The position numbers and the translations under genes were made by a program. 64,000 nucleotides of DNA from Spirosoma radiotolerans. Its GTDB lineage: Bacteria; Bacteroidota; Bacteroidia; Cytophagales; Spirosomataceae. The stretch spans positions 4,573,501 through 4,637,500 of the forward strand of contig NZ_CP010429.1 in the NCBI RefSeq assembly GCF_000974425.1, in the 5' to 3' direction. The notes below the pieces were generated by a model. The model had not been told where the DNA came from. It worked only from the letters and a program-made list of their open reading frames with translations, and searched no databases. The number at the start of each line of letters is the position of its first letter. Within the stretch, counting starts at the first letter, position 1. Below, piece by piece: positions 1 to 64,000 of the stretch.

Positions 1-1191
1 GCGCTGTATCTGTCTTCATTCCAGCCGGTAAAAGTGCTCAAAGGCACCTTCCGGGTTGGTCGATTTGCAACCGTTCCACGGAAGGCGTTGGTCATTGTCC
101 AGTTTACGGTTTCGGTTACGCTGATTATCGGAACGATCATCGTTTTTCGCCAGATTCAGTACGCTAAGAATCGGCCGGTTGGGTATGATCGAAACGGCCT
201 GATTACCGTCACTATGAATACACCGGAGCTGCACAGTCATTACAATGCCTTGCGGGAAGACCTGTTGCAGACCGGTGCCGTGGTCGACATGTCTACTTCC
301 TCGACGCCCACAACGAACCTGAATTCACAGAATGGTGGATTCGACTGGGAAGGGAAAGACCCGAATTTCAAAGCCCAATTTGGGACAGTCGCCGTAACGC
401 ATGACTTCGGCAAAACGGTTGGCTGGCAGTTTAAACAAGGGCGAGACTTTTCGCGCGCCTTCTCGACCGATTCATCCGGTATGGTCATCAATGAAACGGC
501 CGCCCGGTACATGGGCTTGAAAGACCCGGTAGGGAAAACAGTCAAATGGAATGGCAGACCGTTTCAGGTGGTGGGCATTGTAAACGATATGGTGATGGGA
601 TCACCGTTCGAACCGGTTTACCAGACCGTTTTCATGCTGAATTATGGCTGGGCCGATGTCATCAATATCAAATTAAACCCACAGCAAAGTGCCGGCGAAT
701 CGCTGGCGAAGATCGAAGCCGTGTTCCGTAAATTCAATCCAGGCAGCCCGTTCGATTACAAATTCATTGATCAGCAATACGAGCTCAAATTTGCTACCGA
801 GGAGCGGATCGGGAAACTTGCTTCGACCTTCGCCATGCTGGCTGTTTTCATTTCCTGTCTGGGCATTTTTGGGCTGGCTTCCTTCGTAGCCGAACAACGG
901 ACGAAGGAGATTGGTGTTCGCAAAGTATTAGGCGCAACAGTCCTCAATCTCTGGAGTTTGCTCTCGAAAGATTTTGTCATACTGGTCGCTATTGCCTTCG
1001 GTATTGCCACGCCGATCGCCTATTACTATCTCAGTGGCTGGCTCCAGAAGTACGAATATCATACGGAGATGCCGTGGTGGATTTTCGCCGTCTCAGGCGC
1101 AGGCGCGTTGGTCATTACCTTGCTGACGGTGAGTTTTCAAAGCATTAAAGCCGCGCTGGTCAATCCAGTGAAAAGTTTGAGAAGTGAGTAG
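1..1191 (+). CDS. ABC transporter permease, MacB/FtsX type (5' end outside window)
   Basis: This is the C-terminal part of a large integral-membrane permease of the MacB-PCD/FtsX type. The reading frame is open from base 1, so the true start lies upstream. A membrane segment lies near residues 20-40 of the visible part. A periplasmic MacB-PCD-like domain follows, then three membrane segments around the hallmark AEQRTKEIGVRKVLGA, and the end NPVKSLRSE. The same end closes the next two genes. These permeases are thought to couple to a cytoplasmic ATPase for mechanotransmission or export, but no ATPase lies beside them and the substrate is unknown. The stop lies 5 nt before the next start, so cotranscription is likely. 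Confidence 0.9.
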   Translation, partial: ALYLSSFQPVKVLKGTFRVGRFATVPRKALVIVQFTVSVTLIIGTIIVFRQIQYAKNRPVGYDRNGLITVTMNTPELHSHYNALREDLLQTGAVVDMSTSSTPTTNLNSQNGGFDWEGKDPNFKAQFGTVAVTHDFGKTVGWQFKQGRDFSRAFSTDSSGMVINETAARYMGLKDPVGKTVKWNGRPFQVVGIVNDMVMGSPFEPVYQTVFMLNYGWADVINIKLNPQQSAGESLAKIEAVFRKFNPGSPFDYKFIDQQYELKFATEERIGKLASTFAMLAVFISCLGIFGLASFVAEQRTKEIGVRKVLGATVLNLWSLLSKDFVILVAIAFGIATPIAYYYLSGWLQKYEYHTEMPWWIFAVSGAGALVITLLTVSFQSIKAALVNPVKSLRSE

Positions 1192-1196
1192 ATAGC

Positions 1197-3893
1197 ATGA
1201 CGAACAACCCTCACCCACCCCGTAACGAAGGACCGCGCTGGGCTAGCTGGTTGCTGAACACGTTCGGCGATCCCAACACGGGCGAAGAAGTGCAGGGCGA
1301 CCTGCTCGAACTGTACACTTATTGGGTTGGGACCGTGGGCAAACGGCGGGCCGACTGGCGATACAGTCTGAGTGTCCTGAAGCTATTACGGCCCATGGCC
1401 AAACCGAAGCACGTACCTGAGTACAAGACCACCTTTTTTCCAAGCCCCGGCATGATCCGCAACTATCTAAAAATCGCTCTCAGGAATCTGGTCCGGAGCA
1501 AGACCTACTCAGCCATCAACATCGGCGGCTTGAGCCTGGGCCTGGCGGCTGTGATGTTTATTCTGCTCTTTGTGGAGGACGAAGTTTCGTACGACCGTTT
1601 TCACAAACATGGGAATCAGCTTTATAGGGTCGTACTCAATTCAACGACCCCCGAGGGCCGCGAAGTCAGAACCGGTTCCACGGGTACGCCCGAAGGCCCA
1701 ACCTTTGACCAGGAGCTGCCCGAAGTGGCTGGCTTCTGTCGTATGGTAGGCTATGAAATGCTCGTTCGCAAACAAAATGAGGGCATTTACGAGCAGGTGA
1801 TGTATGTGGATACGTCCTTTTTCCGGTTGTTTAGCTTCGAACTACTGGCCGGTGGAACCACGCCCCAGACGCTGCTGAACGATCCGGGCAGTGTGGTTAT
1901 TACGGACGATATGGCGCGCAAATATTTTGGCACCACCCAGGTAATTGGCCGCCTGCTAACCATCGATGCAGGAGGGAGTTTCGATAACTACCGCATTACG
2001 GGTGTCGTAAAATCGCCACCTAAAAATTCCAGCATACAGTTTGATGTGTTACGCCCGTTTGTCGCATCCTTACCTCCAGACTACAAGACCCGACGCGCCC
2101 AATGGGCTGAAGGATCACTGAATACCTTCGTGCTCTTGCAGGCCCAAACCGATGAGGATGGGGCCACAGGACAGGCGACAGATCCGGCCTTGACCGAACG
2201 GAAGATGGCTTCTGTGTTTGAAACCCACGCTCGTGCACAGCTTGACCAACTCAGCAGAGAATACGGAAACGCCAGCGTAACGTATCATTTGCAACCTTTT
2301 ACCGACATGCACCTCGATGACCGCTACGACATGAGCAACGGCCTGGTGCAGGCTTCCTCATCGATCTACTCGTATATCCTGAGCGGCATAGCTGGCCTGA
2401 TCCTGCTATTGGCGGGCATAAATTTTGTAAATCTAACCCTGGCCCGGTCGTTACGCCGAACCAAAGAGATCGGCATTCGGAAAGTAACCGGCAGCACACG
2501 GCAACAGCTCATTGGCCAATTCATCGGCGAAGCGTTTCTGCTAACTTTTCTGGCGTTCGTTCCGGCGGTACTCGTTGTTTACATGCTGCTGCCCCAATTC
2601 TCAACTCTGGCAAATAAGGCCTTACAGCTTGGCTTTTTAGCGTCCCCCAAAACACTCCTTCTGTTCGGCAGCTTGCTCCTGGTTGTTACGCTGCTGGCCG
2701 GTTTTTACCCCGCGTTTGCGCTGTCGGGTTTCAACCCAACGCAAATTTTATACAGTCGTTTGCGACTTGGCGGACGCAACGGATTAGGCAAGTCACTGGT
2801 TATTCTTCAATTTATGATCGCTACCGTCTTGCTGATCGGGACGGTCGTGCTGCATAGCCAGTTCGAGTACATCCAAACCGCTAACGTAGGCTACGAACGG
2901 GCCAACCGGGTCCGGATTTATGTTCCTTGGGGACGAGAGCGGCAGGGAGAACTGCTGAAACAGGTTCTACGGCCAGAACCCGGCATTGAGGCCGTCGCCC
3001 GGAAGTCAGGAGGTCACCAAAAACGAACTATCTATATTCGGAATAAGCCCGTCACTACAGCCACAGAATGGATCGACGATCAGTATCTTAGGTTTGTCAA
3101 TGTGCCTGTTGTGGCAGGCAGGGCGCTCAATCTCGCTAATCCCGCCGATAGTTTGTCGAATATTCTGGTGAATGAAACCTTTGCCCGACAGTTTTTTACG
3201 GCCAACCAATCGGCCATCGGGCAGGTCGTCCAGCGCAAAGGCGATGACAACAGTAACCATGACCTGACGGTGGTTGGTGTGGTGCGCGACTATCAATACC
3301 GATCGTTGCGCGACAAACCGGAACCGGTTCTGCTGCAACTGGGGAAGCCCGAACAAATGAATCAGCTTTATGTGAAGCTGACCCCTCACCAAACGAAGGC
3401 CGCGCTGGCCACTATCGAAAGTCAGTTCAACAAGCTCATTCCTTACCAGCCTTTCTCGTTTCATTTTATGGAAGACGATCGCCTGGCTGACTACGCGGAC
3501 GATGCCCGCTGGAAACAACTGATTACCTATGCAGCCATGCTCGCTATTTTCATTGCCGGACTGGGCCTGTTTGGGCTCGTTTCGCTGGCAATCGAGCAGC
3601 GGATTAAGGAAATTGGCATTCGAAAAGTGCTGGGTGCCGATCTAATCACCATTGCCCGGATGCTCTCGATGAGCTACTTAAAACTGGTGGCCCTTGCGTT
3701 TGTGATTGCGGCTCCCGTTGGCTGGTACGCGGCCCGCTACTGGCTCGATACGTTTGCTTATCGAATCGACCTAAGTGGGTGGCTGTTCGGGCTGGTCGGC
3801 CTGTCGGTGCTCGGCGTTGCGCTCCTAACGGTCAGTTTCCAGAGTGTTAAAGCGGGGCTGATGAACCCGGTGAAATCACTGCGTTCTGAATAG
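1197..3893 (+). CDS. ABC transporter permease with N-terminal prefix domain
   Basis: This 898-residue permease has two MacB-PCD/FtsX halves. Residues about 1-75 form a soluble prefix with RWASWLL, EEVQGDLLELY and GKRRADWRYSLS, a domain I know from large Cytophagales permeases. The membrane part begins near MIRNYLKIALRNL. The first FtsX block carries RRTKEIGIRKVTGSTR and the second carries EQRIKEIGIRKVLGADL. The start ATG is 5 nt after the previous stop, and the following gene starts 1 nt after this stop, so the three permeases look like one operon. Substrate and partner ATPase are not visible. A shorter product from MIRNY would lack the prefix, but the prefix is conserved in the next gene, which argues for the longer form. 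Confidence 0.92.
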   Translation: MTNNPHPPRNEGPRWASWLLNTFGDPNTGEEVQGDLLELYTYWVGTVGKRRADWRYSLSVLKLLRPMAKPKHVPEYKTTFFPSPGMIRNYLKIALRNLVRSKTYSAINIGGLSLGLAAVMFILLFVEDEVSYDRFHKHGNQLYRVVLNSTTPEGREVRTGSTGTPEGPTFDQELPEVAGFCRMVGYEMLVRKQNEGIYEQVMYVDTSFFRLFSFELLAGGTTPQTLLNDPGSVVITDDMARKYFGTTQVIGRLLTIDAGGSFDNYRITGVVKSPPKNSSIQFDVLRPFVASLPPDYKTRRAQWAEGSLNTFVLLQAQTDEDGATGQATDPALTERKMASVFETHARAQLDQLSREYGNASVTYHLQPFTDMHLDDRYDMSNGLVQASSSIYSYILSGIAGLILLLAGINFVNLTLARSLRRTKEIGIRKVTGSTRQQLIGQFIGEAFLLTFLAFVPAVLVVYMLLPQFSTLANKALQLGFLASPKTLLLFGSLLLVVTLLAGFYPAFALSGFNPTQILYSRLRLGGRNGLGKSLVILQFMIATVLLIGTVVLHSQFEYIQTANVGYERANRVRIYVPWGRERQGELLKQVLRPEPGIEAVARKSGGHQKRTIYIRNKPVTTATEWIDDQYLRFVNVPVVAGRALNLANPADSLSNILVNETFARQFFTANQSAIGQVVQRKGDDNSNHDLTVVGVVRDYQYRSLRDKPEPVLLQLGKPEQMNQLYVKLTPHQTKAALATIESQFNKLIPYQPFSFHFMEDDRLADYADDARWKQLITYAAMLAIFIAGLGLFGLVSLAIEQRIKEIGIRKVLGADLITIARMLSMSYLKLVALAFVIAAPVGWYAARYWLDTFAYRIDLSGWLFGLVGLSVLGVALLTVSFQSVKAGLMNPVKSLRSE

Positions 3894-3894
3894 G

Positions 3895-6543
3895 ATGAAA
3901 GCCCCAACAACACCCGGTCCGCCCCGCTGGGCCACCCAACTTCTGCGCTGGTGGGGCAACCCCGATACGGACGAAGAAGTGCAGGGCGACCTGCTCGAAC
4001 TCTACCCCTATTGGGTCAAAACGGTGGGCAAACGACGGGCCGACTGGCGATACAGCCTGAGTGCCCTGAAACTATTGCGGCCGCTGGCCAAATCGAAACC
4101 ATCCACGGAGTACCCAAAACCTTTTTTATTAAGTCCTTCTATGATACGCAACTATGTAAAAAACGCCTTTCGAAACCTGACCAAAAGTAAGGGATACTCC
4201 TTTATTAATATCACAGGGCTGGCCGTTGGCATGGCCTGTGCGGTATTGATATTTTTAGTAGTCAGGCATGAAACCAGCTATGACCGATTCCATACAAACG
4301 GAAACCGAATTTACCGGGTTGAGGGCGAAAACATAAAAGAAAAGCATACCTATCCAGGTACGTATACGGGCATGACGAACGCCTTGCATACCGATCTGCC
4401 CGAAGCGGAACTGGTCGTTCCTATTCTTCAGACTAGAGGCAGCACACTCGCCGTCCCGAACTCCGACAAACGCTTCAAAGAAACATTCGTATTTGCCGGG
4501 AATGAGTTGTTTCATTTGCTCGACTATAACTGGGTCACAGGCGACTCCCGTACGGCTCTATCCCAACCGAACACCGTTGTCCTGACGCGAGCGTATGCTG
4601 AAAAGTATTTTGGTACCACCGACGTGCTTAGCAAAACCGTTCAGCTCGATAATAAGCAGGACTTGCTGGTAGTCGGTGTACTGGAAGATTATCCAGCAAC
4701 GACCAGCTTTCCATTCGACATACTGGTTTCGTTTCCCACAATCAAAAGTGCCAAGCCGGATATTGACTTGAACCGGTGGAATGGCTGGAGTGACAATTTT
4801 CAGGTGTTTGTGTTACTAAAAAACGGTATAAATCCCGCTCAACTCACCAGGCGATTTCAGCATATAGTGGTCAAGTACCTGGGGAAAGAAGCCCTTGCCG
4901 ACAAACGCTTTTTCCTGAACTCGTTGTCTCAAATCCATTATGGAAGCAATCTGGGAGGCCGATCGGCTAATATACCTCTACTCAAGACACTGTCGTTCAT
5001 TAGCTTGCTAGTGCTGCTGATCGCCTGCTTTAACTTCATCAATTTAAGCACGGCTCAGGCATTCAAACGAGCCAGAGAGGTGGGTATCCGAAAGGCCATT
5101 GGCAGCACTCGCTTGTCGCTGGTGTATCAGTTTCTGACCGAGGCCGGACTACTTACCTTTCTGGGGGCGCTGACAGCCATCCTGTTGGCTCAGATTAGCC
5201 TCCCGGCCGTTGCTACAACACTAGCGATTCCGCTTACTTACTCGGATATATTTACCTGGCAAACGGCTCTGTTTGCGAGCGGGCTACTGGTGTTGACAAC
5301 CTTGCTGGCGGGTGTTTATCCGGCCCTTCGCCTATCGGGCATGGCCCCAATCTGGGCCTTAAAAAACAACGTATCACTCCCGCACAAGCAGTGGTTTTCT
5401 TTACGACAAGGGCTGGTAGTCGTTCAGTTCATGGTCTCGCTGATTCTTATCAGTAGCGCCTTTCTGATCAATCAGCAACTTGACTTTTTTCGAAATGCCG
5501 ATCTAGGCTTCGATAAATCGGCTCTTATCACCGTAAGTATTCCTGATAATAAACCTGAGAAACTACAGGCCCTCCGCAATCAACTTATCGAATCCCCACA
5601 AATTAAGGACGTCAGTTTCTCCTTCAATAGTGCATCGGCAGAAAGCAACTGGATGCAGGGAATGCAGTATCGGAAAGGAGTTGAAACTACCGATATCAAA
5701 ACGCAGATGAAAATGGCTGATTCGCATTATATGGCTACCTATGGGATTCAGTTATTAGCAGGAGAAAAACTTAAAGACACCGACACATCTTCAGCTTCGT
5801 TTAAAATCATTGCCAATGAAGTATTTATCAACCGGATGGGCATTAGCCGGCCCAGAGAAGCCATTGGGCAGCGCGTGTATTACGGAGATGGACAGGAATT
5901 TGCCACGATTGTTGGGGTCACAAAAAACTTCAATGTCAACTCGCTGCACCAGAAAATCGACCCAACGGTGATTCAGGTCGTACCGAACAATTATTATCAG
6001 GCAAGCATCAAATTACAGGGCGAAAAGCCAACAGCCGGGACCGTGCAGGCAGCGCTGGCGCACATTGAAAAAGCGTGGACAGCCACCTTTCCCAACCAGG
6101 TATTCGATTATAGCTTCCTGGACCAGGCGCTGGCGCAGGCCTATCAGTCCGAAACCCGAATGGCGAAGCTCATCGAAGCATCAACTTTCTTAGCGATTTT
6201 GATTGCCTGCCTGGGCCTGTTCGGTCTGGCAACGTTTACGGCCGAACAGCGGACCAAAGAAATTGGGGTGCGTAAAGTAGTGGGCGCGTCGGTCTCAGGC
6301 ATCGTCATTCTGCTCGCCAAAGATTTTCTAAAGTTGGTTTTACTGGCGATCATCATTGCTTCACCCATCGCCTGGTATGCCATGAGTCAATGGCTACAGA
6401 ATTTCGAATTTAAAGTTGAGATTCAGTGGTGGGTATTTGCGCTGACAGGCCTGTTGACAGCGGGAATTGCCCTGCTGACGGTCAGCTTTCAGAGCATTAG
6501 GGCCGCCTTGGTGAATCCCGTCAAGAGTTTACGCACTGAATAA
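3895..6543 (+). CDS. ABC transporter permease with N-terminal prefix domain
   Basis: This 882-residue permease has the same plan as its upstream neighbour: a prefix domain (residues about 1-75, with EEVQGDLLELYPYWV), an N-terminal membrane segment after MIRNYVKNAFRNL, a large periplasmic domain, a central FtsX block with REVGIRKAIGSTR, a second periplasmic domain, and a final block with EQRTKEIGVRKVVGAS. It ends in NPVKSLRTE. The prefix is very close to the neighbour's at DNA level while the periplasmic domains have diverged, which suggests tandem duplication with different partners. A hairpin directly after the stop closes the transcription unit. No ATPase gene is adjacent. Confidence 0.92.
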   Translation: MKAPTTPGPPRWATQLLRWWGNPDTDEEVQGDLLELYPYWVKTVGKRRADWRYSLSALKLLRPLAKSKPSTEYPKPFLLSPSMIRNYVKNAFRNLTKSKGYSFINITGLAVGMACAVLIFLVVRHETSYDRFHTNGNRIYRVEGENIKEKHTYPGTYTGMTNALHTDLPEAELVVPILQTRGSTLAVPNSDKRFKETFVFAGNELFHLLDYNWVTGDSRTALSQPNTVVLTRAYAEKYFGTTDVLSKTVQLDNKQDLLVVGVLEDYPATTSFPFDILVSFPTIKSAKPDIDLNRWNGWSDNFQVFVLLKNGINPAQLTRRFQHIVVKYLGKEALADKRFFLNSLSQIHYGSNLGGRSANIPLLKTLSFISLLVLLIACFNFINLSTAQAFKRAREVGIRKAIGSTRLSLVYQFLTEAGLLTFLGALTAILLAQISLPAVATTLAIPLTYSDIFTWQTALFASGLLVLTTLLAGVYPALRLSGMAPIWALKNNVSLPHKQWFSLRQGLVVVQFMVSLILISSAFLINQQLDFFRNADLGFDKSALITVSIPDNKPEKLQALRNQLIESPQIKDVSFSFNSASAESNWMQGMQYRKGVETTDIKTQMKMADSHYMATYGIQLLAGEKLKDTDTSSASFKIIANEVFINRMGISRPREAIGQRVYYGDGQEFATIVGVTKNFNVNSLHQKIDPTVIQVVPNNYYQASIKLQGEKPTAGTVQAALAHIEKAWTATFPNQVFDYSFLDQALAQAYQSETRMAKLIEASTFLAILIACLGLFGLATFTAEQRTKEIGVRKVVGASVSGIVILLAKDFLKLVLLAIIIASPIAWYAMSQWLQNFEFKVEIQWWVFALTGLLTAGIALLTVSFQSIRAALVNPVKSLRTE

Positions 6544-6559
6544 ATGGGCAAAGGCTTCT

Positions 6560-6592
6560 GGCGCAGAGAACATACACGTCATTCTCTGCGCC
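6560..6592. terminator. Hairpin between convergent genes
   Basis: A perfect 11-bp inverted repeat, GGCGCAGAGAA and TTCTCTGCGCC, with an 11-nt loop. It lies 16 nt after the permease stop and 11 nt before the end of the convergent DoxX gene, so it probably serves both strands. There is no clear T tract on either side. Confidence 0.6.
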
Positions 6593-6603
6593 ATGTATTC
6601 ATA

Positions 6604-6966
6604 CTAAGCCGCCGACGTGGGCAGGAAAATCGTTTTATTCCGCAGAAAAGCCGAAATCCAGATCAAAACGATGGGCAGTACGGCGTTCAGCGCTGTGCCA
6701 TGCGACAGCTCGGTGGCGATGGCCCCCGCGAAGTAGCAGGACAGTAAGATGAAGCCAATCTTCATCGTTTTGGGGTAAATAAATAAAGCAGCAAAAACGA
6801 TTTCCATAGTTCCCAACGCCAGAACATGCTGGCCGACGCCTGCTTTGCTAAGCGTGGCCACTATTTCGGGAGACTGAGTCAACTTCATTACGCCACTGAG
6901 AATAGCCATTCCGGCTGCCAGGACGGTAACAACGATGGTTATAATACGCATAACTTTAGAATTCAT
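6604..6966 (-). CDS. DoxX family membrane protein
   Basis: A 120-residue integral membrane protein with four predicted hydrophobic helices (about residues 7-27, 45-63, 68-88 and 92-108). The layout GVMKLTQSP, then LGTMEIVFAALFIYPKT, is typical of the small DoxX/DoxX-like family. Members sit in the inner membrane and many are linked to redox stress, but the biochemical role here is unknown. It is divergent from an HxlR regulator with a palindrome between them, the usual arrangement in which the regulator controls the DoxX gene. The ATG at 6966 is the first plausible start, and a TACGTTTG box lies 47 nt upstream. Confidence 0.8.
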   Translation of the reverse strand: MNSKVMRIITIVVTVLAAGMAILSGVMKLTQSPEIVATLSKAGVGQHVLALGTMEIVFAALFIYPKTMKIGFILLSCYFAGAIATELSHGTALNAVLPIVLIWISAFLRNKTIFLPTSAA

Positions 6967-7013
6967 TTTCAGTATAAGTTAGTGTAGCCTTCACTGACTA
7001 CGTAGTACAGAAA

Positions 7014-7021
7014 CAAACGTA
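7014..7021 (-). promoter_or_regulatory. Candidate -7 box of the DoxX gene
   Basis: On the minus strand the sequence reads TACGTTTG, a full match to the Bacteroidota -7 consensus TAnnTTTG. No good -33 TTTG is seen at 17-23 nt. Confidence 0.35.
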
Positions 7022-7048
7022 GATAAACTAGCTATCTATTTGTAATCA

Positions 7049-7064
7049 GTATCCCAAAGGATAC
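7049..7064. promoter_or_regulatory. Candidate HxlR operator
   Basis: A perfect 6-4-6 palindrome, GTATCC-CAAA-GGATAC, lies in the divergent doxX/hxlR intergenic region. Two further CAGTAT repeats follow at 7066-7080. The symmetry and location suit binding by the dimeric winged-helix regulator encoded next door. Binding is inferred. Confidence 0.45.
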
Positions 7065-7108
7065 CAGTATCTTTCAGTATACCAGCCGACTAAGTTGATC
7101 CCGTCTTG

Positions 7109-7116
7109 TATCTTTA
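7109..7116 (+). promoter_or_regulatory. Candidate -7 box of the HxlR gene
   Basis: TATCTTTA (consensus TAnnTTTG, last base differs) ends exactly 4 nt before the ATG, so the transcript would start at or next to the start codon. Confidence 0.35.
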
Positions 7117-7120
7117 GCAC

Positions 7121-7516
7121 ATGAGTTCAGTCAGTCATGAAATCTTCCCAAAAGTGGGCACGGTGCATTCCGGTGAAGCATGTACGCAGAGTTTACAGGC
7201 CGTACAGGACGCGCTTTATGTGCTGAATGGAAAGTGGAAATTACCGATCATCATTGCCCTGAGCAATGGGCCGAAGCGCTTTCGGGAGTTGCAACGCCTG
7301 GTTACGGGCATTACGGCCAAGGTGCTGAGCAAGGAACTGAAAGAACTGGAAATGAATGAATTTGCCCTAAGGCATGTGTATGCAACCATGCCCGTTACGG
7401 TTGAGTATGAACTAACGGAATATAGTCAATCATTAGACAGTGTGATTCGGGCTCTGCGCGACTGGGGTATTCAACACCGGGCCCGCATTTTAGGAAAAGA
7501 TAAGCGAGACGTGTAG
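7121..7516 (+). CDS. HxlR family transcriptional regulator
   Basis: A 131-residue winged-helix regulator of the HxlR/DUF24 family. The hallmark LNGKWKLPIIIAL (about residues 36-48) is followed by GPKRFRELQRLVTGITAKVLSKELKELE, covering the recognition helix, then the wing with EYELTEYSQSL and RALRDWG. A single cysteine at residue 21 lies where thiol-sensing members of this family have their redox cysteine, so response to quinones, aldehydes or oxidants is plausible but not shown. It is transcribed away from the DoxX gene and a palindrome at 7049-7064 lies between them, suggesting joint and self control. The ATG at 7121 directly follows a promoter-like box. Confidence 0.9.
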   Translation: MSSVSHEIFPKVGTVHSGEACTQSLQAVQDALYVLNGKWKLPIIIALSNGPKRFRELQRLVTGITAKVLSKELKELEMNEFALRHVYATMPVTVEYELTEYSQSLDSVIRALRDWGIQHRARILGKDKRDV

Positions 7517-7587
7517 AAGACCGTCTGCCCAACTAAATCACTCACCCCCAAGCCTCCCGAAACTAAGCACACGCCAAATTGTGTTCG

Positions 7588-7595
7588 TATCTTTG
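7588..7595 (+). promoter_or_regulatory. Candidate -7 box of mnmA
   Basis: TATCTTTG is an exact TAnnTTTG match 69 nt before the mnmA start. No clear -33 element is seen. Confidence 0.35.
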
Positions 7596-7664
7596 TGTGT
7601 CGTTATCAACGGCGCACACTTAGTCAAAACCATTAACATCGCGGGGCTTTGAACCCCGGCAGAT

Positions 7665-8813
7665 ATGAGCAAACACGGACGAATTCTGGTCGCCATGAGT
7701 GGCGGCATCGACTCTTCACTAGCAGCCGTCCTGCTACACGAAGAAGGCTATGAGGTCATTGGGATGACCATGAAAACCTGGGATTATGCCTCTTCCGGCG
7801 GGACAAAAAAAGAAACGGGCTGCTGCAGCCTCGACAGCATCAACGACGCCCGCAACATTGCCGTTAACCTCGGCTTTCCCCATTATATTCTGGACATTCG
7901 GGAAGAGTTTGGGGATGCGGTAATCGACCATTTCACGGGTGAGTACCTCGAAGGCCGGACGCCCAACCCCTGCGTGATGTGCAATACGCACATCAAGTGG
8001 GACGCACTGCTGCGCCGGGCCGACCGGCTCGACTGCGAGTCGATTGCCACGGGCCATTACGCCCACATTCGGGAAGAGAACAACCGATTTATTCTTTCCA
8101 AAGGCATTGACTCGCTCAAGGATCAATCCTACGTGCTGTGGGGCGTTTCGCAGGCGAGTCTGAGTCGGACCAAATTGCCATTGGGCCACTTGCGTAAGTC
8201 CGAAATTCGAGAGATGGCCAAAGAGCGAGGCTTCATGGAACTGGTCACCAAATCAGAATCGTACGAAATCTGTTTCGTACCGGATAACGATTATCGGGGC
8301 TTTTTAAAACGGCGGATGCCGGGTCTGGAAGCCGAGGTAGCCGGCGGCAATTTCATTCTGGAAGGTTCCGGAAAAGTGCTCGGCAAACACCAGGGCTACC
8401 CATTCTACACCATTGGTCAACGCAAAGGGTTGGGCATGGCATTTGGCCAGCCTATGTTCGTTACCGAAATTCGGAAAGACACGAATGAAGTCGTGCTGGG
8501 CGTCGACAAAGACTTATTCCGGGATGGCATGATCGTCAGCAAACTGAATTTGCAAAAATACGACCGCATCAACGGACCTCTCGAAACGGTTACCAAAGTG
8601 CGTTATAAAGACCCCGGTACGCCAGCCACCATTTCGCAGGAAGGCGATAAAATTGAGGTGCTTTTCCACGAAGGAGTGTCGGCCATTGCACCCGGTCAGG
8701 CCGCGGTTTTCTACGACGGCGATGATGTAATTGGTGGCGGCTGGATTATGAAAAGTTTTCGCCAGGGCGATCCGCAAACGCACCAACCGGTTGCTGCAAG
8801 CACCGTAGCCTGA
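7665..8813 (+). CDS. mnmA: tRNA-specific 2-thiouridylase MnmA
   Basis: A 382-residue cytoplasmic enzyme that thiolates U34 of the Lys, Glu and Gln tRNAs using ATP and sulfur delivered as persulfide. The PP-loop MSGGIDSS lies at residues 10-17. The two catalytic cysteines are in NPCVMCN (about residues 101-107) and in YEICFVPD (about 203-210). The central tRNA-binding part and the C-terminal beta-barrel with IAPGQAAVFYDGD follow. Length and motif order are standard. The gene stands alone, with its own promoter-like box upstream and a strong hairpin after the stop. Confidence 0.97.
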   Translation: MSKHGRILVAMSGGIDSSLAAVLLHEEGYEVIGMTMKTWDYASSGGTKKETGCCSLDSINDARNIAVNLGFPHYILDIREEFGDAVIDHFTGEYLEGRTPNPCVMCNTHIKWDALLRRADRLDCESIATGHYAHIREENNRFILSKGIDSLKDQSYVLWGVSQASLSRTKLPLGHLRKSEIREMAKERGFMELVTKSESYEICFVPDNDYRGFLKRRMPGLEAEVAGGNFILEGSGKVLGKHQGYPFYTIGQRKGLGMAFGQPMFVTEIRKDTNEVVLGVDKDLFRDGMIVSKLNLQKYDRINGPLETVTKVRYKDPGTPATISQEGDKIEVLFHEGVSAIAPGQAAVFYDGDDVIGGGWIMKSFRQGDPQTHQPVAASTVA

Positions 8814-8838
8814 AGGTTGTCTTATTATTTTCAAATAA

Positions 8839-8890
8839 GAACTCGCCAGGAAAACAGAGACTTACCATTCTTTGTATTCCTGGCGAGTTC
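8839..8890. terminator. Strong hairpin downstream of mnmA
   Basis: A perfect 14-bp inverted repeat, GAACTCGCCAGGAA and TTCCTGGCGAGTTC, with a 24-nt loop, 25 nt after the mnmA stop and 32 nt before the next start. It is probably the end of the mnmA unit. It could also sit in the 5' leader of the next gene, since no separate promoter is obvious. Confidence 0.5.
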
Positions 8891-8922
8891 CTGTTTACCG
8901 CCTTATTGCCTAAATTTCCCAC

Positions 8923-9660
8923 ATGAAAAAGTTATTTCTGCTTACAGGGCTCCTAATGGCCGTTGCTGTTCAGGTATTTGCCCAATCATCCACTTCCAGT
9001 GTGGCACCTTCCAGTGCGGCACCCTCCAGTGCGGCACCCAAAGGTCATCCAAACACCGCATCATCTGGTTGGAAGCCCTTGTTTGCCAGCGACCTTTCGG
9101 ATGCCGGATTTCCCAAAGGCGTGTGGAGTATGGACGACGGGGGCGTTTTGACGGCAACTGCCGATAAAACCATCTGGACAGCCATTCCTTACGACGATTT
9201 CATACTTGATTTGCTCTTCAAAACCGCCGATGGCACCAATAGTGGCGTAGTTGTTCATGCCAGCGATACAACGAACTGGATTCCAAACTCAGTCGAGATT
9301 CAGATTGCCGACGACTATGCTAAACAATGGGCCGAATCGCCCAAAAACTGGCAGTGTGGTGCTTTTTTTGGGCATCAGGCAGCCACCAAACAACAAATTG
9401 TTAAAAAGCCCGATGAGTGGAACCGATACACGATTACGTGTCAGGGCAAAATGATTTACGTCGTCCTTAACAATCAACTGGTCAACACCATCGACCTGTC
9501 GAAATTCACCTCGGCCAAAGTGAATCCTGATGGCTCAGAAGCCCCATCCTGGTTCAGTAAAGCCCCCGCCGACTTGCCTTTACACGGCTACATTGGCTTA
9601 CAGGGCAAGCATGCCGGTGCGCCCATTTACTTCCGGAATTTGAAAATAAAAGTCCTGTAA
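8923..9660 (+). CDS. Secreted DUF1080 (3-keto-disaccharide hydrolase fold) protein
   Basis: A 245-residue protein with a signal peptide (MKKLFLLTGLLMAVAVQVFAQ, cleavage expected after about residue 20), a short Ser/Ala/Pro linker and a concanavalin-like DUF1080 domain (about residues 48-245). Typical features are GWKPLF near the domain start, SGVVVHASDT, the VEIQIADDY stretch, DEWNRYTI, LNNQLVNTID, and HGYIGLQGKHAGAPIYFRNLKIK at the end. Some family members hydrolyse 3-keto-glycosides and others only bind sugars, so the activity here is open. The linker is encoded by a 15-bp tandem repeat. The protein probably acts in the periplasm. Confidence 0.85.
   Translation: MKKLFLLTGLLMAVAVQVFAQSSTSSVAPSSAAPSSAAPKGHPNTASSGWKPLFASDLSDAGFPKGVWSMDDGGVLTATADKTIWTAIPYDDFILDLLFKTADGTNSGVVVHASDTTNWIPNSVEIQIADDYAKQWAESPKNWQCGAFFGHQAATKQQIVKKPDEWNRYTITCQGKMIYVVLNNQLVNTIDLSKFTSAKVNPDGSEAPSWFSKAPADLPLHGYIGLQGKHAGAPIYFRNLKIKVL
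8996..9040 (+). repeat. 15-bp tandem repeat, three copies, inside a coding region
   Basis: Three head-to-tail copies of CCAGTGCGGCACCCT (the first differs at a few bases) encode SSVAP-SSAAP-SSAAP in the linker after the signal peptide. Such in-frame repeats can change copy number without breaking the frame. Confidence 0.85.
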
Positions 9661-9720
9661 GGCGGGCATCCTGTCCGTCTTACAGCGAACCCAACCGCCG
9701 TAATCGGTTGTTCAATAGGT

Positions 9721-9972
9721 ATGCAAACCGATCCACAGACCCGTCATAGTCCTGCACTGCCCGAATTACGTTTCTCCCTTAATCTACTCTATGTAGGTCG
9801 ATTGCTGCTGGGAATGAAGGCATCATCGCTGACGAACGACGAACGGATCGATGCATTCGATGAGCGAATCGAAGATATAACCGACGAATTGGTGTCAACT
9901 GAACTCCTTCACGAAGCGGCTATTTTAGCGGGTGATGTTTTGCCCACTGCCCCGCCCGACACCGACAGTTAA
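9721..9972 (+). CDS. Small hypothetical protein
   Basis: An 83-residue protein that I do not recognise. It has no signal peptide or membrane segment. The middle is acidic and probably helical (NDERIDAFDERIEDITDEL), and the tail is Pro/Asp-rich. The ATG at 9721 is the first start in the frame. Its stop lies 25 nt before the ATG chosen for the phosphatase gene on the same strand, so the two may be cotranscribed. A role as a short partner of that phosphatase is only a guess from position. Confidence 0.55.
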   Translation: MQTDPQTRHSPALPELRFSLNLLYVGRLLLGMKASSLTNDERIDAFDERIEDITDELVSTELLHEAAILAGDVLPTAPPDTDS

Positions 9973-9997
9973 GCAACTTTATCCTTCAGTACACTTT

Positions 9998-10699
9998 ATG
10001 CCCAACACTCCATCTGGCGCCCACGATTGGGCCGGCCAATCGTGGGCCGCTCTTTTTGACATGGACGGCGTCCTGATCGCTAATACCGATTTCCATATCA
10101 ATGCCTGGCTGCAGTTTGCTCAGCAACATAACCAGCCGCTTACCCGCGATCAATATGTCGAACATATCAACGGGCGTGTGGCTGCCGACGCGATGACCTA
10201 TGTCTTCCAGCGCCCCATTTTGCCCGGCGAGTTGATTGTGCTGACTGAAGAGAAAGAAGCTATTTATCGCGAATTATACCGACCACACCGTCAGCCCACA
10301 CCGGGTTTGCTGGATTTTCTGGCGGCTTTGCGTGCTCAGTCCGTTAAGCTGGCCGTTGGCACGTCGGCTCCGGAAAGCAACGTGTTATTCACTCTGGATG
10401 AGCTTCCGTTAAGACCTTACTTCGATACAGTTGTAGATGCCAGCATGGTTCATCGCGGCAAACCCGACCCGGAGATTTACCTGACGGCCGCTCAGCGCGT
10501 CGGTGTCGAACCCGCTCAGTGTGTGGTGTTCGAAGACGCCTTTGCCGGTATCGAAGCGGGCCTCCGGGCAGGCATGAAAGTGATTGCATTAGCCACGACG
10601 CATACGCACGACGAACTCGCCGATACGGGTGCCTCTCTTATTGTCGATGATTTTACTGACTTAAGCGTTGCTGCCGTTAGGGCATTACTTGATACCTAA
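9998..10699 (+). CDS. HAD family hydrolase, beta-phosphoglucomutase-like
   Basis: A 233-residue cytoplasmic HAD enzyme with a helical cap. Motif I is FDMDGVL (residues about 19-25) with both aspartates. Motif II is GTSAPES. Motif III and IV are the lysine in GKPDPEIYL and FEDAFAGIEAG. The cap, with NAWLQF and INGR, resembles beta-phosphoglucomutase and sugar-phosphatase members, so a sugar-phosphate substrate is likely, but mutase and phosphatase cannot be told apart from sequence. A longer frame begins at a GTG at 9932, but ATG 9998 avoids a long overlap with the upstream gene and places motif I where the family has it. Confidence 0.85.
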   Translation: MPNTPSGAHDWAGQSWAALFDMDGVLIANTDFHINAWLQFAQQHNQPLTRDQYVEHINGRVAADAMTYVFQRPILPGELIVLTEEKEAIYRELYRPHRQPTPGLLDFLAALRAQSVKLAVGTSAPESNVLFTLDELPLRPYFDTVVDASMVHRGKPDPEIYLTAAQRVGVEPAQCVVFEDAFAGIEAGLRAGMKVIALATTHTHDELADTGASLIVDDFTDLSVAAVRALLDT

Positions 10700-10740
10700 A
10701 CGCCTTTCGACAGAACCACGAACACCCTTGGCTCTACCGC

Positions 10741-10767
10741 TTGAGCTGTATATTTTGTGTACTTTTG
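10741..10767 (+). promoter_or_regulatory. Candidate promoter of the agmatine deiminase gene
   Basis: TTG at 10741-10743, 16 nt spacer, then TACTTTTG at 10760-10767, an exact TAnnTTTG match. The start codon is 22 nt downstream. Confidence 0.45.
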
Positions 10768-10789
10768 TCGTTGAGTTTCTAACGTTCGC

Positions 10790-11881
10790 ATGACTACACA
10801 GCCCTTGGCAGAAACGCCAAATCAACCATTCATTCCCGCTCGTGAGGGATTTTTCTTTCCTGCCGAATGGCATCCGCACGTAGCAATCTGGCTTAGCTGG
10901 CCCCATACCGAAGCGTCCTGGACCAGGGAGCGGCAGGAATTGATGTTTCCGGCTTACATCGAATTTATCAAAGCCATTGCTGAAAGTGAACAAGTCTGTA
11001 TCAATGCGCACAATGAGGAGGTGATGCAGGCCGCTACCCTACGCTTGCTGGCTGCCGGTGCCGATATGAACCGCATTACTTTATTGCCTCACCCGACCAA
11101 CGATTCGTGGTGCCGCGATCATGGCCCGGCCTTTCTGATCAATCCCCAAACAAAAAAGCGGATGATCGTGAATTGGGGCTACAATGCCTGGGGCAACAAG
11201 TACCCTCCTTATGATCGCGACGACCGGATTCCAATAGAAATTGCCCAGTATCGCCAGTTGGATTATGTAACACCGGCAGCCTCCACGGGGAGCATCATTA
11301 TGGAAGGCGGATCAGTGGAATTCAACGGAGCTGGAACCGTATTGACCAGTCGCGCCTGTCTGCTCAATCAGAACCGGAATTCGCACCTGACCCAAGCCCA
11401 AATCGAGCAGTATCTACGGGATTACTATGGGGTTCAGCAGGTGTTGTGGGTTGAAGAGGGCATCGTGGGCGATGACACCGATGGCCACATTGATGATACG
11501 GTTCGTTTTGTGAATGAGGATACCGTACTAGCCGCTTACGAAGCGAACCCGCAGGACGACAATTATCCGTTTTTACAGGATATTCACCGCGAGCTTCGGG
11601 AGATGCGCCTGCTAAACGGCAAGCCACTTACCATCGTCGAACTACCCATGCCCGATCCCGTTTACAGCGACGGACTGCGTTTGCCTGCCTCCTACGCCAA
11701 CTTCCTGATTACCAACAAATCGGTTATCGTGCCGACTTTCCGATGCGACAAAGACCAACTGGCTTTAGACATTATCGGTTCGTGCTTCCCTGACCGCAAA
11801 ATCATTGGTATTGACTCAACCGATATCGTGTGGGGCCTCGGCAGTTTTCACTGCCTGAGCCAGCAGGAACCTTCTGTTTAG
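10790..11881 (+). CDS. aguA: Agmatine deiminase family protein
   Basis: A 363-residue enzyme of the peptidyl-arginine deiminase/agmatine deiminase fold, which hydrolyses agmatine to N-carbamoylputrescine and ammonia in putrescine synthesis. Family features are FPAEWHPHVAIWLSWPH near the N terminus, NDSWCRDHGPAF, EGGSVEFNG, and the DDTDGHIDD segment bearing the catalytic histidine and aspartate. The nucleophilic cysteine is in GSFHCLSQQEP close to the C terminus. The length matches the family. A free-standing gene with its own promoter-like sequence; no second polyamine gene lies nearby. Confidence 0.9.
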   Translation: MTTQPLAETPNQPFIPAREGFFFPAEWHPHVAIWLSWPHTEASWTRERQELMFPAYIEFIKAIAESEQVCINAHNEEVMQAATLRLLAAGADMNRITLLPHPTNDSWCRDHGPAFLINPQTKKRMIVNWGYNAWGNKYPPYDRDDRIPIEIAQYRQLDYVTPAASTGSIIMEGGSVEFNGAGTVLTSRACLLNQNRNSHLTQAQIEQYLRDYYGVQQVLWVEEGIVGDDTDGHIDDTVRFVNEDTVLAAYEANPQDDNYPFLQDIHRELREMRLLNGKPLTIVELPMPDPVYSDGLRLPASYANFLITNKSVIVPTFRCDKDQLALDIIGSCFPDRKIIGIDSTDIVWGLGSFHCLSQQEPSV

Positions 11882-11968
11882 ATGTATGATGTAGGGTGTA
11901 TGATATATCGACTACCCATAAAAACCATAGCATACATCTTATAGTATACACCCTATATCCTTAAAAAC

Positions 11969-12307
11969 GTGTACGACAACAAAACCTTCCGTTCCGTCAC
12001 GAACACCAGTAACGGCGAAGTGAGTCACGAGACACTTTTTCACTACCATCAACAGGATAAAGTTGTCTGGGCAGAGTATGCAGGCGGTGGAATTGTGAAG
12101 GGTTTTCTGATTGCCGTCGTTCTGGAAGGTGGCATTTTGGATATGCGGTATGAACACGTAAATACGCAGGGCGAACTGATGACCGGCCGTTGTTCCTCTA
12201 CCCCCGAATACCTGCCCGACGGCCGGATTCGGTTGCACGAACAATGGCAGTGGACAAGTGGTGATGGTTCTTCGGGGTCGTCCATTGTTGAAGAAGTTCC
12301 TGCCTGA
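11969..12307 (+). CDS. Small conserved beta-rich protein
   Basis: A 112-residue soluble protein of a widespread small family that I know from Bacteroidota and Firmicutes, often mislabelled as N-acetylglutamate synthase. Features are FRSVTNTSNGEVSHET, FHYHQQDKVVWAEYAGG and IVKGFLIA, followed by LRLHEQWQW-like strands, here RIRLHEQWQW. There is no acetyltransferase motif, so I do not assign that function. The start is a GTG at 11969, since no in-frame ATG precedes the conserved region. An imperfect inverted repeat around GTAGGGTGTATGAT (11890-11960) fills the gap before it. The next gene starts 12 nt after the stop. Confidence 0.7.
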   Translation: MYDNKTFRSVTNTSNGEVSHETLFHYHQQDKVVWAEYAGGGIVKGFLIAVVLEGGILDMRYEHVNTQGELMTGRCSSTPEYLPDGRIRLHEQWQWTSGDGSSGSSIVEEVPA

Positions 12308-12319
12308 ATTAACAAACTC

Positions 12320-13060
12320 ATGAAAATAGGCTTCGATACTCGTTCGCGATTCCTTATAACATTCTTTCGCTCTATCGCTCTTTCACTCATTGTATGTAGT
12401 TGCACCCGCCAGCCTGCGCTAACGGCCGAATTGACGCCCCGATCTCTAAAGGCGATAAACTTAGAAGAAACGCTGAGTCGGCGTGACGAGCTGATGATGG
12501 CGTACTCGCTCACCAGCTACGATGCAAACAATAAAGCCGTGGCCGTTGTGAATGGTGGCTGGGGCGTCGAATCCGTACAGAAAGACCAACAACTTGACTT
12601 ACAGGCAACTTCGCCACAGGGCGACCATAACCCGGCTAAGCCCGTAAGTTTAAGTCTGCCCCGGAATGGGCGCATCGTGGCCTCGCTGGTACTCATTGAA
12701 GTAGACGATTACAACCAGGCGAGACAGACGATGGCGAAAATTCAGAAGATCCATAACCTGATCGCCGTACCGGCAGGTTTGCTGTTAACGGCTACCGAAG
12801 TGCTGACTCCGTTAAAATACGTATCGGCTGGGCTGGTAGCGTCTGGCGTCGGCCTGCAACTGCTGGATAAACTTGACGATGACGACCTGCTGGGGCAGAG
12901 CAGTGTGGAGTTGCGGGAAGCGGACATTCGTCAGAAAAATCTGCGATTTATTCGGGTACCCGCTATTTTTACGGGGCAAAAGCTAAAGGACTCATTTGAG
13001 TACCGGCTTGAGTACGACATCAGCCTTAAGTCAGTGAAAATCCGGCCCGTGCGCCAATAA
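12320..13060 (+). CDS. Putative lipoprotein, unknown function
   Basis: A 246-residue protein that I do not recognise. It has a basic N-terminal stretch, a hydrophobic segment (about residues 12-28) and a lipobox-like VCSC, so export and lipidation are likely. The mature part begins with a long probable helix, then has beta-rich stretches and a hydrophobic, glycine-rich segment near residues 145-185 (LIAVPAGLLLTATEVL, then VSAGLVASGVGLQLL), followed by an acidic LDDDDLL. The start ATG at 12320 is 12 nt after the previous stop, which suggests a shared transcript. The role is unknown. Confidence 0.65.
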   Translation: MKIGFDTRSRFLITFFRSIALSLIVCSCTRQPALTAELTPRSLKAINLEETLSRRDELMMAYSLTSYDANNKAVAVVNGGWGVESVQKDQQLDLQATSPQGDHNPAKPVSLSLPRNGRIVASLVLIEVDDYNQARQTMAKIQKIHNLIAVPAGLLLTATEVLTPLKYVSAGLVASGVGLQLLDKLDDDDLLGQSSVELREADIRQKNLRFIRVPAIFTGQKLKDSFEYRLEYDISLKSVKIRPVRQ

Positions 13061-13151
13061 GGGCGCTTGTATAGCGTTGCTTACTCATACCGAATGTTTT
13101 TCCTGCCGTATCTGTTTTACTAACATAGTTAACATTACTTTTCCAGACGCT

Positions 13152-15533
13152 ATGCGCCATTTCACCGGCGGCTTCTTGCTGGCTCTACTTGTAACAGCCT
13201 GTAAAACAGCCGCACCAGTTGTTCAGCAAACACCACCAGAACCCGTTATTCTGACGCTGGGAAACAAAGCCTTTACGACCAGCGATTTTTTTCAGTCATT
13301 TACCAAGAATCAGCTCTCGTCTGATTCAGCCCAACGAACCGACATAAAAAATTACTTCGATCTGTACACCAATCTAAAGCTGAAAGTGCTGGCTGCCGAA
13401 GCCGGTGGCCGCGACACGACCGAAGCGTTTCGGGAGGAAATGAGTACCTACCGAAAGCAGTTGGCGCAGTCGTATTTAACGGATAAAGTGCTGGTGGAGT
13501 CGCTGGCGGCCGAAGCCTATCAGCGGATGCAGACGGAAGTCAACGCATCGCACATTCTGATTCCTGTTTCTGAATACGCTCTCCCTGCCGACACCCTGAC
13601 GGCGTACCAGACAATCCTCGCCTTGCGCAAACAGGCACAGGATGGAGCCGACTTTGCTAAGCTGGCGCGCGAAAACTCCAACGATGTAAGAACGGCCGAA
13701 AACGGCGGCAATCTGGGCTACATCTCCGCTTTTGGCGTTGTCTATCCGTTAGAAACAGCCGCCTTTACTACACCCGTTGGCAGCGTTTCGGCCCCCGTCC
13801 GTACGCGATTTGGCTATCACATTGTTAAAGTAAACGATCGGCGGCCAAGCCGGGGCCGGGTGCGGGTGGCGCATATTCTGGTTCAAATGAGTCCGTCGGC
13901 TAATGAAGCCGGGCAGAAAGCGGCCAAAGAGCGAATTGATGGCGCTTATGCCCAGCTCCAAAAAGGGGCATCGTTCGATCAGGTTTGCCGCCAGGTTTCC
14001 GACGATGCGACATCCAGGGCCAACGGTGGTATATTACCCACGTTTGAACCTGGCCGGTGGGTACCCGCTTTTGAAGATGCGGCTTTCGCGCTGACCAAAC
14101 CGGGTGATTATTCAAAGCCCGTTCGAACCAATTACGGCTGGCACATTATCAAACTCATCGAACGCAAACCACTGGACTCCTACACGACGCTGGGCCCTTC
14201 TCTGCGGCAACGCGTAACGACCGATAGCCGGGCGGACATTCTCCGACAGGCAACCGTACAACGCCTGCAAAAAGAGTATGCCGTACAACCCGACCAGACC
14301 GTCTTACAAAGTGCGCTGGCTAAAGCCGACAGCAGCTTACTGCGTGGCCAATGGCGCTTTAGCGAACCACTCGACCCGGCCCTGCAAAACAAGACGCTTG
14401 TATTGATCAATAAGCAGCCCTACAGTGTCAACCAGTTTTTTGATTACGTTCGGCAAAAGCAGCAGCCTCCGCGGAATCCGGCAGTAGCCGCCACCAGTCC
14501 GGCACCATCGGCAGTGGATCGCCCCGTTGGGGGTTCGCCAGCGATTGCCATGCATCGACTGTTCGACCGATTTGTGGGAGATCAGTTAATGTCGGTGGAA
14601 GAAGCGAATCTGGACAAAAAGTCGCCTGAATTCCGGGCGTTGCTCAATGAAATTAGAGATGGTGTACTGCTTTCGCAGGTTATGGAGCAAAACGTATGGG
14701 AACGCTCGATGGTCGATTCGACGGGCCAGCGGCAATATTATGAGCAGAACAAAGACAAATACCGGTTTCCTGAACGGGCCTTGGCGACTATCGTCGTTGC
14801 CCAGAACGATAGCCTGCTGAAACAGGCAACTACGCTGCTCAGCGGACGCCCCCCCTATCAGCTTCGGCGTTCGGCGACTCCGCTCACGTTTGCTAAAAGT
14901 CAAACGACGTTAACGCCCACTCTGCGCGAAAGCCTGTTTGATGTTCTGGTCGTGATGAGCGCCAATCCTGACTATCTTGTCGAAGTGAGTGGTTCGCATG
15001 ACCCTACAGAACGCGATTCGGTTTCGGCCGGGCGCATCAGGCAAGTGGTTAGTTATTTGCAGAAAAATGGCATTTCCCTCAACCGCATCATGGAAAAAGA
15101 CTTTCAGGGTGCGCGACCGGGAGCTACTAAAGATGCCCAGCGCAACGTATCTTTTCAATATTTCAGTAATGCAAAAGATGACATCGCGAAAGTTATAAAC
15201 AGCAAATCGAATCTTCCCGCGACCGGAGCACCTCGCCCTGCCGACAGTCCGGCCGTAATCATTACAACGGGCTTATTTGCCCGGGGTGAAAATCCCTATC
15301 TCGATAGCATTACCGATTGGAAAGTAGGCGCAACGCCTTTGCATCGCGACAATAAAGCTATTTCCGTGACTATTGAACGCCTTGAACCGGCTCGGGTCAA
15401 AACATTTGCCGAAGCAAGGGGGACTGTCATCAATGAATACCAGGCGACCCTCGAAAAGCAATGGCTGGCCCAGCTCCGGCAAACCTATCCGGTGAAAGTC
15501 AACGACGATGAAATCCGGAAGCTGGCAAAGTAA
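13152..15533 (+). CDS. Lipoprotein with two PpiC-type peptidyl-prolyl isomerase domains
   Basis: A 793-residue envelope foldase. ATG 13152 gives a compact lipoprotein signal with the lipobox VTAC (Cys17); the longer frame starting at a TTG would bury this signal, so I prefer 13152. Two parvulin domains follow in tandem, beginning at NASHILIPVS and VAHILVQMS, each closing with the GYHIVKV or GWHIIKL strand. The C-terminal half is helical and holds a stretch like an OmpA-type sequence (YLVEVSGSHDPTERDSVSAGRI). The protein probably assists outer-membrane protein folding together with the SurA-like protein encoded next. A small hairpin separates the two genes. Confidence 0.88.
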   Translation: MRHFTGGFLLALLVTACKTAAPVVQQTPPEPVILTLGNKAFTTSDFFQSFTKNQLSSDSAQRTDIKNYFDLYTNLKLKVLAAEAGGRDTTEAFREEMSTYRKQLAQSYLTDKVLVESLAAEAYQRMQTEVNASHILIPVSEYALPADTLTAYQTILALRKQAQDGADFAKLARENSNDVRTAENGGNLGYISAFGVVYPLETAAFTTPVGSVSAPVRTRFGYHIVKVNDRRPSRGRVRVAHILVQMSPSANEAGQKAAKERIDGAYAQLQKGASFDQVCRQVSDDATSRANGGILPTFEPGRWVPAFEDAAFALTKPGDYSKPVRTNYGWHIIKLIERKPLDSYTTLGPSLRQRVTTDSRADILRQATVQRLQKEYAVQPDQTVLQSALAKADSSLLRGQWRFSEPLDPALQNKTLVLINKQPYSVNQFFDYVRQKQQPPRNPAVAATSPAPSAVDRPVGGSPAIAMHRLFDRFVGDQLMSVEEANLDKKSPEFRALLNEIRDGVLLSQVMEQNVWERSMVDSTGQRQYYEQNKDKYRFPERALATIVVAQNDSLLKQATTLLSGRPPYQLRRSATPLTFAKSQTTLTPTLRESLFDVLVVMSANPDYLVEVSGSHDPTERDSVSAGRIRQVVSYLQKNGISLNRIMEKDFQGARPGATKDAQRNVSFQYFSNAKDDIAKVINSKSNLPATGAPRPADSPAVIITTGLFARGENPYLDSITDWKVGATPLHRDNKAISVTIERLEPARVKTFAEARGTVINEYQATLEKQWLAQLRQTYPVKVNDDEIRKLAK

Positions 15534-15558
15534 ATTAACTCTTAAAATTGCTTAAAAC

Positions 15559-15581
15559 GCAGAGTAACAACCATTCTCTGC
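15559..15581 (+). terminator. Small hairpin between the two isomerase genes
   Basis: GCAGAG and CTCTGC (6 bp) around an 11-nt loop, 25 nt after the upstream stop and just before the next promoter box. The arms share the core of the hairpins at 6560 and 18095. There is no T tract, so it is a weak call. Confidence 0.35.
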
Positions 15582-15582
15582 T

Positions 15583-15590
15583 TATCTTTA
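15583..15590 (+). promoter_or_regulatory. Candidate -7 box of the SurA-like gene
   Basis: TATCTTTA ends 4 nt before the ATG, the same geometry as at the HxlR gene. Confidence 0.4.
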
Positions 15591-15594
15591 TTCC

Positions 15595-16977
15595 ATGAAA
15601 AAAGTAATCAGCAGTGCGCTTGTGATGTTGGTCGGTTGGTTTCTGACCATACCCACCTTTGGGCAAGGCCAGGGCGTTAGCCTGAACAGAATTATCGCTA
15701 AAGTTGACAACTACTACGTGCTTCAGTCCGATCTGGAAGAAGCCTACCAGTCGTACGTTGGCCAGAACCAGACACCCCCACAAAAATGTCAGTTACTGGA
15801 GAGCCTTGTCATCAATAAAATGATGCTGGCCAAAGCCGAAATTGACTCCGTGGTGGTCGACGACAAGATCGTCGACAGCGAACTCGATTCGCGGATGCAG
15901 TACATGATTCAGCAGTTCGGCTCCGATAAAAACATCGTGGAAGCCTACGGTAAAAGTCTGGAGATGCTGAAAAGTGAGTTGCGGACGCAGGTGAAAGACC
16001 AGAAGATTGTTCAGAAAATGCAACAGAAAATTACGAGCGACGTAAAGGTAACTCCGCGCGATGTTCGTAAATTTTATGATGGCATCCCTAAAGACAGCCT
16101 GCCCTACATACCTGCCGAAGTAGAAGTAGGTCAGATTGTTCGGTTTGCGAAACCAACCAAAGAACAGAAAGAGGTATTACGTCAAAAACTGCTCGACTTC
16201 AAGCAACGGGTTGAAAAAGGCGAAGACTTTGCCAAGCTGGCCAAAGAAAATTCAGAAGACGTTGGCTCGGCGCAGAATGGGGGCGACCTCGGCTTTGCCA
16301 AGCGTGGTATGATGGTCGCGCCGTTTGAAGGAGCCGCCCTCAAACTAAAGCCAAATCAGCTTTCAGACGTCGTCGAGTCGGACTTCGGCCTCCACCTTAT
16401 TCAGTTGATCGAAACGCGCGGTGCCGAATACCATGCTCGGCACATTCTGCTTCGGCCCGATTATAACCGGCTGGACGTTTCGGGCCCCACGCATTACCTG
16501 GATAGCCTCCGGAATCTGATTCAAATCGACTCGCTGAAGTTTGATAAAGCTGCCAAAGAGTATTCTGAAGACAAGAATACCGCCGATGCGGGTGGATTGA
16601 TTCGTGATGCTCAGTCGGGTAGCAGTCGGCTGGCGATGGATGGAACGATGGAATATGCAATGTTTCAGATGCTCGATACCATGAAAGTTGGTAACGTTTC
16701 GGCGCCACTACCTTACCGTACGGAAGATGGTAAAAGCGCGGTACGATTATTGTACTTCAAAAGCAAAATCCCCCCGCATACGGCCGATTTCACAAAAGAT
16801 TTCGAGAAATTGCAGGCCATCGTGTTAAGCAACAAAAAGAACCGTGCTATCGACGACTGGTTCAGAAAATCCATCGCCGACGTGTACATCACTGTTGATC
16901 CTGAGTACCATGGCTGTCGGATATTCGGCACCACGCAGGGCAGCGCAGCGACGCTGAGCGGTGGAGGAAATGAATGA
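15595..16977 (+). CDS. SurA-like periplasmic peptidyl-prolyl isomerase
   Basis: A 460-residue periplasmic chaperone. A signal peptide (MKKVISSALVMLVGWFLTIPTFGQ) is followed by a SurA-N-like helical domain starting at LNRIIAKVDNYYVLQSDLE. A first parvulin domain (about residues 175-275) contains GEDFAKLAKENSEDVGSAQNGGDLG and FGLHLIQLIETR. A second, more divergent one begins at YHARHILLRPD. In known systems SurA escorts unfolded outer-membrane proteins to the BAM complex. The neighbouring genes fit an envelope-biogenesis unit: a second PpiC lipoprotein upstream and a MoxR ATPase downstream. Confidence 0.92.
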   Translation: MKKVISSALVMLVGWFLTIPTFGQGQGVSLNRIIAKVDNYYVLQSDLEEAYQSYVGQNQTPPQKCQLLESLVINKMMLAKAEIDSVVVDDKIVDSELDSRMQYMIQQFGSDKNIVEAYGKSLEMLKSELRTQVKDQKIVQKMQQKITSDVKVTPRDVRKFYDGIPKDSLPYIPAEVEVGQIVRFAKPTKEQKEVLRQKLLDFKQRVEKGEDFAKLAKENSEDVGSAQNGGDLGFAKRGMMVAPFEGAALKLKPNQLSDVVESDFGLHLIQLIETRGAEYHARHILLRPDYNRLDVSGPTHYLDSLRNLIQIDSLKFDKAAKEYSEDKNTADAGGLIRDAQSGSSRLAMDGTMEYAMFQMLDTMKVGNVSAPLPYRTEDGKSAVRLLYFKSKIPPHTADFTKDFEKLQAIVLSNKKNRAIDDWFRKSIADVYITVDPEYHGCRIFGTTQGSAATLSGGGNE

Positions 16978-17107
16978 TGAATTAGGGTTGATGAATTAAG
17001 AATTGTAGCATTTATAATTTATAATTCATTATGTCCCAGTGACCTGGGTTTATTCATCACCGCGCGGGCGGCCCCATTTTAATTAATCATTTTTAATTGT
17101 ATAAATT

Positions 17108-18070
<963 letters not shown>

Positions 18071-18094
18071 AATAACAAGATTATAGTTCAACCC

Positions 18095-18153
18095 AGAGGC
18101 ACAGAAAGCACAGAGGTTAAATCATTATACACCTCTATATTCTCTGTGCCTCT
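18095..18153. terminator. Nested hairpin between convergent genes
   Basis: The outer stem AGAGGCACAGA/TCTGTGCCTCT (11 bp) encloses an inner stem AGAGGT/ACCTCT. It lies between the MoxR gene and a convergent small gene, so it probably terminates both. The CAGAG-rich arms resemble two other hairpins in this window. Confidence 0.6.
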
Positions 18154-18205
18154 GTGGTTAATGAACTTATTCTTTTACCTGTAGAATTCAGTGGTTGAAA
18201 CCCAC

Positions 18206-18397
18206 TTAATAATCATCTTCATCTTTCAGGTTGGTTTTCCCTAAAAAGTCATCTTCGCCCATACCGGTCGATTTATCGTCTACGCCGGAAGCGTCTACAT
18301 CGTCGGTCTTTTCACTGACCAGGTACCCTTCTTTCAGGTCTTGCTGTCCGGTATCCCAGGTTTCTTCGTTTTTCTTATTGGGTTGTTGATTTTCCAT
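18206..18397 (-). CDS. Small acidic hypothetical protein
   Basis: A 63-residue hydrophilic protein beginning MENQQPNKKNEETWD. It is rich in Asp, Glu, Lys and Gly, with a C-terminal acidic end (DDFLGKTNLKDEDDY). It has no signal or membrane segment and is probably disordered. An upstream TTG/ATG pair at 18445/18442 would add 15-16 residues, but ATG 18397 gives the most natural start. I do not recognise a function. It lies convergent to the MoxR gene and downstream of the ABC ATPase gene on the same strand, 60 nt away. Confidence 0.5.
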   Translation of the reverse strand: MENQQPNKKNEETWDTGQQDLKEGYLVSEKTDDVDASGVDDKSTGMGEDDFLGKTNLKDEDDY

Positions 18398-18457
18398 AAC
18401 GCGTTGTCGGTTTTGTTTACTGTACAACCCAAAATGAGGCATCAAGTTTGATTGGCC

Positions 18458-19462
18458 TTAAGGTTTCAGTGCCCAAACAGCTTCAGCGTCTACTCGAATA
18501 CCAACCGACTGACCGACATGTAGATCAGTGCGAGTAGTCAGCAAACGAAGGCATACATAACGCGACAGCTCGACCTCCAGCTCGTAATGGCTACCCTTAA
18601 AAAACAACGCCCGAATAGAGCCGCTAACCCCTCCTTCATGCAGCTGAATTTGTTCTGGCCGCAGGCAAATTAACTCATTAGGATTATCCTTTTCCGGTAA
18701 ATCGAGCATAGGCAAATGCTTCGCTTTCAGAACGTTGACCGGACCAGTCATGCGGGCGGCATAGGCGGTAGCGGGCTGCTGATACACCTCTACAGGCGTA
18801 CCCAGCTGTATCAATCGACCGTCGCGCATAATACCCAGCGAGTCGGCAATGGATAGGGCATCGGTGGCGTCATGTGTCACCAATAAACAGGATGTCGGGT
18901 CCGGCCCGGTCGTATCCTGACGAACCATATCGAACAGCAGGTCACGGACAATGAGCCGGTTGGGTAGATCGAGGTGGCTGAATGGTTCATCCAGAAGCAA
19001 AACGGCGGGCCTGTCGGCAATGGCGCGGGCGATGGCCGTACGCTGCTTTTCTCCACCTGACACCTGGCGCGGCAGCCGGCTCTGTACATCCGTCAACCGA
19101 CAAAGTTTCAGCAGTTCGTCGACCCGAAAATCGCGGTAGCTTTTTTCAAAGAACCGAAGTGCATAACTGATATTGTCCCGCACTGATACATTCGGCATAA
19201 GCTGGTACTCCTGGTGTACCAGTCGAATGTCTTTATGTCCGGCCACCAATACTTCCGCTGGCCCCATCACCCGTTCGCCGTTCAGCCTGACGTCGCCAGA
19301 ATCAGCATTGGTCAATCCGGCCAGCAAACTCAACAGGGTGCTTTTACCCGACCCGCTGGCCCCAACAAGTGCCATAATCCGGCCAGGTTCAAGGTGCAGG
19401 GTAACATGCCGGATAGCAGGCACATCGCCGTAGGCTTTAGTAAGTTTAGTAGCAGTGAGCAT
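18458..19462 (-). CDS. ABC transporter ATP-binding protein, CysA/PotA/FbpC-like
   Basis: A 334-residue ATPase. Walker A is GASGSGKST (about residues 34-42), the Q-loop lies in VHQEYQLMP, the signature is VSGGEKQR (about 132-139), Walker B is LLLDEPFSHLD and the switch histidine is in VTHD. After residue 225 comes a TOBE-like regulatory domain with ICLRPEQIQLHEG, typical of importers for polyamines, iron, sulfate or molybdate. No permease or binding-protein gene is adjacent, so the substrate cannot be named and its membrane partner must be encoded elsewhere. Start ATG 19462 is clear. Confidence 0.9.
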   Translation of the reverse strand: MLTATKLTKAYGDVPAIRHVTLHLEPGRIMALVGASGSGKSTLLSLLAGLTNADSGDVRLNGERVMGPAEVLVAGHKDIRLVHQEYQLMPNVSVRDNISYALRFFEKSYRDFRVDELLKLCRLTDVQSRLPRQVSGGEKQRTAIARAIADRPAVLLLDEPFSHLDLPNRLIVRDLLFDMVRQDTTGPDPTSCLLVTHDATDALSIADSLGIMRDGRLIQLGTPVEVYQQPATAYAARMTGPVNVLKAKHLPMLDLPEKDNPNELICLRPEQIQLHEGGVSGSIRALFFKGSHYELEVELSRYVCLRLLTTRTDLHVGQSVGIRVDAEAVWALKP

Positions 19463-19509
19463 ACGTAAATCGGTAAGGCCCTGAAGACCTTACCAATTTT
19501 GACCAGCCT

Positions 19510-21132
19510 TTAAAAAATGAAGTTTGTACTCAGGAATTCAGACTTGTGATTGCCCACAATATCATTCAGAATCTCTTTGTTGGCTGGCGTGTCTTTCGTG
19601 GCCACCGCCGACCGAATGGAAAATGAACGGAGCGCATCTTCCACAGACAAGGTGCCTTCGGCCGAGTCTTTCCGGCCTGTGAAGGGGAACGTATCCGGGC
19701 CGCGCTGACACTGGGCGTTGATGTTGACCCGGCTAACCAGATTTACTAACGGGTCAATGAGTCGGGCAATTTTTTCGGTATCCGTACCAAAAATACTGGC
19801 TTGCATGCCATGATCATCCGTAATGAGGTAGTCGATAAACTCTTCGACATCATCGAAGGGAACAACCGGAATGATTGGGCCGAACTGCTCTTCCCGATAC
19901 AGTTTCATACCCTCTTTAACCGGATAAACGACCGCCGGTCTGAACAAGGATGCGGAAACCTCACCCCCGCCCTCGTTGACAATCGATGCGCCATGCGCTT
20001 CTGCATCCTGGATACAATCGGCCAGGTAATCGGGTTTACCTGGTTCCGGAAGTGGCGTAATCTGCACCCCATCGCTCCAGGGCATGCCTGGCTTCAGTTT
20101 ACTTACTTCCGCACTGAAGCGTTTTAAAAATTCATCGGCTACGGAGCGATGTACCCACACAATTTTTATAGCCGTACACCGCTGGCCATTAAACGAGAGG
20201 GCGCCCAACAAGCATTCTTTAACCGCTACATCCAGGTCGGCATCGGGCAAAATGATCGCGGCATTCTTGGCATCCAGGCTCATAATCGACCGCAGCCGGT
20301 TCAGTTTCGGATGTTGCCGCTGCAACTCATCAGCCACCCGGCTGGAGCCAATCAGGGTTAAAACATTTACTTTTCCCGACTGCATAACAGGCGGAATGAC
20401 ATTGGCCCCGCGGCCGTATAGCGAATTAACAACGCCTTTCGGAAAGCTGGTACGAAACGCTTCGAGCAGTGGATAATGCAGCAACGAACCATGTTTGGGG
20501 GTTTTAAACAAAATGGTATTCCCCATTAAAATGGCCGGAATCAGTGTCGTATAGGTTTCATTTAACGGGTAATTAAAAGGCCCCATTGCCAGTACAACCC
20601 CTAACGGCGACCGCCGGATCTGACCGATAATTCCCTCTTCCATGCGAAAACGGGACGAGTTTCGGTCCATCGTTTTCAGCGTATCGATGGTATCGTAAAT
20701 GTATTTTACGGTCCGATCAAACTCTTTGGTCGAGTCGGCCAGGTTTTTGCCGATCTCCCACATAATCAGATTAACGACCAGCTTCTTTTGCTCAAGCATT
20801 TTACCAACAAACGTCTCCATGCAGCCAATGCGGTCGGCGACCGACATTTGTGGCCATTCACCCCGTCCATTATCATAGGCCTCTACAGCCGCGTTTAGGG
20901 CTTCAAGGGCTTCATCTGGTCCCGTAACGGGAAAGCTACCCACCAGTTTACGCTCCAGTTTACCATCGGCACCTGGAATACAAATGGGCGAAAAAACTTC
21001 GGAAACAGGGCCATCCCACGGGCGCATTTCGCCGTTGAGCAGGTATTCGCGCTGGTGGATGGGTTCGATACGGTAGTCGGCCGGAATCTGATCTTCTGTC
21101 GGAAACAGTTGGCTAAGTCCTTGGGTGTTCAT
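19510..21132 (-). CDS. Aldehyde dehydrogenase, NADP-dependent glyceraldehyde-3-phosphate dehydrogenase (GapN)-like
   Basis: A 540-residue aldehyde dehydrogenase superfamily enzyme. The overall sequence (GEMRPWDGPVSEVFSPI, MGPFNYPLNETYTTLIPAILMGNT, GAL-SFNGQRCTAIK, SRVNINAQCQRGPDTFPFTGRKDSAEGTLSV) resembles non-phosphorylating GapN, which oxidises glyceraldehyde-3-phosphate to 3-phosphoglycerate and makes NADPH. The nucleophile is the cysteine of GQRCTA. The usual ELGGK segment, whose glutamate is the general base in the family, here reads SLDAKN. ATG 21132 is preferred over a longer frame from 21201. Substrate is inferred from similarity to GapN. Confidence 0.82.
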   Translation of the reverse strand: MNTQGLSQLFPTEDQIPADYRIEPIHQREYLLNGEMRPWDGPVSEVFSPICIPGADGKLERKLVGSFPVTGPDEALEALNAAVEAYDNGRGEWPQMSVADRIGCMETFVGKMLEQKKLVVNLIMWEIGKNLADSTKEFDRTVKYIYDTIDTLKTMDRNSSRFRMEEGIIGQIRRSPLGVVLAMGPFNYPLNETYTTLIPAILMGNTILFKTPKHGSLLHYPLLEAFRTSFPKGVVNSLYGRGANVIPPVMQSGKVNVLTLIGSSRVADELQRQHPKLNRLRSIMSLDAKNAAIILPDADLDVAVKECLLGALSFNGQRCTAIKIVWVHRSVADEFLKRFSAEVSKLKPGMPWSDGVQITPLPEPGKPDYLADCIQDAEAHGASIVNEGGGEVSASLFRPAVVYPVKEGMKLYREEQFGPIIPVVPFDDVEEFIDYLITDDHGMQASIFGTDTEKIARLIDPLVNLVSRVNINAQCQRGPDTFPFTGRKDSAEGTLSVEDALRSFSIRSAVATKDTPANKEILNDIVGNHKSEFLSTNFIF

Positions 21133-21331
21133 CGTAGAGGGAACAAATTGGAAAAGAAACGCTGGCAAACGTCGCCATTCGCCCGGCGAATTCCAACCCA
21201 ACTGAAAACAAAATTGGCCAATCCTCAGAGAGAATCAGCCAATTTGGTTGTCCTGTTCGCTTTTATAAAAGGGTCTGGTGCTTGTTTTTGCAAAGGCTTA
21301 CTAGTTTTCATTCTATAACTGAGCAGAAGGG

Positions 21332-21694
21332 CTAATCTTCGAATTTCACCGTCGCCATGTCCCAGGCCTGTTCATCAAAAAGCGGGAAATAAAAATCACC
21401 TGCTGATACAGCACCAGGCTCAACAGGGATATAACGTTGACTTACAGGCGCCTTCAATAATTGCTGCCATTCATTTTCCAGTTGTTTAATGGGCGTTGAA
21501 AAAAGTTTCCCATCGAAGCCATCCACTGGAAGTTGTATGGAGCGATCATTATCAATAAGCTCTGCTTTAACGATCTGTTTACCTTTTGCGGAAAGGGAGC
21601 TCATTACATCCAGAGCAAATTCCAGGCTAGTAAACCACCAGGAGAAATCCCGGCTGTGGCCATATTCGTCAATTGCGGTAAAGGCTAATAACAT
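21332..21694 (-). CDS. Hypothetical protein
   Basis: A 120-residue soluble protein that I do not recognise. It begins MLLAFTAIDEYGHSRDFSWWF, with the stretch to SLEFALDVM probably helical, and has a Trp- and Phe-rich tail (YFPLFDEQAWDMATVKFED). It has no signal peptide, membrane segment or known motif. It lies between the dehydrogenase gene and an AT-rich gap and has no evident operon partner. The composition looks like a real protein, but the function is unknown. Confidence 0.6.
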   Translation of the reverse strand: MLLAFTAIDEYGHSRDFSWWFTSLEFALDVMSSLSAKGKQIVKAELIDNDRSIQLPVDGFDGKLFSTPIKQLENEWQQLLKAPVSQRYIPVEPGAVSAGDFYFPLFDEQAWDMATVKFED

Positions 21695-22135
21695 ACAAGT
21701 CAGCTAGTTTAATGCACACAAAAATTACAGATATTCGTTGTTATACAAATTTTATTTACTATTTGGTAACATAAAATTTACCAAAGCAAATTATTATACA
21801 TTTATTAATAGAATTACGAATAAATTTTATTTTACGTACTAGAAAAGTAATAAATTTTACATTAATAATTTTAAATCAGGCAGTAATAATACAAGCTATT
21901 CGAAATAAATCAGCCCTAATTGTTACCGGAACGTACTTTTGAATAACACTAGCCTGCTTATGAATGAAATTGTATGTTGAGCACCTACACAGTTGTCAAG
22001 ACAACCTGCCGTTGATTAATAGACACGCAACCCTAATCACTTTTTTGGGGTTCTGGTGTCGGATGAACGATCTGGTCAACTAGCCCTAGCGTCATTCAAC
22101 GTAACATCACCATCACAGAAGACTTGACAAAGAGT
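21695..22135. other. AT-rich intergenic region, 441 bp
   Basis: This gap between divergent genes is visibly AT-rich, especially 21715-21900, with several TTTATTA and AAATTTTA runs. No gene is supported. It holds the palindrome at 21992-22005. The rest shows nothing I can name. Confidence 0.5.
21992..22005. promoter_or_regulatory. Palindrome upstream of the LLM oxidoreductase gene
   Basis: GTTGTC-AA-GACAAC is a perfect 6-2-6 palindrome 130 nt before the LLM gene start, a plausible site for a dimeric regulator. It shares the core TTGTCAAG with a palindrome at 31338-31354. Confidence 0.35.
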
Positions 22136-23158
22136 ATGGAAATTGGGATAGATAGTTTCGCGTCGAACCTGCTGGAAAACGGAATCAGTACAACACTAAG
22201 TGGTCATGAGGCTATGAGTCAGTTGCTTGACCGAATTGATTTAGCTGACCGGCTTGGGCTCGACGTATTTGGTATTGGGGAGCATCATCGTCCGGAATAT
22301 CTGGATTCAGCGCCGGCCGTTATTTTGGCTGCGGCAGCAGCCCGTACTAAACGTATCCGGTTAACCAGCGCAGTAACGGTGCTTAGCGCAGCCGACCCGG
22401 TGCGGGTGTTTCAGGAATTTGCCACACTCGATCTTATCTCGCAGGGCCGGGCCGAAATGGTTGTAGGGCGAGGCTCTTCCATTGAAGCATTTCCTCTATT
22501 CGGATTCGATCTCAACGATTACGATACGCTGTTTGCCGAAAAACTTGATCTGCTGCTTACCATTCGGGATAACGAGCATGTGCACTGGTCCGGAAAATTC
22601 AGACCAGCGCTTACTGGCCAGGGAATTTATCCCAGACCCATACAAAATCCCCTTCCTATATGGCTGGGCGTGGGGGGTACACCAGCCTCTTTTGTGCGGG
22701 CCGGTACGCTGGGCTTGCCGCTTATGGTCGCGATTATTGGGGGCGATACCCACCGGTTTCGACCATTGGTGGATTTATATCGTGAAGCAGGTCGCCGGGC
22801 GGGTTATGCACCTGAGCAGTTGCCAGTAGGTCTGCACTCACTAGGTCATGTAGCCGAAACGTCGCAGAAAGCCGCCGACGAGGTTTATCCTGGCTATGCC
22901 CGTACGTTTAATAAACGCTCTCTGGAGCGTGGCGGACCGCCCGTAACAAGGGCTCAGTTCAACGCGCAACTCGGGCCGCTGGGAGCCTTATTAATCGGGA
23001 ACCCCGAAGAAGTAGCGGCTAAAATACAGCGGCATAGCCAGGCACTGGGCGGTATCTCCAGGGTGACCTTTCAACTGGATGTAGCCGCCTTGCCTCATGA
23101 CAAGCTTATGCAGACAATTGAGTTACTGGGCAATCGGGTGGCACCCCTACTGCGTTGA
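22136..23158 (+). CDS. LLM class flavin-dependent oxidoreductase
   Basis: A 340-residue cytoplasmic flavin-dependent monooxygenase of the bacterial luciferase family. Characteristic parts are the N-terminal strand MEIGIDSFA, then GLDVFGIGEHHRPEY, RIRLTSAVTVLSAADPVRVFQEFATLDLISQGRAE with the GRGSS turn, and PLPIWLGVGGTPASF. These enzymes use reduced FMN and oxygen; the substrate cannot be told. An upstream TTG at 22124 would add four residues, but ATG 22136 is the natural start. The convergent pirin gene ends 46 nt downstream. Confidence 0.9.
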   Translation: MEIGIDSFASNLLENGISTTLSGHEAMSQLLDRIDLADRLGLDVFGIGEHHRPEYLDSAPAVILAAAAARTKRIRLTSAVTVLSAADPVRVFQEFATLDLISQGRAEMVVGRGSSIEAFPLFGFDLNDYDTLFAEKLDLLLTIRDNEHVHWSGKFRPALTGQGIYPRPIQNPLPIWLGVGGTPASFVRAGTLGLPLMVAIIGGDTHRFRPLVDLYREAGRRAGYAPEQLPVGLHSLGHVAETSQKAADEVYPGYARTFNKRSLERGGPPVTRAQFNAQLGPLGALLIGNPEEVAAKIQRHSQALGGISRVTFQLDVAALPHDKLMQTIELLGNRVAPLLR

Positions 23159-23204
23159 CCATTGGAGTAAGGTACTATTTACGAATTAATCTGGCGGGGC
23201 GGTT

Positions 23205-24131
23205 TCAGGAAAGTGGCTGTGGCGGTGGCGTTCCTGTTCCCGACCCCGCCGGCTTTGATCGATCCTCAGGCAAAGCGACAAACTCGGTATTATCGTTTGG
23301 CGGTAACGGAATACGGCCCGCTTGCCAGTCGGCTTTGGCCTGCTCAATGCGTTCGCGACGGGACGATACGAAATTCCACCAAATGAAGCGTTCACCCAGC
23401 GGTTCACCACCCAGCAGCAGTAAGGTGCAGATGTCGTTCGCCTTCAGCACGGGATCAACGCCATTGGTAAACACCAGCAATTGCCCTACCCCATAAGTAT
23501 GCCCGTTTACTTCGACACTTCCTTTGGCCACATAAGCCCCGCGTTCGCTATAGCCCTGTGGCAAGCCAAAATGAGTACCAGCTTGCAGCACAACGTGGGC
23601 ATAGTATAAAGGGGAATGCGTTTTGACGTCATTCTGTAACCCAAACGCCCTACCCGCAATCAACCGTAGCCATATACCTGTATCAGTAAAAATGGGCAGC
23701 TCGTGTGGTAAATAGTTATCGAATGTAGGGGCATTTTCCTCCACTGTTTCGGGTAATGCTACCCAGGTTTGAATCATTTCCAGGGTGCCATTAGCCAGCA
23801 TCGCCGGATCTTCGAACCGCTCTGAGTGGGCTATTCCCCGCCCCGCCGTCATCCAGTTTACTTCGCCCGGCCGAATAATCTGCTCTACACCCAGACTATC
23901 CCGATGAGTGACCTGCCCATCAAAGAGATAACTCACCGTCGATAACCCGATATGTGGGTGTGGTAACACGTCCATATTGGTCAGTTGCCCCGGCCCCAGA
24001 CTGACGGGTCCGGCATGATCCATAAAAATAAACGGCCCCAACATACGTCGCAGCCGGTAAGGTAGAATCCGCCTGACATTGAATCCATTACCAATCGAAG
24101 CAGGGCGAGCATCAATGACTGAGTCTAACAT
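23205..24131 (-). CDS. Pirin family protein
   Basis: A 308-residue bicupin of the pirin family. The N-terminal cupin has the metal-binding signature with DVLPHPHIGLSTVSYLFDG, HRDS and the later HSER, together giving the three histidines and a glutamate of the iron site. The GEVNWMTAGRGIAHSE stretch is a strong family hallmark. Pirins include quercetinases and redox-linked regulators; which applies here is unknown. The tail is Pro/Gly/Thr-rich. It is convergent with the LLM oxidoreductase gene and next to an aldo/keto reductase cluster, which suggests a general redox or electrophile-response setting. Confidence 0.92.
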   Translation of the reverse strand: MLDSVIDARPASIGNGFNVRRILPYRLRRMLGPFIFMDHAGPVSLGPGQLTNMDVLPHPHIGLSTVSYLFDGQVTHRDSLGVEQIIRPGEVNWMTAGRGIAHSERFEDPAMLANGTLEMIQTWVALPETVEENAPTFDNYLPHELPIFTDTGIWLRLIAGRAFGLQNDVKTHSPLYYAHVVLQAGTHFGLPQGYSERGAYVAKGSVEVNGHTYGVGQLLVFTNGVDPVLKANDICTLLLLGGEPLGERFIWWNFVSSRRERIEQAKADWQAGRIPLPPNDNTEFVALPEDRSKPAGSGTGTPPPQPLS

Positions 24132-24323
24132 AAGCGTGATTAGGGCTAACTATAAGTCGGTCGGTTTATTTGTGCGTTCTTGTTTGGTCAGCGGAGACCC
24201 TTTTCAACAAATCTAGCAAAACGAGAAGAGATTAAAACATAAAAAGACACTGATGATTCAGTGAGTGAGATGCCACTGCAACGCCGGTCCGAGAGGATGT
24301 GATGGCCTTAGAAAACGTAGGGC

Positions 24324-24337
24324 CGCCCCTGCGGGCG
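24324..24337 (-). terminator. Small GC-rich hairpin after the AraC gene
   Basis: CGCCC-CTGC-GGGCG, 19 nt after the end of the AraC gene on the minus strand. On that strand the sequence runs into CCTACGTTTTC. Weak evidence only. Confidence 0.3.
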
Positions 24338-24355
24338 TTTTATGGGACGAGCAAA

Positions 24356-25183
24356 TCACTTTGGAGAAAGACCATAATTCAGGGCAGTAGGCGCCATGCC
24401 GAACTTCTTCTTGAAGGAATAAGAGAAGTGTGACAGGCTTTCAAACCCCAAGTCGAGGTAAATGGCCGAGGGTCTTTGATGTTTGGTTTCGATGAGGTGC
24501 TTTGCTTCAGTCAGCCGTTTGTCCTGCAGCCATTGACGTGGCGGAACACCGAATGTTTTTACAAAATCGCGTTTGAAGCCTGCCAGGCTGCGCCCAGTAA
24601 GCTGCGCGAATTTTTCGACGGGGACATTAAAATGAAAATTACTAAGCATGAACTTTTCCAGATCGATCTTGTAAGGCGCTGAAAAGTCGAACAAAAAGTT
24701 GCGAAGTCCTGGCAAGGCCAGTAGTAATAATTTAACGCCTTCCTTCACTTTTAGGATGCCCATTTCGTCTGTCATGGCAGCTCCCGAGTTGCGGGCATAC
24801 GGAACGATGGATTGAAAATACCCCTGCAGGAATTCGTTAGATGGAATTAAGAGGTTTGGCGGACCGATATATTTTCGGTCCGCGTCGAGCTTTTCTTCTA
24901 ATACGATCCTGCGTAACAGATCCTCCTGCAGGGATATCACGATTGTTTCATAGTTCCCGCCGGGTAGCGGTGTTTTGGTAAGTGTACCCAGTTGATTTTT
25001 GCCAATCAGCAGCATTCCTCCACCCGTCATCGAAATGATTTGCGCCGAGGTTTCTAAAGTAAACTGGCCTGAAACCTGCAATATTAAGGTATGGTGGTTC
25101 CAGAAGCATACTTTCTCTTTCCGCTCAGCAGAGAGGTAAGAATAAAAGATTACGCCTGGGAGGATTTCTGCTGGACTGGTCAT
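24356..25183 (-). CDS. AraC family transcriptional regulator
   Basis: A 275-residue regulator. The N-terminal part (residues 1-165) looks like a cupin-type sensor domain, with ILQVSGQFTLETSAQ. The C-terminal AraC-type double helix-turn-helix begins near FNVPVEKFAQLTGRSLAGFKRDFVKTFGVPPRQWLQDKRL and ends with AIYLDLGFESLSHFSYSFKKKFGMAP. Its ATG immediately follows the stop of the aldo/keto reductase gene with no intervening base, so the two are surely cotranscribed and translationally coupled. The regulator probably controls this pair, but its inducer is unknown. Confidence 0.92.
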   Translation of the reverse strand: MTSPAEILPGVIFYSYLSAERKEKVCFWNHHTLILQVSGQFTLETSAQIISMTGGGMLLIGKNQLGTLTKTPLPGGNYETIVISLQEDLLRRIVLEEKLDADRKYIGPPNLLIPSNEFLQGYFQSIVPYARNSGAAMTDEMGILKVKEGVKLLLLALPGLRNFLFDFSAPYKIDLEKFMLSNFHFNVPVEKFAQLTGRSLAGFKRDFVKTFGVPPRQWLQDKRLTEAKHLIETKHQRPSAIYLDLGFESLSHFSYSFKKKFGMAPTALNYGLSPK

Positions 25184-26155
25184 TTAGCGTTGTAAATAAG
25201 TGCCGCCAAGTATAGCGCCTATTGCAAACGTAGTGTTTAACGTATTCATTTCTTCGGGCGTAAACACAATATCCATTGCGGCCATATTTTCCGGCAAACG
25301 CGACCGGCGACTCATGCTTACTAAAGGCATAATATGATCGCCCTGGGCATTTACCCAAGCGATGGCAACCTGTGTGGGTGTAAACCCTTTATTGCTGGCC
25401 AATTGCTTCAAGACCTCAACTTTTTCCAGATTATGAAGCAGGTTCTCCCCTTGAAAACGAGAGAAATGAGTCTGGTAATCGCTTGCTGCGAGCGGTGCTT
25501 TCATTTCACCGGTCAGTAAGCCTTCCGCCGTATTGGCGAAAGCTACCACACTGATGCCCAGCTCTTTTGCGGTTGGCAGCAGCTCGCTTTCTATTTGGCG
25601 ATCGGCCAGCGAATAACCAATTTCCAGCGCGCTGATGGGGTAAACGTCGTTGGCTTTACGAAGTTGGTCAGCCGTAATTTCCGATACGCCAATGTAACGC
25701 ACCTTGCCTTCTTTAATCAGATCGGCGACCGTCCCGATGATGTCTTCTACCGGCACGCTGTTGTCCATCCGGCAGGGCTGGTAAAGGTCAATGGTTTCGA
25801 TACCCAAACGAGTCAGCGAGTAGTTGATGAAATTCTTGATGGCGATGGGGCGCAGATCCAATCCTATGGGGTGGCCGTTGTGAAAAATGGCGCCGAATTT
25901 TACGCTGATGAAGGCATCATCGCGTCTTCCTTTAATGGCTTTGCCGATCAGCATTTCGTTATGACCTGCACCGTAGAAATCCCCGGTGTTCAAAAAATTG
26001 ATACCATGATCCAGGGCTTCGTGGATCGTAGCTATTCCCTCTGTTTCATCAGGTGTAGGACCGCCCCAGATAGAAGACATACGCATACAGCCCAAACCAA
26101 GTTTGGAAACGAGCGGGCCATTTTGACCCAAATGGATTTTTGTGCTATTTTTCAT
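25184..26155 (-). CDS. Aldo/keto reductase
   Basis: A 323-residue NADPH-dependent oxidoreductase of the AKR superfamily. The catalytic aspartate and tyrosine are in NTGDFYGAGHNE and the lysine in ISVKFG. The position usually held by histidine reads LYQPCRMDN, a variant also seen in other AKR members of this type. C-terminal cofactor-binding features are IMPLVSMSRRSRLPENM. ATG 26155 is chosen over an upstream TTG at 26176 because it gives the standard N terminus (KIHLGQNGPLVSKLGLGCMRM). It is cotranscribed with the AraC regulator that follows. The substrate is unknown. Confidence 0.93.
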   Translation of the reverse strand: MKNSTKIHLGQNGPLVSKLGLGCMRMSSIWGGPTPDETEGIATIHEALDHGINFLNTGDFYGAGHNEMLIGKAIKGRRDDAFISVKFGAIFHNGHPIGLDLRPIAIKNFINYSLTRLGIETIDLYQPCRMDNSVPVEDIIGTVADLIKEGKVRYIGVSEITADQLRKANDVYPISALEIGYSLADRQIESELLPTAKELGISVVAFANTAEGLLTGEMKAPLAASDYQTHFSRFQGENLLHNLEKVEVLKQLASNKGFTPTQVAIAWVNAQGDHIMPLVSMSRRSRLPENMAAMDIVFTPEEMNTLNTTFAIGAILGGTYLQR

Positions 26156-26159
26156 GATA

Positions 26160-26167
26160 CAAAGATC
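26160..26167 (-). promoter_or_regulatory. Candidate -7 box of the aldo/keto reductase gene
   Basis: The minus strand reads GATCTTTG (one mismatch to TAnnTTTG), ending 4 nt before the ATG. Confidence 0.3.
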
Positions 26168-26292
26168 AACCGGCAAAACACGTGCTAGTTTCTTCTACGG
26201 CTCAACTATTTTGCCCGTACGGCTCATTTAGTCCATCTTTGCCATCTCTGAGCTTAGGATCATGGCGTTTTCGTCTGTGCCGTCTCCTGTAT

Positions 26293-26910
26293 TTAGTTTT
26301 CTTTTGAGCGTTCATTTCCTGGTGAACATTGATCGTCGAGCCACAACCATAAAGCGGGACGAACACCGCCAGCATCTCGGGGCTTGCCGAAGACGCCGTT
26401 GCCCCGGACATAAACATGACCGTTTTTGTTTATACTCGCGACCGTGCGGCCGTAATAGCCCGGCGACCGAAGCCGCCACCAGTGGAAATCAGTAGCGTAT
26501 TTGGCTTGTCGGGAACCGTTGTTTTCGTCATCAATAAACCAGGTTTGTCCGCTTTTATTTCCCAGTTTTGCGCTGCTGTCGCCGAAATACAGGCAAACCT
26601 CCTGTAGGCTTAGTAAAAACAGGTGGTCAGTGGTGTCTTGACCACCTGTTGTGTTGAACCACGGATTATCAAAATTCTTGTTTATAACCTTAATGATCCT
26701 TGCCTTCTCGTCTTGGCTGAATGTATTGTAGACTTCATGGTTAAGGTATTGTCTTAAAGCGCAATCTGCCCAAGTTATGTCTGCAAACTTGTTGTGATAC
26801 CAGCGTAGTTCTAGTATATCTTGGGTAATAATCAGCGCCTTGCGGTTATCTTCAATAGCAAGCACTTGCCAATTATAGTTGCCGAAGGTTATTACATCCC
26901 ATTTTACCAT
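26293..26910 (-). CDS. DUF6273-type protein with C-type-lectin-like features
   Basis: A 205-residue protein without a signal peptide. It starts MVKWDVITFGNYNWQVLAIEDN, continues with DITWADCALRQYLNHEVYNTFSQDEKARI, then NPWFNTTGGQDTTDHLFLLS, and ends with WWRLRSPGYYGRTVASI and GGVRPALWL. This pattern matches DUF6273, whose end resembles the formylglycine-enzyme/C-type-lectin fold. Function is unknown; some lectin-fold relatives are targets of diversity-generating retroelements. The gene is more AT-rich than its neighbours, suggesting transfer. ATG 26910 is preferred over a TTG at 26958 that lies 4 nt from the divergent GH43 start. Confidence 0.75.
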   Translation of the reverse strand: MVKWDVITFGNYNWQVLAIEDNRKALIITQDILELRWYHNKFADITWADCALRQYLNHEVYNTFSQDEKARIIKVINKNFDNPWFNTTGGQDTTDHLFLLSLQEVCLYFGDSSAKLGNKSGQTWFIDDENNGSRQAKYATDFHWWRLRSPGYYGRTVASINKNGHVYVRGNGVFGKPRDAGGVRPALWLWLDDQCSPGNERSKEN

Positions 26911-26961
26911 TATTTTACTATCGGTCTGGCCAACGGTTATACGATTAAAATTGTCCAATTT

Positions 26962-28539
26962 ATGATGAGAAAACTTTTTCTTACAATTATTAGTACCCTG
27001 GTTGTTGCCTTACAGGCATTTGCCCAATCAACTCATTCACCTAACCCTGGGATCACCTACACGAACCCAGTTATCGCCGGGGACTTTGCCGACCCTTCCA
27101 TTATTCGGCTTGGCGATACTTACTTCGCCGTTGGTACATCCTCGGAATGGGGGCCTGTCTTTCCTATTTACACCTCAAAAGACCTGGTAAATTGGACCTA
27201 CATGGGGCCCGTGTTCAACGAAATGCCCCCATGGACGATGGGCAGTTTCTGGGCTCCAGAGCTTTTTTATCGGAAGGGCACTTACTATCTGTATTATACC
27301 GCTCGGCGGAAAACAGACCAGCGCTCGTTTATTGGCGTGGCTACCACGCGCGATCTGACAAAGGGATTCACCGACCATGGTTTGTTACTCGAATGGACGA
27401 CAGAAGCGATTGACCCCTTTGTTATTGATGATCAGGGCAAATTATTCATTACCTGGAAAGCCTATGGCCTGGATCGGGGCAGACCAATCGAAATTCTGGG
27501 AGCTGAACTGTCGGCCGACGGACTCAAGGTGTCGGGGCAAGCGTTTCCGCTCATCAAGGCTGAACCTGCCAATTGGGAAAAGGGAGGAATTGAAGGACAA
27601 ACGATTTTCAAACGAGGTCGCTATTATTACATGCTCTATTCGGGCAACACCTGTTGCGGAGCGCAGTGTAACTACCAGGTTGGTTTAGCCCGGGCCCAGA
27701 CCCTACAAGGGCCCTGGGAAAAATACCCTAACAATCCTCTGTTAATCAGCGATAAAACCTGGAAATGTCCGGGACACGGAACCATAGTAGTAACACCTGA
27801 TCAACGGTATTTTTATTTACACCATGCTTACAACGGCGTCGATTTTACGTTGACCGGCCGCCAGGGCGTGTTGAGTGAGTTAATTTGGGATGACAAAAGT
27901 CAATGGCCCGCTTTTCGGTATGGACGCTCAACGCCTAGGCAGGCTGACTCACCGCTTCAGGCTACTCAGAAACAGCTGCCGAACCTAACCGTTGATTTTA
28001 GCCAGGCCCGTAATAATGTTCCCTGGGTTTGGGATGTAAGCCTTCGCAAGCCAGCTTATAGCGTTCATCAGGGTCAATTGCAGCTCATCAATCAGGGGTC
28101 AAGCCAGATGGGTACCTTTCTGGGGCTAGTTATCAAAAAAGGAACCTATACTATGTCGTCCGACATTATTCCCCAAGCCGATCTGCTGCAAAGTTTGTGT
28201 CTGTATGGAGATGCCCAAAACCAATTGGGCATCGGCATTCGGCCGGGATCACTTGAACTCTGGCAGATTAAAGCGGGAAAACGTCAACTTATAAAGTCGC
28301 AGCCAATACCGGAAGGTACCCCGTTGGTTACGCTACAAGTACGGAGTAAGGCAGACTCGTTTTATGAGTTCGGCTGGCGTATTGAATCCGGTCCGTATAA
28401 CCGGATAACGGATGCTCCGCTAGATGGCGCTTTTCTGCCTCGTTGGGACCGGGCACCCCGTATAGGTATCGGCCTGAGTGGCAAAGACCAGGGGAGTAGT
28501 CGGGTTCGTGCAATGACAATTCAGTACGATGCGTTCTGA
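26962..28539 (+). CDS. Secreted glycoside hydrolase family 43 protein
   Basis: A 525-residue secreted hydrolase. ATG 26962 gives a standard signal peptide (MMRKLFLTIISTLVVALQAFAQ). The five-bladed propeller follows. The general base is the aspartate in GDFADPSIIR, the transition-state aspartate lies in TEAIDPFVID, and the general acid glutamate is in KGGIEGQTI. A beta-sandwich domain of about 180 residues follows (from about residue 345). GH43 enzymes mostly cleave arabinosides or xylosides in plant polysaccharides; the exact linkage cannot be told. It is divergent from the DUF6273 gene, with a 51-bp gap. No SusC/SusD pair lies nearby. Confidence 0.9.
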   Translation: MMRKLFLTIISTLVVALQAFAQSTHSPNPGITYTNPVIAGDFADPSIIRLGDTYFAVGTSSEWGPVFPIYTSKDLVNWTYMGPVFNEMPPWTMGSFWAPELFYRKGTYYLYYTARRKTDQRSFIGVATTRDLTKGFTDHGLLLEWTTEAIDPFVIDDQGKLFITWKAYGLDRGRPIEILGAELSADGLKVSGQAFPLIKAEPANWEKGGIEGQTIFKRGRYYYMLYSGNTCCGAQCNYQVGLARAQTLQGPWEKYPNNPLLISDKTWKCPGHGTIVVTPDQRYFYLHHAYNGVDFTLTGRQGVLSELIWDDKSQWPAFRYGRSTPRQADSPLQATQKQLPNLTVDFSQARNNVPWVWDVSLRKPAYSVHQGQLQLINQGSSQMGTFLGLVIKKGTYTMSSDIIPQADLLQSLCLYGDAQNQLGIGIRPGSLELWQIKAGKRQLIKSQPIPEGTPLVTLQVRSKADSFYEFGWRIESGPYNRITDAPLDGAFLPRWDRAPRIGIGLSGKDQGSSRVRAMTIQYDAF

Positions 28540-28767
28540 GTTCGTTTGCAAACCGGTTTACCTTTGTCTGTTAACGCCCTGGGAATGGGCAGAAGTGCGT
28601 CTTTGCCTGCTATAGGTTGCCTATTTTCGCCTGTGATCGACTGAGTTGTTCCGGCTTAGCAACACACCCCATACTGCAGTAGAAACGTCAAGACCAAACT
28701 CCAGCTAGCAGGACTGATTCTATTATTCACGCCTACTCTATCGCTCTTACTTAAGCGCCCCATTAAT

Positions 28768-28808
28768 TGAGATCATGACAGCCTGCAAATATCATGATCT
28801 CATTTTTT
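28768..28808 (+). terminator. Intrinsic terminator, or ArsR operator
   Basis: A perfect 11-bp inverted repeat, TGAGATCATGA and TCATGATCTCA, with a 13-nt loop, followed directly by six T. As a terminator it would close the GH43 transcript, although 229 nt after the stop. Its symmetry and position 53 nt before the ArsR gene also suit a regulator binding site. Confidence 0.5.
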
Positions 28809-28848
28809 ATAATAATTGAGCTCATTTCTACATATCGGGAAAAGTCGA

Positions 28849-28856
28849 TATATTTG
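28849..28856 (+). promoter_or_regulatory. Candidate -7 box of the ArsR gene
   Basis: TATATTTG, an exact TAnnTTTG match, ends 4 nt before the ATG at 28861. It favours that start over the in-frame TTG at 28816. Confidence 0.4.
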
Positions 28857-28860
28857 TCGC

Positions 28861-29160
28861 ATGGAACAGGTTGATGTGTTCAAAGCGCTGTCCAATAAGA
28901 CGCGACTGCAAATGCTGGAATGGCTTAAAGAACCAGAAATTAATTTTCCGGGCCAGAAAGAATATGGATATGACCAGGGTGTATGTGTTGGCCAGCTCCA
29001 GGCGAAGGCCAGCCTCACCCAGTCAACTGTTTCCGAGTACCTCTCAATCCTGCAGCGTGCCGGGTTTGTCAAAGCCACCCGCAAAGGGCAATGGACCTAC
29101 TACAAACGTGACGAAGCGGCCTTTGAGCGCTTAAGTAAACTTATTTTGACAACGCTGTAA
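28861..29160 (+). CDS. ArsR family transcriptional regulator
   Basis: A 99-residue winged-helix regulator. Family features are VFKALSNKTRLQMLEWL (residues 5-21), the recognition helix region KASLTQSTVSEYLSILQRAGFV, and the wing ATRKGQWTYYKRDE. The ArsR metal motif ELCVCDL is not present. The corresponding stretch reads GVCVGQLQ with a single cysteine, so a non-metal signal is possible. It lies 15 nt upstream of an Old Yellow Enzyme gene, and the pair is probably an operon in which the regulator controls the flavoenzyme. Confidence 0.9.
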   Translation: MEQVDVFKALSNKTRLQMLEWLKEPEINFPGQKEYGYDQGVCVGQLQAKASLTQSTVSEYLSILQRAGFVKATRKGQWTYYKRDEAAFERLSKLILTTL

Positions 29161-29175
29161 TACAACCATAAAAAG

Positions 29176-30282
29176 ATGAGTACCCAAAATTTGTTCAGGC
29201 CGTTTCAGTTGAAAACACTGAAGTTAAGAAACCGTATTGTGATGGCGCCGATGACGCGCTCGTTTTCACCCAATGGCATTCCTACCGAAAAGGTAGCCGC
29301 TTATTATCAGAAAAGAGCGGAGGGCGAGGTAGGGCTGATTTTGTCGGAAGGCACCGTCATTGACCGCCCCTCATCCTCCAACGATGCCAATATACCCCAT
29401 TTCTATGGGCAGCAGGCGCTGGCAGGCTGGCAACGGGTTATTGATCAGGTGCATGCTGCTGGTGGGCAAATGGGGCCGCAAATATGGCACATGGGCATTA
29501 TGGATAACCACCCTTCTGGATGGGTCCCCCCTGTGCCCTTTGAAGGACCGTCGGGGCTCAACCGGCCAGGCTTCACGAATGGCTCGACCATGACCCAGAA
29601 AGACATTGACGACACGATCCTAGCCTTTGGCAAAGCCGCAGCCGATGCCCAAAAAGCAGGGTTTGACTGTATCGAACTTCATGGGGCACATGGCTATCTG
29701 ATCGACCAGTTCTTTTGGGAAGCTACCAATCTGCGTACTGACGCCTATGGTGGTAAAACCCTGGCTGAGCGTACGCGTTTTGCCACGGATGTGATTAGAG
29801 AAGTTAGAAAACAGGTAGGCGAAGATTTTGCCGTTATTATCCGACTGTCACAGTTTAAACCCGCTGAGTACACCCATAAGCTGGCTAAAACACCGCAGGA
29901 AATGGCAGCCTGGCTTGAGCCGTTGGTGGATGCTGGCGTCGATGTGCTTCACTGCTCACAACGTCGTTTCTGGGAACCTGAATTCGATGGGTCAGATCTT
30001 AACTTTGCCGGTTGGGCCAAAAAGCTGACCGGCAAAACCACCATCACGGTAGGTTCGGTGGGCCTTACAGGTGAGTTCTTCGGAGCTTTTGCGGGCGAAA
30101 GCTCACAACCAGCCTCTCTGGACGAGCTAAATAGACGAATGGACCGGGGAGATTTTGACCTGGTAGCTGTGGGCAGGCCGATCCTGGCTGATCCCAATTG
30201 GGTAACCAAAATAAAAACAGGCCGAACCAGTGAGCTGAAAGGTTTTAGTAAGGAGGCTTTCGCCGAACTGATACTGGATTAA
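29176..30282 (+). CDS. Old Yellow Enzyme family NADH:flavin oxidoreductase
   Basis: A 368-residue FMN-dependent ene-reductase type enzyme. The N terminus NLFRPFQLKTLKLRNRIVMAPMTRS is the FMN-binding start of the TIM barrel. GPQIWHMG and GFDCIELHGAHGYLIDQF with the following NLRTDAYGG are further hallmarks; the HGAHGYL stretch precedes the family's phosphate-binding region. DFDLVAVGRPILADPNW closes the barrel. Such enzymes reduce activated double bonds, quinones or nitro compounds. The gene is cotranscribed with the upstream ArsR gene and followed by a clear terminator, so the two-gene unit probably responds to electrophiles. Confidence 0.93.
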   Translation: MSTQNLFRPFQLKTLKLRNRIVMAPMTRSFSPNGIPTEKVAAYYQKRAEGEVGLILSEGTVIDRPSSSNDANIPHFYGQQALAGWQRVIDQVHAAGGQMGPQIWHMGIMDNHPSGWVPPVPFEGPSGLNRPGFTNGSTMTQKDIDDTILAFGKAAADAQKAGFDCIELHGAHGYLIDQFFWEATNLRTDAYGGKTLAERTRFATDVIREVRKQVGEDFAVIIRLSQFKPAEYTHKLAKTPQEMAAWLEPLVDAGVDVLHCSQRRFWEPEFDGSDLNFAGWAKKLTGKTTITVGSVGLTGEFFGAFAGESSQPASLDELNRRMDRGDFDLVAVGRPILADPNWVTKIKTGRTSELKGFSKEAFAELILD

Positions 30283-30320
30283 GCGTGTAACAAAGCGATC
30301 TTTGTTTATTTAGTACTGTA

Positions 30321-30347
30321 AGAAAAAGCCCCATAGGGGCTTTTTCT
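30321..30347 (+). terminator. Intrinsic terminator after the OYE gene
   Basis: A perfect 12-bp stem AGAAAAAGCCCC/GGGGCTTTTTCT with an ATA loop. The descending arm carries a T tract. It lies 38 nt after the stop. Confidence 0.85.
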
Positions 30348-30446
30348 GTTTAAACAGACTTACACTAGCTCATAAGTGACGGATTATAACCAACAGAAAA
30401 AGAGCTATTCCAACGATATACCTCCCTAACCTGACAAAGGTATAAT

Positions 30447-31304
30447 TTAGTGTTCAGCCAGCCAGCTCATTGCATTGTCTAACACAAGAGTGGCATGGTC
30501 GGAATCGGTACCCATATCAGCCAGTTCGACCAACAGTAGCACGCTGGTCAGGATTGAAACGCGTTCCCGATCAAGTTGACGTCCAGTGAGCTGTTCATAT
30601 TCAGTCATCACCCGCCCGGTTAGGTCGGGCGAAATAAAGTTGGTATAGATGAATTCCTGGTGCAATTCTCCAAAGCCAGCATCGCCAAAGTCATATAAGC
30701 CAACCAGTTGTTGACGGTCATGATGAAAGGCCATGTTCCAACCGTGACCATCAAAAAATCCATAGATGATGCCGTACGGATCATCAGGCAGGTGGGCCCA
30801 TTGATCAAGTATCTTTTTTGCTTTGATAAGAAGCGTATTGGATAAATGCGGTTGAATTCCCGCTAGGATAACCTCAGGCGTTGGCCATGGATCGAGGGGC
30901 AGTGCCCCAGCCGCCTGCAGTAAGGAAGGCTGGATGGCGTGAAGCTCCCCGTAAAATCGCGCTAGCTCTTTAGCTAATCGTTGCTTTGCCTGATTACCCA
31001 GCAATTCATATTGCGCCGTTACCAGATGATCACCTTTAAGCTTCGTGTGTTTTGAAAATGGCTGAGCGGTATCAAAAAACACCAGATCAGGGACAGGCAA
31101 TGTCAACTGTTGATGAACAACGGCAAGCATAGTGGCTTCTCGACGTAAGGCATCAACACTTTCTTGGTCACGAGGAAATTTAAAAATCAGCCTGTCATCT
31201 ACGTCCACAGCGATAGAATCCCATCCCTGGGTCAGTAGGGTAAACGAAGCCTCGCCCAATTGGGGGAAACTAGAAACGATTACCGCCTTAAGTTGCTCTA
31301 GCAT
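30447..31304 (-). CDS. Aminoglycoside phosphotransferase (APH)-like kinase
   Basis: A 285-residue protein with the APH/choline-kinase fold. The N-lobe has DDRLIFKFPRD with the ATP-contacting lysine, and RREATMLAVVHQQL. The catalytic loop reads GFFDGHGWNMAF, keeping the aspartate and the asparagine five residues on but lacking the usual histidine before the aspartate. LYDFGDAGFGELHQEF provides the Mg-binding DFG-like aspartate. The family phosphorylates antibiotics and many other small molecules, so resistance cannot be assumed. ATG 31304 is chosen over a longer frame from 31349. A palindrome at 31338-31354 lies upstream. Confidence 0.85.
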   Translation of the reverse strand: MLEQLKAVIVSSFPQLGEASFTLLTQGWDSIAVDVDDRLIFKFPRDQESVDALRREATMLAVVHQQLTLPVPDLVFFDTAQPFSKHTKLKGDHLVTAQYELLGNQAKQRLAKELARFYGELHAIQPSLLQAAGALPLDPWPTPEVILAGIQPHLSNTLLIKAKKILDQWAHLPDDPYGIIYGFFDGHGWNMAFHHDRQQLVGLYDFGDAGFGELHQEFIYTNFISPDLTGRVMTEYEQLTGRQLDRERVSILTSVLLLVELADMGTDSDHATLVLDNAMSWLAEH

Positions 31305-31337
31305 AATTGATAGATTGACTGTTCCTGATGAGCGTTT

Positions 31338-31354
31338 ATAACTTGTCAAGTTAT
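31338..31354. promoter_or_regulatory. Palindrome upstream of the APH-like gene
   Basis: ATAACTTG-T-CAAGTTAT is a perfect 8-1-8 palindrome 33 nt before the start codon, well placed for an operator. Confidence 0.4.
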
Positions 31355-31660
31355 CATATCATTCTCTCTTGTCGGGTCGCCGTACAGAAAAATGGCCTTT
31401 ATTTCAAAATATCATGAGTAGGTAGCTATTTTTTTATTATTGAATAATTCGCTGAGTAGCAGGAATGAGACTCCGATGGCTAATTGCCACCTTACTATTA
31501 CTGTGGCGATTGTAGTGGACGAAGTAGCTACACGTCCCTGTTCATGCATATTGAAACAAAGAATGAGCTACAAGCACTACATAGTCGAATAAACGTTCAG
31601 GGTAGAAATTATACCATTCGACGTCAAAAGACATTTTTCAAGTTATTCCGTACACGACAT

Positions 31661-31704
31661 AAAAGAAAAATGCTTAACCAACTACAAACTAGTTAGTTAA
31701 GCAT
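31661..31704 (-). terminator. Intrinsic terminator of tRNA-Leu
   Basis: On the minus strand a 14-bp stem with one mismatch (arms 31670-31683 and 31691-31704, 7-nt loop) is followed by CATTTTTCTTTT. It begins 5 nt after the tRNA end. Confidence 0.7.
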
Positions 31705-31709
31705 TTAAA

Positions 31710-31796
31710 TGGTACCGGGAGCCGGACTCGAACCGGCATGTCCTTGCAGACAATGGTGTTTGAGACCATCGCGTCTACCGATTCCGCCATCCCGGC
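31710..31796 (-). tRNA. tRNA-Leu (anticodon CAA)
   Basis: On the minus strand, 87 nt form a class II tRNA with a long variable arm. The acceptor arms GCCGGGA and TCCCGGT pair (one G-T pair). The anticodon stem ATGGT/ACCAT encloses CTCAAAC with anticodon CAA, reading UUG. The T arm is GCCGGTTCGAGTCCGGC. The discriminator is A and the CCA end is encoded. It has its own promoter and terminator, so it is a single-gene unit between a permease gene and the kinase gene. Confidence 0.96.
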
Positions 31797-31843
31797 GACA
31801 GAATCGTCACGCCTGAGCGTGATGCGTTTGTCAAACGTGGCTG

Positions 31844-31875
31844 CAAAAGTAGGTTTTCGATACGGCTTATGCAAA
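31844..31875 (-). promoter_or_regulatory. Promoter of tRNA-Leu
   Basis: On the minus strand TTTG (31875-31872), 20 nt spacer, then TACTTTTG (31851-31844). Both boxes and the spacing match the Bacteroidota sigma consensus. The expected start is near 31838, about 40 nt before the mature tRNA. Confidence 0.65.
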
Positions 31876-31929
31876 CAAAAGAAAGATAAATTAAACTGTT
31901 TTCTGAAGTTAGGAAGCGCTTCTTCTGGT

Positions 31930-33168
31930 TTACTCGTATCGCAAGGCGTCGATAGGATCCAGTTTAGAGGCTCTAACAGCCGGATAAATACCCGCAAACA
32001 AACCAACCGTAACACAGACAACAATGCCCAGACCCATCCAGCCCCAGGGGACAATGAAGCTGCCTTTCCCTTGGCTGATCACGCCCGCAATCAAATTACC
32101 GACGCCCAGCCCCAGCAGTATTCCTCCTATTCCGCCAAGAATGCAGATGACAATGGCTTCGATTAAAAACTGCTCCCGAATCCGTTTGGGCGTTGCGCCA
32201 AGTGATTTACGAATGCCTATTTCGCGGGTTCGTTCGGTGACCGACACAAGCATGATATTCAGCAACGCAATGGACGCGCCCAATAAGGTAATGAAACCTA
32301 TGCCGAAGCCTCCGATACGTAAATAACCCGTGATGTTGGCCGTTTCTTTGGCCAGATCGTCGGCCCGTTCAATTTCAAACGAATCCAGCTGGCCAAGTTG
32401 ATCATGCCGAACCAACCGCATAACGCCCCGCGCTTCATCGACGGCTTCGTCCTGGTCCGATACCGTTGGCACGGAGGTCGTAATATCGAACGAAAGCTTT
32501 TGGGTTCCGGCCAGCGCCCGGGCGTTATCGAGCGGAATCAGAATCATTCGATCATCGCCACCACCCGAGAAACCGCCTTTTTTATCCAGAACGCCTATAA
32601 TCTTGTATTGAGTCCCCGACACCCGAATGACCTGATTGAGCGGGTTAAGCTTCTTTTCAAATAACGTATTCGCCACTTCAATACCGATGATGGCTACGTT
32701 TAGCGCATGGGTCAAATCATTTTGCGTAAAATTGCGACCGCTCTGAATCGTAAACCCTTTTACGTTCAGATAAGCATCATCGCCCCCAATAAGCTGTACG
32801 TTGGGATTCGTTTTTTTAGAGCCAAATTTTGCCTGTGCAGCGCCAGACACCACAGTTGATACGGCAATGGTTGCCCCATATGGAAACCGACGTTTGAAGT
32901 TGACGGCATCGAAGTAATCAATGGGTTCATCCTGTTTTTGCACGCGTCCACCCCGCCGGAAGGCATCCTGGCGAGCCACAATACTGAACGTATTGGCACC
33001 CAGCCCCGCAAAGCTGCTGTCGACTGAACTTTGTATCCCCTCAATAGCTGTCAGGATACCCACCAGCGAGGTGATCCCGATCGCAATAATGAGAGAAGTC
33101 AGGATGGTACGCAACCGGTTACTGGCAATCGAGCGCAGACCTTCGCGGATATTTTCGAGTAAGTTCAT
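31930..33168 (-). CDS. ABC transporter permease, MacB-like
   Basis: A 412-residue permease with the four-helix MacB/FtsX plan: an N-terminal membrane helix (about residues 18-42, after LLENIREGLRSIASNRLRT), a periplasmic domain to about residue 285, and three C-terminal helices bearing SVTERTREIGIRKSLGATPKRIREQFL and GIYPAVRASKLDPIDALRYE. This is the single-unit form used in MacAB-type export or lipoprotein release, unlike the double-unit permeases at the window start. A MacB-type ATPase and MacA-type adaptor are not adjacent, so the substrate is unknown. Confidence 0.93.
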   Translation of the reverse strand: MNLLENIREGLRSIASNRLRTILTSLIIAIGITSLVGILTAIEGIQSSVDSSFAGLGANTFSIVARQDAFRRGGRVQKQDEPIDYFDAVNFKRRFPYGATIAVSTVVSGAAQAKFGSKKTNPNVQLIGGDDAYLNVKGFTIQSGRNFTQNDLTHALNVAIIGIEVANTLFEKKLNPLNQVIRVSGTQYKIIGVLDKKGGFSGGGDDRMILIPLDNARALAGTQKLSFDITTSVPTVSDQDEAVDEARGVMRLVRHDQLGQLDSFEIERADDLAKETANITGYLRIGGFGIGFITLLGASIALLNIMLVSVTERTREIGIRKSLGATPKRIREQFLIEAIVICILGGIGGILLGLGVGNLIAGVISQGKGSFIVPWGWMGLGIVVCVTVGLFAGIYPAVRASKLDPIDALRYE

Positions 33169-33293
33169 CTAGTCAAGGTGAAAGAGTGAAAACTAAGACA
33201 CTTATTCACGGAATGCGTAAATTCACGGACGTGGTTTTTGTGCTCTCTAACTCTTTCGCTATTTCGCCTATAATTTCTCGCACAATATTTGCC

Positions 33294-33301
33294 TATCTTT
33301 C
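33294..33301 (+). promoter_or_regulatory. Candidate -7 box of the secreted protein gene at 33344
   Basis: TATCTTTC, one mismatch to TAnnTTTG. It lies 3 nt before an ATG at 33305, which argues for the later ATG at 33344 as the true start. Confidence 0.35.
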
Positions 33302-33343
33302 GTTATGACAAAACTACCACAAGCATTTTTATCGGGGAAGCCA

Positions 33344-34606
33344 ATGAAACGCCTGCTGTTACCGCTTATCCTATTTCTCACGCTGACGGGTCAGGTGTGG
33401 GCGTCTAAAATACTGATTCCGATGGACGATAGCCAGAAGAATCACCTAAAAGCCTATGGTATTGCATATTGGGTGCTGAAAACCCACGATACAGAAATCG
33501 ACTGGCTGCTGAACTACCGGGGAGGCTCCTTTATGATGCCCCAAAGTCAGGCGTTTATCAACGAAATGGTGATTCGGGGCGTCAGCTATGAGGTTATTTC
33601 GGATGCCCAGTCGGCTCAGATACTCTCAGAAGTGTCGGCAGCCGATGCCAATATGGATGCGGTGAAGCTGCAAAAGCCGCCGAAGGTAGCCGTCTATTCC
33701 CCCAAAACGAAACAGCCTTGGGATGATGCCGTGACGATGGTCATGACGTACGCGGAGATTCCCTACGACGTTGTTTTCGATGAAGAAGTGATGAATGGGA
33801 AATTGCCCGAATACGACTGGCTGCACCTGCACCACGAAGATTTTACGGGGCAATACGGCAAGTTTTTCCACTTCAAGGATCAGCCGTGGTACATTGCTCA
33901 AAAACAGGAAGCCGAAAACATTACCCGTAAGTTCGGTTTTACCAAAGTGCCCCAGTTGAAGCTGGCCGTGTCGCAGAAGATTCGTGACTTCGTGCTGGGC
34001 GGAGGTTATCTGTTCGCTATGTGCAACGCCACGGATACCTACGACATTGCCCTGGCGTCGCACAACACCGACATTGTTGACGCCTTCTACGACGGCGATC
34101 CTGCTGATCCCAATGCCAACAACAAGCTGGATTTCAGCCAGACACTGGCCTTCCGAAATTTCCAGGTATACACGAACCCATACCTGATCGAGTTTTCGAA
34201 CATCGATAACCAACCTGAGGAGCGCGGCCTGAGCGAACATAACGACTATTTTACGCTGTTTCAATTCTCGGCGAAATACGATCCTATTCCGACAATGCTG
34301 ACGCAGAATCACGCCAACGTCATTAAAGGATTTATGGGGCAGACAACGGCGTTCAAGAAAAATTACATCAAGCCGGAGGTGGTCATTATGGCCGAAAACA
34401 GGGCCGCTGGCGAGGCTCGTTACATTCATGCGCCCTATGGTCGGGGTTTCTTCACATTCTACGGTGGACACGACCCTGAAGACTACCGGCATGAAATCGG
34501 CGAAGAGCCAACCGATTTGAACTTGCATCCTAACTCCGCCGGTTATCGGCTGATTCTCAACAATATTCTCTTTCCCGCTGCAAAAAAGAAAAAGCAGAAG
34601 ACCTAA
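33344..34606 (+). CDS. Conserved secreted protein of Bacteroidota, unknown function
   Basis: A 420-residue exported protein. ATG 33344 gives a clean signal peptide (MKRLLLPLILFLTLTGQVWA, then SKI); the in-frame ATG at 33305 would add 13 residues before it and sits too close to the promoter box. Conserved-looking parts include DDSQKNHLKAYGIAYW, KVAVYSPKTKQPWDDAVT, YDWLHLHHEDFTGQYGKF, GGGYLFAMCNATDTYDIAL and YGRGFFTFYGGHDPEDYRH. I know such proteins as common in Bacteroidota and often labelled asparagine synthetase B, but the synthetase and glutaminase motifs are absent. The GGGYLFAMC and GGHD elements recall a GATase-like fold. The role is unknown. Confidence 0.8.
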   Translation: MKRLLLPLILFLTLTGQVWASKILIPMDDSQKNHLKAYGIAYWVLKTHDTEIDWLLNYRGGSFMMPQSQAFINEMVIRGVSYEVISDAQSAQILSEVSAADANMDAVKLQKPPKVAVYSPKTKQPWDDAVTMVMTYAEIPYDVVFDEEVMNGKLPEYDWLHLHHEDFTGQYGKFFHFKDQPWYIAQKQEAENITRKFGFTKVPQLKLAVSQKIRDFVLGGGYLFAMCNATDTYDIALASHNTDIVDAFYDGDPADPNANNKLDFSQTLAFRNFQVYTNPYLIEFSNIDNQPEERGLSEHNDYFTLFQFSAKYDPIPTMLTQNHANVIKGFMGQTTAFKKNYIKPEVVIMAENRAAGEARYIHAPYGRGFFTFYGGHDPEDYRHEIGEEPTDLNLHPNSAGYRLILNNILFPAAKKKKQKT

Positions 34607-34756
34607 GGGTAGCAGAATGTAGGATAGAGCACCGAGTTGCAAATGGTCGTTTTTTTGACCGCTCACATAACTTTAACGACAACTTAACTCATTTTCAATC
34701 AGGCTTTAATAGCAAATCTGGTAGTTAGTCGAACAATTTAGTTTTCGCTTACTACC

Positions 34757-35539
34757 ATGACAAATAGCATCTATTATCCGTACCTGATACTCCTTTTATT
34801 AGTAAGCAGTTGCACAACCATCCGCCAAGGCGAGGTTGGGGTTAAACGTCGGTTAGGCAAGTTAGATCCTATAGTGCGCGGATCGGGCGTTCATACGTAT
34901 AACCCGTTTACGACAACGATCATCAAGGTGCCAACCCGTACGATCAATCTCCCACTGGCCCTCGAAAATATTCCATCCAAAGAAGGCCTGAACATAACAG
35001 CAGAAATGGCTGTTCTGTATCGTGTTTTGCCCGAAAAAGCACCCGAAGTATTGTCGACCATCGGTGATCGCTACGAGAACGTCGTCATTGTAAGTGTCTT
35101 TCGGTCGGCAGCGGCTGATGTCTGCGCCCGGTATTTTGCCAAGGATATGTACACCGGTCAGCGGGAAGAAATCGAAAAGGAGATTGCCGCCGAAATGCAT
35201 ACCGTCTTGGAAAAACGGGGCATTGTAGTGGAGAGTGTACTCATGAAGAGTATTCAGTTGCCTAAAGGATTGGCACAATCCATCGAACAAAAGCTTGAAG
35301 CTGAGCAGCAGGCTCAGCAAATGGAGTTTGTGTTGATGAAAGAGCGCAAAGAAGCCGACCAAAAGGTAATTGAGGCCAAAGGCATAGCCGACTCTCAGAA
35401 GATTATTTCCGAAGGCCTGAACAAACAAATTATCGAATACAAAACAATCGAAGCGTTCAGGCAGCTATCCACTTCCCCCAATACCAAAATTATTGTCACA
35501 GACGGAAAAACACCGATGCTGATTTCACCGAATCAATAA
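34757..35539 (+). CDS. SPFH/prohibitin-like lipoprotein
   Basis: A 260-residue protein with a lipoprotein signal (lipobox VSSC, Cys19), an SPFH domain starting RQGEVGVKRRLGKLDPIVRGSGVHTYNPF, and a long charged coiled coil (about residues 175-225, LEAEQQAQQMEFVLMKERKEADQKVIEAKGIADSQ). The domain order matches prohibitin/HflK/HflC-type proteins, which build large membrane-attached rings and influence proteases. Most relatives have an N-terminal transmembrane anchor; here the lipobox points to lipid anchoring. It is followed by a strong hairpin and a convergent nuclease gene. Confidence 0.85.
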   Translation: MTNSIYYPYLILLLLVSSCTTIRQGEVGVKRRLGKLDPIVRGSGVHTYNPFTTTIIKVPTRTINLPLALENIPSKEGLNITAEMAVLYRVLPEKAPEVLSTIGDRYENVVIVSVFRSAAADVCARYFAKDMYTGQREEIEKEIAAEMHTVLEKRGIVVESVLMKSIQLPKGLAQSIEQKLEAEQQAQQMEFVLMKERKEADQKVIEAKGIADSQKIISEGLNKQIIEYKTIEAFRQLSTSPNTKIIVTDGKTPMLISPNQ

Positions 35540-35542
35540 GGG

Positions 35543-35603
35543 CTGTGTCCTCACAGACCGCTTACCCAGATGGTCTTGGACAGAACGGTCTGTGAGGACA
35601 CAG
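35543..35603. terminator. Long hairpin between convergent genes
   Basis: A perfect 18-bp inverted repeat (arms 35543-35560 and 35586-35603; left arm CTGTGTCCTCACAGACCG) with a 25-nt loop. It lies 3 nt after the SPFH stop and 22 nt before the convergent nuclease stop, so it can serve both. Confidence 0.75.
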
Positions 35604-35625
35604 ACCGAGAAAGTCGCCGACAAAA

Positions 35626-36687
35626 TCAATTATCAAACCACTCCGACACCATTTCTTCCTGAGATTTGCTCTCCAGTCTACGTTCCAGATCGTCGGGGAT
35701 TTTAGGAAAGAAATCAATGCCTGTCAGTTGTTCGATGCGATCAACCGGCACCACAAATTGGCTCAGGGGGCTATTCGATGCTTCGTTATTCAGCAGAAAG
35801 CCAATCATGCGAATGTTAGGCTTATTGCAGTACAGGATCACCTTATAAAACTTTTCCGGAACACTCACTTCAACGGCTTTGCCAATGGTGGGCAAACCAG
35901 GCTTCAGAACGGCACCTGTTACCACATAGATTCCTTTATCCCGAATCGCCCAAGACCGAACCTGCTCTTCGAGTTCTTTCCAGATGCCCCGGTTAAAATC
36001 AGGCGCCTGGGGCGTAATGTTGCTCATAAAGAACGTTTCACGCATGATTCGCTGCGAAAATTTGAAGTCGCCAGCCGGAGCCAGATGTCCTCGGTCGTAG
36101 CCCGAACGCGTGTAATCGGATGGCAGCGCGGTACCGTTCTCTACGCTCGGATCGGGTTTAAACTGCTCATATTTTCGGTCCGCGTCACCCGTTGTTTCGT
36201 AGTTTAGTAATGGATAAGCGACCCAGTCAGCGTCTTTGTACTGGTCCCGATACCGAAGCGTATACCCTTCGTGCCGGACAATATCATCACCGGATTTAAC
36301 CAGGGGCAAAATGAAGTCAACCTCCTTTTCAAAATCAAACCGTTGATTTCCCGATGAGCCGCCGGTTGGCGCATTAGGCCTTGTATCGCTGGCTTCACTT
36401 TCATCGGAATTTGGTCTATGCCTGCGTCGTTTGCTCGTTGCAACATCTGGGTCGTTTGGTTCGGGAGCTTTATATGGGTTATCCGCTTCGGGGTGTGATT
36501 TCGAACGACCCAGCCCAATCATCTGCCGAAAATCGTTCCAGAAAGCCACCACAGGCTGGGTGCGACCACCATAATGCAGAAACAGGCCGATCAGAAAGAA
36601 GATAAACAGTAACACAAGCGTATTACCGCGTAGGCGAAAGCCCCGTCGACTATATTTTTTGGTTGAAAAGCGAGGTTTGAAGAACAT
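35626..36687 (-). CDS. DNA/RNA non-specific endonuclease, membrane-anchored
   Basis: A 353-residue nuclease of the NucA/NUC1 beta-beta-alpha-metal family. The active site is YDRGHLAPAGDF (catalytic histidine in DRGH), followed by MSNITPQAPDFNRGIWKELE with the Mg-binding asparagine region. The N terminus is basic (KPRFSTKKYSRRGFRLRG), then has one membrane helix (about residues 23-41) and a charged, probably disordered linker to about residue 115. The catalytic domain should therefore face the periplasm, where it could degrade incoming nucleic acid. A TAACTTTA box lies 5 nt before the ATG. Confidence 0.93.
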   Translation of the reverse strand: MFFKPRFSTKKYSRRGFRLRGNTLVLLFIFFLIGLFLHYGGRTQPVVAFWNDFRQMIGLGRSKSHPEADNPYKAPEPNDPDVATSKRRRHRPNSDESEASDTRPNAPTGGSSGNQRFDFEKEVDFILPLVKSGDDIVRHEGYTLRYRDQYKDADWVAYPLLNYETTGDADRKYEQFKPDPSVENGTALPSDYTRSGYDRGHLAPAGDFKFSQRIMRETFFMSNITPQAPDFNRGIWKELEEQVRSWAIRDKGIYVVTGAVLKPGLPTIGKAVEVSVPEKFYKVILYCNKPNIRMIGFLLNNEASNSPLSQFVVPVDRIEQLTGIDFFPKIPDDLERRLESKSQEEMVSEWFDN

Positions 36688-36692
36688 GAAAG

Positions 36693-36700
36693 TAAAGTTA
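36693..36700 (-). promoter_or_regulatory. Candidate -7 box of the endonuclease gene
   Basis: The minus strand reads TAACTTTA, ending 5 nt before the ATG at 36687. Confidence 0.3.
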
Positions 36701-36832
36701 CGTTGTTTTTGTCTTGCTGATGAAACCGTCCAGCCAGATCAGAAACATCTTAAGGTAATACGTTGATCAGACGAACTCCGTTAGGAAGGCGAAACGGATG
36801 AACCGTTCGCCTGAAACTGCTGTTAAAAACTC

Positions 36833-38059
36833 ATGTCATCGTTGAATATTATGGTTATTGGGGGCGGAGCCTCTGGCTTTTTCGGAGCCATAACAGCCGC
36901 TGAAACTTATCCAGACGCCACCATTACCATTCTTGAGAAAACCCGTACCGTTCTGAATAAAGTCCGTATTTCGGGCGGAGGACGCTGTAATGTTACCCAC
37001 GCCTGTTTCGAGAATCGGGTGTTTGTCAAGCATTATCCACGTGGCGAGAAGCCGTTGCGCTCATTGATGAATCAGTTCGATGCAGCCGCAACGGTTGCCT
37101 GGTTCGAAAAGCGGGGCGTAACCCTGAAGACAGAAGCCGACGGGCGGATGTTTCCAAGCACGAACACGTCTGAAACCATCGTGACGTGCCTGCTCCAGAC
37201 CGCTCGCCGATTGGGCATTGGCATCCGTACCAGTTGTGGGGTAAGTTCAATGATGCGCGACGAAAAGGGGCGGTGGCAATTGCACCTGCTTACCGACGAA
37301 ATTCTGGTGGCAGACCGTGTTTTGATCGCTACGGGAGGCTTTCCCAAGGTAGAAGGGTACGACTGGCTACCCGAACAAAGTGAACCACTACTGGCACCGG
37401 TTCCCTCCTTATTTACGTTCAACGTTCCCGACAGCCCCTTTCTGTCATTGGCTGGTGTGGCGGTGCCGGATGCCAAAGTTTCGGTGGTGGGCACCAAACA
37501 GGAACAGCGCGGTCCTTTGCTGATTACGCACTGGGGATTCAGTGGTCCTGCCATCCTGCGCTTGTCAGCCTGGGCCGCCCGCGATCTTGCCGACGCAACT
37601 TATCAATTCACGCTACGCGTAAACTGGATCCCCACCCTGAATGAAAACGAGCTACGAACGGCGCTCCAGGATTTCAGGCAGCAGAACGGCCGCAAACAAG
37701 TCGTTTCTCAAAATCCGTTTGGGCTTCCCTCCCGTCTTTGGCAGGCATTGATACAGGAGTCGGGCATTTTAGAAACGCAACGTTGGGCCGACCTACCCGC
37801 CAAACCCCTCAATCGACTCTCGGAACGGCTCACCAACAGCCAGTTTAAGGTCATGGGGAAAAGTACGTTTAAAGACGAGTTTGTGACCTGCGGAGGGATT
37901 TCCTTTGACGGACTACATCCACAAACGCTCGAAAGCAAAGCCCAGCCTGGCTTGTTCTTTGCCGGTGAGGTGCTGGACGTAGACGGCATTACGGGTGGCT
38001 TTAATTTTCAGAGCGCCTGGACAACGGGCTACGTAGCAGGACTGGCTATTGGCCGTTGA
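36833..38059 (+). CDS. NAD(P)/FAD-dependent oxidoreductase, HI0933/BaiN-like family
   Basis: A 408-residue flavoprotein. The FAD-binding Rossmann motif is VIGGGASGFFGAI (about residues 8-20), followed by ILEKTRTVLNKVRISGGGRCNVTHAC, a hallmark of the HI0933-like family. ADRVLIATGG is a second dinucleotide-related motif. The C-terminal FAD contact is GLFFAGEVLDVDGITGGFNFQSAW. The reaction of most members is unknown; BaiN acts on bile acids but that cannot be transferred here. A short hairpin (36787-36812, AGGCGAA and TTCGCCT) lies 20 nt before the start. It is convergent with ribF, with 1 nt between the stops. Confidence 0.92.
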   Translation: MSSLNIMVIGGGASGFFGAITAAETYPDATITILEKTRTVLNKVRISGGGRCNVTHACFENRVFVKHYPRGEKPLRSLMNQFDAAATVAWFEKRGVTLKTEADGRMFPSTNTSETIVTCLLQTARRLGIGIRTSCGVSSMMRDEKGRWQLHLLTDEILVADRVLIATGGFPKVEGYDWLPEQSEPLLAPVPSLFTFNVPDSPFLSLAGVAVPDAKVSVVGTKQEQRGPLLITHWGFSGPAILRLSAWAARDLADATYQFTLRVNWIPTLNENELRTALQDFRQQNGRKQVVSQNPFGLPSRLWQALIQESGILETQRWADLPAKPLNRLSERLTNSQFKVMGKSTFKDEFVTCGGISFDGLHPQTLESKAQPGLFFAGEVLDVDGITGGFNFQSAWTTGYVAGLAIGR

Positions 38060-38060
38060 G

Positions 38061-38990
38061 CTATTGATTCAGGATCGACCGGGCCGATTCTTCGTCTCGT
38101 TTTAACTGCGCCACTAAAGCAGGCAATCCATCAAACTTTTGCTCAGGACGTAAAAACTCCCTGAATTTCAACGTAATGTGTTCGCCGTATATATCCTTGT
38201 CAAAGTCAAAAATATAGGTTTCGATGGTCTGATTCGTGCCAGCAACGGTAGGGCGAAAGCCAATATTCAGCATACCGCCCAGGGTTTGTCCGGCATAGTC
38301 CACGTCGACCGCATATACGCCGTTGGCAGGAATAAGTTTGGACGGATCGTCGACCTGCAGGTTGGCGGTTGGGAAGCCAATCGTACGGCCAAGCTGGCGT
38401 CCTTTCACGACCGTTCCGGTGAGGCTATAAAGTCGACCCAGAAACCGGTTTGCGGTATGTACATTGCCTTCGTTGAGGGCCGTCCGAATTTTTGACGAAC
38501 TGATCCCTACTGCCTCTATATCCTGCCGGGGAATCTCTTCCACCCCGAATCCGTATTCACTCTGGTGCGCCTGAATGTAATCGAACCCACCTTCACGGTC
38601 TCGCCCAAAGCGGTGATCATATCCAATTACCAGTTTTTTAGTACCGATTTTATCGATCAGAATTTGGCGAATGTACTCTTCAGAAGTCAATTCGGAGAAA
38701 GAGCGTGTAAAGGGAATCACGACCAGATAGCCGACACCCGCCTGATCGAGCAGTTCGATTTTCTCGTCCAGCGTTGTCAACAGTTTCAGGTTTTGACTAT
38801 CGTTGGAGACGACCGTACGGGGATGGGGCCAATACGTGATCAGAACAGACTCTCCCCCACTGGCCTTGGCTACTTCTGTCAGTCGAGCCAAAATGGTCTG
38901 ATGTCCACGGTGAACCCCATCAAATGTACCGCTAGTCACAACGGCATTCGGCAAAGGTTGGATATCATCGAGTCCTCTATAAATAATCAT
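38061..38990 (-). CDS. ribF: Bifunctional riboflavin kinase/FAD synthetase
   Basis: A 309-residue cytoplasmic enzyme that makes FMN and then FAD. The N-terminal adenylyltransferase domain has GTFDGVHRGHQTIL (about residues 21-34) and the later ISSSKIRTAL. The C-terminal kinase domain begins near FLGRLYSLTGTVVKGRQLGRTIGFPTANL, with NIGFRPTV and ETYIFDFDKDIYGEHITL. The length and layout are standard. Its ATG overlaps the truB stop by 4 nt, so the two are translationally coupled. Confidence 0.97.
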   Translation of the reverse strand: MIIYRGLDDIQPLPNAVVTSGTFDGVHRGHQTILARLTEVAKASGGESVLITYWPHPRTVVSNDSQNLKLLTTLDEKIELLDQAGVGYLVVIPFTRSFSELTSEEYIRQILIDKIGTKKLVIGYDHRFGRDREGGFDYIQAHQSEYGFGVEEIPRQDIEAVGISSSKIRTALNEGNVHTANRFLGRLYSLTGTVVKGRQLGRTIGFPTANLQVDDPSKLIPANGVYAVDVDYAGQTLGGMLNIGFRPTVAGTNQTIETYIFDFDKDIYGEHITLKFREFLRPEQKFDGLPALVAQLKRDEESARSILNQ

Positions 38991-39733
38991 TCGTTTGTTG
39001 GAAGTGGGTCAGGTAGCGAAGCACGATGCGTGGCAATGAATTGCTCAATAGTGGCGGCATCCTCCACCCGGAAGTTACCAATGCGCGTTCGGCGCAGCCC
39101 GCTCATGTAAGCACCATTATTGAGCGATAAGCCCAAATCGCGTACCAGACTGCGAATATAAGTTCCTTTTGAACACACGATACGAAAATTAACCTCGGGA
39201 AAGTGATCTGTGTTCACGTCAAAAACCGATACGGTAACCATACGTGCCTTAATGCCACCATCAACCCGGTCGGCGGTTTCCCCACGCCGTGCCTTTTCGT
39301 ACAACCGTTCCCCATTTACCCGAATGGCAGAATAAATGGGCGGAACTTGCAGAATATCGCCCGTTAACTGTTGAGCCGCCTGCTGTATCTGTTCGGAGGT
39401 AATTCCACTCGTATCGTACTCAGCATCAATTTCTGTTTCGAGATCCACAGAAGGGGTTGTTTTACCCAGAATAAGTGTACCCGTATATTCTTTTTCCTGC
39501 GCCTGATACTGATCGATTTGTTTGGTCATTTTACCTGTACAAAGAATGAGCAAACCCGTTGCCAGTGGGTCCAGGGTGCCGGCATGACCAATTTTCTTGA
39601 ACTTACAGGCGTATTTTAGCTTGTTCGCTACATCGAACGATGTCCAGGTAAGCGGCTTATCAATTAAGATAACCTGACCGGGGTCAGGAGTATGTTCTTT
39701 GTTCAACTTAAAGGTTAACGGTTTGTGGTTCAC
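38987..39733 (-). CDS. truB: tRNA pseudouridine(55) synthase TruB
   Basis: A 248-residue enzyme that converts U55 in the tRNA T loop to pseudouridine. The catalytic aspartate is in GHAGTLDPLATGLL (about residues 50-63). KPLTWTSFDVANKLK precedes it and GTYIRSLVRDLG (about 195-206) is the conserved C-terminal motif. The C-terminal domain is short, as usual for this phylum. It overlaps ribF by 4 nt, an order that is very common in bacteria. Confidence 0.97.
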   Translation of the reverse strand: MNHKPLTFKLNKEHTPDPGQVILIDKPLTWTSFDVANKLKYACKFKKIGHAGTLDPLATGLLILCTGKMTKQIDQYQAQEKEYTGTLILGKTTPSVDLETEIDAEYDTSGITSEQIQQAAQQLTGDILQVPPIYSAIRVNGERLYEKARRGETADRVDGGIKARMVTVSVFDVNTDHFPEVNFRIVCSKGTYIRSLVRDLGLSLNNGAYMSGLRRTRIGNFRVEDAATIEQFIATHRASLPDPLPTNE

Positions 39734-39834
39734 GCGGTTCCCCGCCGGAATTTACTGGTCGACTCTGTGGATTAACAACGTAACGTGTATGCCTACACAG
39801 TGATGAATCGCCGTAAATCGAATACCCTACACAC

Positions 39835-40680
39835 TTATAGCACGTCCAGTTTAACACCAGCTGCCATCAGGCCCAGCAGCAATAACCCGAGGGCAATTCG
39901 GTAGTAGCCAAACACTTTAAAACCATAGCGGTTGAGAAACCCGACAAACGCACGAATGGCCAGCAAACCAACCACAAAGGCAATCACATTGCCGATCAGC
40001 AGCGTCTGGTAGTCAGCAGGCTGAAGAAGTTTATACGTTTTAAGCAGCTTGTATCCTGATGCGGCAGCCATGGTTGGGACAGCCAGGAAGAACGAAAATT
40101 CAGCGGCTTGGGTACGGCTAAGCCCCTGAAACATGCCGCCAATAATGGTAGCCGCCGACCGGGATACACCCGGAATCATAGCGATGCATTGAAAGAAGCC
40201 AATGCGAATGGCATCGGGTACGGTTACATCACCATCTTTCGGTTGCCGATTAATGATGCGGTCAATAAACACAAGCACAATACCACCTACCAGGAGCGAA
40301 ATAGCTACGGTTGTAATGCTTTCCAGCAGCGAATCAATAAAATCATTCAGTAAGAAGCCAATGACGGCGGCAGGCAGAAAGGCAATGAGAATTTTGCTGT
40401 AGAAATCTGCCATAGGCTGCAAACGGGGCGGCAGCGATTTAAGGTAACTGGGTACCACAAAAGTACCTGTGCGGGTATCCGTCATAAAGCGACGGTGATA
40501 GAGTACCAGTACCGACAGAATACAGCCAAACTGGACGTCGACGGTGTATAACTTGGTAAATTCATTCCCGGCAATGCCCGCCAGCGAAGAGTAAATAATC
40601 ATGTGGCCCGTTGAGGATACCGGCAGAAACTCGGTCAATCCTTCAATAATGGCCAGCGCAATGGCATGAATCAGCTCCAT
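39835..40680 (-). CDS. uppP: Undecaprenyl-diphosphatase UppP (BacA)
   Basis: A 281-residue inner-membrane enzyme that removes a phosphate from undecaprenyl diphosphate, recycling the carrier for peptidoglycan and other polymers. The two signature motifs are EGLTEFLPVSSTGH (about residues 13-26) and PGVSRSAATI (about 170-179), with the catalytic glutamate in the first and the arginine in the second. Seven to eight hydrophobic helices are visible. It lies between the DUF3098 gene and truB on the same strand. A long-loop hairpin precedes it. Confidence 0.97.
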   Translation of the reverse strand: MELIHAIALAIIEGLTEFLPVSSTGHMIIYSSLAGIAGNEFTKLYTVDVQFGCILSVLVLYHRRFMTDTRTGTFVVPSYLKSLPPRLQPMADFYSKILIAFLPAAVIGFLLNDFIDSLLESITTVAISLLVGGIVLVFIDRIINRQPKDGDVTVPDAIRIGFFQCIAMIPGVSRSAATIIGGMFQGLSRTQAAEFSFFLAVPTMAAASGYKLLKTYKLLQPADYQTLLIGNVIAFVVGLLAIRAFVGFLNRYGFKVFGYYRIALGLLLLGLMAAGVKLDVL

Positions 40681-40695
40681 TAATCCTGGTTGTAG

Positions 40696-40769
40696 TTTGT
40701 GGTTTGTCGTGATAGTCTATCAACGACAGACAAACTTATAGCAAGTGGCACGAAACGACAAACCACAAA
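40696..40769 (-). terminator. Hairpin between the DUF3098 gene and uppP
   Basis: A perfect 15-bp inverted repeat (40696-40710 and 40755-40769, arm TTTGTGGTTTGTCGT) with a 44-nt loop fills the gap. It may end or attenuate the ftsX-DUF3098 transcript. The long loop makes this uncertain. Confidence 0.4.
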
Positions 40770-40778
40770 CCACAAACT

Positions 40779-41117
40779 TTACGCCTTGGGACGGGCGAGG
40801 ATCGCGAAAAATTCGAGCACGAACCCGCCCATCACCACTAAGGGGCCAAGGGTTAATCCCAGAAAACCGAAGCCGAATTCCTCTTTATCAAGGCTCATGA
40901 TAAAGAACCCAGCCAGAATAATACCGATACCCGCGAGCATCAGGGTATAATTCTGCCGACCAAAGGGCAGTGCTGCAGCCGTATCCCGCCGAACGGGCTC
41001 CACAACCGACGACCGGGTTGGAGCCGCTTTGGGGGGCAACGTTGTTGTGGCTGCTATTTTGGGGGCTGGTTGATCGCGCGTCAAGATTGGTACGCCAGCT
41101 TGTTTATCTTTTGCCAT
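40779..41117 (-). CDS. DUF3098 small membrane protein
   Basis: A 112-residue protein with a hydrophilic, Pro/Ala/Thr-rich N terminus of about 50 residues and two hydrophobic helices (about 56-75 and 84-106), separated by LDKEEFGFGF. The pattern LPFGRQNYTLMLAGIGIILAGFF and the position between ftsX and uppP match DUF3098, which is confined to Bacteroidota as far as I know. Its neighbours suggest a role in cell division or wall synthesis, but this is inferred from context. Confidence 0.85.
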   Translation of the reverse strand: MAKDKQAGVPILTRDQPAPKIAATTTLPPKAAPTRSSVVEPVRRDTAAALPFGRQNYTLMLAGIGIILAGFFIMSLDKEEFGFGFLGLTLGPLVVMGGFVLEFFAILARPKA

Positions 41118-41220
41118 GTTCGTTCGTCAGTTATGCTTTTTGTGTAACCTTAAAATCGCCTTGTAGGTTTGTTATATCAATTCCTGCGGCTAAAGTGTAC
41201 AGGATTTAGCCGCCATTCAA

Positions 41221-42102
41221 TCAATACAGCTCATCCAGCGTGAGGCCCAGATACCGGTTAACGGCCTGAAATGTACTCAGAAAACCGATCAGCATCCCTA
41301 GTCCCACAATCCCGGCCATCAGAACGATCATTTTCTCGGTGTCCTGCAACGTTCCCAACTCGGGCAGATTGTGAATGGCAATCTGTAGGCCAGCTAACAA
41401 CAGGACTACGGCAATGACACCCGCCAGAAATCCCTGCCAGATTCCTCGCCCTAAAAATGGCCGTGTTATAAATCCGTTCGTTGCCCCAACCAACTGCATA
41501 CTCCGAATCAACAGTCGTTGTGAGTGCAGCGCCAGCCGGATCGTATTGTTCATCAACACAACAATAATTATCAGCAGAATCAAGGCGAAGGCCGACATCA
41601 CCGCATAAATCTTCGTGATGTTCCGGTTGATGTTATCCACCAGATTTTCCTGATAAACCACCTCAAATACGCCGTCGATTTCCTCCAGATTTTGTTTTAC
41701 TTCCTGCAATTTAGCTTCCTCAAAATAACCCTCGTTGAGTTTAATCCGGTAGCTGTCATGCAGTGGGTTTTCGCCTAAAAATTTCGAAAAATCTTCTTTC
41801 GTCTCTGCAATAAATTCTTTGGCCGCTTCGTCTTTGGTAACCAGATTAATTTGTGGTACACCATTGACTTTCAGAATATAAGGCTGTTCAGCAATTGTCT
41901 GATAAAGCGCTGTACTCTTCTTTGGACTAAGGTCTTTATCTAAAAAAGCCCGCACTTCGTAATTTTCACGAATGTATGTTACTAGTTTCTTTGACTGGAT
42001 AGCCAGCAGACCGCAGAAACCAATTAAAAATAAAGCCAGCGTCAGACTAAATAAAATCATGCCGCTGGGATACGCACCTACTGTTTTCTTGTTACGAGCC
42101 AT
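41221..42102 (-). CDS. ftsX: Cell division protein FtsX
   Basis: A 293-residue inner-membrane protein with one N-terminal helix (about residues 13-37), an extracytoplasmic domain of about 130 residues (YEVRAFLDKDLSPKK, KDEAAKEFIAETKEDFSKFLGENPLHDS), and three C-terminal helices with RSMQLVGATNGFITRPFLGRGIWQG. FtsX works with the ATPase FtsE to activate septal peptidoglycan hydrolases. The ftsE gene is not adjacent here. A TACTTTTG box lies 23 nt before the ATG, and the ftsX-DUF3098-uppP-truB-ribF order gives a division and envelope block. Confidence 0.95.
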   Translation of the reverse strand: MARNKKTVGAYPSGMILFSLTLALFLIGFCGLLAIQSKKLVTYIRENYEVRAFLDKDLSPKKSTALYQTIAEQPYILKVNGVPQINLVTKDEAAKEFIAETKEDFSKFLGENPLHDSYRIKLNEGYFEEAKLQEVKQNLEEIDGVFEVVYQENLVDNINRNITKIYAVMSAFALILLIIIVVLMNNTIRLALHSQRLLIRSMQLVGATNGFITRPFLGRGIWQGFLAGVIAVVLLLAGLQIAIHNLPELGTLQDTEKMIVLMAGIVGLGMLIGFLSTFQAVNRYLGLTLDELY

Positions 42103-42125
42103 TTAGTGGGTTCGTGTTATGGAGA

Positions 42126-42133
42126 CAAAAGTA
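42126..42133 (-). promoter_or_regulatory. Candidate -7 box of ftsX
   Basis: The minus strand reads TACTTTTG, an exact TAnnTTTG match, 23 nt before the ATG. No convincing -33 box at the right distance. Confidence 0.35.
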
Positions 42134-42230
42134 ACGGATTCGGCCGGGGAAAGGTCGAATTTAACAAAATTTAGCATAACAGGCCGAAAATCAGCGCCGA
42201 GCCGGAAATAGTCACGCTCGAAACCGCTTC

Positions 42231-42989
42231 TCAGGTTCTATTTTCCAATACGGCTACCGGATAACCAACTTCGACCAAATATAGTCCATTGGCGGGGGCT
42301 GCCCGGCCCGCCACGGTCCGATCTCGCGCCAGAATGATCTGCTCAAACTGGTCGAGGCTCATGCGCTCCTGCCCTATTTCGAGCATCGTACCCACAATGG
42401 TTCGCACCATACCCCATAAAAACCGGTCGGCTTTAATATGAAACGTAAGGCAATCCTCATTTGTATGTTTCCAATAAGCAAAATCGAGTTTGCAATGAAA
42501 GTGATTCACATTAGCGCGGGCTTTACTGAAACTTTGAAAATTTGTGTGTTGCAAAAGTAGCTCACAGGCCTTATTCATCCGGTCAATATCCAGTTTCGGC
42601 CGGAAATGATACGTCAGGTTACTGTGAAAAGCATCTTTCTGGCGCGTAACATGGTATTGGTAATAACGTGACTTAGCCGAAAACCGGGCATGATCTTTCG
42701 GTCGAACCGGAAAAATGGTGTGAATGGCAATGTCTTCGGGAAGCATGCAATTGATCGAATAAATAAAGGCTTCGGTCAAATCAAGCGGCTCATCGACGTC
42801 GAAGTGAGCAAATTGTTCTTTTGCATGAACGCCCGCATCCGTACGACCGCTCCCCATCACGTAAATCGGCTTGCCAAGTCGTTGAGTCAGGGCCGACTCA
42901 AGGGTGGTCTGCACACTAACGCCATTTGCCTGTGTTTGCCAGCCGTGGTAAGCCGTTCCCCGATACGACAATTCAATAAAATAACGCAT
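42231..42989 (-). CDS. truA: tRNA pseudouridine(38-40) synthase TruA
   Basis: A 252-residue enzyme that isomerises U38-U40 in the anticodon arm. The catalytic aspartate is in GSGRTDAGVHA (about residues 45-55). RYFIELSYRGTAYHGWQ is the standard N terminus and FLWGMVRTIVGTMLEIG (about 190-206) the conserved C-terminal motif. ATG 42989 is chosen over a TTG at 42998. A TACTTTTG box 6 nt upstream suggests its own promoter. The upstream gene on this strand is closed by a long hairpin. Confidence 0.97.
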   Translation of the reverse strand: MRYFIELSYRGTAYHGWQTQANGVSVQTTLESALTQRLGKPIYVMGSGRTDAGVHAKEQFAHFDVDEPLDLTEAFIYSINCMLPEDIAIHTIFPVRPKDHARFSAKSRYYQYHVTRQKDAFHSNLTYHFRPKLDIDRMNKACELLLQHTNFQSFSKARANVNHFHCKLDFAYWKHTNEDCLTFHIKADRFLWGMVRTIVGTMLEIGQERMSLDQFEQIILARDRTVAGRAAPANGLYLVEVGYPVAVLENRT

Positions 42990-42995
42990 ATCAGG

Positions 42996-43003
42996 CAAAA
43001 GTA
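42996..43003 (-). promoter_or_regulatory. Candidate -7 box of truA
   Basis: The minus strand reads TACTTTTG, ending 6 nt before the ATG at 42989, so the leader would be very short or absent. Confidence 0.35.
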
Positions 43004-43124
43004 CCGCTTAATACGCTTCGATCGGATACTGAATTGGCAAAGCGCACAGCCAGCTAATATAATGCCAGTTACTGATAACCGACACGCGAAGTTCCTTGGC
43101 CCCTCGCCTTCTATGCGCTCAAAC

Positions 43125-43170
43125 GCCCGACAGCCCTAAAGAAGCACAGGCTTCTTTAGGGCTGTCGGGC
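43125..43170 (-). terminator. Very stable 21-bp hairpin
   Basis: A perfect 21-bp inverted repeat (43125-43145 and 43150-43170) with a 4-nt ACAG loop. It begins 22 nt after the stop of the W-rich protein gene on the minus strand. Only a short T stretch follows (GTTTGAG). Confidence 0.8.
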
Positions 43171-43191
43171 ATTCATCCTGCCCTTTTTCTT

Positions 43192-44592
43192 TTAGCGGGG
43201 CCCGCGCTGGCGTTCGCCCCCGCCGTTGCCTCGTTGTGGCTGCTCCTGACCATGAGGCTGAAACTGGTTTTGTCCACCCCGATTTTCCTGCATCCGTTGG
43301 AAATTCCCGCCATCACTACGGCCAGCAGGAGCCGATGGAGCGCTTGGCATACTGGGCGAACCTGAGTTGCCTATTGAACCCGGCCGATCAGCCCGATCGA
43401 ACGTCCGGTTGGGCTGCTGTTGAAACCCACCAGGCTGCGCTTCACCTCTCGAATTACCACCGGGCTGAAAGTTGCCGGACGAGGGCATACCACGGCTAGG
43501 CTCAAAGCGGTTTGAGGGCGTTGGGTTTGGGCTGGCTACAGTTGGAACAGGACTGCTTAGGCTTCCACTTCGGTCTGCCGGGGCGCTGTTGTTGTAGCTT
43601 CCCCGACTAGAGCCCCCATTGTAATCCCGGCTGGGTGCGCTGTTATTACCATTGTTGTTGCCATAATCGGGGCGACTAGGTGCATTGTTTCCATTGTAAT
43701 CCCGACCAGAAGTAGTGTTATTACCGTTGTAGGAGTTGTTGCCTCCATACGTTCCCCGGCTGGAACCATTGTTATTGTTGTAATTCGGACGGGGCGAATT
43801 GTCAAACCGATCGTTACGGTCATACCGATCATTGCGACCATAGTTTTGTCCATATCCCGACGGCTGACCGCCCGGCCGATAGAACCCTACCGATCCGTTA
43901 CCAACTACCGAACGCCCGGGACGATCCAGTGGGTCAATGCGGTATACGGGTACACTGCGTCGGGTTATTCGCTCAATTTCTCCCCGGTTCGGTCCGTACA
44001 CATAAGCCCGGTTGTTCGACCGATATATATTATTGATGATGGTCGTATTCTGGTAGATGTTTACCACGTTCGGTCGGGCCACCCGGTAGCTATATAGATA
44101 AGGGCTGGTGATGTATACCTGCGGAACAAACGTCCAATAGGGAGCGGGAATGTTTATGTTGACATTAATATCAAAGCCAGGTCCCAATGGCGCCCAACCA
44201 TAATACCCACCACCCGACCGCCATGATACCCAGGCAGGCCCCCAGTCGCTGCCTGGCACCCACGCCCAGCCATACTGATTGTCGAAATACCAGCGACCAT
44301 AGTGAAAGGGCGCCCATCCCCAGGGGTAGTCGGACACCCAGGTATTGCCAAATTCAGTTACAATCCAGTGTCCGTCGGTCGCATAAGGCTGAAAATCCTG
44401 CCCGACATTGGGTATCCAGACAGAACCATAGGCTGGGCTCGGCACCCACTGTCCATAAGGGGCCAGTTCATTATAAAACGTTTGAACGGGAACGCTGATC
44501 CCCGGTTGAGCCGTAGCTTGCTGGGGCAAAAATGGTTCAAAAGCGAGTACCGCTATCAAGCCAAGCAGGTTAATTGTTTTCAGGATACTCAT
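43192..44592 (-). CDS. W-rich secreted protein, DUF6600/YXWGXW type, with Asn/Gly-rich tail
   Basis: A 466-residue exported protein. ATG 44592 gives a signal peptide (MSILKTINLLGLIAVLAFEP, then a cleavable region). Residues about 35-140 have dense aromatic repeats: YGQWVPSPAYGSVWIP, DYPWGWAPFHYGRWYFD, YGWAWVPGSDWGPAWVSW and YYGWAPLGPG. The second half is low-complexity, rich in Asn, Gly, Ser, Arg and Pro, with NNNNGSSRG-like runs, and is probably disordered. Known relatives are envelope proteins of unknown role. In-frame alternatives upstream to 44679 would precede the signal and are unlikely. Confidence 0.82.
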   Translation of the reverse strand: MSILKTINLLGLIAVLAFEPFLPQQATAQPGISVPVQTFYNELAPYGQWVPSPAYGSVWIPNVGQDFQPYATDGHWIVTEFGNTWVSDYPWGWAPFHYGRWYFDNQYGWAWVPGSDWGPAWVSWRSGGGYYGWAPLGPGFDINVNINIPAPYWTFVPQVYITSPYLYSYRVARPNVVNIYQNTTIINNIYRSNNRAYVYGPNRGEIERITRRSVPVYRIDPLDRPGRSVVGNGSVGFYRPGGQPSGYGQNYGRNDRYDRNDRFDNSPRPNYNNNNGSSRGTYGGNNSYNGNNTTSGRDYNGNNAPSRPDYGNNNGNNSAPSRDYNGGSSRGSYNNSAPADRSGSLSSPVPTVASPNPTPSNRFEPSRGMPSSGNFQPGGNSRGEAQPGGFQQQPNRTFDRADRPGSIGNSGSPSMPSAPSAPAGRSDGGNFQRMQENRGGQNQFQPHGQEQPQRGNGGGERQRGPR

Positions 44593-44693
44593 GACGATTG
44601 GTCGTTTTCTGCCGCGTACTGAAACACGTTGACGATTAGACGCATCTGCCCCCGAAACGTTTAACGTACGAGTAAACAAACTTTGTCCTGTTC

Positions 44694-44730
44694 TAAAAAC
44701 AATACCCGTCTGATTTGTTCAAGCGGGTAT
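44694..44730 (-). terminator. Intrinsic terminator after the MscS gene
   Basis: On the minus strand ATACCCG, a 15-nt loop, CGGGTAT, then TGTTTTTAG. It lies 86 nt after the MscS-like stop. Confidence 0.6.
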
Positions 44731-44815
44731 CATCGAATGTGTTGTCGTCCTTGTATTGGCAGTTACTAGTAACCACAAGTCAGGTTTACTATCGGCTGTC
44801 CATTTTCAAGCGCTC

Positions 44816-45697
44816 TTAATCTTCATTGGTAATGAACATTTTCGGTTTGGGGGCTTCGATGCCATCTTTCCCAAACTGCCGGGCAATGTTTTCGAGCATG
44901 TAATAATAGGTATCCCAATAATTTTCGCTTTTTGTCCAGACGCGTACGTCGTACTCCCGCGAATTAGGCGTCAATTTAGCAATCAGAACATCGTGTTCGC
45001 GGTCTTTCAACGCAAACGGGCAAGCCGCAACCACCTTCACAATGGAGGCTCTGGTCGCATCGATATCATTCTGACTGCCTACGCCATAAACTTGATCGAC
45101 CCGGATAACCCCTCGGGTGCTGATATTAGTAATCGCGGATGTAGACAGTGGACCATTGGGCAAAATAATCGTTTTATTATCGAGTGTCACCAGCGTAGTA
45201 TCGAAAATTCGGACCGCTTCAACATTCCCCGTAAATCCTTGCGCGACAACTAGATCACCAACGCGAAATGGCTTAAATGTTAAAATCAGTACGCCACCGG
45301 CAAAGTTTGCCAGGCTCCCCTGAAGGGCCAGACCAACCGCCAGCCCAGCGGCACCCACAATGGCAACAAATGAGGTGGTCTGGACGCCCAGCGTGCTGGC
45401 GATACTGAGCAATAGCAACACGCGTAACACTCCATTGACCAACGACAGCAGAAACGGCTGTACGTCCCGATCAACGTGCCGTTTGGTCAGCATGGAGGAC
45501 AGTACTTTTACGATCCAGCCAATGAGCCAAAGGCCGACAACAAGGGTTAAAATTGCCAGTAGTATACGACCACCATAAATTGTGGCAAATGACAGCACCT
45601 GGTCATACGTGCGCTCCATTCTATTCTGTGCCTGTTCCATACGTGTAGGATTAAATATTTGGTTGGCATCAGACGTAAATAATTGCAAAAGTAACAT
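44816..45697 (-). CDS. Small-conductance mechanosensitive channel, MscS family
   Basis: A 293-residue inner-membrane channel. Three hydrophobic helices are seen (about 42-67, 82-103 and 108-133). The pore helix has GAAGLAVGLALQGSLANFAGGVLIL, with the alternating Gly/Ala pattern and the conserved LQGSLxN. The cytoplasmic beta domain follows with FRVGDLV and LDNKTIILPNGPLSTSAITN. MscS channels open on membrane tension and release osmolytes during hypo-osmotic shock. The ATG at 45697 is used; an internal ATG at 45640 is a possible alternative. Confidence 0.93.
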   Translation of the reverse strand: MLLLQLFTSDANQIFNPTRMEQAQNRMERTYDQVLSFATIYGGRILLAILTLVVGLWLIGWIVKVLSSMLTKRHVDRDVQPFLLSLVNGVLRVLLLLSIASTLGVQTTSFVAIVGAAGLAVGLALQGSLANFAGGVLILTFKPFRVGDLVVAQGFTGNVEAVRIFDTTLVTLDNKTIILPNGPLSTSAITNISTRGVIRVDQVYGVGSQNDIDATRASIVKVVAACPFALKDREHDVLIAKLTPNSREYDVRVWTKSENYWDTYYYMLENIARQFGKDGIEAPKPKMFITNED

Positions 45698-45742
45698 TGC
45701 CAGAAGTCGGTTACGTTACCTTTACTGATGTTCGCGGCTTAG

Positions 45743-46693
45743 CTATAGCCAGTTTTTACGTCGGAATATCCAGACCGTCAGGGCCGACGACAAGACCATC
45801 ATGGCCAACGCAAACACGTAACCGTATTTCCAATGGACTTCGGGCATTTCATCGAAGTTCATGCCCCAGATGCTGGCCAGCAACGTTGGCGGCAGAAAGA
45901 CCAGCGATACAACTGTAAAAATCTTAACGACCCGGTTTTGCTCCAGGTCGATCAAACCGAGATAGGTGTTCTGCAAAAACTCCAGTCGCTCAAAAATAAA
46001 GTTGGTATGGTCAATTAGGGAGTTGATGTCTTTTATCAGCGTTCGGAGCCGTTGTTGCTCAACTTCATTAAACCAACCATCCGAGCGGATCATAGATGAT
46101 ATAACCCGCTGTTTATCAACCACATTCTCCCGGATCGACATGGTCAACTCCTGGTAATCGTTGATATTGAGCAGCATCTCGCGGTCGAGGTTTGCGTCGA
46201 GGTCGAGCATGCGATTGATCGCTTTTATTTCGCCCGATACCATTTCAATCAGGTCGGCATCCGAATCGATACGGGATTCAAAAATAGAAATCAGAATCTG
46301 TGCGCCATCATTGAACAGCGCCCGACGCGACTTGATGCGCTTCACTGTATCGGCAAATGCTTTCAAATCAGCATTCCGGTACGTAAATAACGTATCGTCT
46401 TTCAGCAGAAAACTCACCGGTACGGTCACATAACGATGCTCAGCATCGGGCACCAGGAAGTTGGAGTTCGCAATCAAAAAATCGTCCTCTTCGATATAAC
46501 GAGAACTGCTTTCAATTTCGAGCTGCTCCTGCTGACTCAGGAAATCAACATCGAATTTCTCTTCTACTCGCTTAATTTCGACGGGTGTCGGGTTTTGAAG
46601 GTCTACCCAGAGCGTCCGTTCAGTATTGGAGAAGGAATCAATATCTCGGATTTTTCGGACGGACGTTGCGTCTTGTTGAAAGATACGGATCAT
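45743..46693 (-). CDS. corA: Magnesium/cobalt transporter CorA
   Basis: A 316-residue transporter. The large cytoplasmic N-terminal domain (to about residue 255) is acidic and helical. Two C-terminal membrane helices follow: FTVVSLVFLPPTLLASIWGMNF, with the selectivity GMN motif (preceded by Trp in place of the usual Tyr), then the periplasmic loop DEMPEVHWK, then a second helix ending in the basic RRKNWL. CorA forms pentamers and takes up Mg2+. It stands after the HlyD gene on the same strand with an 80-nt gap. I see no functional tie to the export island. Confidence 0.95.
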   Translation of the reverse strand: MIRIFQQDATSVRKIRDIDSFSNTERTLWVDLQNPTPVEIKRVEEKFDVDFLSQQEQLEIESSSRYIEEDDFLIANSNFLVPDAEHRYVTVPVSFLLKDDTLFTYRNADLKAFADTVKRIKSRRALFNDGAQILISIFESRIDSDADLIEMVSGEIKAINRMLDLDANLDREMLLNINDYQELTMSIRENVVDKQRVISSMIRSDGWFNEVEQQRLRTLIKDINSLIDHTNFIFERLEFLQNTYLGLIDLEQNRVVKIFTVVSLVFLPPTLLASIWGMNFDEMPEVHWKYGYVFALAMMVLSSALTVWIFRRKNWL

Positions 46694-46773
46694 AAAGTCG
46701 AGAGCAGAAGTTACGGTCGCGAAGTTCGCAGAAACAATCGGACTGCCGAATAGCTTTTCGCTTATTTCCTCAC

Positions 46774-48069
46774 TTATTGCCCATTCCCCACTTTTCGAAT
46801 CTGGTAGAACAGCTTTTCGAGCAGACGACTGTCGTTGGTAATGATTTCAGCTGATGCAGCCATTCCGGTTTTATAGGCTAGTTGTTTTCCGTAGGTCGTT
46901 TGCAGCCCGGTTGGCAGGAGTACCTTGGTCAGGAACACGCTATCTTTGAGCGAGACATCGGCAATCCTGGCTATGCAACCCCGTACCGCTCCAAACTCCT
47001 GATAGGGGTAGCCTGCAAATTTTATCAGTACCGACTGCCCAACGGCCACCTTTCCCGAATTTTGCTGTGGAATACGGACTTCGCCGTAGTAATCGGTGCT
47101 ACGTGGAGCCACGTAGAATATCTCCTGATTTACAGCAACGGACTGATTTTCCTGCAACATTCCCTGAAAGGAAACGCGTCCATTTACAGGAGCAGTCATT
47201 ATGTATTTAAGTTTCCAGCTATCAGCAGCACTTTGCAGCGTGTTTAGTGCCTGTAAGAATTTATCGCGTTCTTCGGCCACCTGCTTGTCTAACTCCAGAA
47301 TTTCTTTCTGCTTGGCCCGTTGAGCTGTTAGGTTACTGATCAGAGCCGAAGCCGTTTGCTGATACGGCAGTTTACGAGCAATATTTTTACTTTCTTCGCG
47401 GGTTAATTCAAGCGGTGCAATGACTTTATCACGAGCCAACTGCGCCTGAATATCGTAATCTTGCTGGGCCAGCGCCATGTCGCGCGCCTGAATTTGATGC
47501 TGGGTTCGTAAATTGTCGGCCAATAGCGTTAGATCAACGATTTCCTGTTGGAGTAACCTCTTTTTCTGGCTGTAAAACCCATTGGCCAGATATGCCCTCA
47601 ACTGAATATGGGCCTGTTCGAAGGTTTGATAGGCATTTTGCAGTTCGCCAAGTTGGCTATAAGACGAGAGCGTCAATAGGTTTAAAGCCTCCAGATGCCC
47701 GCGACTGGCCAGCCCCCAGGCTTTACTTAGTTCTCCTGAAAGTCGTACTACATCGGCATGGTTGGCCGTACTTTCGAGATAAGCTAGTTGATCGCCCGAC
47801 CGAACAAGCTGCCCATCCTGCACCAGTAACCGAACCAGCTTCCCATCTGTACGAGTCAAAACTGCTTTGGGTGCGTTAGTCGATGTCAGTTTGAACGACG
47901 CGTGTATCAGATCAGGATAATGCACTAGCCAGGCACCAGCGAAAATTAAGGCAACAACCAGCAGCACAACCAGAATACCCCAGCGGAGCAACCAGGTTGG
48001 CGAACGCGCCATAAGCTCCTGCACCTCCTCAGAACGGAGTTCGGTAAAGTAGTCAGAACGGGGATTCAT
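46774..48069 (-). CDS. HlyD family secretion protein (membrane fusion protein)
   Basis: A 431-residue periplasmic adaptor. A short cytoplasmic N terminus is followed by one membrane helix (about residues 29-49, LRWGILVVLLVVALIFAGAWL). A split lipoyl/beta-barrel region (LTRTDGKLVRLLVQDGQLVRSGDQLAYLES) surrounds a long helical hairpin (about 110-285), and the barrel then continues with APVNGRVSFQGMLQENQSV and GEVRIPQQNSGKVAVGQSVLIK. Such adaptors link an inner-membrane ABC exporter to an outer-membrane channel. The C39-type exporter gene ends 43 nt upstream, so the two form one secretion machine. No TolC gene is present. Confidence 0.93.
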   Translation of the reverse strand: MNPRSDYFTELRSEEVQELMARSPTWLLRWGILVVLLVVALIFAGAWLVHYPDLIHASFKLTSTNAPKAVLTRTDGKLVRLLVQDGQLVRSGDQLAYLESTANHADVVRLSGELSKAWGLASRGHLEALNLLTLSSYSQLGELQNAYQTFEQAHIQLRAYLANGFYSQKKRLLQQEIVDLTLLADNLRTQHQIQARDMALAQQDYDIQAQLARDKVIAPLELTREESKNIARKLPYQQTASALISNLTAQRAKQKEILELDKQVAEERDKFLQALNTLQSAADSWKLKYIMTAPVNGRVSFQGMLQENQSVAVNQEIFYVAPRSTDYYGEVRIPQQNSGKVAVGQSVLIKFAGYPYQEFGAVRGCIARIADVSLKDSVFLTKVLLPTGLQTTYGKQLAYKTGMAASAEIITNDSRLLEKLFYQIRKVGNGQ

Positions 48070-48112
48070 TTGATTAAAATAATTTACAGGATTTTGTCAT
48101 GCAGACGGAAAA

Positions 48113-50527
48113 CTAAACGCTCAGCTCCAGTTGATTCTTCACCAGTCGCCAGTAGTCACCCCGTTTGGCTACAAGCTCGTCATGAGTGCCCACTTCTGTG
48201 ATAAGGCCTTTTTCCAGCACAACGATCTGGTCGGCATGACGAACGGTGCTGAGTCGGTGTGCCACGATTACGACAGTACGCTGGGGTTGGCTTTGTCTAT
48301 TATTTGGCCCACTACCCTGGAAAAACTCATTCAGATTCTGCACAATCGTGGCTTCGTTATTGGCGTCTAATGCATTCGTTGCCTCATCGAAAAAAATGTA
48401 CTGTGGATCTTTATAAACCGCCCGCGCAATTAAAATTCGTTGCCGCTGTCCCTGACTAATGCCGCTACCTTCGGCCCCGATTTTGGTATGTAATCCTGAG
48501 GGCAACGAGTCGACAAACGTGCGTAGGTTGGCTACCTGTACGGCATGGTCTAGTTTCAGGGCATCAATTCGCTCGGCACCCACGGCAATGTTGCGGGCAA
48601 TGGTATCTGAAAACAGGAAGCCGTCCTGCATGACAACTCCGCACTGGCTTCGCCAAAACGCATGACCAATGTTTCGCAAAGCAGCTTCCCTCACTCTTAT
48701 TTCACCCTTTGTTGGCTCGTAAAACCGCAAAAGTAATTTAAGTAAGGTAGTTTTGCCGCTGCCGCTCATGCCCACAATGGCGGTAGTTTTGCCATAAGGG
48801 ATAGCTAAGTCTATACCATGCAAAACAGGTTCATTGCCAGCACCGGGATACTGAAATGATAGGTTGTTCAGGTACAGACCACTTGCTTCGGGTAGCGTTG
48901 TAGCTACGGGGCGATCAATAGGCTCTTCATCCTGTAAGGTGTGAATTTCGTTGAGTCGTTCGAGACTAATTTTGGCATCCTGTAAACTCTGTACAAACCC
49001 AATCAGTTGCTCGATAGGGCTATTTAGTTGACCAATGATCTGTTGCATTGCCAGCATTGCCCCCAACGACAATTGCCCGTTGATAACCGATTGTGCTGCA
49101 AGAAAAGTGATGAAAATATTTTTACCCTCGTTGATGGCAAAAGCCCCTGCCTGCTGATACTGGCTTAGCGCCATACCCTTCATTTGCAGACGAAATAGCC
49201 GGGCCTGCAAGCGCTCCCACGCCCAGCGCATGGGCCGCTCGGCTCCAGCCAGCTTGATCTCCTGCATACCCTGAATGAGTTGCACCAGACTACTCTGGTT
49301 TTTTGCCGACACATCGAAGCGTTTATAATCCAATTTCCGACGTTGCCGCAAAAAGAGCATCACCCAGCCAATATAAAGCACACTCGACGCCATAAAAATG
49401 CCAAATATGCTCAAATTATACATGGCCAGTACCACCCCAAAAACAAGCAGATTAACCATCGAAAAAAGCACCGATAAGGTTTGTCCAGTCAGGAAACTTT
49501 CGATACGATGATGGTCGCCGATGCGCTGCATGATGTCGCCAAACTGCTTACTGTCGAAGAACGACACGGGCAACTTCATAAGTTTGATCAAAAAATCGGA
49601 CAGGATGCTGAGGTTAACACGGGTGCTGATGTGCAGCAGAGTCCAGCTTCGAATAAACTCGACCGACAGCCGCCCGGCCATCAGCATGAGTTGCGCCCCC
49701 AGCACCAGATATACAAATGGCAAATTCTGCGTATTGACGCCCACATCCACCACCGACTGGGTCAGAAACGGGAACAGCAATTGCAGCCCACTCCCAACGG
49801 CCAGTCCCAGCGCGAGTTGCACCAGCAACCGTTTATACTGCCACAAATAACTGAACACCCGCTCGAAACTATAGGCCGTAGCAGTTTCATCCTCCTGCTC
49901 AAAAAATGCGGGCGTAGGCTCCAGCAACAGCATAACCCCCTCATTCCTGCCGTCGGTCTGGGACGACAACCAATGCTCACAAAACTCCTTTGCTGTATAG
50001 GTTACTAACCCTTTGGCGGGGTCGGCTATATAAACAGTACCCTGGCGTGTGGTAGGCCGTGAATTGGTTTCTTTAGTTGGTGGCGATGCGATCCATCTAG
50101 TAGGCGGAAAGACAATTTCGCTTTCTTTATCACTAAAATCAAAAGAGACTAGTTTAGGCTGTACGTCATTGTCAAATTTATGAACTTTAGGTGGTTTTCG
50201 TCCTCCTTTAATGCGACTCATCCAGCCTCCATTTGCTCCTTTTATGTCGTAAACCACCACAAAGTGGTTCTGATCCCAATGAACAATACAGGGCAATGGT
50301 GCCTCGGTAGCTAACTTCTCGAAGGGAATCTTTATGCCCATCGTTCGAAAACCAATTCCCTCAGCCGCTTCCGAAATACCCAGTAATGAAACGCCCTCCT
50401 TCCCAATCTGCGATTTCTCCCGTAAGGTTTGCACCGTATATGAACGACCATAGTGCTTAGCCACCATTCGCAAGCAAGTAGGGCCGCAGTCCATTTGATC
50501 GAGTTGAGTATAATAGGGAAATTTCAT
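48113..50527 (-). CDS. Peptidase-containing ABC transporter (C39 + ABC)
   Basis: An 804-residue exporter that cleaves double-glycine leaders and exports the cores. The C39 peptidase has the catalytic Cys14 in MDCGPTCLR, His88 in DQNHFVVVYD and Asp169 in YIADPAKG. His and Asp are about 81 residues apart instead of the usual 16-20, owing to an inserted charged segment (about residues 95-160). Six membrane helices follow (about 230-510). The ATPase has Walker A GMSGSGKTTL, Q-loop VMQDGF, signature ISQGQRQR, Walker B YIFFDEATNALD and switch VAHRLST. Two precursors with matching GG leaders lie upstream on the same strand. Confidence 0.95.
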   Translation of the reverse strand: MKFPYYTQLDQMDCGPTCLRMVAKHYGRSYTVQTLREKSQIGKEGVSLLGISEAAEGIGFRTMGIKIPFEKLATEAPLPCIVHWDQNHFVVVYDIKGANGGWMSRIKGGRKPPKVHKFDNDVQPKLVSFDFSDKESEIVFPPTRWIASPPTKETNSRPTTRQGTVYIADPAKGLVTYTAKEFCEHWLSSQTDGRNEGVMLLLEPTPAFFEQEDETATAYSFERVFSYLWQYKRLLVQLALGLAVGSGLQLLFPFLTQSVVDVGVNTQNLPFVYLVLGAQLMLMAGRLSVEFIRSWTLLHISTRVNLSILSDFLIKLMKLPVSFFDSKQFGDIMQRIGDHHRIESFLTGQTLSVLFSMVNLLVFGVVLAMYNLSIFGIFMASSVLYIGWVMLFLRQRRKLDYKRFDVSAKNQSSLVQLIQGMQEIKLAGAERPMRWAWERLQARLFRLQMKGMALSQYQQAGAFAINEGKNIFITFLAAQSVINGQLSLGAMLAMQQIIGQLNSPIEQLIGFVQSLQDAKISLERLNEIHTLQDEEPIDRPVATTLPEASGLYLNNLSFQYPGAGNEPVLHGIDLAIPYGKTTAIVGMSGSGKTTLLKLLLRFYEPTKGEIRVREAALRNIGHAFWRSQCGVVMQDGFLFSDTIARNIAVGAERIDALKLDHAVQVANLRTFVDSLPSGLHTKIGAEGSGISQGQRQRILIARAVYKDPQYIFFDEATNALDANNEATIVQNLNEFFQGSGPNNRQSQPQRTVVIVAHRLSTVRHADQIVVLEKGLITEVGTHDELVAKRGDYWRLVKNQLELSV

Positions 50528-50580
50528 TAAAGTGGTGGCTTTGTTTACTGTTTTTTAGTCTTTAATTTAACAATTCCACC

Positions 50581-51039
50581 TCATTGTCTTAATATATATG
50601 TCGAAGGTATATCTGACATAGCTTCTGACCAATTTGTATGAATTGAACTATCCAAGGTACGGCTATAGAGTAGCAAGCTATATACACCATAACTTCTTAA
50701 CCGCGAACTCTGTATAGAACGGTCAACAGCGTATTCAACCCAACCTCCATTGTATTTAATGACACGATAAAACTCTTTTTTGTAAGAACGCCATATTTCC
50801 TTTTTATCATCAACATAGCCCCAAATTTCTTTTTTAAGAACTAGTTTCTTTTCACCATTAAAATAACTAACTATCAAATATTTACTAAAAGATCCCCTTG
50901 ATACAATTAGTTCAATTTTGTTTGTGGTATCTGGCTCAATAAGTATATCTTGGCTTTTTTGTAACAATCTCCATTGTGCATTTACAGCATTACAAAAAAT
51001 AAGGCCTCCTATTAAAGCAAAAACTTTCAGAAAATTCAT
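50581..51039 (-). CDS. Secreted protein of unknown function in the peptide-export island
   Basis: A 152-residue protein with a clear signal peptide (MNFLKVFALIGGLIFCNAVNA, cleaved before QWRLL). The mature part is beta-rich, with charged and aromatic strands (KIELIVSRGSFSKYLIVSYF, KKEIWRSYKKEFYRVIKYNGGWVEYA). I recognise no family. It lies between precursor peptide 1 and the exporter gene, on the same strand, and is AT-rich like the precursors. A role in protecting the producer or helping release the peptide would suit its position, but nothing in the sequence proves it. Confidence 0.7.
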   Translation of the reverse strand: MNFLKVFALIGGLIFCNAVNAQWRLLQKSQDILIEPDTTNKIELIVSRGSFSKYLIVSYFNGEKKLVLKKEIWGYVDDKKEIWRSYKKEFYRVIKYNGGWVEYAVDRSIQSSRLRSYGVYSLLLYSRTLDSSIHTNWSEAMSDIPSTYILRQ

Positions 51040-51187
51040 AATATACTTTTGTTTAAAGGCAAAAATAAGTACACAAAATCTATAGTACTCTCATTATACC
51101 TCTCTAGTCCAAGAAGTTCAATAAGAGTACTACAAAAAAATACCGCAATAACTAGTTTAATTTATTCTTTAGGGAAAAGCTTGCAAT

Positions 51188-51457
51188 TCATAGGCAATAC
51201 TGACCTTTGTTGCAGCTCGCTTGCCAATGATTATCATTTTGAAAATTAATCATTGACTCATCACCAGAAAAGCGGTACGCATTATCATTTGAATCAGTAC
51301 AACACCATCCATTAGTGGAAGGAGTATATCCGTCGCGTCCATTGTTATCAAGCCAATTCTGTAGAGATTCTGGTTCATATATATCCCCACCCTTGACAAC
51401 TCTCATTTGCTCTTTGGAGAGCTGGTTACCTGCAAACTGCATTAATATTTTTTTCAT
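51188..51457 (-). CDS. Double-glycine leader precursor peptide 1
   Basis: An 89-residue precursor. The 24-residue leader MKKILMQFAGN-QLSKEQMRVVKGG ends in Gly-Gly and matches the leaders used by C39 peptidase-type exporters in this phylum. The core after GG has 65 residues, acidic and Asn-rich, with four cysteines: WCC, ASC and QYC near the end. It shares the spaced motif CTxSNxxxYxxxGDxS with the second precursor. The likely product is a secreted small peptide with two disulfides, possibly glycosylated. Function (bacteriocin, signal or other) is unknown. Confidence 0.85.
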   Translation of the reverse strand: MKKILMQFAGNQLSKEQMRVVKGGDIYEPESLQNWLDNNGRDGYTPSTNGWCCTDSNDNAYRFSGDESMINFQNDNHWQASCNKGQYCL

Positions 51458-51493
51458 AATTGAAAAATGTGTTTAAATGAAATGATTGATATA

Positions 51494-51715
51494 TTATGAT
51501 TCGGCCAAATCCGTTTTCAGATGCCAATCGTTGATCGGCGGTATTACTACTCGTTTACGCTTTCTGGTCAAAGGGCGATTTGCTAATAGCCTGACTATTT
51601 TTTGTTTAATTTTTACTGGAGTTTCGTTTCGTAAATTTCCATAAAAACCCCACCCATTCGCTACCATCCGGGCGGTATTGCCGGGATGGTCTGCATCCAA
51701 GTTCAGCGGATAAGA
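51494..51715 (-). pseudogene. C-terminal remnant of a second glycosyltransferase gene
   Basis: The frame beginning at SYPLNLDADHPGNTARMV and continuing to DWHLKTDLAES matches the last 70 or so residues of the intact glycosyltransferase encoded at 52803-54137 (AYPLNLTADHPGNTARMV to DWQPKMDLAKSK). The upstream 370 residues are missing. Homology stops abruptly near 51715, where an unrelated frame runs into it. An ATG at 51700 could give a 68-residue product, but it would lack the catalytic core. The stop-to-precursor gap (36 nt) matches the intact copy (33 nt), so a whole cassette was duplicated. Confidence 0.85.
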
Positions 51716-51941
51716 CCAACCTATTAGCTCCTTTTTGTAGCGTTAATTTATCCCCAAAATAGTCTTCAAATTCTAGCTCATTATTACTATTCCCAGTAGT
51801 TAAAAGCACTACAACTGAATCTAGGAATAGAGCCTTTCGCGTCAAGGAATTAGCACTTTTACCCTCGACAATAGGTTGTTGATTTCTATAGCTAAAGAAG
51901 GCTATAATTAGTACTAAATTACTTACTGTAACTATCTTTAT
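51716..51941 (-). pseudogene. Truncated membrane-anchored frame, unknown origin
   Basis: An open frame of about 75 codons joins the glycosyltransferase remnant out of frame. It reads like the start of a membrane-anchored protein: a hydrophobic VTVSNLVLIIAFFSY, then a hydrophilic part including KSANSLTRKALFLDSVV and NNELEFEDYFGDKL. The first codon after the upstream stop is ATA; the only usual start is a TTG at 51845, after the hydrophobic segment. It looks like a lost N-terminal part of a gene fused by deletion to the remnant downstream. I cannot name the family. Confidence 0.45.
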
Positions 51942-52039
51942 TTAATTTGAGTTACTAGCCGCCCAATAGTAGGTGACTAGTAAGGTTTAGTTTAGCAAGA
52001 AGCACAACACTAATATGACTTCGCTCCGTAAATGTCATA

Positions 52040-52432
52040 TCAATCTATTCGAAGCAAAATGTGTCTTGTCCCATAAACATCATCTTTCTTTGAAATTAAT
52101 TGTACTATATGATAGCCATACTCTGTTTTAAAAGGAATTGATATTTCATCTATAGATAAGTTTAAAACAATGTTTCTGTATTCTCCAACATATCCCTCCA
52201 TTGTTGATGGCCTTAATGCCCCTCCTTCTTTATAGGAACCGGGGTCTTGAGAAAATTTTATAGCCATATTATCAAACTTCTCTCCATGTTTAAGCAATTC
52301 ATAAATTGTATAAATTTCCACCTTGGCTGTTGAATCATTATAAGTTTTATTGTTATTTGTTTCTCTGTTATAGGATTGAGCTTTGCCAAGTCCACTGATG
52401 AACACAAAAAAAATAAGTAGTCGGTATTTCAT
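52040..52432 (-). CDS. Small secreted parvulin-type peptidyl-prolyl isomerase
   Basis: A 130-residue protein with a signal peptide (MKYRLLIFFVFISGLGKAQ) and a single PpiC-type domain: GEKFDNMAIKFSQDPGSYKEGGAL, then EISIPFKTEYGYHIVQLISKK, and a final GTRHILLRID. The order of the last parts looks circularly shifted relative to usual parvulins, where the RHIL strand comes first, which suggests a permuted or partial domain. It lies between the two precursor genes on the same strand and may help the exported peptides fold or isomerise prolines. The upstream hairpin probably lowers its expression. Confidence 0.75.
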   Translation of the reverse strand: MKYRLLIFFVFISGLGKAQSYNRETNNNKTYNDSTAKVEIYTIYELLKHGEKFDNMAIKFSQDPGSYKEGGALRPSTMEGYVGEYRNIVLNLSIDEISIPFKTEYGYHIVQLISKKDDVYGTRHILLRID

Positions 52433-52476
52433 AATACTATTTATAATTACATAGAACTTTCAAAACAATTTCACTT

Positions 52477-52517
52477 AACTATATTGCGTATAAGTTAGGC
52501 TTATACGCAATATAGTT
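52477..52517 (-). terminator. 18-bp hairpin after precursor 2
   Basis: A perfect 18-bp inverted repeat (arm AACTATATTGCGTATAAG) with a 5-nt loop, 12 nt after the stop of precursor 2. No T tract follows. It may terminate most transcripts or protect the precursor mRNA, so that the peptide is made in excess over the downstream genes. Confidence 0.65.
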
Positions 52518-52529
52518 GACTATTGACTA

Positions 52530-52769
52530 TCAATAGTATCTACAATTGGTAACGCAAGGGCCACAGTAAATTAATGTAAACGTTTTAACGTCACTTGCAT
52601 CTCCATAGCCTGAGTATGATGCTCCGTTTGATGCAGTGCATGAAAAAGCTCTACTGCCACCACTACCACTACTATAAATACCTCCATAAGAGTCTGTCCC
52701 CCCTTTCACGGTCTTCATTTGCTCTTTTGAAAGCAGATTTCCAGCAAACTGCATTAAGATCTTCTTCAT
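52530..52769 (-). CDS. Double-glycine leader precursor peptide 2
   Basis: A 79-residue precursor. The leader MKKILMQFAGN-LLSKEQMKTVKGG differs from that of precursor 1 at 3 of 24 positions. The 55-residue core is rich in Ser, Gly and Tyr (SYGGIYSSGSGG, then FSCTASNGASYSGYGDASD) and ends with LIYCGPCVTNCRYY, for four cysteines in all. The Ser/Thr-rich part offers many possible acceptor sites for the adjacent glycosyltransferase, and the cysteines suit the nearby disulfide-forming system. The gene starts 33 nt after the glycosyltransferase stop. Confidence 0.87.
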   Translation of the reverse strand: MKKILMQFAGNLLSKEQMKTVKGGTDSYGGIYSSGSGGSRAFSCTASNGASYSGYGDASDVKTFTLIYCGPCVTNCRYY

Positions 52770-52802
52770 GATTGAAAAAATTGTTTAAGTTTAAAACTTG
52801 AT

Positions 52803-54137
52803 TTATTTCGATTTGGCCAAATCCATCTTCGGTTGCCAATCATCGATTGGCGGTACTTTCACTTGCTTCCTCTTTTCAACTAAGGATGAATCCGACAGCA
52901 GTTGCCGGATTTTTTGCCGGATTGTTGCCTCAGTTTCCCAGCGCAGGCTTCCCTGTATGCCCCAGCCGTTCGACACCATTCGGGCCGTATTGCCAGGGTG
53001 ATCGGCGGTTAAGTTTAGGGGGTACGCGAGTATTTTCACACCTGCCTCAACACATTCTAAAATAGAGTTTGTACCACCATGTGTAATCATCAAATCACAG
53101 TACGGCAGTAAGTCTGTTTGCGGAACCCAATCCATTAGATACACATTGGCAGGTATGTTTTCGGGTTTATTTGCAAATAGTCGTTTATCTGCTACGATCA
53201 GGTGCACAGTTGGCAAATCGCTAAAAGCGGCCATCAGTCTATTTAAAAAACGAGTAGCTGGCTTTGCATTTTCTTCGCTCAGTGTACCCAACGATGCATA
53301 TACTAATTGGATTTCTCCCCTTCCTCGTCTGGCTAAGAGGGGCTTAAACTGCTCCCAGAATTGCGAATGATCTCGCTCTGATTTACGTTGGTAGGGCTGA
53401 TAAAGAAAACGCTCATTCGGCCCCATTTTGTACCAGCTATATTCCATTTCTCGCGGCACCAGATGAATTATAGGCGCACCTAGTAAACCATCGTGCAGCA
53501 GGTTATACGGATTGATGTAGGCATCCAGTTGGATACCCATTTTACTCGTCACTCGCCGTAGAAAAAGCTGCTCATCAACGCCCAACAAGGCAATTTTCTT
53601 TCGCCAACTCCCATAGTAGTGCTTTACCATACACAGTTTCCACAACCACCAGGCATAGAGCCGATACCAGATAGTATCTTTAAAGGGTAGCGAACAGGTT
53701 AATGGCGGTATGCCCGGCACCCGATGCGTAGGCAATTTTGTATTGACAAGTGTACACTTCGGATAGGTAGATTTGAGTAGTAAGTAATAGAAATTTAGGT
53801 GCTCATCAATATAGAGTTCATCTGGTTGTATGGATTTACAAACATGTTGAACCGCAGCTACGGATGTTAGAAAATCGTGATACCTAGCCTTCTTGACTTT
53901 TTTCTCCAACGCACTCACAATAAACAACCCCACTGCCACACGCCAGTTAGCCACAACGATTTCCTGCATATAGTGCAACTCTACAAACTCGAACGCCTGG
54001 CTTTCAATATGCGTTTGTAAGTTTGGCGTACCCATAAACACAACCCGATAGCCCTGTCGGCGTAAACTATCGGCAAAACCAAAACAGATGTTGTAATGGC
54101 TCGGCACCGGAAACATGATAAACAGGGCCGTTTTCAT
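52803..54137 (-). CDS. Glycosyltransferase, GT-B fold, UGT/MGT-like
   Basis: A 444-residue enzyme with the GT1-type plan. The N-terminal acceptor domain starts MKTALFIMFPVPSHYNICFGFADSLRRQGYRVVFMG. The C-terminal donor domain has VYASLGTLSEENA, VYLMDWVPQTDLLPYCDLMITHGGTNSILECVEAGVKIL and AYPLNLTADHPGNTARMV, the nucleotide-sugar site of UGT-like enzymes. It may glycosylate the precursor peptides encoded directly downstream; the acceptor is inferred from position only. ATG 54137 overlaps the upstream VKOR stop by 4 nt (ATGA), showing coupling, and discounts the longer frame to 54188. Confidence 0.9.
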   Translation of the reverse strand: MKTALFIMFPVPSHYNICFGFADSLRRQGYRVVFMGTPNLQTHIESQAFEFVELHYMQEIVVANWRVAVGLFIVSALEKKVKKARYHDFLTSVAAVQHVCKSIQPDELYIDEHLNFYYLLLKSTYPKCTLVNTKLPTHRVPGIPPLTCSLPFKDTIWYRLYAWWLWKLCMVKHYYGSWRKKIALLGVDEQLFLRRVTSKMGIQLDAYINPYNLLHDGLLGAPIIHLVPREMEYSWYKMGPNERFLYQPYQRKSERDHSQFWEQFKPLLARRGRGEIQLVYASLGTLSEENAKPATRFLNRLMAAFSDLPTVHLIVADKRLFANKPENIPANVYLMDWVPQTDLLPYCDLMITHGGTNSILECVEAGVKILAYPLNLTADHPGNTARMVSNGWGIQGSLRWETEATIRQKIRQLLSDSSLVEKRKQVKVPPIDDWQPKMDLAKSK

Positions 54138-55285
54138 ACGTTTAGTTGCTGTTGAGTAGATGCTGGTTCGAGTGTATTGATCAGCCACTTTAAACCAACC
54201 AATCGGTACTGGGTTGGCAATTTATAGCCATTCACAAAGAGCGTTGGAGTAACTGTTATATTAGCGGCCAAACACCAGTCACGATGTCGATTAGCTACAG
54301 TTGCCCAGTCCATTGAATTAGCCATGACAGGGTACTTTTTAGCCCAGGCATCGAAATTCTTTTGGGGTTGTTCGTACCAATCTGCCAACGCCTGAGTTAC
54401 GTTGTCTTGTTGAGTAAGTGCCATTAGGTGTACAGCCACTTGAGTGGTTAGCCCACCAGTACCATCGCAGGTAAACATGAGATTGGCTTTTACAGTATAG
54501 TTGCGCACAAGCAGTTGTTCTAATTCCTTATGCACCTTTGCACACGGCCCGCAATAAGGGTTCGTCACCATCGTAATCGTATGTTCGGCATCAGGATTAC
54601 CCAGCACAATGGGGTATAGCTCGGCAGCAATGGGCGGCATTTGTGGTTGTTGACGTAGTAAGGCCTGGAACAGGTCGGGGTCTCGTTTCAAGCGCATCAA
54701 TTCGCTGTGTTCCTGCCTGCTTTTAGGTAAGCCCGCCAACAAGGGTTTTACTATGACCCATACTGTAGCGGGTATCAGGAAGGCAGTCAGTACGAATCCA
54801 TAGGGTTGCCACAGGCCCGGCCACATGGTGAGTTGAGTTATAGCCAGCATGCCCTCTAGTAACAACACTAGTTGCACACCCAAACACAAAGGGCACCATT
54901 GCCGTAATACAAAACCCTGATAATAAACTGAAAACACAGTATACGGCAAGACCAATAGCGCAACCCAATGTAGCAGTTGGAGCACCGACGGGCTTAGGGA
55001 ACTAAGCCATACTGCCAGGAAACCTCCAGAAAAATATAGCAAGCCAACATCGGCCCAAGGGAGCCAGCCCCAGAGCTTGGCTGCTGGTGAGTTCAGTACA
55101 TCGTCGCAGTTGGTTTTGCTGTTAATCCGGCAAAGGCGGTCGGTGAGGGCATTTTTGTTGCCTAGCTGTTTGGCTACCAGTAAGCTACTGAGCAGTACAC
55201 CCATTGATTTGGTTAGCAGTAGAAACCAATCTGGCGTTGTAAGATTCTTCCGTACACTCAGGAGCACAAACACAGCAATGAGCAA
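54134..55285 (-). CDS. VKOR-DsbA fusion, disulfide-bond forming (C-terminal part of a split gene)
   Basis: A 383-codon open frame. The N-terminal half has four to five membrane helices and the VKOR signature: the cysteine pair in LCRINSKTNCDDVL and the CxxC in RQWCPLCLG. The C-terminal half is a thioredoxin/DsbA-like domain with NPYCGPCAKVH and the cis-Pro region VTPTLFVNGY. Together these would oxidise thiols in exported peptides and pass electrons to quinone. There is no ATG at the beginning (TTG 55285 only), and the preceding frame ends in mid-helix, so this is probably the second part of one protein. It overlaps the glycosyltransferase start by 4 nt. Confidence 0.85.
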   Translation of the reverse strand: MLIAVFVLLSVRKNLTTPDWFLLLTKSMGVLLSSLLVAKQLGNKNALTDRLCRINSKTNCDDVLNSPAAKLWGWLPWADVGLLYFSGGFLAVWLSSLSPSVLQLLHWVALLVLPYTVFSVYYQGFVLRQWCPLCLGVQLVLLLEGMLAITQLTMWPGLWQPYGFVLTAFLIPATVWVIVKPLLAGLPKSRQEHSELMRLKRDPDLFQALLRQQPQMPPIAAELYPIVLGNPDAEHTITMVTNPYCGPCAKVHKELEQLLVRNYTVKANLMFTCDGTGGLTTQVAVHLMALTQQDNVTQALADWYEQPQKNFDAWAKKYPVMANSMDWATVANRHRDWCLAANITVTPTLFVNGYKLPTQYRLVGLKWLINTLEPASTQQQLNV

Positions 55286-55785
55286 CAGGCTAGCAGCACA
55301 AACGGACCTCGCAGATTTTCCAATAGTTCGTATTTACGCTTCGTGGCATAACCAGTTTCGCCCCATTGGTCGGCAGTTTCGCCTGCGCGGCCCTCCGCCA
55401 GCAATACCACACCCGACCAGTTCTTTTCAAAGTCTGTTAATGCTTCTATCCTGCGTCCCTGTTCATTATCAGTATAGGTAATGGTATCGCCCTGAAGGGA
55501 GGTTACTAATACATACCACCCGTTATTTTTTCGTAAGTGGGCTACAAAAGGCAAGGGTAATTCACGCAGTTGCTCAACGGTATTTAACTGCAAGCCTGTG
55601 TTGGCAACCTGCCAGCCCGTGAGCACATCGCTTAGGCTCAGTAGGCTAGGAAAGTCTGGATGTTGCTCCAATGATTCCCAAACGGTTGCCCTCGTTACGT
55701 TAGCTCGTAGTCCTTTCAGGAGCGCGTAAAGGGTAGCGACTGCATTATCGTCGGTCGTGTTAGATAGCGTGTCGAATAAAGCCAT
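55258..55785 (-). CDS. C39-like domain protein (N-terminal part of the split VKOR fusion)
   Basis: A 175-residue frame starting at ATG 55785. Residues 1-130 resemble an inactive C39-type domain (WESLEQHPDFPSLLSLSDVLTGWQVAN, LPFVAHLRKNNGWYVLVTS); the catalytic cysteine and histidine are absent. It ends within a hydrophobic stretch, LRGPFVLLACCSLLCLC. Shifting to the -1 frame there continues as SLLLIAVFVLLSVRKN, into the VKOR part. Fused C39-like-VKOR-thioredoxin proteins are known beside GG-leader peptides in Bacteroidota, so a frameshift, sequencing error or programmed slip is likely. The domain may bind leader peptides. Confidence 0.75.
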   Translation of the reverse strand: MALFDTLSNTTDDNAVATLYALLKGLRANVTRATVWESLEQHPDFPSLLSLSDVLTGWQVANTGLQLNTVEQLRELPLPFVAHLRKNNGWYVLVTSLQGDTITYTDNEQGRRIEALTDFEKNWSGVVLLAEGRAGETADQWGETGYATKRKYELLENLRGPFVLLACCSLLCLCS

Positions 55786-56063
55786 GCTCAAAGCAGTTGT
55801 TGGCCCAAAAGTGCAGACTAAATCGGCTCGTTGTTATTCACTTTTTATTCAACTTTATTCATTTTCTATTCAATCAATGGCGCTAACCTATACAATTATA
55901 TAGTAAATAATTACTCACCTCTAGGATAACTAATTAAAAGTCAAAGGCTTAACAAAAATGGTATTTTTGTATTCTAAAATTGACAAAATATATAGTTTCT
56001 AAAAATTAGCGTTTATTTGTTGCGGCTTCACAACATGAATTAATCGTGTCGGCCACCCGTTTC

Positions 56064-56417
56064 ATGATGACTTTATCCGCCAACATTAGGCAATTCCGCA
56101 AAGAGAAAGGGCTATCTCAGGAGTACATGGCTGATAGGCTTTGCATGAGTCAGCCTACCTACAACCGGCTCGAACGGAACAGCCTCGCCTGCACCAAACG
56201 GTTAGTACAACTAGCCAATGCCTTAGGTACCACGCCCGACAATCTACAGAACTACCATCTGACTAATTCTACGCAAACGGAGGCCGAAGAAAAAGATCGA
56301 CGGCTTCGGGAACAGGAAGTAAAAATTAATTTTTTAAGCCGCTATGTTCGCTATTTGCAGGAGACCTGGCAGGCGTATGGCAAGGGCGATTTGCCTGCTG
56401 AGAATTCGCTTAAGTAA
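56064..56417 (+). CDS. XRE family helix-turn-helix regulator
   Basis: A 117-residue DNA-binding protein. The HTH is ANIRQFRKEKGLSQEYMADRLCMSQPTYNRLERN (about residues 5-38), typical of Cro/CI-like domains. The C-terminal part (about 75-105) is charged and probably a coiled coil, EEKDRRLREQEVKINFLSRYVRYLQETW. It is transcribed away from the VKOR-glycosyltransferase-precursor unit across a 278-bp AT-rich gap, so it is the natural candidate to control the peptide island. ATG 56064 is chosen over a GTG at 56046. Confidence 0.88.
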   Translation: MMTLSANIRQFRKEKGLSQEYMADRLCMSQPTYNRLERNSLACTKRLVQLANALGTTPDNLQNYHLTNSTQTEAEEKDRRLREQEVKINFLSRYVRYLQETWQAYGKGDLPAENSLK

Positions 56418-56505
56418 GCCTGTTTGCGAATGCGCTAATCTACCATGCGTTCTTACTCGTCAATTAGGCTCTCTCCTGACTCTGGCTGCAATAGGCTTCC
56501 TTTCA

Positions 56506-57201
56506 TCACTCTGCCTGTAGTGGGCTTCCTTTCAGCTTCAGATCCTTCACCCGCTCTCGCACGTTTCGCATGAAGGTTCTACCCGGGTCTGTTTTTTCAG
56601 TCAGGTAATTCGGGTCGGTTTCTTTCCAGAGTGGCGTGCCTCTGAAATCTTTGTATTCGTAATGGCCAATCAGGTATTCTATATTATACTTTTGTTTCAA
56701 GTAGCGGACTAGTTGCACATTGGCCTCTATCTGCGCGTTTGTCAGGTCATCGCTTCCTACATTTTCGATACCAATCGCGCAATAATTCAGCCCAATACAA
56801 TGACGGGCAAAGGTGGTATCGGACAAAAGCCGATAAATAGTCCCATCGCGATCAACCAGAAACGGAACCGCCGTATTTAGTTTACTAGCCGCCTGAAGAT
56901 CAGCCCGGCCAGGCAGCCTGCTAGGATTAAACACATTAAACGTCGAATCAAGCGTCGGAATGGCGGTCCAGTGCAGCACAATCATCTTGGGCTTTATGTA
57001 AGGCTCCGTCTGCTTAATCCCATGTCGTCGAGCCAGGTAATCAAGCGAAAGCTGTTTACGCTCTTCATCAAAAACAATAGGCTTGTCGAGTATTTGGATG
57101 GGCGCTTTCTGGGCAACACTAAACGTGAGTGGTGAAATAACCACAAAGAGCAGAAGAAATACTTTCTGCAGAGAAAGGGATAAACCAGCACAAAGATTCA
57201 T
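56506..57201 (-). CDS. N-acetylmuramoyl-L-alanine amidase, Ami_2 type
   Basis: A 231-residue secreted peptidoglycan amidase. ATG 57201 gives a signal peptide (MNLCAGLSLSLQKVFLLLFVVISPLTFSVAQ). The zinc-binding amidase domain has VLHWTAIPTLDS (first histidine), ARHCIGLNYCAIGIENVG, and LIGHYEYKD with the second histidine. LWKETDPNYLTEKTDPG follows. The enzyme cleaves the amide between muramic acid and the stem peptide, in cell-wall recycling or remodelling. It is convergent with the XRE regulator gene and no functional link to the peptide island is visible. Confidence 0.9.
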   Translation of the reverse strand: MNLCAGLSLSLQKVFLLLFVVISPLTFSVAQKAPIQILDKPIVFDEERKQLSLDYLARRHGIKQTEPYIKPKMIVLHWTAIPTLDSTFNVFNPSRLPGRADLQAASKLNTAVPFLVDRDGTIYRLLSDTTFARHCIGLNYCAIGIENVGSDDLTNAQIEANVQLVRYLKQKYNIEYLIGHYEYKDFRGTPLWKETDPNYLTEKTDPGRTFMRNVRERVKDLKLKGSPLQAE

Positions 57202-57518
57202 AGCGGACTCGGTTGAACAAGGGCAAAGAAAGAAAACCGTAGCAGATATCGACAATTTTCTTTTTTACCGTTACAAGAATTTCGTTAATGGATAAGTAAG
57301 TCAGTGATAGGCCCCGTTAAATCGGCCAGGGTCAGCAACCAGAAATTCGTTGTACAGTAGACTGGCGTCTAGCCATTTGAATTATAATTATTTGAAGTCA
57401 TAACCGCTTAAACGGACTAATTAGAGGATATCCGTTGACTCTTTTACGATGTCACGCACAAAATCGTTGCATTAACTGTTATCCCTCTAGCTGAGCCTAA
57501 TCCGCCTAGCTGTTGGCT
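57202..57518. other. Intergenic region, 317 bp
   Basis: The region between the divergent amidase and isochorismate synthase genes. I find no gene, strong hairpin or clear promoter here. Both promoters must lie in it. Confidence 0.5.
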
Positions 57519-58829
57519 ATGCAACCCGATTATTCTATTAATACGCTCTCGACTACCGACCGTCGGCCCAAGGCCACTAACCTTTGGGAAACGGCTCATT
57601 CGCTTGGATTTCCGGCTGCTCTATGGCGGTTGCCGAATCAATTGGATAAACACCTGATTGTTTCGTTCGATGAAATACTGCCGCGCGTTTCGGCTGATTT
57701 GGACGAATTACCCGCCGGATTTTTAGTAAGCCCTTTCGACAACCTGGCTGGTACGGCCCCCACCAACACATCGGATGGTATCAGTACGGGCAATAGCGAC
57801 CAAACACTTTTCCTGAGAGCCGACATTCAGGCTGCGTTTTCTGAATCCAGTAAAACACAGTCGAAGGTCCATACCAACGCGACAGCCGATACCGCAACGG
57901 CCAACACGTTTTGGCAAACCCTGTCGGCTCACCTTGCCGGTCAATCAGCAGGTAAACCCATAAAAACGACGGCGACGCCCCTGCACGACCTGGAAGCACA
58001 AGCGGAGTATGTGCGTAATGTGGCGCTGGCTGTTGAGGCCATGCAACGGGGCGACTTTAGAAAAGTGGTTTTGTCACGAACAAAGCGGGTTGTATTTTCG
58101 GATGCGCCCAATGCTGTAGCCCTCTTCGACAAACTATGTGCGGCCTACCCAACCGCTTTTGTATCGGCTGTTTCGATTCCAGAGAAGGGTCAAATCTGGA
58201 TTAGTGCCACGCCCGAACGCCTGGTCAGTGTGGATGCCAATGGTATCTTCAGAACAGCGTCGCTGGCGGGAACCCAGTCGGCATTTGAGCCGGATGGAAC
58301 ACCCAAGCGGCCACCCGAAGCCATGTGGTCGCAAAAAGAAATTGAAGAGCAGGCTTTAGTGAGCCGGTACATCATTGAATGCTTCAAAAAAATCAGGTTA
58401 CGGGAATACCTGGAAGAAGGGCCAAAAACGCTCATCGCCGGAAACCTAATGCACTTGAGTACCTGCTTTACGGTTGATACCCAGGCCGTTCGTTATCCGC
58501 AGCTTGGCACGGTTATGTTGCGGTTGCTGCACCCAACGTCTGCCGTGTGTGGAATGCCCCGTGACGTAGCCTTTCGCTTCATTGAACAGCACGAGACCCA
58601 CCAACGGGAATTGTATAGTGGTTTTGTAGGCCCTGTCAATATCAACGCGAATAAAGAAGGCCCTGAAAGCGACCTTTTCGTTCATATACGCTGCATGAAG
58701 CTGGAAGGCAACGTAGCCACCCTATATGCTGGCGCAGGCTTAACGGAAGATTCGGTTCCAGAGCGCGAATGGCAGGAAACTGAAATGAAGTGTCAAACTC
58801 TTCTTAACATAATGATGAACGACAAATAA
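57519..58829 (+). CDS. Isochorismate synthase
   Basis: A 436-residue chorismate-utilising enzyme that converts chorismate to isochorismate, for menaquinone or a siderophore. The C-terminal catalytic domain (about residues 165-430) has RGDFRKVVLSRTKRV, ISATPERLVSV, FRTASLAGTQ and MPRDVAFRFIEQHETHQRELYSGFVGPV. The last includes the conserved glutamates for Mg2+. The N-terminal part is variable. No other men genes are in the window, but menaquinone synthesis is the usual role in this phylum. ATG 57519 is chosen over a TTG at 57513. Confidence 0.9.
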   Translation: MQPDYSINTLSTTDRRPKATNLWETAHSLGFPAALWRLPNQLDKHLIVSFDEILPRVSADLDELPAGFLVSPFDNLAGTAPTNTSDGISTGNSDQTLFLRADIQAAFSESSKTQSKVHTNATADTATANTFWQTLSAHLAGQSAGKPIKTTATPLHDLEAQAEYVRNVALAVEAMQRGDFRKVVLSRTKRVVFSDAPNAVALFDKLCAAYPTAFVSAVSIPEKGQIWISATPERLVSVDANGIFRTASLAGTQSAFEPDGTPKRPPEAMWSQKEIEEQALVSRYIIECFKKIRLREYLEEGPKTLIAGNLMHLSTCFTVDTQAVRYPQLGTVMLRLLHPTSAVCGMPRDVAFRFIEQHETHQRELYSGFVGPVNINANKEGPESDLFVHIRCMKLEGNVATLYAGAGLTEDSVPEREWQETEMKCQTLLNIMMNDK

Positions 58830-58871
58830 TGGCGTGAAGCCATCATGTGTCATTCATCATTAGCTGATTAA

Positions 58872-59051
58872 TTACGCTCCTTCGGCCGGATCGTTTGGTG
58901 CACGGGAGCCATCTTCGGCGGTTCGGTCTCCAGCTTCGCTGGCCGCCGACGATTGCGTATCCGAGTCAGGAGCGGTCCCTTCAGTATCCGCACTTTCTGT
59001 TGAAACAAGCGCTTCTTCCTGAGGGTCTGGAGTTGATTCTACGTCTGCCAT
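58872..59051 (-). CDS. Small acidic protein
   Basis: A 59-residue frame read directly on the minus strand: it starts MADVESTPDPQEEALVSTES and ends NDPAEGA, then TAA. About a quarter of the residues are Asp or Glu and there are no hydrophobic segments, so it is probably disordered. I do not recognise it. It follows a second, even more acidic small gene on the same strand (82 nt apart), which supports both as real genes, but an unexpressed frame cannot be excluded. Confidence 0.5.
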   Translation of the reverse strand: MADVESTPDPQEEALVSTESADTEGTAPDSDTQSSAASEAGDRTAEDGSRAPNDPAEGA

Positions 59052-59132
59052 AGTCTTCGTTGAGTAAAGAAATGTAGTGAAAAGTTTTCCGACGCCGGCT
59101 AACCGGACTGTTGATCTTGGGGTAGGGATAGC

Positions 59133-59393
59133 TTACTCCATGCTATCATCGTCCAGGTCGTCTTCAATAGAATCATCATCCAGATCTTCGTCCAGATCAT
59201 CCTCATTGAAGTCATCCTCGATGTCGTCCAGATCATCTCCACCATATCCACTGGCGGCACCGGAGCCAAGCTCATCGAAGTCAGCTCCCTCATCGTCGAA
59301 GTCATCTTCATCATCGTCGAAGGCGGCTGTTTCTGGATCTGGGTTAAGCATCAGAACGTCTTCGTCCTGATCAAACGCTAGCTGGTTAATCAT
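59133..59393 (-). CDS. Highly acidic small protein
   Basis: An 86-residue protein that is more than half Asp and Glu from residue 20 on, with runs such as FDDDEDDFDDEG and DDLDEDLDDDS. The first 20 residues (MINQLAFDQDEDVLMLNPDP) are mixed and may form the only ordered part. No known domain is seen. Candidate roles for such polyacidic proteins include metal or basic-protein binding, but none is supported here. Clear ATG start. It is divergent from the GH130 gene, with 161 bp between. Confidence 0.7.
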   Translation of the reverse strand: MINQLAFDQDEDVLMLNPDPETAAFDDDEDDFDDEGADFDELGSGAASGYGGDDLDDIEDDFNEDDLDEDLDDDSIEDDLDDDSME

Positions 59394-59554
59394 GGTTTAA
59401 AGAGTATAAAAGTTAGTTCATCCCTGTTAACGCGTCTATTTCCCGGAAGGTTTGGCGATTCTAAAAACTTATTCAGATTTACGCCATAACAGTGCATTCC
59501 GTTTGTGAGTTACTGGATTATAGTGTGGTATCAGCCATTCATAAACCCGTATAA

Positions 59555-60613
59555 ATGAGACAATACCAACTCCAGCGACTAATTGACCAGCCAATTATAC
59601 AAACAAGCGACGTAAATCCAACAATCGAGGGTTTTAAGGTATTGGGTGCTTTTAATCCAGCGGCCTGTATTTTCGGGGATGAAGTGCTCCTGTTGCTGCG
59701 GGTGGCCGAGGCCCCAAAAGCCGAGCAAGGGACCATCCTGATTCCCCTGATCGAAGAACAGGATGGCGTTCCAACGCTCACCATCAAGCGTTTTCCAGAA
59801 CCAACCGAACCCTATGACCCACGCGTTGTAGCCATTCAGGGAAAGGTTTACCTTACCTCATTAAGTCACTTGCGGCTAGCCCGCAGCCGCGATGGTATTC
59901 ACTTTACAATTGACGATAAGCCGTTTCTGTTTCCGGCCCGCATGGATGAATCCTACGGGATTGAAGATGCCCGGATTACATTTCTGGAAGACAAATACTG
60001 GATTACCTATACGGCCGTATCAGAACACGGACCAGGCGTAGGTTTAGCCGTTACCACCGACTTCAAAACCGTTGAGCGCATAGGAATGATTTTACCACCA
60101 CCCAATAAAGACGTGGCCCTGTTTCCGCAAAAAATCAACGGAAAGTATATGTTGCTGCACCGGCCGATGGTGTCAGAAATTGGTAAACCATCCATTTGGC
60201 TGGCGGAGTCAGCAGATGGTCTCCATTGGGGAAACCACCGCTTTCTGTTCGGTGGACGGGGCGCATCTGATTTCAACTTCGCCTGGGAAGGTGGTAAGAT
60301 TGGCGCTGGTCCCGAACCAATCTTAACCGACGAGGGCTGGCTGGTTTGCTACCACGGCGCCGATCAGACTCACGCTTATGCCCTGGCGTTGGCCTTGCTC
60401 GACAAAAACGATCCATCAATCGTACTGGATCGATCAGTAGCTCCGCTCCTTACACCCGAGCTTTCCTGGGAACGCGAAGGATTCTTTCCCAATGTCGTCT
60501 TTTCCAACGGCTGGATACAGTGGCCGGAAGACAGCGTTAAAGCCGGAAAAATCTGGGTATACTACGGTGCAGCCGATTCGGGTGTCGGGCTGGCCGAATT
60601 GAGTAAGGAGTAA
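59555..60613 (+). CDS. Glycoside hydrolase family 130 protein (glycoside phosphorylase-like)
   Basis: A 352-residue cytoplasmic enzyme with a five-bladed propeller. Family GH130 features are GAFNPAACIFGDEVLLLLRV, YDPRVVAIQGKVYLT, the catalytic aspartate in YGIEDARITF, PNKDVALFPQKINGKYMLLHRP and GAGPEPILTDEGWLVCYHGA. Most GH130 members are phosphorylases acting on beta-mannosides, and some are hydrolases. There is no signal peptide, consistent with intracellular phosphorolysis. The substrate is not determined. A strong hairpin follows the stop. Confidence 0.9.
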   Translation: MRQYQLQRLIDQPIIQTSDVNPTIEGFKVLGAFNPAACIFGDEVLLLLRVAEAPKAEQGTILIPLIEEQDGVPTLTIKRFPEPTEPYDPRVVAIQGKVYLTSLSHLRLARSRDGIHFTIDDKPFLFPARMDESYGIEDARITFLEDKYWITYTAVSEHGPGVGLAVTTDFKTVERIGMILPPPNKDVALFPQKINGKYMLLHRPMVSEIGKPSIWLAESADGLHWGNHRFLFGGRGASDFNFAWEGGKIGAGPEPILTDEGWLVCYHGADQTHAYALALALLDKNDPSIVLDRSVAPLLTPELSWEREGFFPNVVFSNGWIQWPEDSVKAGKIWVYYGAADSGVGLAELSKE

Positions 60614-60645
60614 TCACCACGCGCGGTTGCGCTGATCCAGCCATA

Positions 60646-60688
60646 TACGCAACCCAATACCTACTTAAGGTGGGTATTGGGTTGCGTA
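60646..60688 (+). terminator. Hairpin after the GH130 gene
   Basis: A perfect 16-bp inverted repeat (TACGCAACCCAATACC and its complement) with an 11-nt loop, 33 nt after the stop. It is followed by an A run rather than T, so termination on the plus strand is plausible but not certain. Confidence 0.65.
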
Positions 60689-60823
60689 CGTACAAAAAAA
60701 GGACGCAGCTAACTATTCGTATAAAAAATTGAAAGTATCTTATAAGTAATAGGCTGATTAACAGACGGAGTTTCACTAGCGATGGCTTTTTTGTAGTTTA
60801 CATTAGTTTTTAACTCTCCTCCT

Positions 60824-63820
60824 TTGATGAAACACTTGAATCAACTTTTACTCTGTCTTTTACTCTCAACGTCACTATTCGCACAGAGTCAGAAAAGGCC
60901 GCTTACTGCCGCCGATTATGACCGCTGGCAAAGTGTCAGGTCTGAAAAAATCTCGAACGACGGCCACTGGATTGCCTATCAGATTGATCCCCAGGAAGGT
61001 GATGGCCGCTTAGAGGTGACAGCAGCTGGTACCAGCACAAACCGGAAGCAGTATGTTTTCCCGCGTGGCTACATGGCCCAGTTCACGCCCGACAGCAAAT
61101 TTCTGGTGATGCGGATGAAAGCCCCTTATGCCGATACCCGCAAAGCCAAATTGAAGAAGAAAAAGGCCGACGAACTACCCAAAGATAGTTTGCTGGTATT
61201 GAACCTAACCACTGGAAAACCAACCAAACTGCCCAATGCAAAATCATTCGTATTTGGCAAAGATTCAGGTTCGTGGCTGGCGGTCGTGCAGGAACGTAAA
61301 GACGACAAAGAACGGCCTGCTCCCCGGGCGGCCTCGTTGAAAGATACCCTTACGCCCCTGCCACCCGTCTCGACAACCGCCGTGGCAACCCGGAAAGGAA
61401 CGGCCAAAAAGCCAAAAGGCGACGATCTGACACTCCTGAATATGGCCGATGGCACTCGCAAAACCGTTCGCTACGTCTCCAACGTAGCCATGTCTGATAA
61501 TGGAAAAGCGATTTTTTACAGTAAAGAATCAGCGAATGACTCGCTCAAAACAGGCGAAACCAGCATTCCCGGTGTTTTTCTGTTCAACACCACCAACGGA
61601 CAAACGACGCTGATCGATACCAGCTCCAGGCGGAAAATATACAAAGGGCTGGCGGTCGATAAAGTTGGTCAGCAACTTACCTGGATGGCCTCTGCCGATA
61701 GCGCCGGAAGCGATGTAAAGGTATTCACGCTCTACTACAAAAACCTATCGCCAGCGGTAGCGGCAAAAGGAAAATCAAGCAAAAATACGGCTGCAGAAAC
61801 CCCTTTCAAGGTGATAGCCGATACGCTGACAAAACCATTGCCAAAAGGCTGGTCGGTCAACGAGTATCGGGAGCCGAAGTTTTCGGATGATGGCAAACGA
61901 CTCTATTTCTCCACTTCACCCATTGCGCCTAAACCGACGAAAGACAGCCTGACGCCCGAGGATGAGAAAGTAAAAATGGACATCTGGACCTGGACGGACA
62001 GCCGCCTGCAACCCATGCAGCAACGCCGGCTGAAAGAAGAGAAAGAACGCGGGTTCCTGACCGTTTACGATCCGCAGGCCGGTAAGCTAACGCCCCTGGC
62101 CAGCCGTGAAGTACCAACCGTTTCGTTCGATCCTAAGACGAACGCCCGTTACTTACTTGGCCTGAGCGACCTCCCCTATCAGGTTCAATCGTCCTGGGAT
62201 CCTGGTCATACGGATCTTTATCTGGTCGACGCCCAGACGGGTGAAAAGAAGCGTATTGCCAACGACATCATGGCATCACAACCGAAATTATCGCCCGAAG
62301 GAAAATACGCTTATTGGTTCGATGAACGCGATTCGCTCTGGCGGGCTTGGTCCATTCCCGAAGGAAAACGCATTGACCTGACCCGTGGCCTGCCAAGTAA
62401 ATTTTTCGACGAAGAACACGATACGCCTAACCTGCCCGGCTCCTATGGTGCGGCTGGCTGGACAACCGGTGATCGGTATCTCTGGCTCTACGACCGGTAT
62501 GACATCTGGCAAATTGACCCCACTGGCCGGGAGAAACCGACAAACCTAACCTCCGGCTGGGGCCGTAAAAACAAGATTCGGTTGCGTCGTGCAGAACTGG
62601 ACAACGATGACGACGATGCACCTGGCCGCCGATCAGGCTCTATCGAGAAAGCCATCGACCCAAAAAGCGAACTGTTTCTGACTGGCATTTGGGAAAGCGA
62701 TAAAGCAACGGGAATCCTGAAAAGTAAAAATGGACTGGCAACCGCCGAGCCAGCGGTTCTGACCCGTAGTAATCACCGCTATTTTGGGCTGAACAAGGCG
62801 AAGAATGCACCGGTCGTTACCTTCTACAAAGGCAACTATCAGGAACCAATCAACCTGTTCCAGACGGATACAACCTTGGCCAATCCGATTCAACTCACCC
62901 ACACGAATCCACAGCAGGACAGCATTCGTTGGGGTAGTGCCGAGATTGTGAAATGGACAGGTACCAATGGGGTTAAGCTGGAAGGACTGCTCTTTAAACC
63001 GGAAGGTTTCGACCCCAAGAAGAAGTACCCGATGCTCACGTACTTCTATGAGCGCAATGCTGAGACCTTAAACGACTACCGGGCTCCATCGCCAAGCCGC
63101 TCGACGATCAACATCCCTTACTGCGTTTCAAATGGCTATCTGGTCTTCGTACCGGATATCGTTTACACCACGGGTCAGCCCGGCCCGAACGCCTACGACT
63201 GTATTGTACCGGGCGTGTTGAGCCTCCTCGATAAGGGCTTCGTTGACCGGGATCGACTTGGTATTCAGGGACAAAGCTGGGGTGGTTACCAAACCGCGTA
63301 CATCATCACGCGAACCAACCTGTTCCGGGCTGCCGAAGCCGGTGCACCCGTTGCCAACATGACGTCGGCCTACGGTGGTATCCGCTGGGAAACAGGGATG
63401 AGCCGGGCCTTCCAGTACGAAAAAACCCAGAGCCGAATTGGTGGTACGCTGTGGGACAAACCCATGAACTACATCGAAAACTCGCCCCTTTTCTTTGCCA
63501 ATCGCATCGAAACGCCCCTCATGATGACGCACAATGACGCCGATGGAGCCGTCCCCTGGTATCAGGGTATCGAGCTGTTTTCTGCCCTGCGCCGGTTGAA
63601 CAAGCCCGTTTGGATGCTGGTCTACAATGGCGAAGGGCATAATCTGACCCAGCGGCATAATGCCAAAGACCTGAGTATTCGCTTGTATCAATATTTCGAT
63701 TACTACCTTAAAGATGCGCCCATGCCGATCTGGATGAAGGAAGGCCGCAGCGCCGTGGAGAAAGATCGGGGCGAGATGAAGTACGGCATCAGGCAGAGCG
63801 CTGATGCACCACAACGGTAA
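60824..63820 (+). CDS. S9 family prolyl oligopeptidase-type serine peptidase
   Basis: A 998-residue secreted peptidase. A signal peptide (MMKHLNQLLLCLLLSTSLFAQ) is followed by a long propeller-type domain with WD40-like repeats (to about residue 690) and a C-terminal alpha/beta-hydrolase domain. The nucleophile is Ser818 in GQSWGGYQ; the aspartate is in HNDADGAVPWYQG and the histidine in GEGHNLTQ. It probably trims Pro- or Ala-containing oligopeptides in the periplasm for nutrition. It is larger than the usual 700-900 residues, mainly by Lys/Pro-rich insertions in the propeller (RKGTAKKPKGDD, LKKKKADELPKD). It is followed by a very long hairpin. Confidence 0.92.
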   Translation: MMKHLNQLLLCLLLSTSLFAQSQKRPLTAADYDRWQSVRSEKISNDGHWIAYQIDPQEGDGRLEVTAAGTSTNRKQYVFPRGYMAQFTPDSKFLVMRMKAPYADTRKAKLKKKKADELPKDSLLVLNLTTGKPTKLPNAKSFVFGKDSGSWLAVVQERKDDKERPAPRAASLKDTLTPLPPVSTTAVATRKGTAKKPKGDDLTLLNMADGTRKTVRYVSNVAMSDNGKAIFYSKESANDSLKTGETSIPGVFLFNTTNGQTTLIDTSSRRKIYKGLAVDKVGQQLTWMASADSAGSDVKVFTLYYKNLSPAVAAKGKSSKNTAAETPFKVIADTLTKPLPKGWSVNEYREPKFSDDGKRLYFSTSPIAPKPTKDSLTPEDEKVKMDIWTWTDSRLQPMQQRRLKEEKERGFLTVYDPQAGKLTPLASREVPTVSFDPKTNARYLLGLSDLPYQVQSSWDPGHTDLYLVDAQTGEKKRIANDIMASQPKLSPEGKYAYWFDERDSLWRAWSIPEGKRIDLTRGLPSKFFDEEHDTPNLPGSYGAAGWTTGDRYLWLYDRYDIWQIDPTGREKPTNLTSGWGRKNKIRLRRAELDNDDDDAPGRRSGSIEKAIDPKSELFLTGIWESDKATGILKSKNGLATAEPAVLTRSNHRYFGLNKAKNAPVVTFYKGNYQEPINLFQTDTTLANPIQLTHTNPQQDSIRWGSAEIVKWTGTNGVKLEGLLFKPEGFDPKKKYPMLTYFYERNAETLNDYRAPSPSRSTINIPYCVSNGYLVFVPDIVYTTGQPGPNAYDCIVPGVLSLLDKGFVDRDRLGIQGQSWGGYQTAYIITRTNLFRAAEAGAPVANMTSAYGGIRWETGMSRAFQYEKTQSRIGGTLWDKPMNYIENSPLFFANRIETPLMMTHNDADGAVPWYQGIELFSALRRLNKPVWMLVYNGEGHNLTQRHNAKDLSIRLYQYFDYYLKDAPMPIWMKEGRSAVEKDRGEMKYGIRQSADAPQR

Positions 63821-63837
63821 TGCATAAAGTCTCACGA

Positions 63838-63901
63838 CAGGTCCACTAAATCAGAACGCCCGATTACAGTTGTAATCGGGCGTTCTGATTTAGTGGACCT
63901 G
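63838..63901. terminator. 31-bp perfect hairpin between convergent genes
   Basis: Arms 63838-63868 and 63871-63901 are exactly complementary over 31 bp, with only 2 bases between them. It lies between the S9 peptidase gene and the convergent gene at the window end, 4 nt from that gene's stop. It very probably acts as a bidirectional terminator. The length and perfection are unusual. Confidence 0.75.
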
Positions 63902-63905
63902 CGTT

Positions 63906-64000
63906 TTATTGGGCTGACGCGGCTTCCTTCACCACTTCACCTTTGAGATACAACGTTTGCGAACCACCCTCGGCGTTTGATTCAACCAGAACGGTTTTGT
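63906..64000 (-). CDS. C-terminal end of a DUF1573-type protein (5' end outside window)
   Basis: The last 31 codons of a minus-strand gene are visible. The sequence KTVLVESNAEGGSQTLYLKGEV and the tail VVKEAASAQ resemble the closing strands of DUF1573 domains, small Ig-like secreted modules common in Bacteroidota. The start is beyond the window. Identification from so short a piece is tentative. Confidence 0.5.
   Translation of the reverse strand, partial: KTVLVESNAEGGSQTLYLKGEVVKEAASAQ

Follow-up and report, generated by a model that had tools for sequence, protein, structure and literature searches.

The window examined here, a 64,000-nucleotide stretch of the genome of Spirosoma radiotolerans, holds a compact island in which a glycosyltransferase (GT) gene stands between a thiol oxidoreductase gene and a gene for a four-Cys peptide with a GG leader. 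The question raised by this locus is whether the sugar transferase and the oxidoreductase act on the peptide and, if so, by what route. The island itself is real, conserved, and modular, and many relatives carry versions of it. We consider that it makes glycosylated, disulfide-bonded RiPP peptides, a reading to which we assign a probability of roughly 0.74, and that these peptides are probably antibacterial.

Gene content of the island

The host genome consists of one contig of 7,029,352 bases and belongs to the same genus group as the genome of one relative, G196. All genes named in the original prediction are present where it had placed them, and their families were confirmed by profile search (Table 1). 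An XRE-type gene stands divergent on the plus strand, as XRE-type genes also do at the head of the islands of genomes G191 (L034), G112 (L044), and G196 (L054), and is followed on the minus strand by genes for a C39-like protein, VKOR-DsbA, the GT-B glycosyltransferase, a four-Cys GG precursor, a parvulin, a second four-Cys GG precursor, a secreted protein, a C39-ABC exporter, and HlyD. The likely start of the GT is ATG 54137, which fits the 4-nt ATGA coupling proposed earlier by overlapping the VKOR stop; the GTG at 54188 given in the open reading frame (ORF) list falls inside VKOR. From the GT stop to the start of precursor 2 we measured 33 nt, exactly the gap that had been reported.

Table 1. 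Genes and gene remnants of the island, listed from its head
Feature	Coordinates (strand)	Basis and remarks
XRE-type regulator, divergent at island head	56046..56417 (+)	ORF list; RstR-like HTH match below cut-off
C39-like domain protein	55258..55785 (-)	Start ATG 55785 (ORF list: TTG 55791); PF03412, E 3.7e-15
VKOR-DsbA	54134..55285 (-)	PF07884, E 2.6e-18; PF13462 (Thioredoxin_4), E 4.5e-9
GT1-type (GT-B) glycosyltransferase	52803..54137 (-)	PF00201 (UDPGT), E 1.4e-15; also EryCIII-like_C
GG-leader precursor 2	52530..52769 (-)	Core TDSYGGIYSSGSGG..., four Cys; leader common to relatives
Small secreted parvulin-type prolyl isomerase	52040..52432 (-)	Rotamase PF13616, E 9.7e-18; N-terminal signal by eye
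TlpA-like thioredoxin gene remnant	51716..51941 (-), limits approximate	Matching open frame 51609-51941; matches L034 TlpA-like protein, E 3e-8
Second GT gene, 3'-end remnant (73 codons)	51494..51715 (-)	Directly upstream of precursor 1
GG-leader precursor 1	51188..51457 (-)	Core DIYEPESLQNW..., four Cys; profile match
Small secreted protein	50581..51039 (-)	N-terminal signal by eye
C39 peptidase-ABC exporter	48113..50527 (-)	PF03412, E 7.6e-31, plus ABC domains
HlyD-type adaptor (HlyD_3)	46774..48069 (-)	PF13437, E 7e-13; TIGR01843 below cut-off

Both precursors carry a 24-aa leader of the form MKKILMQFAG..LSKEQM..VKGG, followed by a four-Cys core (55 aa in one, 65 aa in the other), and their matches to TIGR04149 and leader_Chryseo are weak and below the cut-off. 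When the whole 7.03-Mb genome was searched with a precursor profile (E up to 0.1), the only two matches were those in this island; one of the two UDPGT-family matches in the genome also lies here. Given these counts and the conserved spacing of GT and oxidoreductase described below, we reject chance co-location. The small secreted protein encoded between precursor 1 and the exporter had no match in NCBIfam or Pfam, and calling it an immunity or chaperone candidate is a guess.

Relatives and modular gene order

In most of the relatives read, the C39-like and VKOR-DsbA parts form a single fused gene, here termed CVD (C39-like-VKOR-DsbA). Among the 222 genomes of the family that were searched, a GT relative (E 1e-20 or better) was found in 41 and a CVD in 63; a strong GT match, with E 1e-70 or better, was present in 21/390 genomes drawn from the order, 4/395 from the class, 18/295 from the family of genome G521, and 2/251 from the family of genome G643. 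Stretches of up to 20 kb were read at 40 GT places and 60 further places, mostly CVD, and annotated by profiles. They contain three kinds of CVD island: class A, in the order CVD, GT, GG precursor; class B, in the order GT, CVD, GG precursor, where the leader differs and the GT is less closely related; and class N, with a CVD and no GT.

Across genera, relatives repeat the order C39-VKOR-DsbA, GT, precursor, and, further on, C39-ABC and HlyD. GT and CVD genes on the same strand are at most 150 nt apart in 36 of 41 pairs, and the next precursor begins 12 to 56 nt after the GT in 12 of the 17 class-A loci (the window, L034 to L037, L041, whose GT is cut by the contig end, L044 to L047, L051, and L081). 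The exceptions are L053 (100 nt), L043 (352 nt), and three loci (L048, L049, and L050) where the precursor is not downstream of the GT. Of the 29 class-N loci, 15 have a detected precursor and 14 do not. Thirteen of these precursors start 21 to 51 nt after the CVD; the distance is 94 nt at L127 and 298 nt at L106. As the class-N precursor directly follows the CVD, the class-A GT occupies the place between CVD and precursor.

Leaving out one duplicate (L083), L054, L111, L158, and CVD matches of 100 bits or less, we counted 74 CVD loci, 45 with a GT1-type gene within 6.5 kb (L105, L113, and L118 on partial or split GT frames) and 29 without, a split that is not a prevalence because many loci came from the GT search. 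Ten loci were read in the families of G521 and G643; one of them (L228) has a CVD, a Cys-rich GG-type precursor, exporter, HlyD, GT1, and GT2, and at the remaining nine the GT is a distant one, scoring under 310 bits, with no exporter or GG peptide found by profiles at six of them (L229, L230, L232, L233, L235, and L237). We propose that C39-VKOR-DsbA islands form a wider family in which the GT serves as an optional tailoring cassette.

Further sugar transferases occur at these loci. A GT2-type gene, with the GT-A fold, is found at 9 of the 45 GT1-bearing CVD loci versus 0 of the 29 others (Fisher p = 0.0099), where the nine include a fusion (L143) and a GT2 on the other strand (L140). The partner is absent from 36 of the 45, the window included: Pfam gave no GT2 family match among the nine island proteins scanned, and three GT2 profiles built from relatives found nothing near the window CVD. 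In two relatives a transferase domain is fused to the C terminus of the CVD, GT2 in L143 (PF00535, E 3.8e-7) and PLOD-type in L147 (PF25342, E 1.1e-29), and both fusions have lost the DsbA CXXC. The GG peptides read at L143 (two) and at the related L069 (one) are free of Cys. That of L147 has a single Cys, and a second small candidate at this locus, without GG, has a putative core with two. Since these fusions keep the scaffold where there is little to oxidize, the CVD scaffold seems to bring precursor and transferase together.

Probable movement of precursor cassettes

The GT remnant upstream of precursor 1 has 63% amino acid identity to residues 388 to 460 of the 461-aa frame of the island GT. 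At the DNA level, it is 82.6% identical to the 3' end of the G196 GT versus 67.4% to the island's own GT, and we therefore attribute precursor 1 to the import or recombination of a cassette and not to a duplication within the island. The TlpA-like remnant stands before the GT remnant and overlaps it. In the close relative G191 (L034), two extra precursors also have GT 3'-end stretches upstream, so it appears that recombination spreads precursor cassettes along with the end of a GT gene. The mixed affiliation of L037, whose CVD groups with class B and whose GT, leader, and Tyr1 are of class A, likewise indicates that GT and precursor travel together. A plasmid of Spirosoma oryzicola (NZ_CP089543.1) carries VKOR, GT, GT2, exporter, and HlyD in close order, between a tyrosine recombinase and a second recombinase; its precursor is unannotated in the gene table and present in the DNA (L036).

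The C39-like-VKOR-DsbA protein

A catalytic C39 peptidase has its catalytic Cys in an N-terminal motif. There is no Cys in the C39-like domain of the window protein, nor past the likely starts in eight aligned relatives, and the domain therefore lacks the mark of a catalytic C39 peptidase. At E about 5e-4, a profile of the fused relatives matches C39 regions in bacteriocin ABC transporters of known structure, and we propose that the domain may serve as a leader-docking module. The Cys relay of VKOR-DsbA is complete, with a loop pair, WCPLC, and YCGPC, and its six Cys are invariant in eight relatives; the protein is probably a quinone-linked thiol oxidase. In the window and in G191, the C39-like and VKOR-DsbA parts are split at one and the same position, with a different change of frame in each. 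A programmed frameshift was judged unlikely, as the two would need opposite changes of frame there.

Canonical bacterial VKOR-DsbA has five membrane helices, with its redox sites facing the periplasm. The 70 CVD proteins of relatives have six hydrophobic segments, each present in 64 to 70 of the 70, and the net charge (Lys and Arg minus Asp and Glu) of the stretches around them alternates: +1.96 before helix 1, then -0.27, +0.53, -0.16, +1.67, and -0.46, and +2.27 after helix 6. This alternating bias predicts a cytosolic position for the N and C termini, for the VKOR Cys sites, and for the DsbA domain, opposite to canonical VKOR. A cytosolic C terminus is also implied by the fusions, as a C-terminal sugar transferase needs nucleotide sugars. 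Three VKOR proteins without a C39-like part (L203, L204, and L211) have the canonical pattern by eye, and a fourth (L210) does not clearly fit it. An AlphaFold model of the Fibrella aquatilis CVD, of modest confidence (mean pLDDT 70.9, pTM 0.38), has six membrane-length helices, the fourth of them broken. We offer, as a new proposal, the prediction that the CVD oxidoreductase faces the cytosol. The VKOR gene of the window starts inside the first helix, so that its topology could differ from that of the relatives.

The glycosyltransferase and its putative acceptor

GT1/GT-B enzymes are characterized by a C-terminal donor-site signature, HGG..S..E...D, and an N-terminal catalytic His with an Asp partner. 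The active site of the island GT is complete and has these hallmarks: His14, Asp111, His353, Gly354-355, and Glu361 are invariant in 14 sequences, and Asp379 is nearly so. We take His14 and Asp111 to be the catalytic His and its partner and HGG...E to be the donor site. The GT-B fold claimed earlier agrees with a confident predicted model (mean pLDDT 87.7, pTM 0.86): the 50 matches listed by Foldseek against the PDB are UGT, macrolide-type, and similar GTs, the best including UGT202A2, Kcn28, and OleD, at 14 to 20% identity to the listed matches.

The peptide cores offer a hint as to the acceptor. The core counts cover peptides whose profile E was at most 0.2, with a leader no longer than 34 aa and a core of at least 20 aa; cores almost identical to another of their group were dropped, as was L054. 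A Tyr occurs in the first eight core residues of 26/28 class-A peptides (17 loci), 9/22 class-B peptides, and 3/19 class-N peptides, and the difference between classes A and N (Fisher p = 8e-8; by loci 16/17 versus 3/15, p = 3e-5) or between class A and all others (26/28 versus 12/41, p = 8.9e-8) is to be read with the residue and the eight-residue stretch having been chosen after looking at the data. The lowest p values among other residues were 0.023 for Gly (enriched) and 0.049 for Ala (depleted); Ser and Thr were not enriched in this stretch of GT-linked cores (p > 0.3). A free Cys as acceptor, as with the odd Cys of sublancin, is unsupported, since core Cys numbers are mostly even in all three groups (in 25/28 class-A cores). 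Loci fetched after the Tyr idea had arisen, from other families, follow the pattern in 6/6 peptides: 4/4 in L193, 1/1 in L195 (at position 8), and 1/1 in L228, where the peptide was counted after a GA site because there is no GG. Both Xanthocytophaga peptides have no Tyr in the first eight residues, and L194 is a second copy of L081, whose two peptides depart from the pattern. The nearest GT class (class A) appears to go with Tyr in the first eight core residues, an association newly seen here.

Kinship tempers this association. Mapping the class-A label onto the CVD tree takes 11 changes, of which supported branches force at least 8. The tree offers no more than eight independent pairs; on average, Tyr follows the GT in 5.0 of these, runs against it in 0.4, and does not differ in 2.6, so that under this control the link was not significant (median p = 0.125). 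The sugar might instead go to Ser, Thr, Asn, or the peptide ends, with the Tyr pattern a trace of exporter or leader history, a view whose odds overlap those of the main reading and which we hold to be less likely than not. It accords with the kinship result, with the nominal enrichment of Gly, with the further abundance of Ser, Thr, and Gly about the Tyr in cores near the window, with the Tyr found in the first eight residues of 9/22 class-B peptides, and with the hydrophobic peptides beside related GTs in other islands. Such short, hydrophobic, GG bacteriocin-like peptides stand beside a related GT in 7 of the 22 class-C/O loci scanned (L055, L057, L060, L064, L065, L066, and L159; L063 is uncertain), so the GT clade is wider than disulfide peptides. 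Against acceptors other than Tyr, Tyr is the sole strongly enriched residue in the stretch, and the loci fetched later conform.

Proposed pathway and alternatives

The earlier claim that glycosylation and oxidation belong to the pathway of the peptide is well supported by context: the repeated gene order, the position of the class-A GT between oxidoreductase and precursor, the GT2 partners, and the fusion proteins argue for one peptide pathway, and peptide glycosylation by a GT-B enzyme is likely. In such a pathway, the two GG-leader, four-Cys precursors, seen as genes, would be made first, and the C39-like domain without the protease Cys would hold the leader at the membrane. VKOR-DsbA, with its complete Cys relay, would then oxidize the cysteines and pass electrons to quinone, and the cytosolic GT1-type GT-B enzyme would put a sugar on the core, our best guess for the acceptor being the Tyr, or a neighboring Ser or Thr, at its N-terminal end. 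Finally, as is known for these families, the C39-ABC exporter would cut after GG and, with HlyD, export the product.

A more specific version can be framed as a cytosolic platform, in which the C39-like domain docks the leader, an inverted VKOR-DsbA oxidizes the Cys in the cell, and the GT-B enzyme, in relatives with a GT2 partner or a fused transferase, glycosylates the N-terminal core Tyr, all before export; taken with all its parts, we hold this to be tentative and rather doubtful. If it were true, and the oxidase does face the cytosol, quinone-driven disulfide formation on a secreted peptide would precede its membrane crossing.

The distribution of the GT beyond peptide islands bears on what it acts on. 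In a quick tree without bootstrap, the class-A GTs are not a single clade. A well-supported group of 27 rows holds 25 from class B, together with L149 (class A by position) and L160 (no CVD). Inside the class-A part lie four GTs from Fibrisoma and G212 (L038, L039, L040, and L042; three genomes), around which no CVD, C39 exporter, or GG peptide was detected within about 20 kb (the ATPase match of L038 is not a C39 exporter by eye); they stand beside the clade of the window (set of nine rows, SH-aLRT 97). The original prediction had named a GT family acting on lipids or small molecules in relatives lacking a precursor as a threat to the glycopeptide reading. That threat is borne out in part, as these four same-clade GTs have no detected precursor, but they nest inside the peptide-linked clade, so that loss of the neighborhood is likelier. 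On this phylogeny, they appear to be the strongest evidence against a strict peptide role, with neighborhood loss probably the simpler reading.

Orphan GTs without detected precursors would also suit a GT that acts as an immunity factor, glycosylating an envelope component of the producer or inactivating the toxin in the cell as OleI/Mgt-type enzymes do for macrolides. The NCBIfam relatives of the GT, all below cut-off, are the MGT, macrolide-inactivating, and OleI self-immunity families, and no dedicated immunity gene was recognized among the window proteins scanned with NCBIfam and Pfam profiles. We nevertheless judge an immunity role unlikely, given the sugar-transferase domains fused to the C39-like scaffold in two relatives, the GT2 partners found solely at GT1 loci, and the way in which the class-A GT and the core N terminus go together. 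Less probable again is a plain bacteroidetocin-like disulfide peptide island with the GT as a neighbor acting on surface glycans or small molecules, which would fit the 29/74 CVD loci without a nearby GT1 and the peptide, thiol oxidoreductase, and C39-type ABC exporter of bacteroidetocin loci (the stem glycosyl is absent from the available part of PMC6671954) but not the recurrence of one gene order with short gaps in many genera, the CVD-transferase fusions, or the plasmid-borne copy that holds GT and GT2 inside the set.

Returning to the glycosylated, disulfide-bonded peptide as the preferred product, a modular Bacteroidota family, one member plasmid-borne, in which a disulfide oxidase that docks the leader is teamed with GT1, GT2, or PLOD-type transferases could be a source of new peptide glycosyltransferases, and the same family would yield antibacterial candidates from Gram-negative producers.

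Comparison with known systems

We found no description of this island type in the open-licence PMC literature. In the available text of PMC8939145 the terms glycosyl and VKOR do not occur, and in that of PMC4555120 the terms C39 and bacteriocin do not occur. The available part of a Bacteroidales RiPP survey reports glycosyltransferases in two clusters, with GlyS-type matches in some strains (PMC10352776). Bacteroidetocins (proposed class IIf), as far as the accessible text of PMC6671954 describes them, resemble the island in their GG-leader four-Cys peptide, thiol oxidoreductase, C39-type ABC exporter, and Bacteroidota host; the two founding peptides have a 15-aa leader and a 42-aa four-Cys core, compared with 24 aa and 55 to 65 aa in the island.

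Among GT1 enzymes for natural products and xenobiotics, OleD, Kcn28, and UGT202A2 share fold and donor-site motif with the island GT. These act on small molecules, as their entry titles also suggest. Glycocin enzymes are SunS-type S/O-glycosyltransferases of GT2 with the GT-A fold, and GT4 enzymes have the GT-B fold. Cacaoidin, a lanthidin, is not known to have a disulfide system. Cacaoidin is a RiPP with a disaccharide on Tyr and with GT2 and GT4 families in its cluster; unlike the island, it comes from Streptomyces, involves lanthionine-type chemistry, and has no GT1 among the three GTs named in the part of the report available (PMC8068269). The suggestion that a GT-B enzyme in place of GT-A makes the island a system of another kind was therefore overstated, as GT2-type genes accompany GT1 in several relatives and cacaoidin has a GT4 (same part of PMC8068269).

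The glycocins (sublancin, glycocin F, pallidocin, enterocin F4-9, and thermoglycocin) are like the island in combining a Cys-rich precursor, a C39-type ABC exporter, thiol oxidoreductases, and a GT in one cluster, according to the available parts of PMC6405829 and PMC12457901. In the available text of PMC9576775, known glycocins carry their sugar on Cys, Ser, or Thr, and those characterized experimentally come from Bacillota; the same text cites Singh and Rao 2021 on glycocins beyond Firmicutes, a study that may include clusters from Bacteroidota. The island differs in its GT1/GT-B transferase, its C39-like-VKOR-DsbA oxidoreductase, the even Cys number of most class-A cores (25/28), and its Gram-negative Bacteroidota host. 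It has the glycocin trait of a Cys-rich precursor with a GG-type leader and a C39-ABC exporter and has no SunS-type GT2. Glycocins are also marked by two nested disulfides; the cores in the window have four Cys each. By its genes, the island would work in the manner of a glycocin system, but its transferase places it outside that group.

Related GT1 genes and fused scaffolds in other islands

Genes related to the GT-B-type glycosyltransferase (GT1) of the window occur in other peptide islands of relatives. At loci L055, L057, L060, L064, L065, L066 and L159, they are adjoined by short hydrophobic bacteriocin-like precursors with a GG-type leader (GG peptides) and by C39-type ABC exporters, without VKOR. 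The GG peptides of a graspetide island carry SYD/YDT motifs in repeats, GT1 genes also accompany small Cys peptides, and a related GT1 gene overlaps a LanC-family gene. The C39-like-VKOR-DsbA scaffold is itself fused to sugar transferase domains at two loci, with the DsbA CXXC gone in both. In another island, which encodes four GG peptides and a sulfotransferase, Tyr is the first residue after the leader in all four, and sulfation of Tyr is possible in this island.

Additional features in the window genome (G000) and at loci of relatives
Locus	Coordinates	Feature
G000:C1	6922793-6923191	additional C39 peptidase match outside the island; open frame of 762 aa, exporter-like
Window	56506-57255	past the XRE gene; putative amidase-like, secreted protein (assigned by eye)
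L193	2976-3749	PF03567 sulfotransferase
L196	8853-15787	graspetide (Grasp-with-spasm) island including related GT1 gene
L196	1773-1943	third GG peptide of the SYD/YDT-repeat kind
L199	2677-19900	array of small Cys peptides with signal, interleaved with several GT1 genes and one GT fragment
L217	4485-7356	LanC-family gene overlapped by related GT1 gene (Flammeovirga pectinis plasmid)
L143	9047-11449	scaffold fused to GT2 domain
L147	7892-10381	scaffold fused to PLOD-type glycosyltransferase domain
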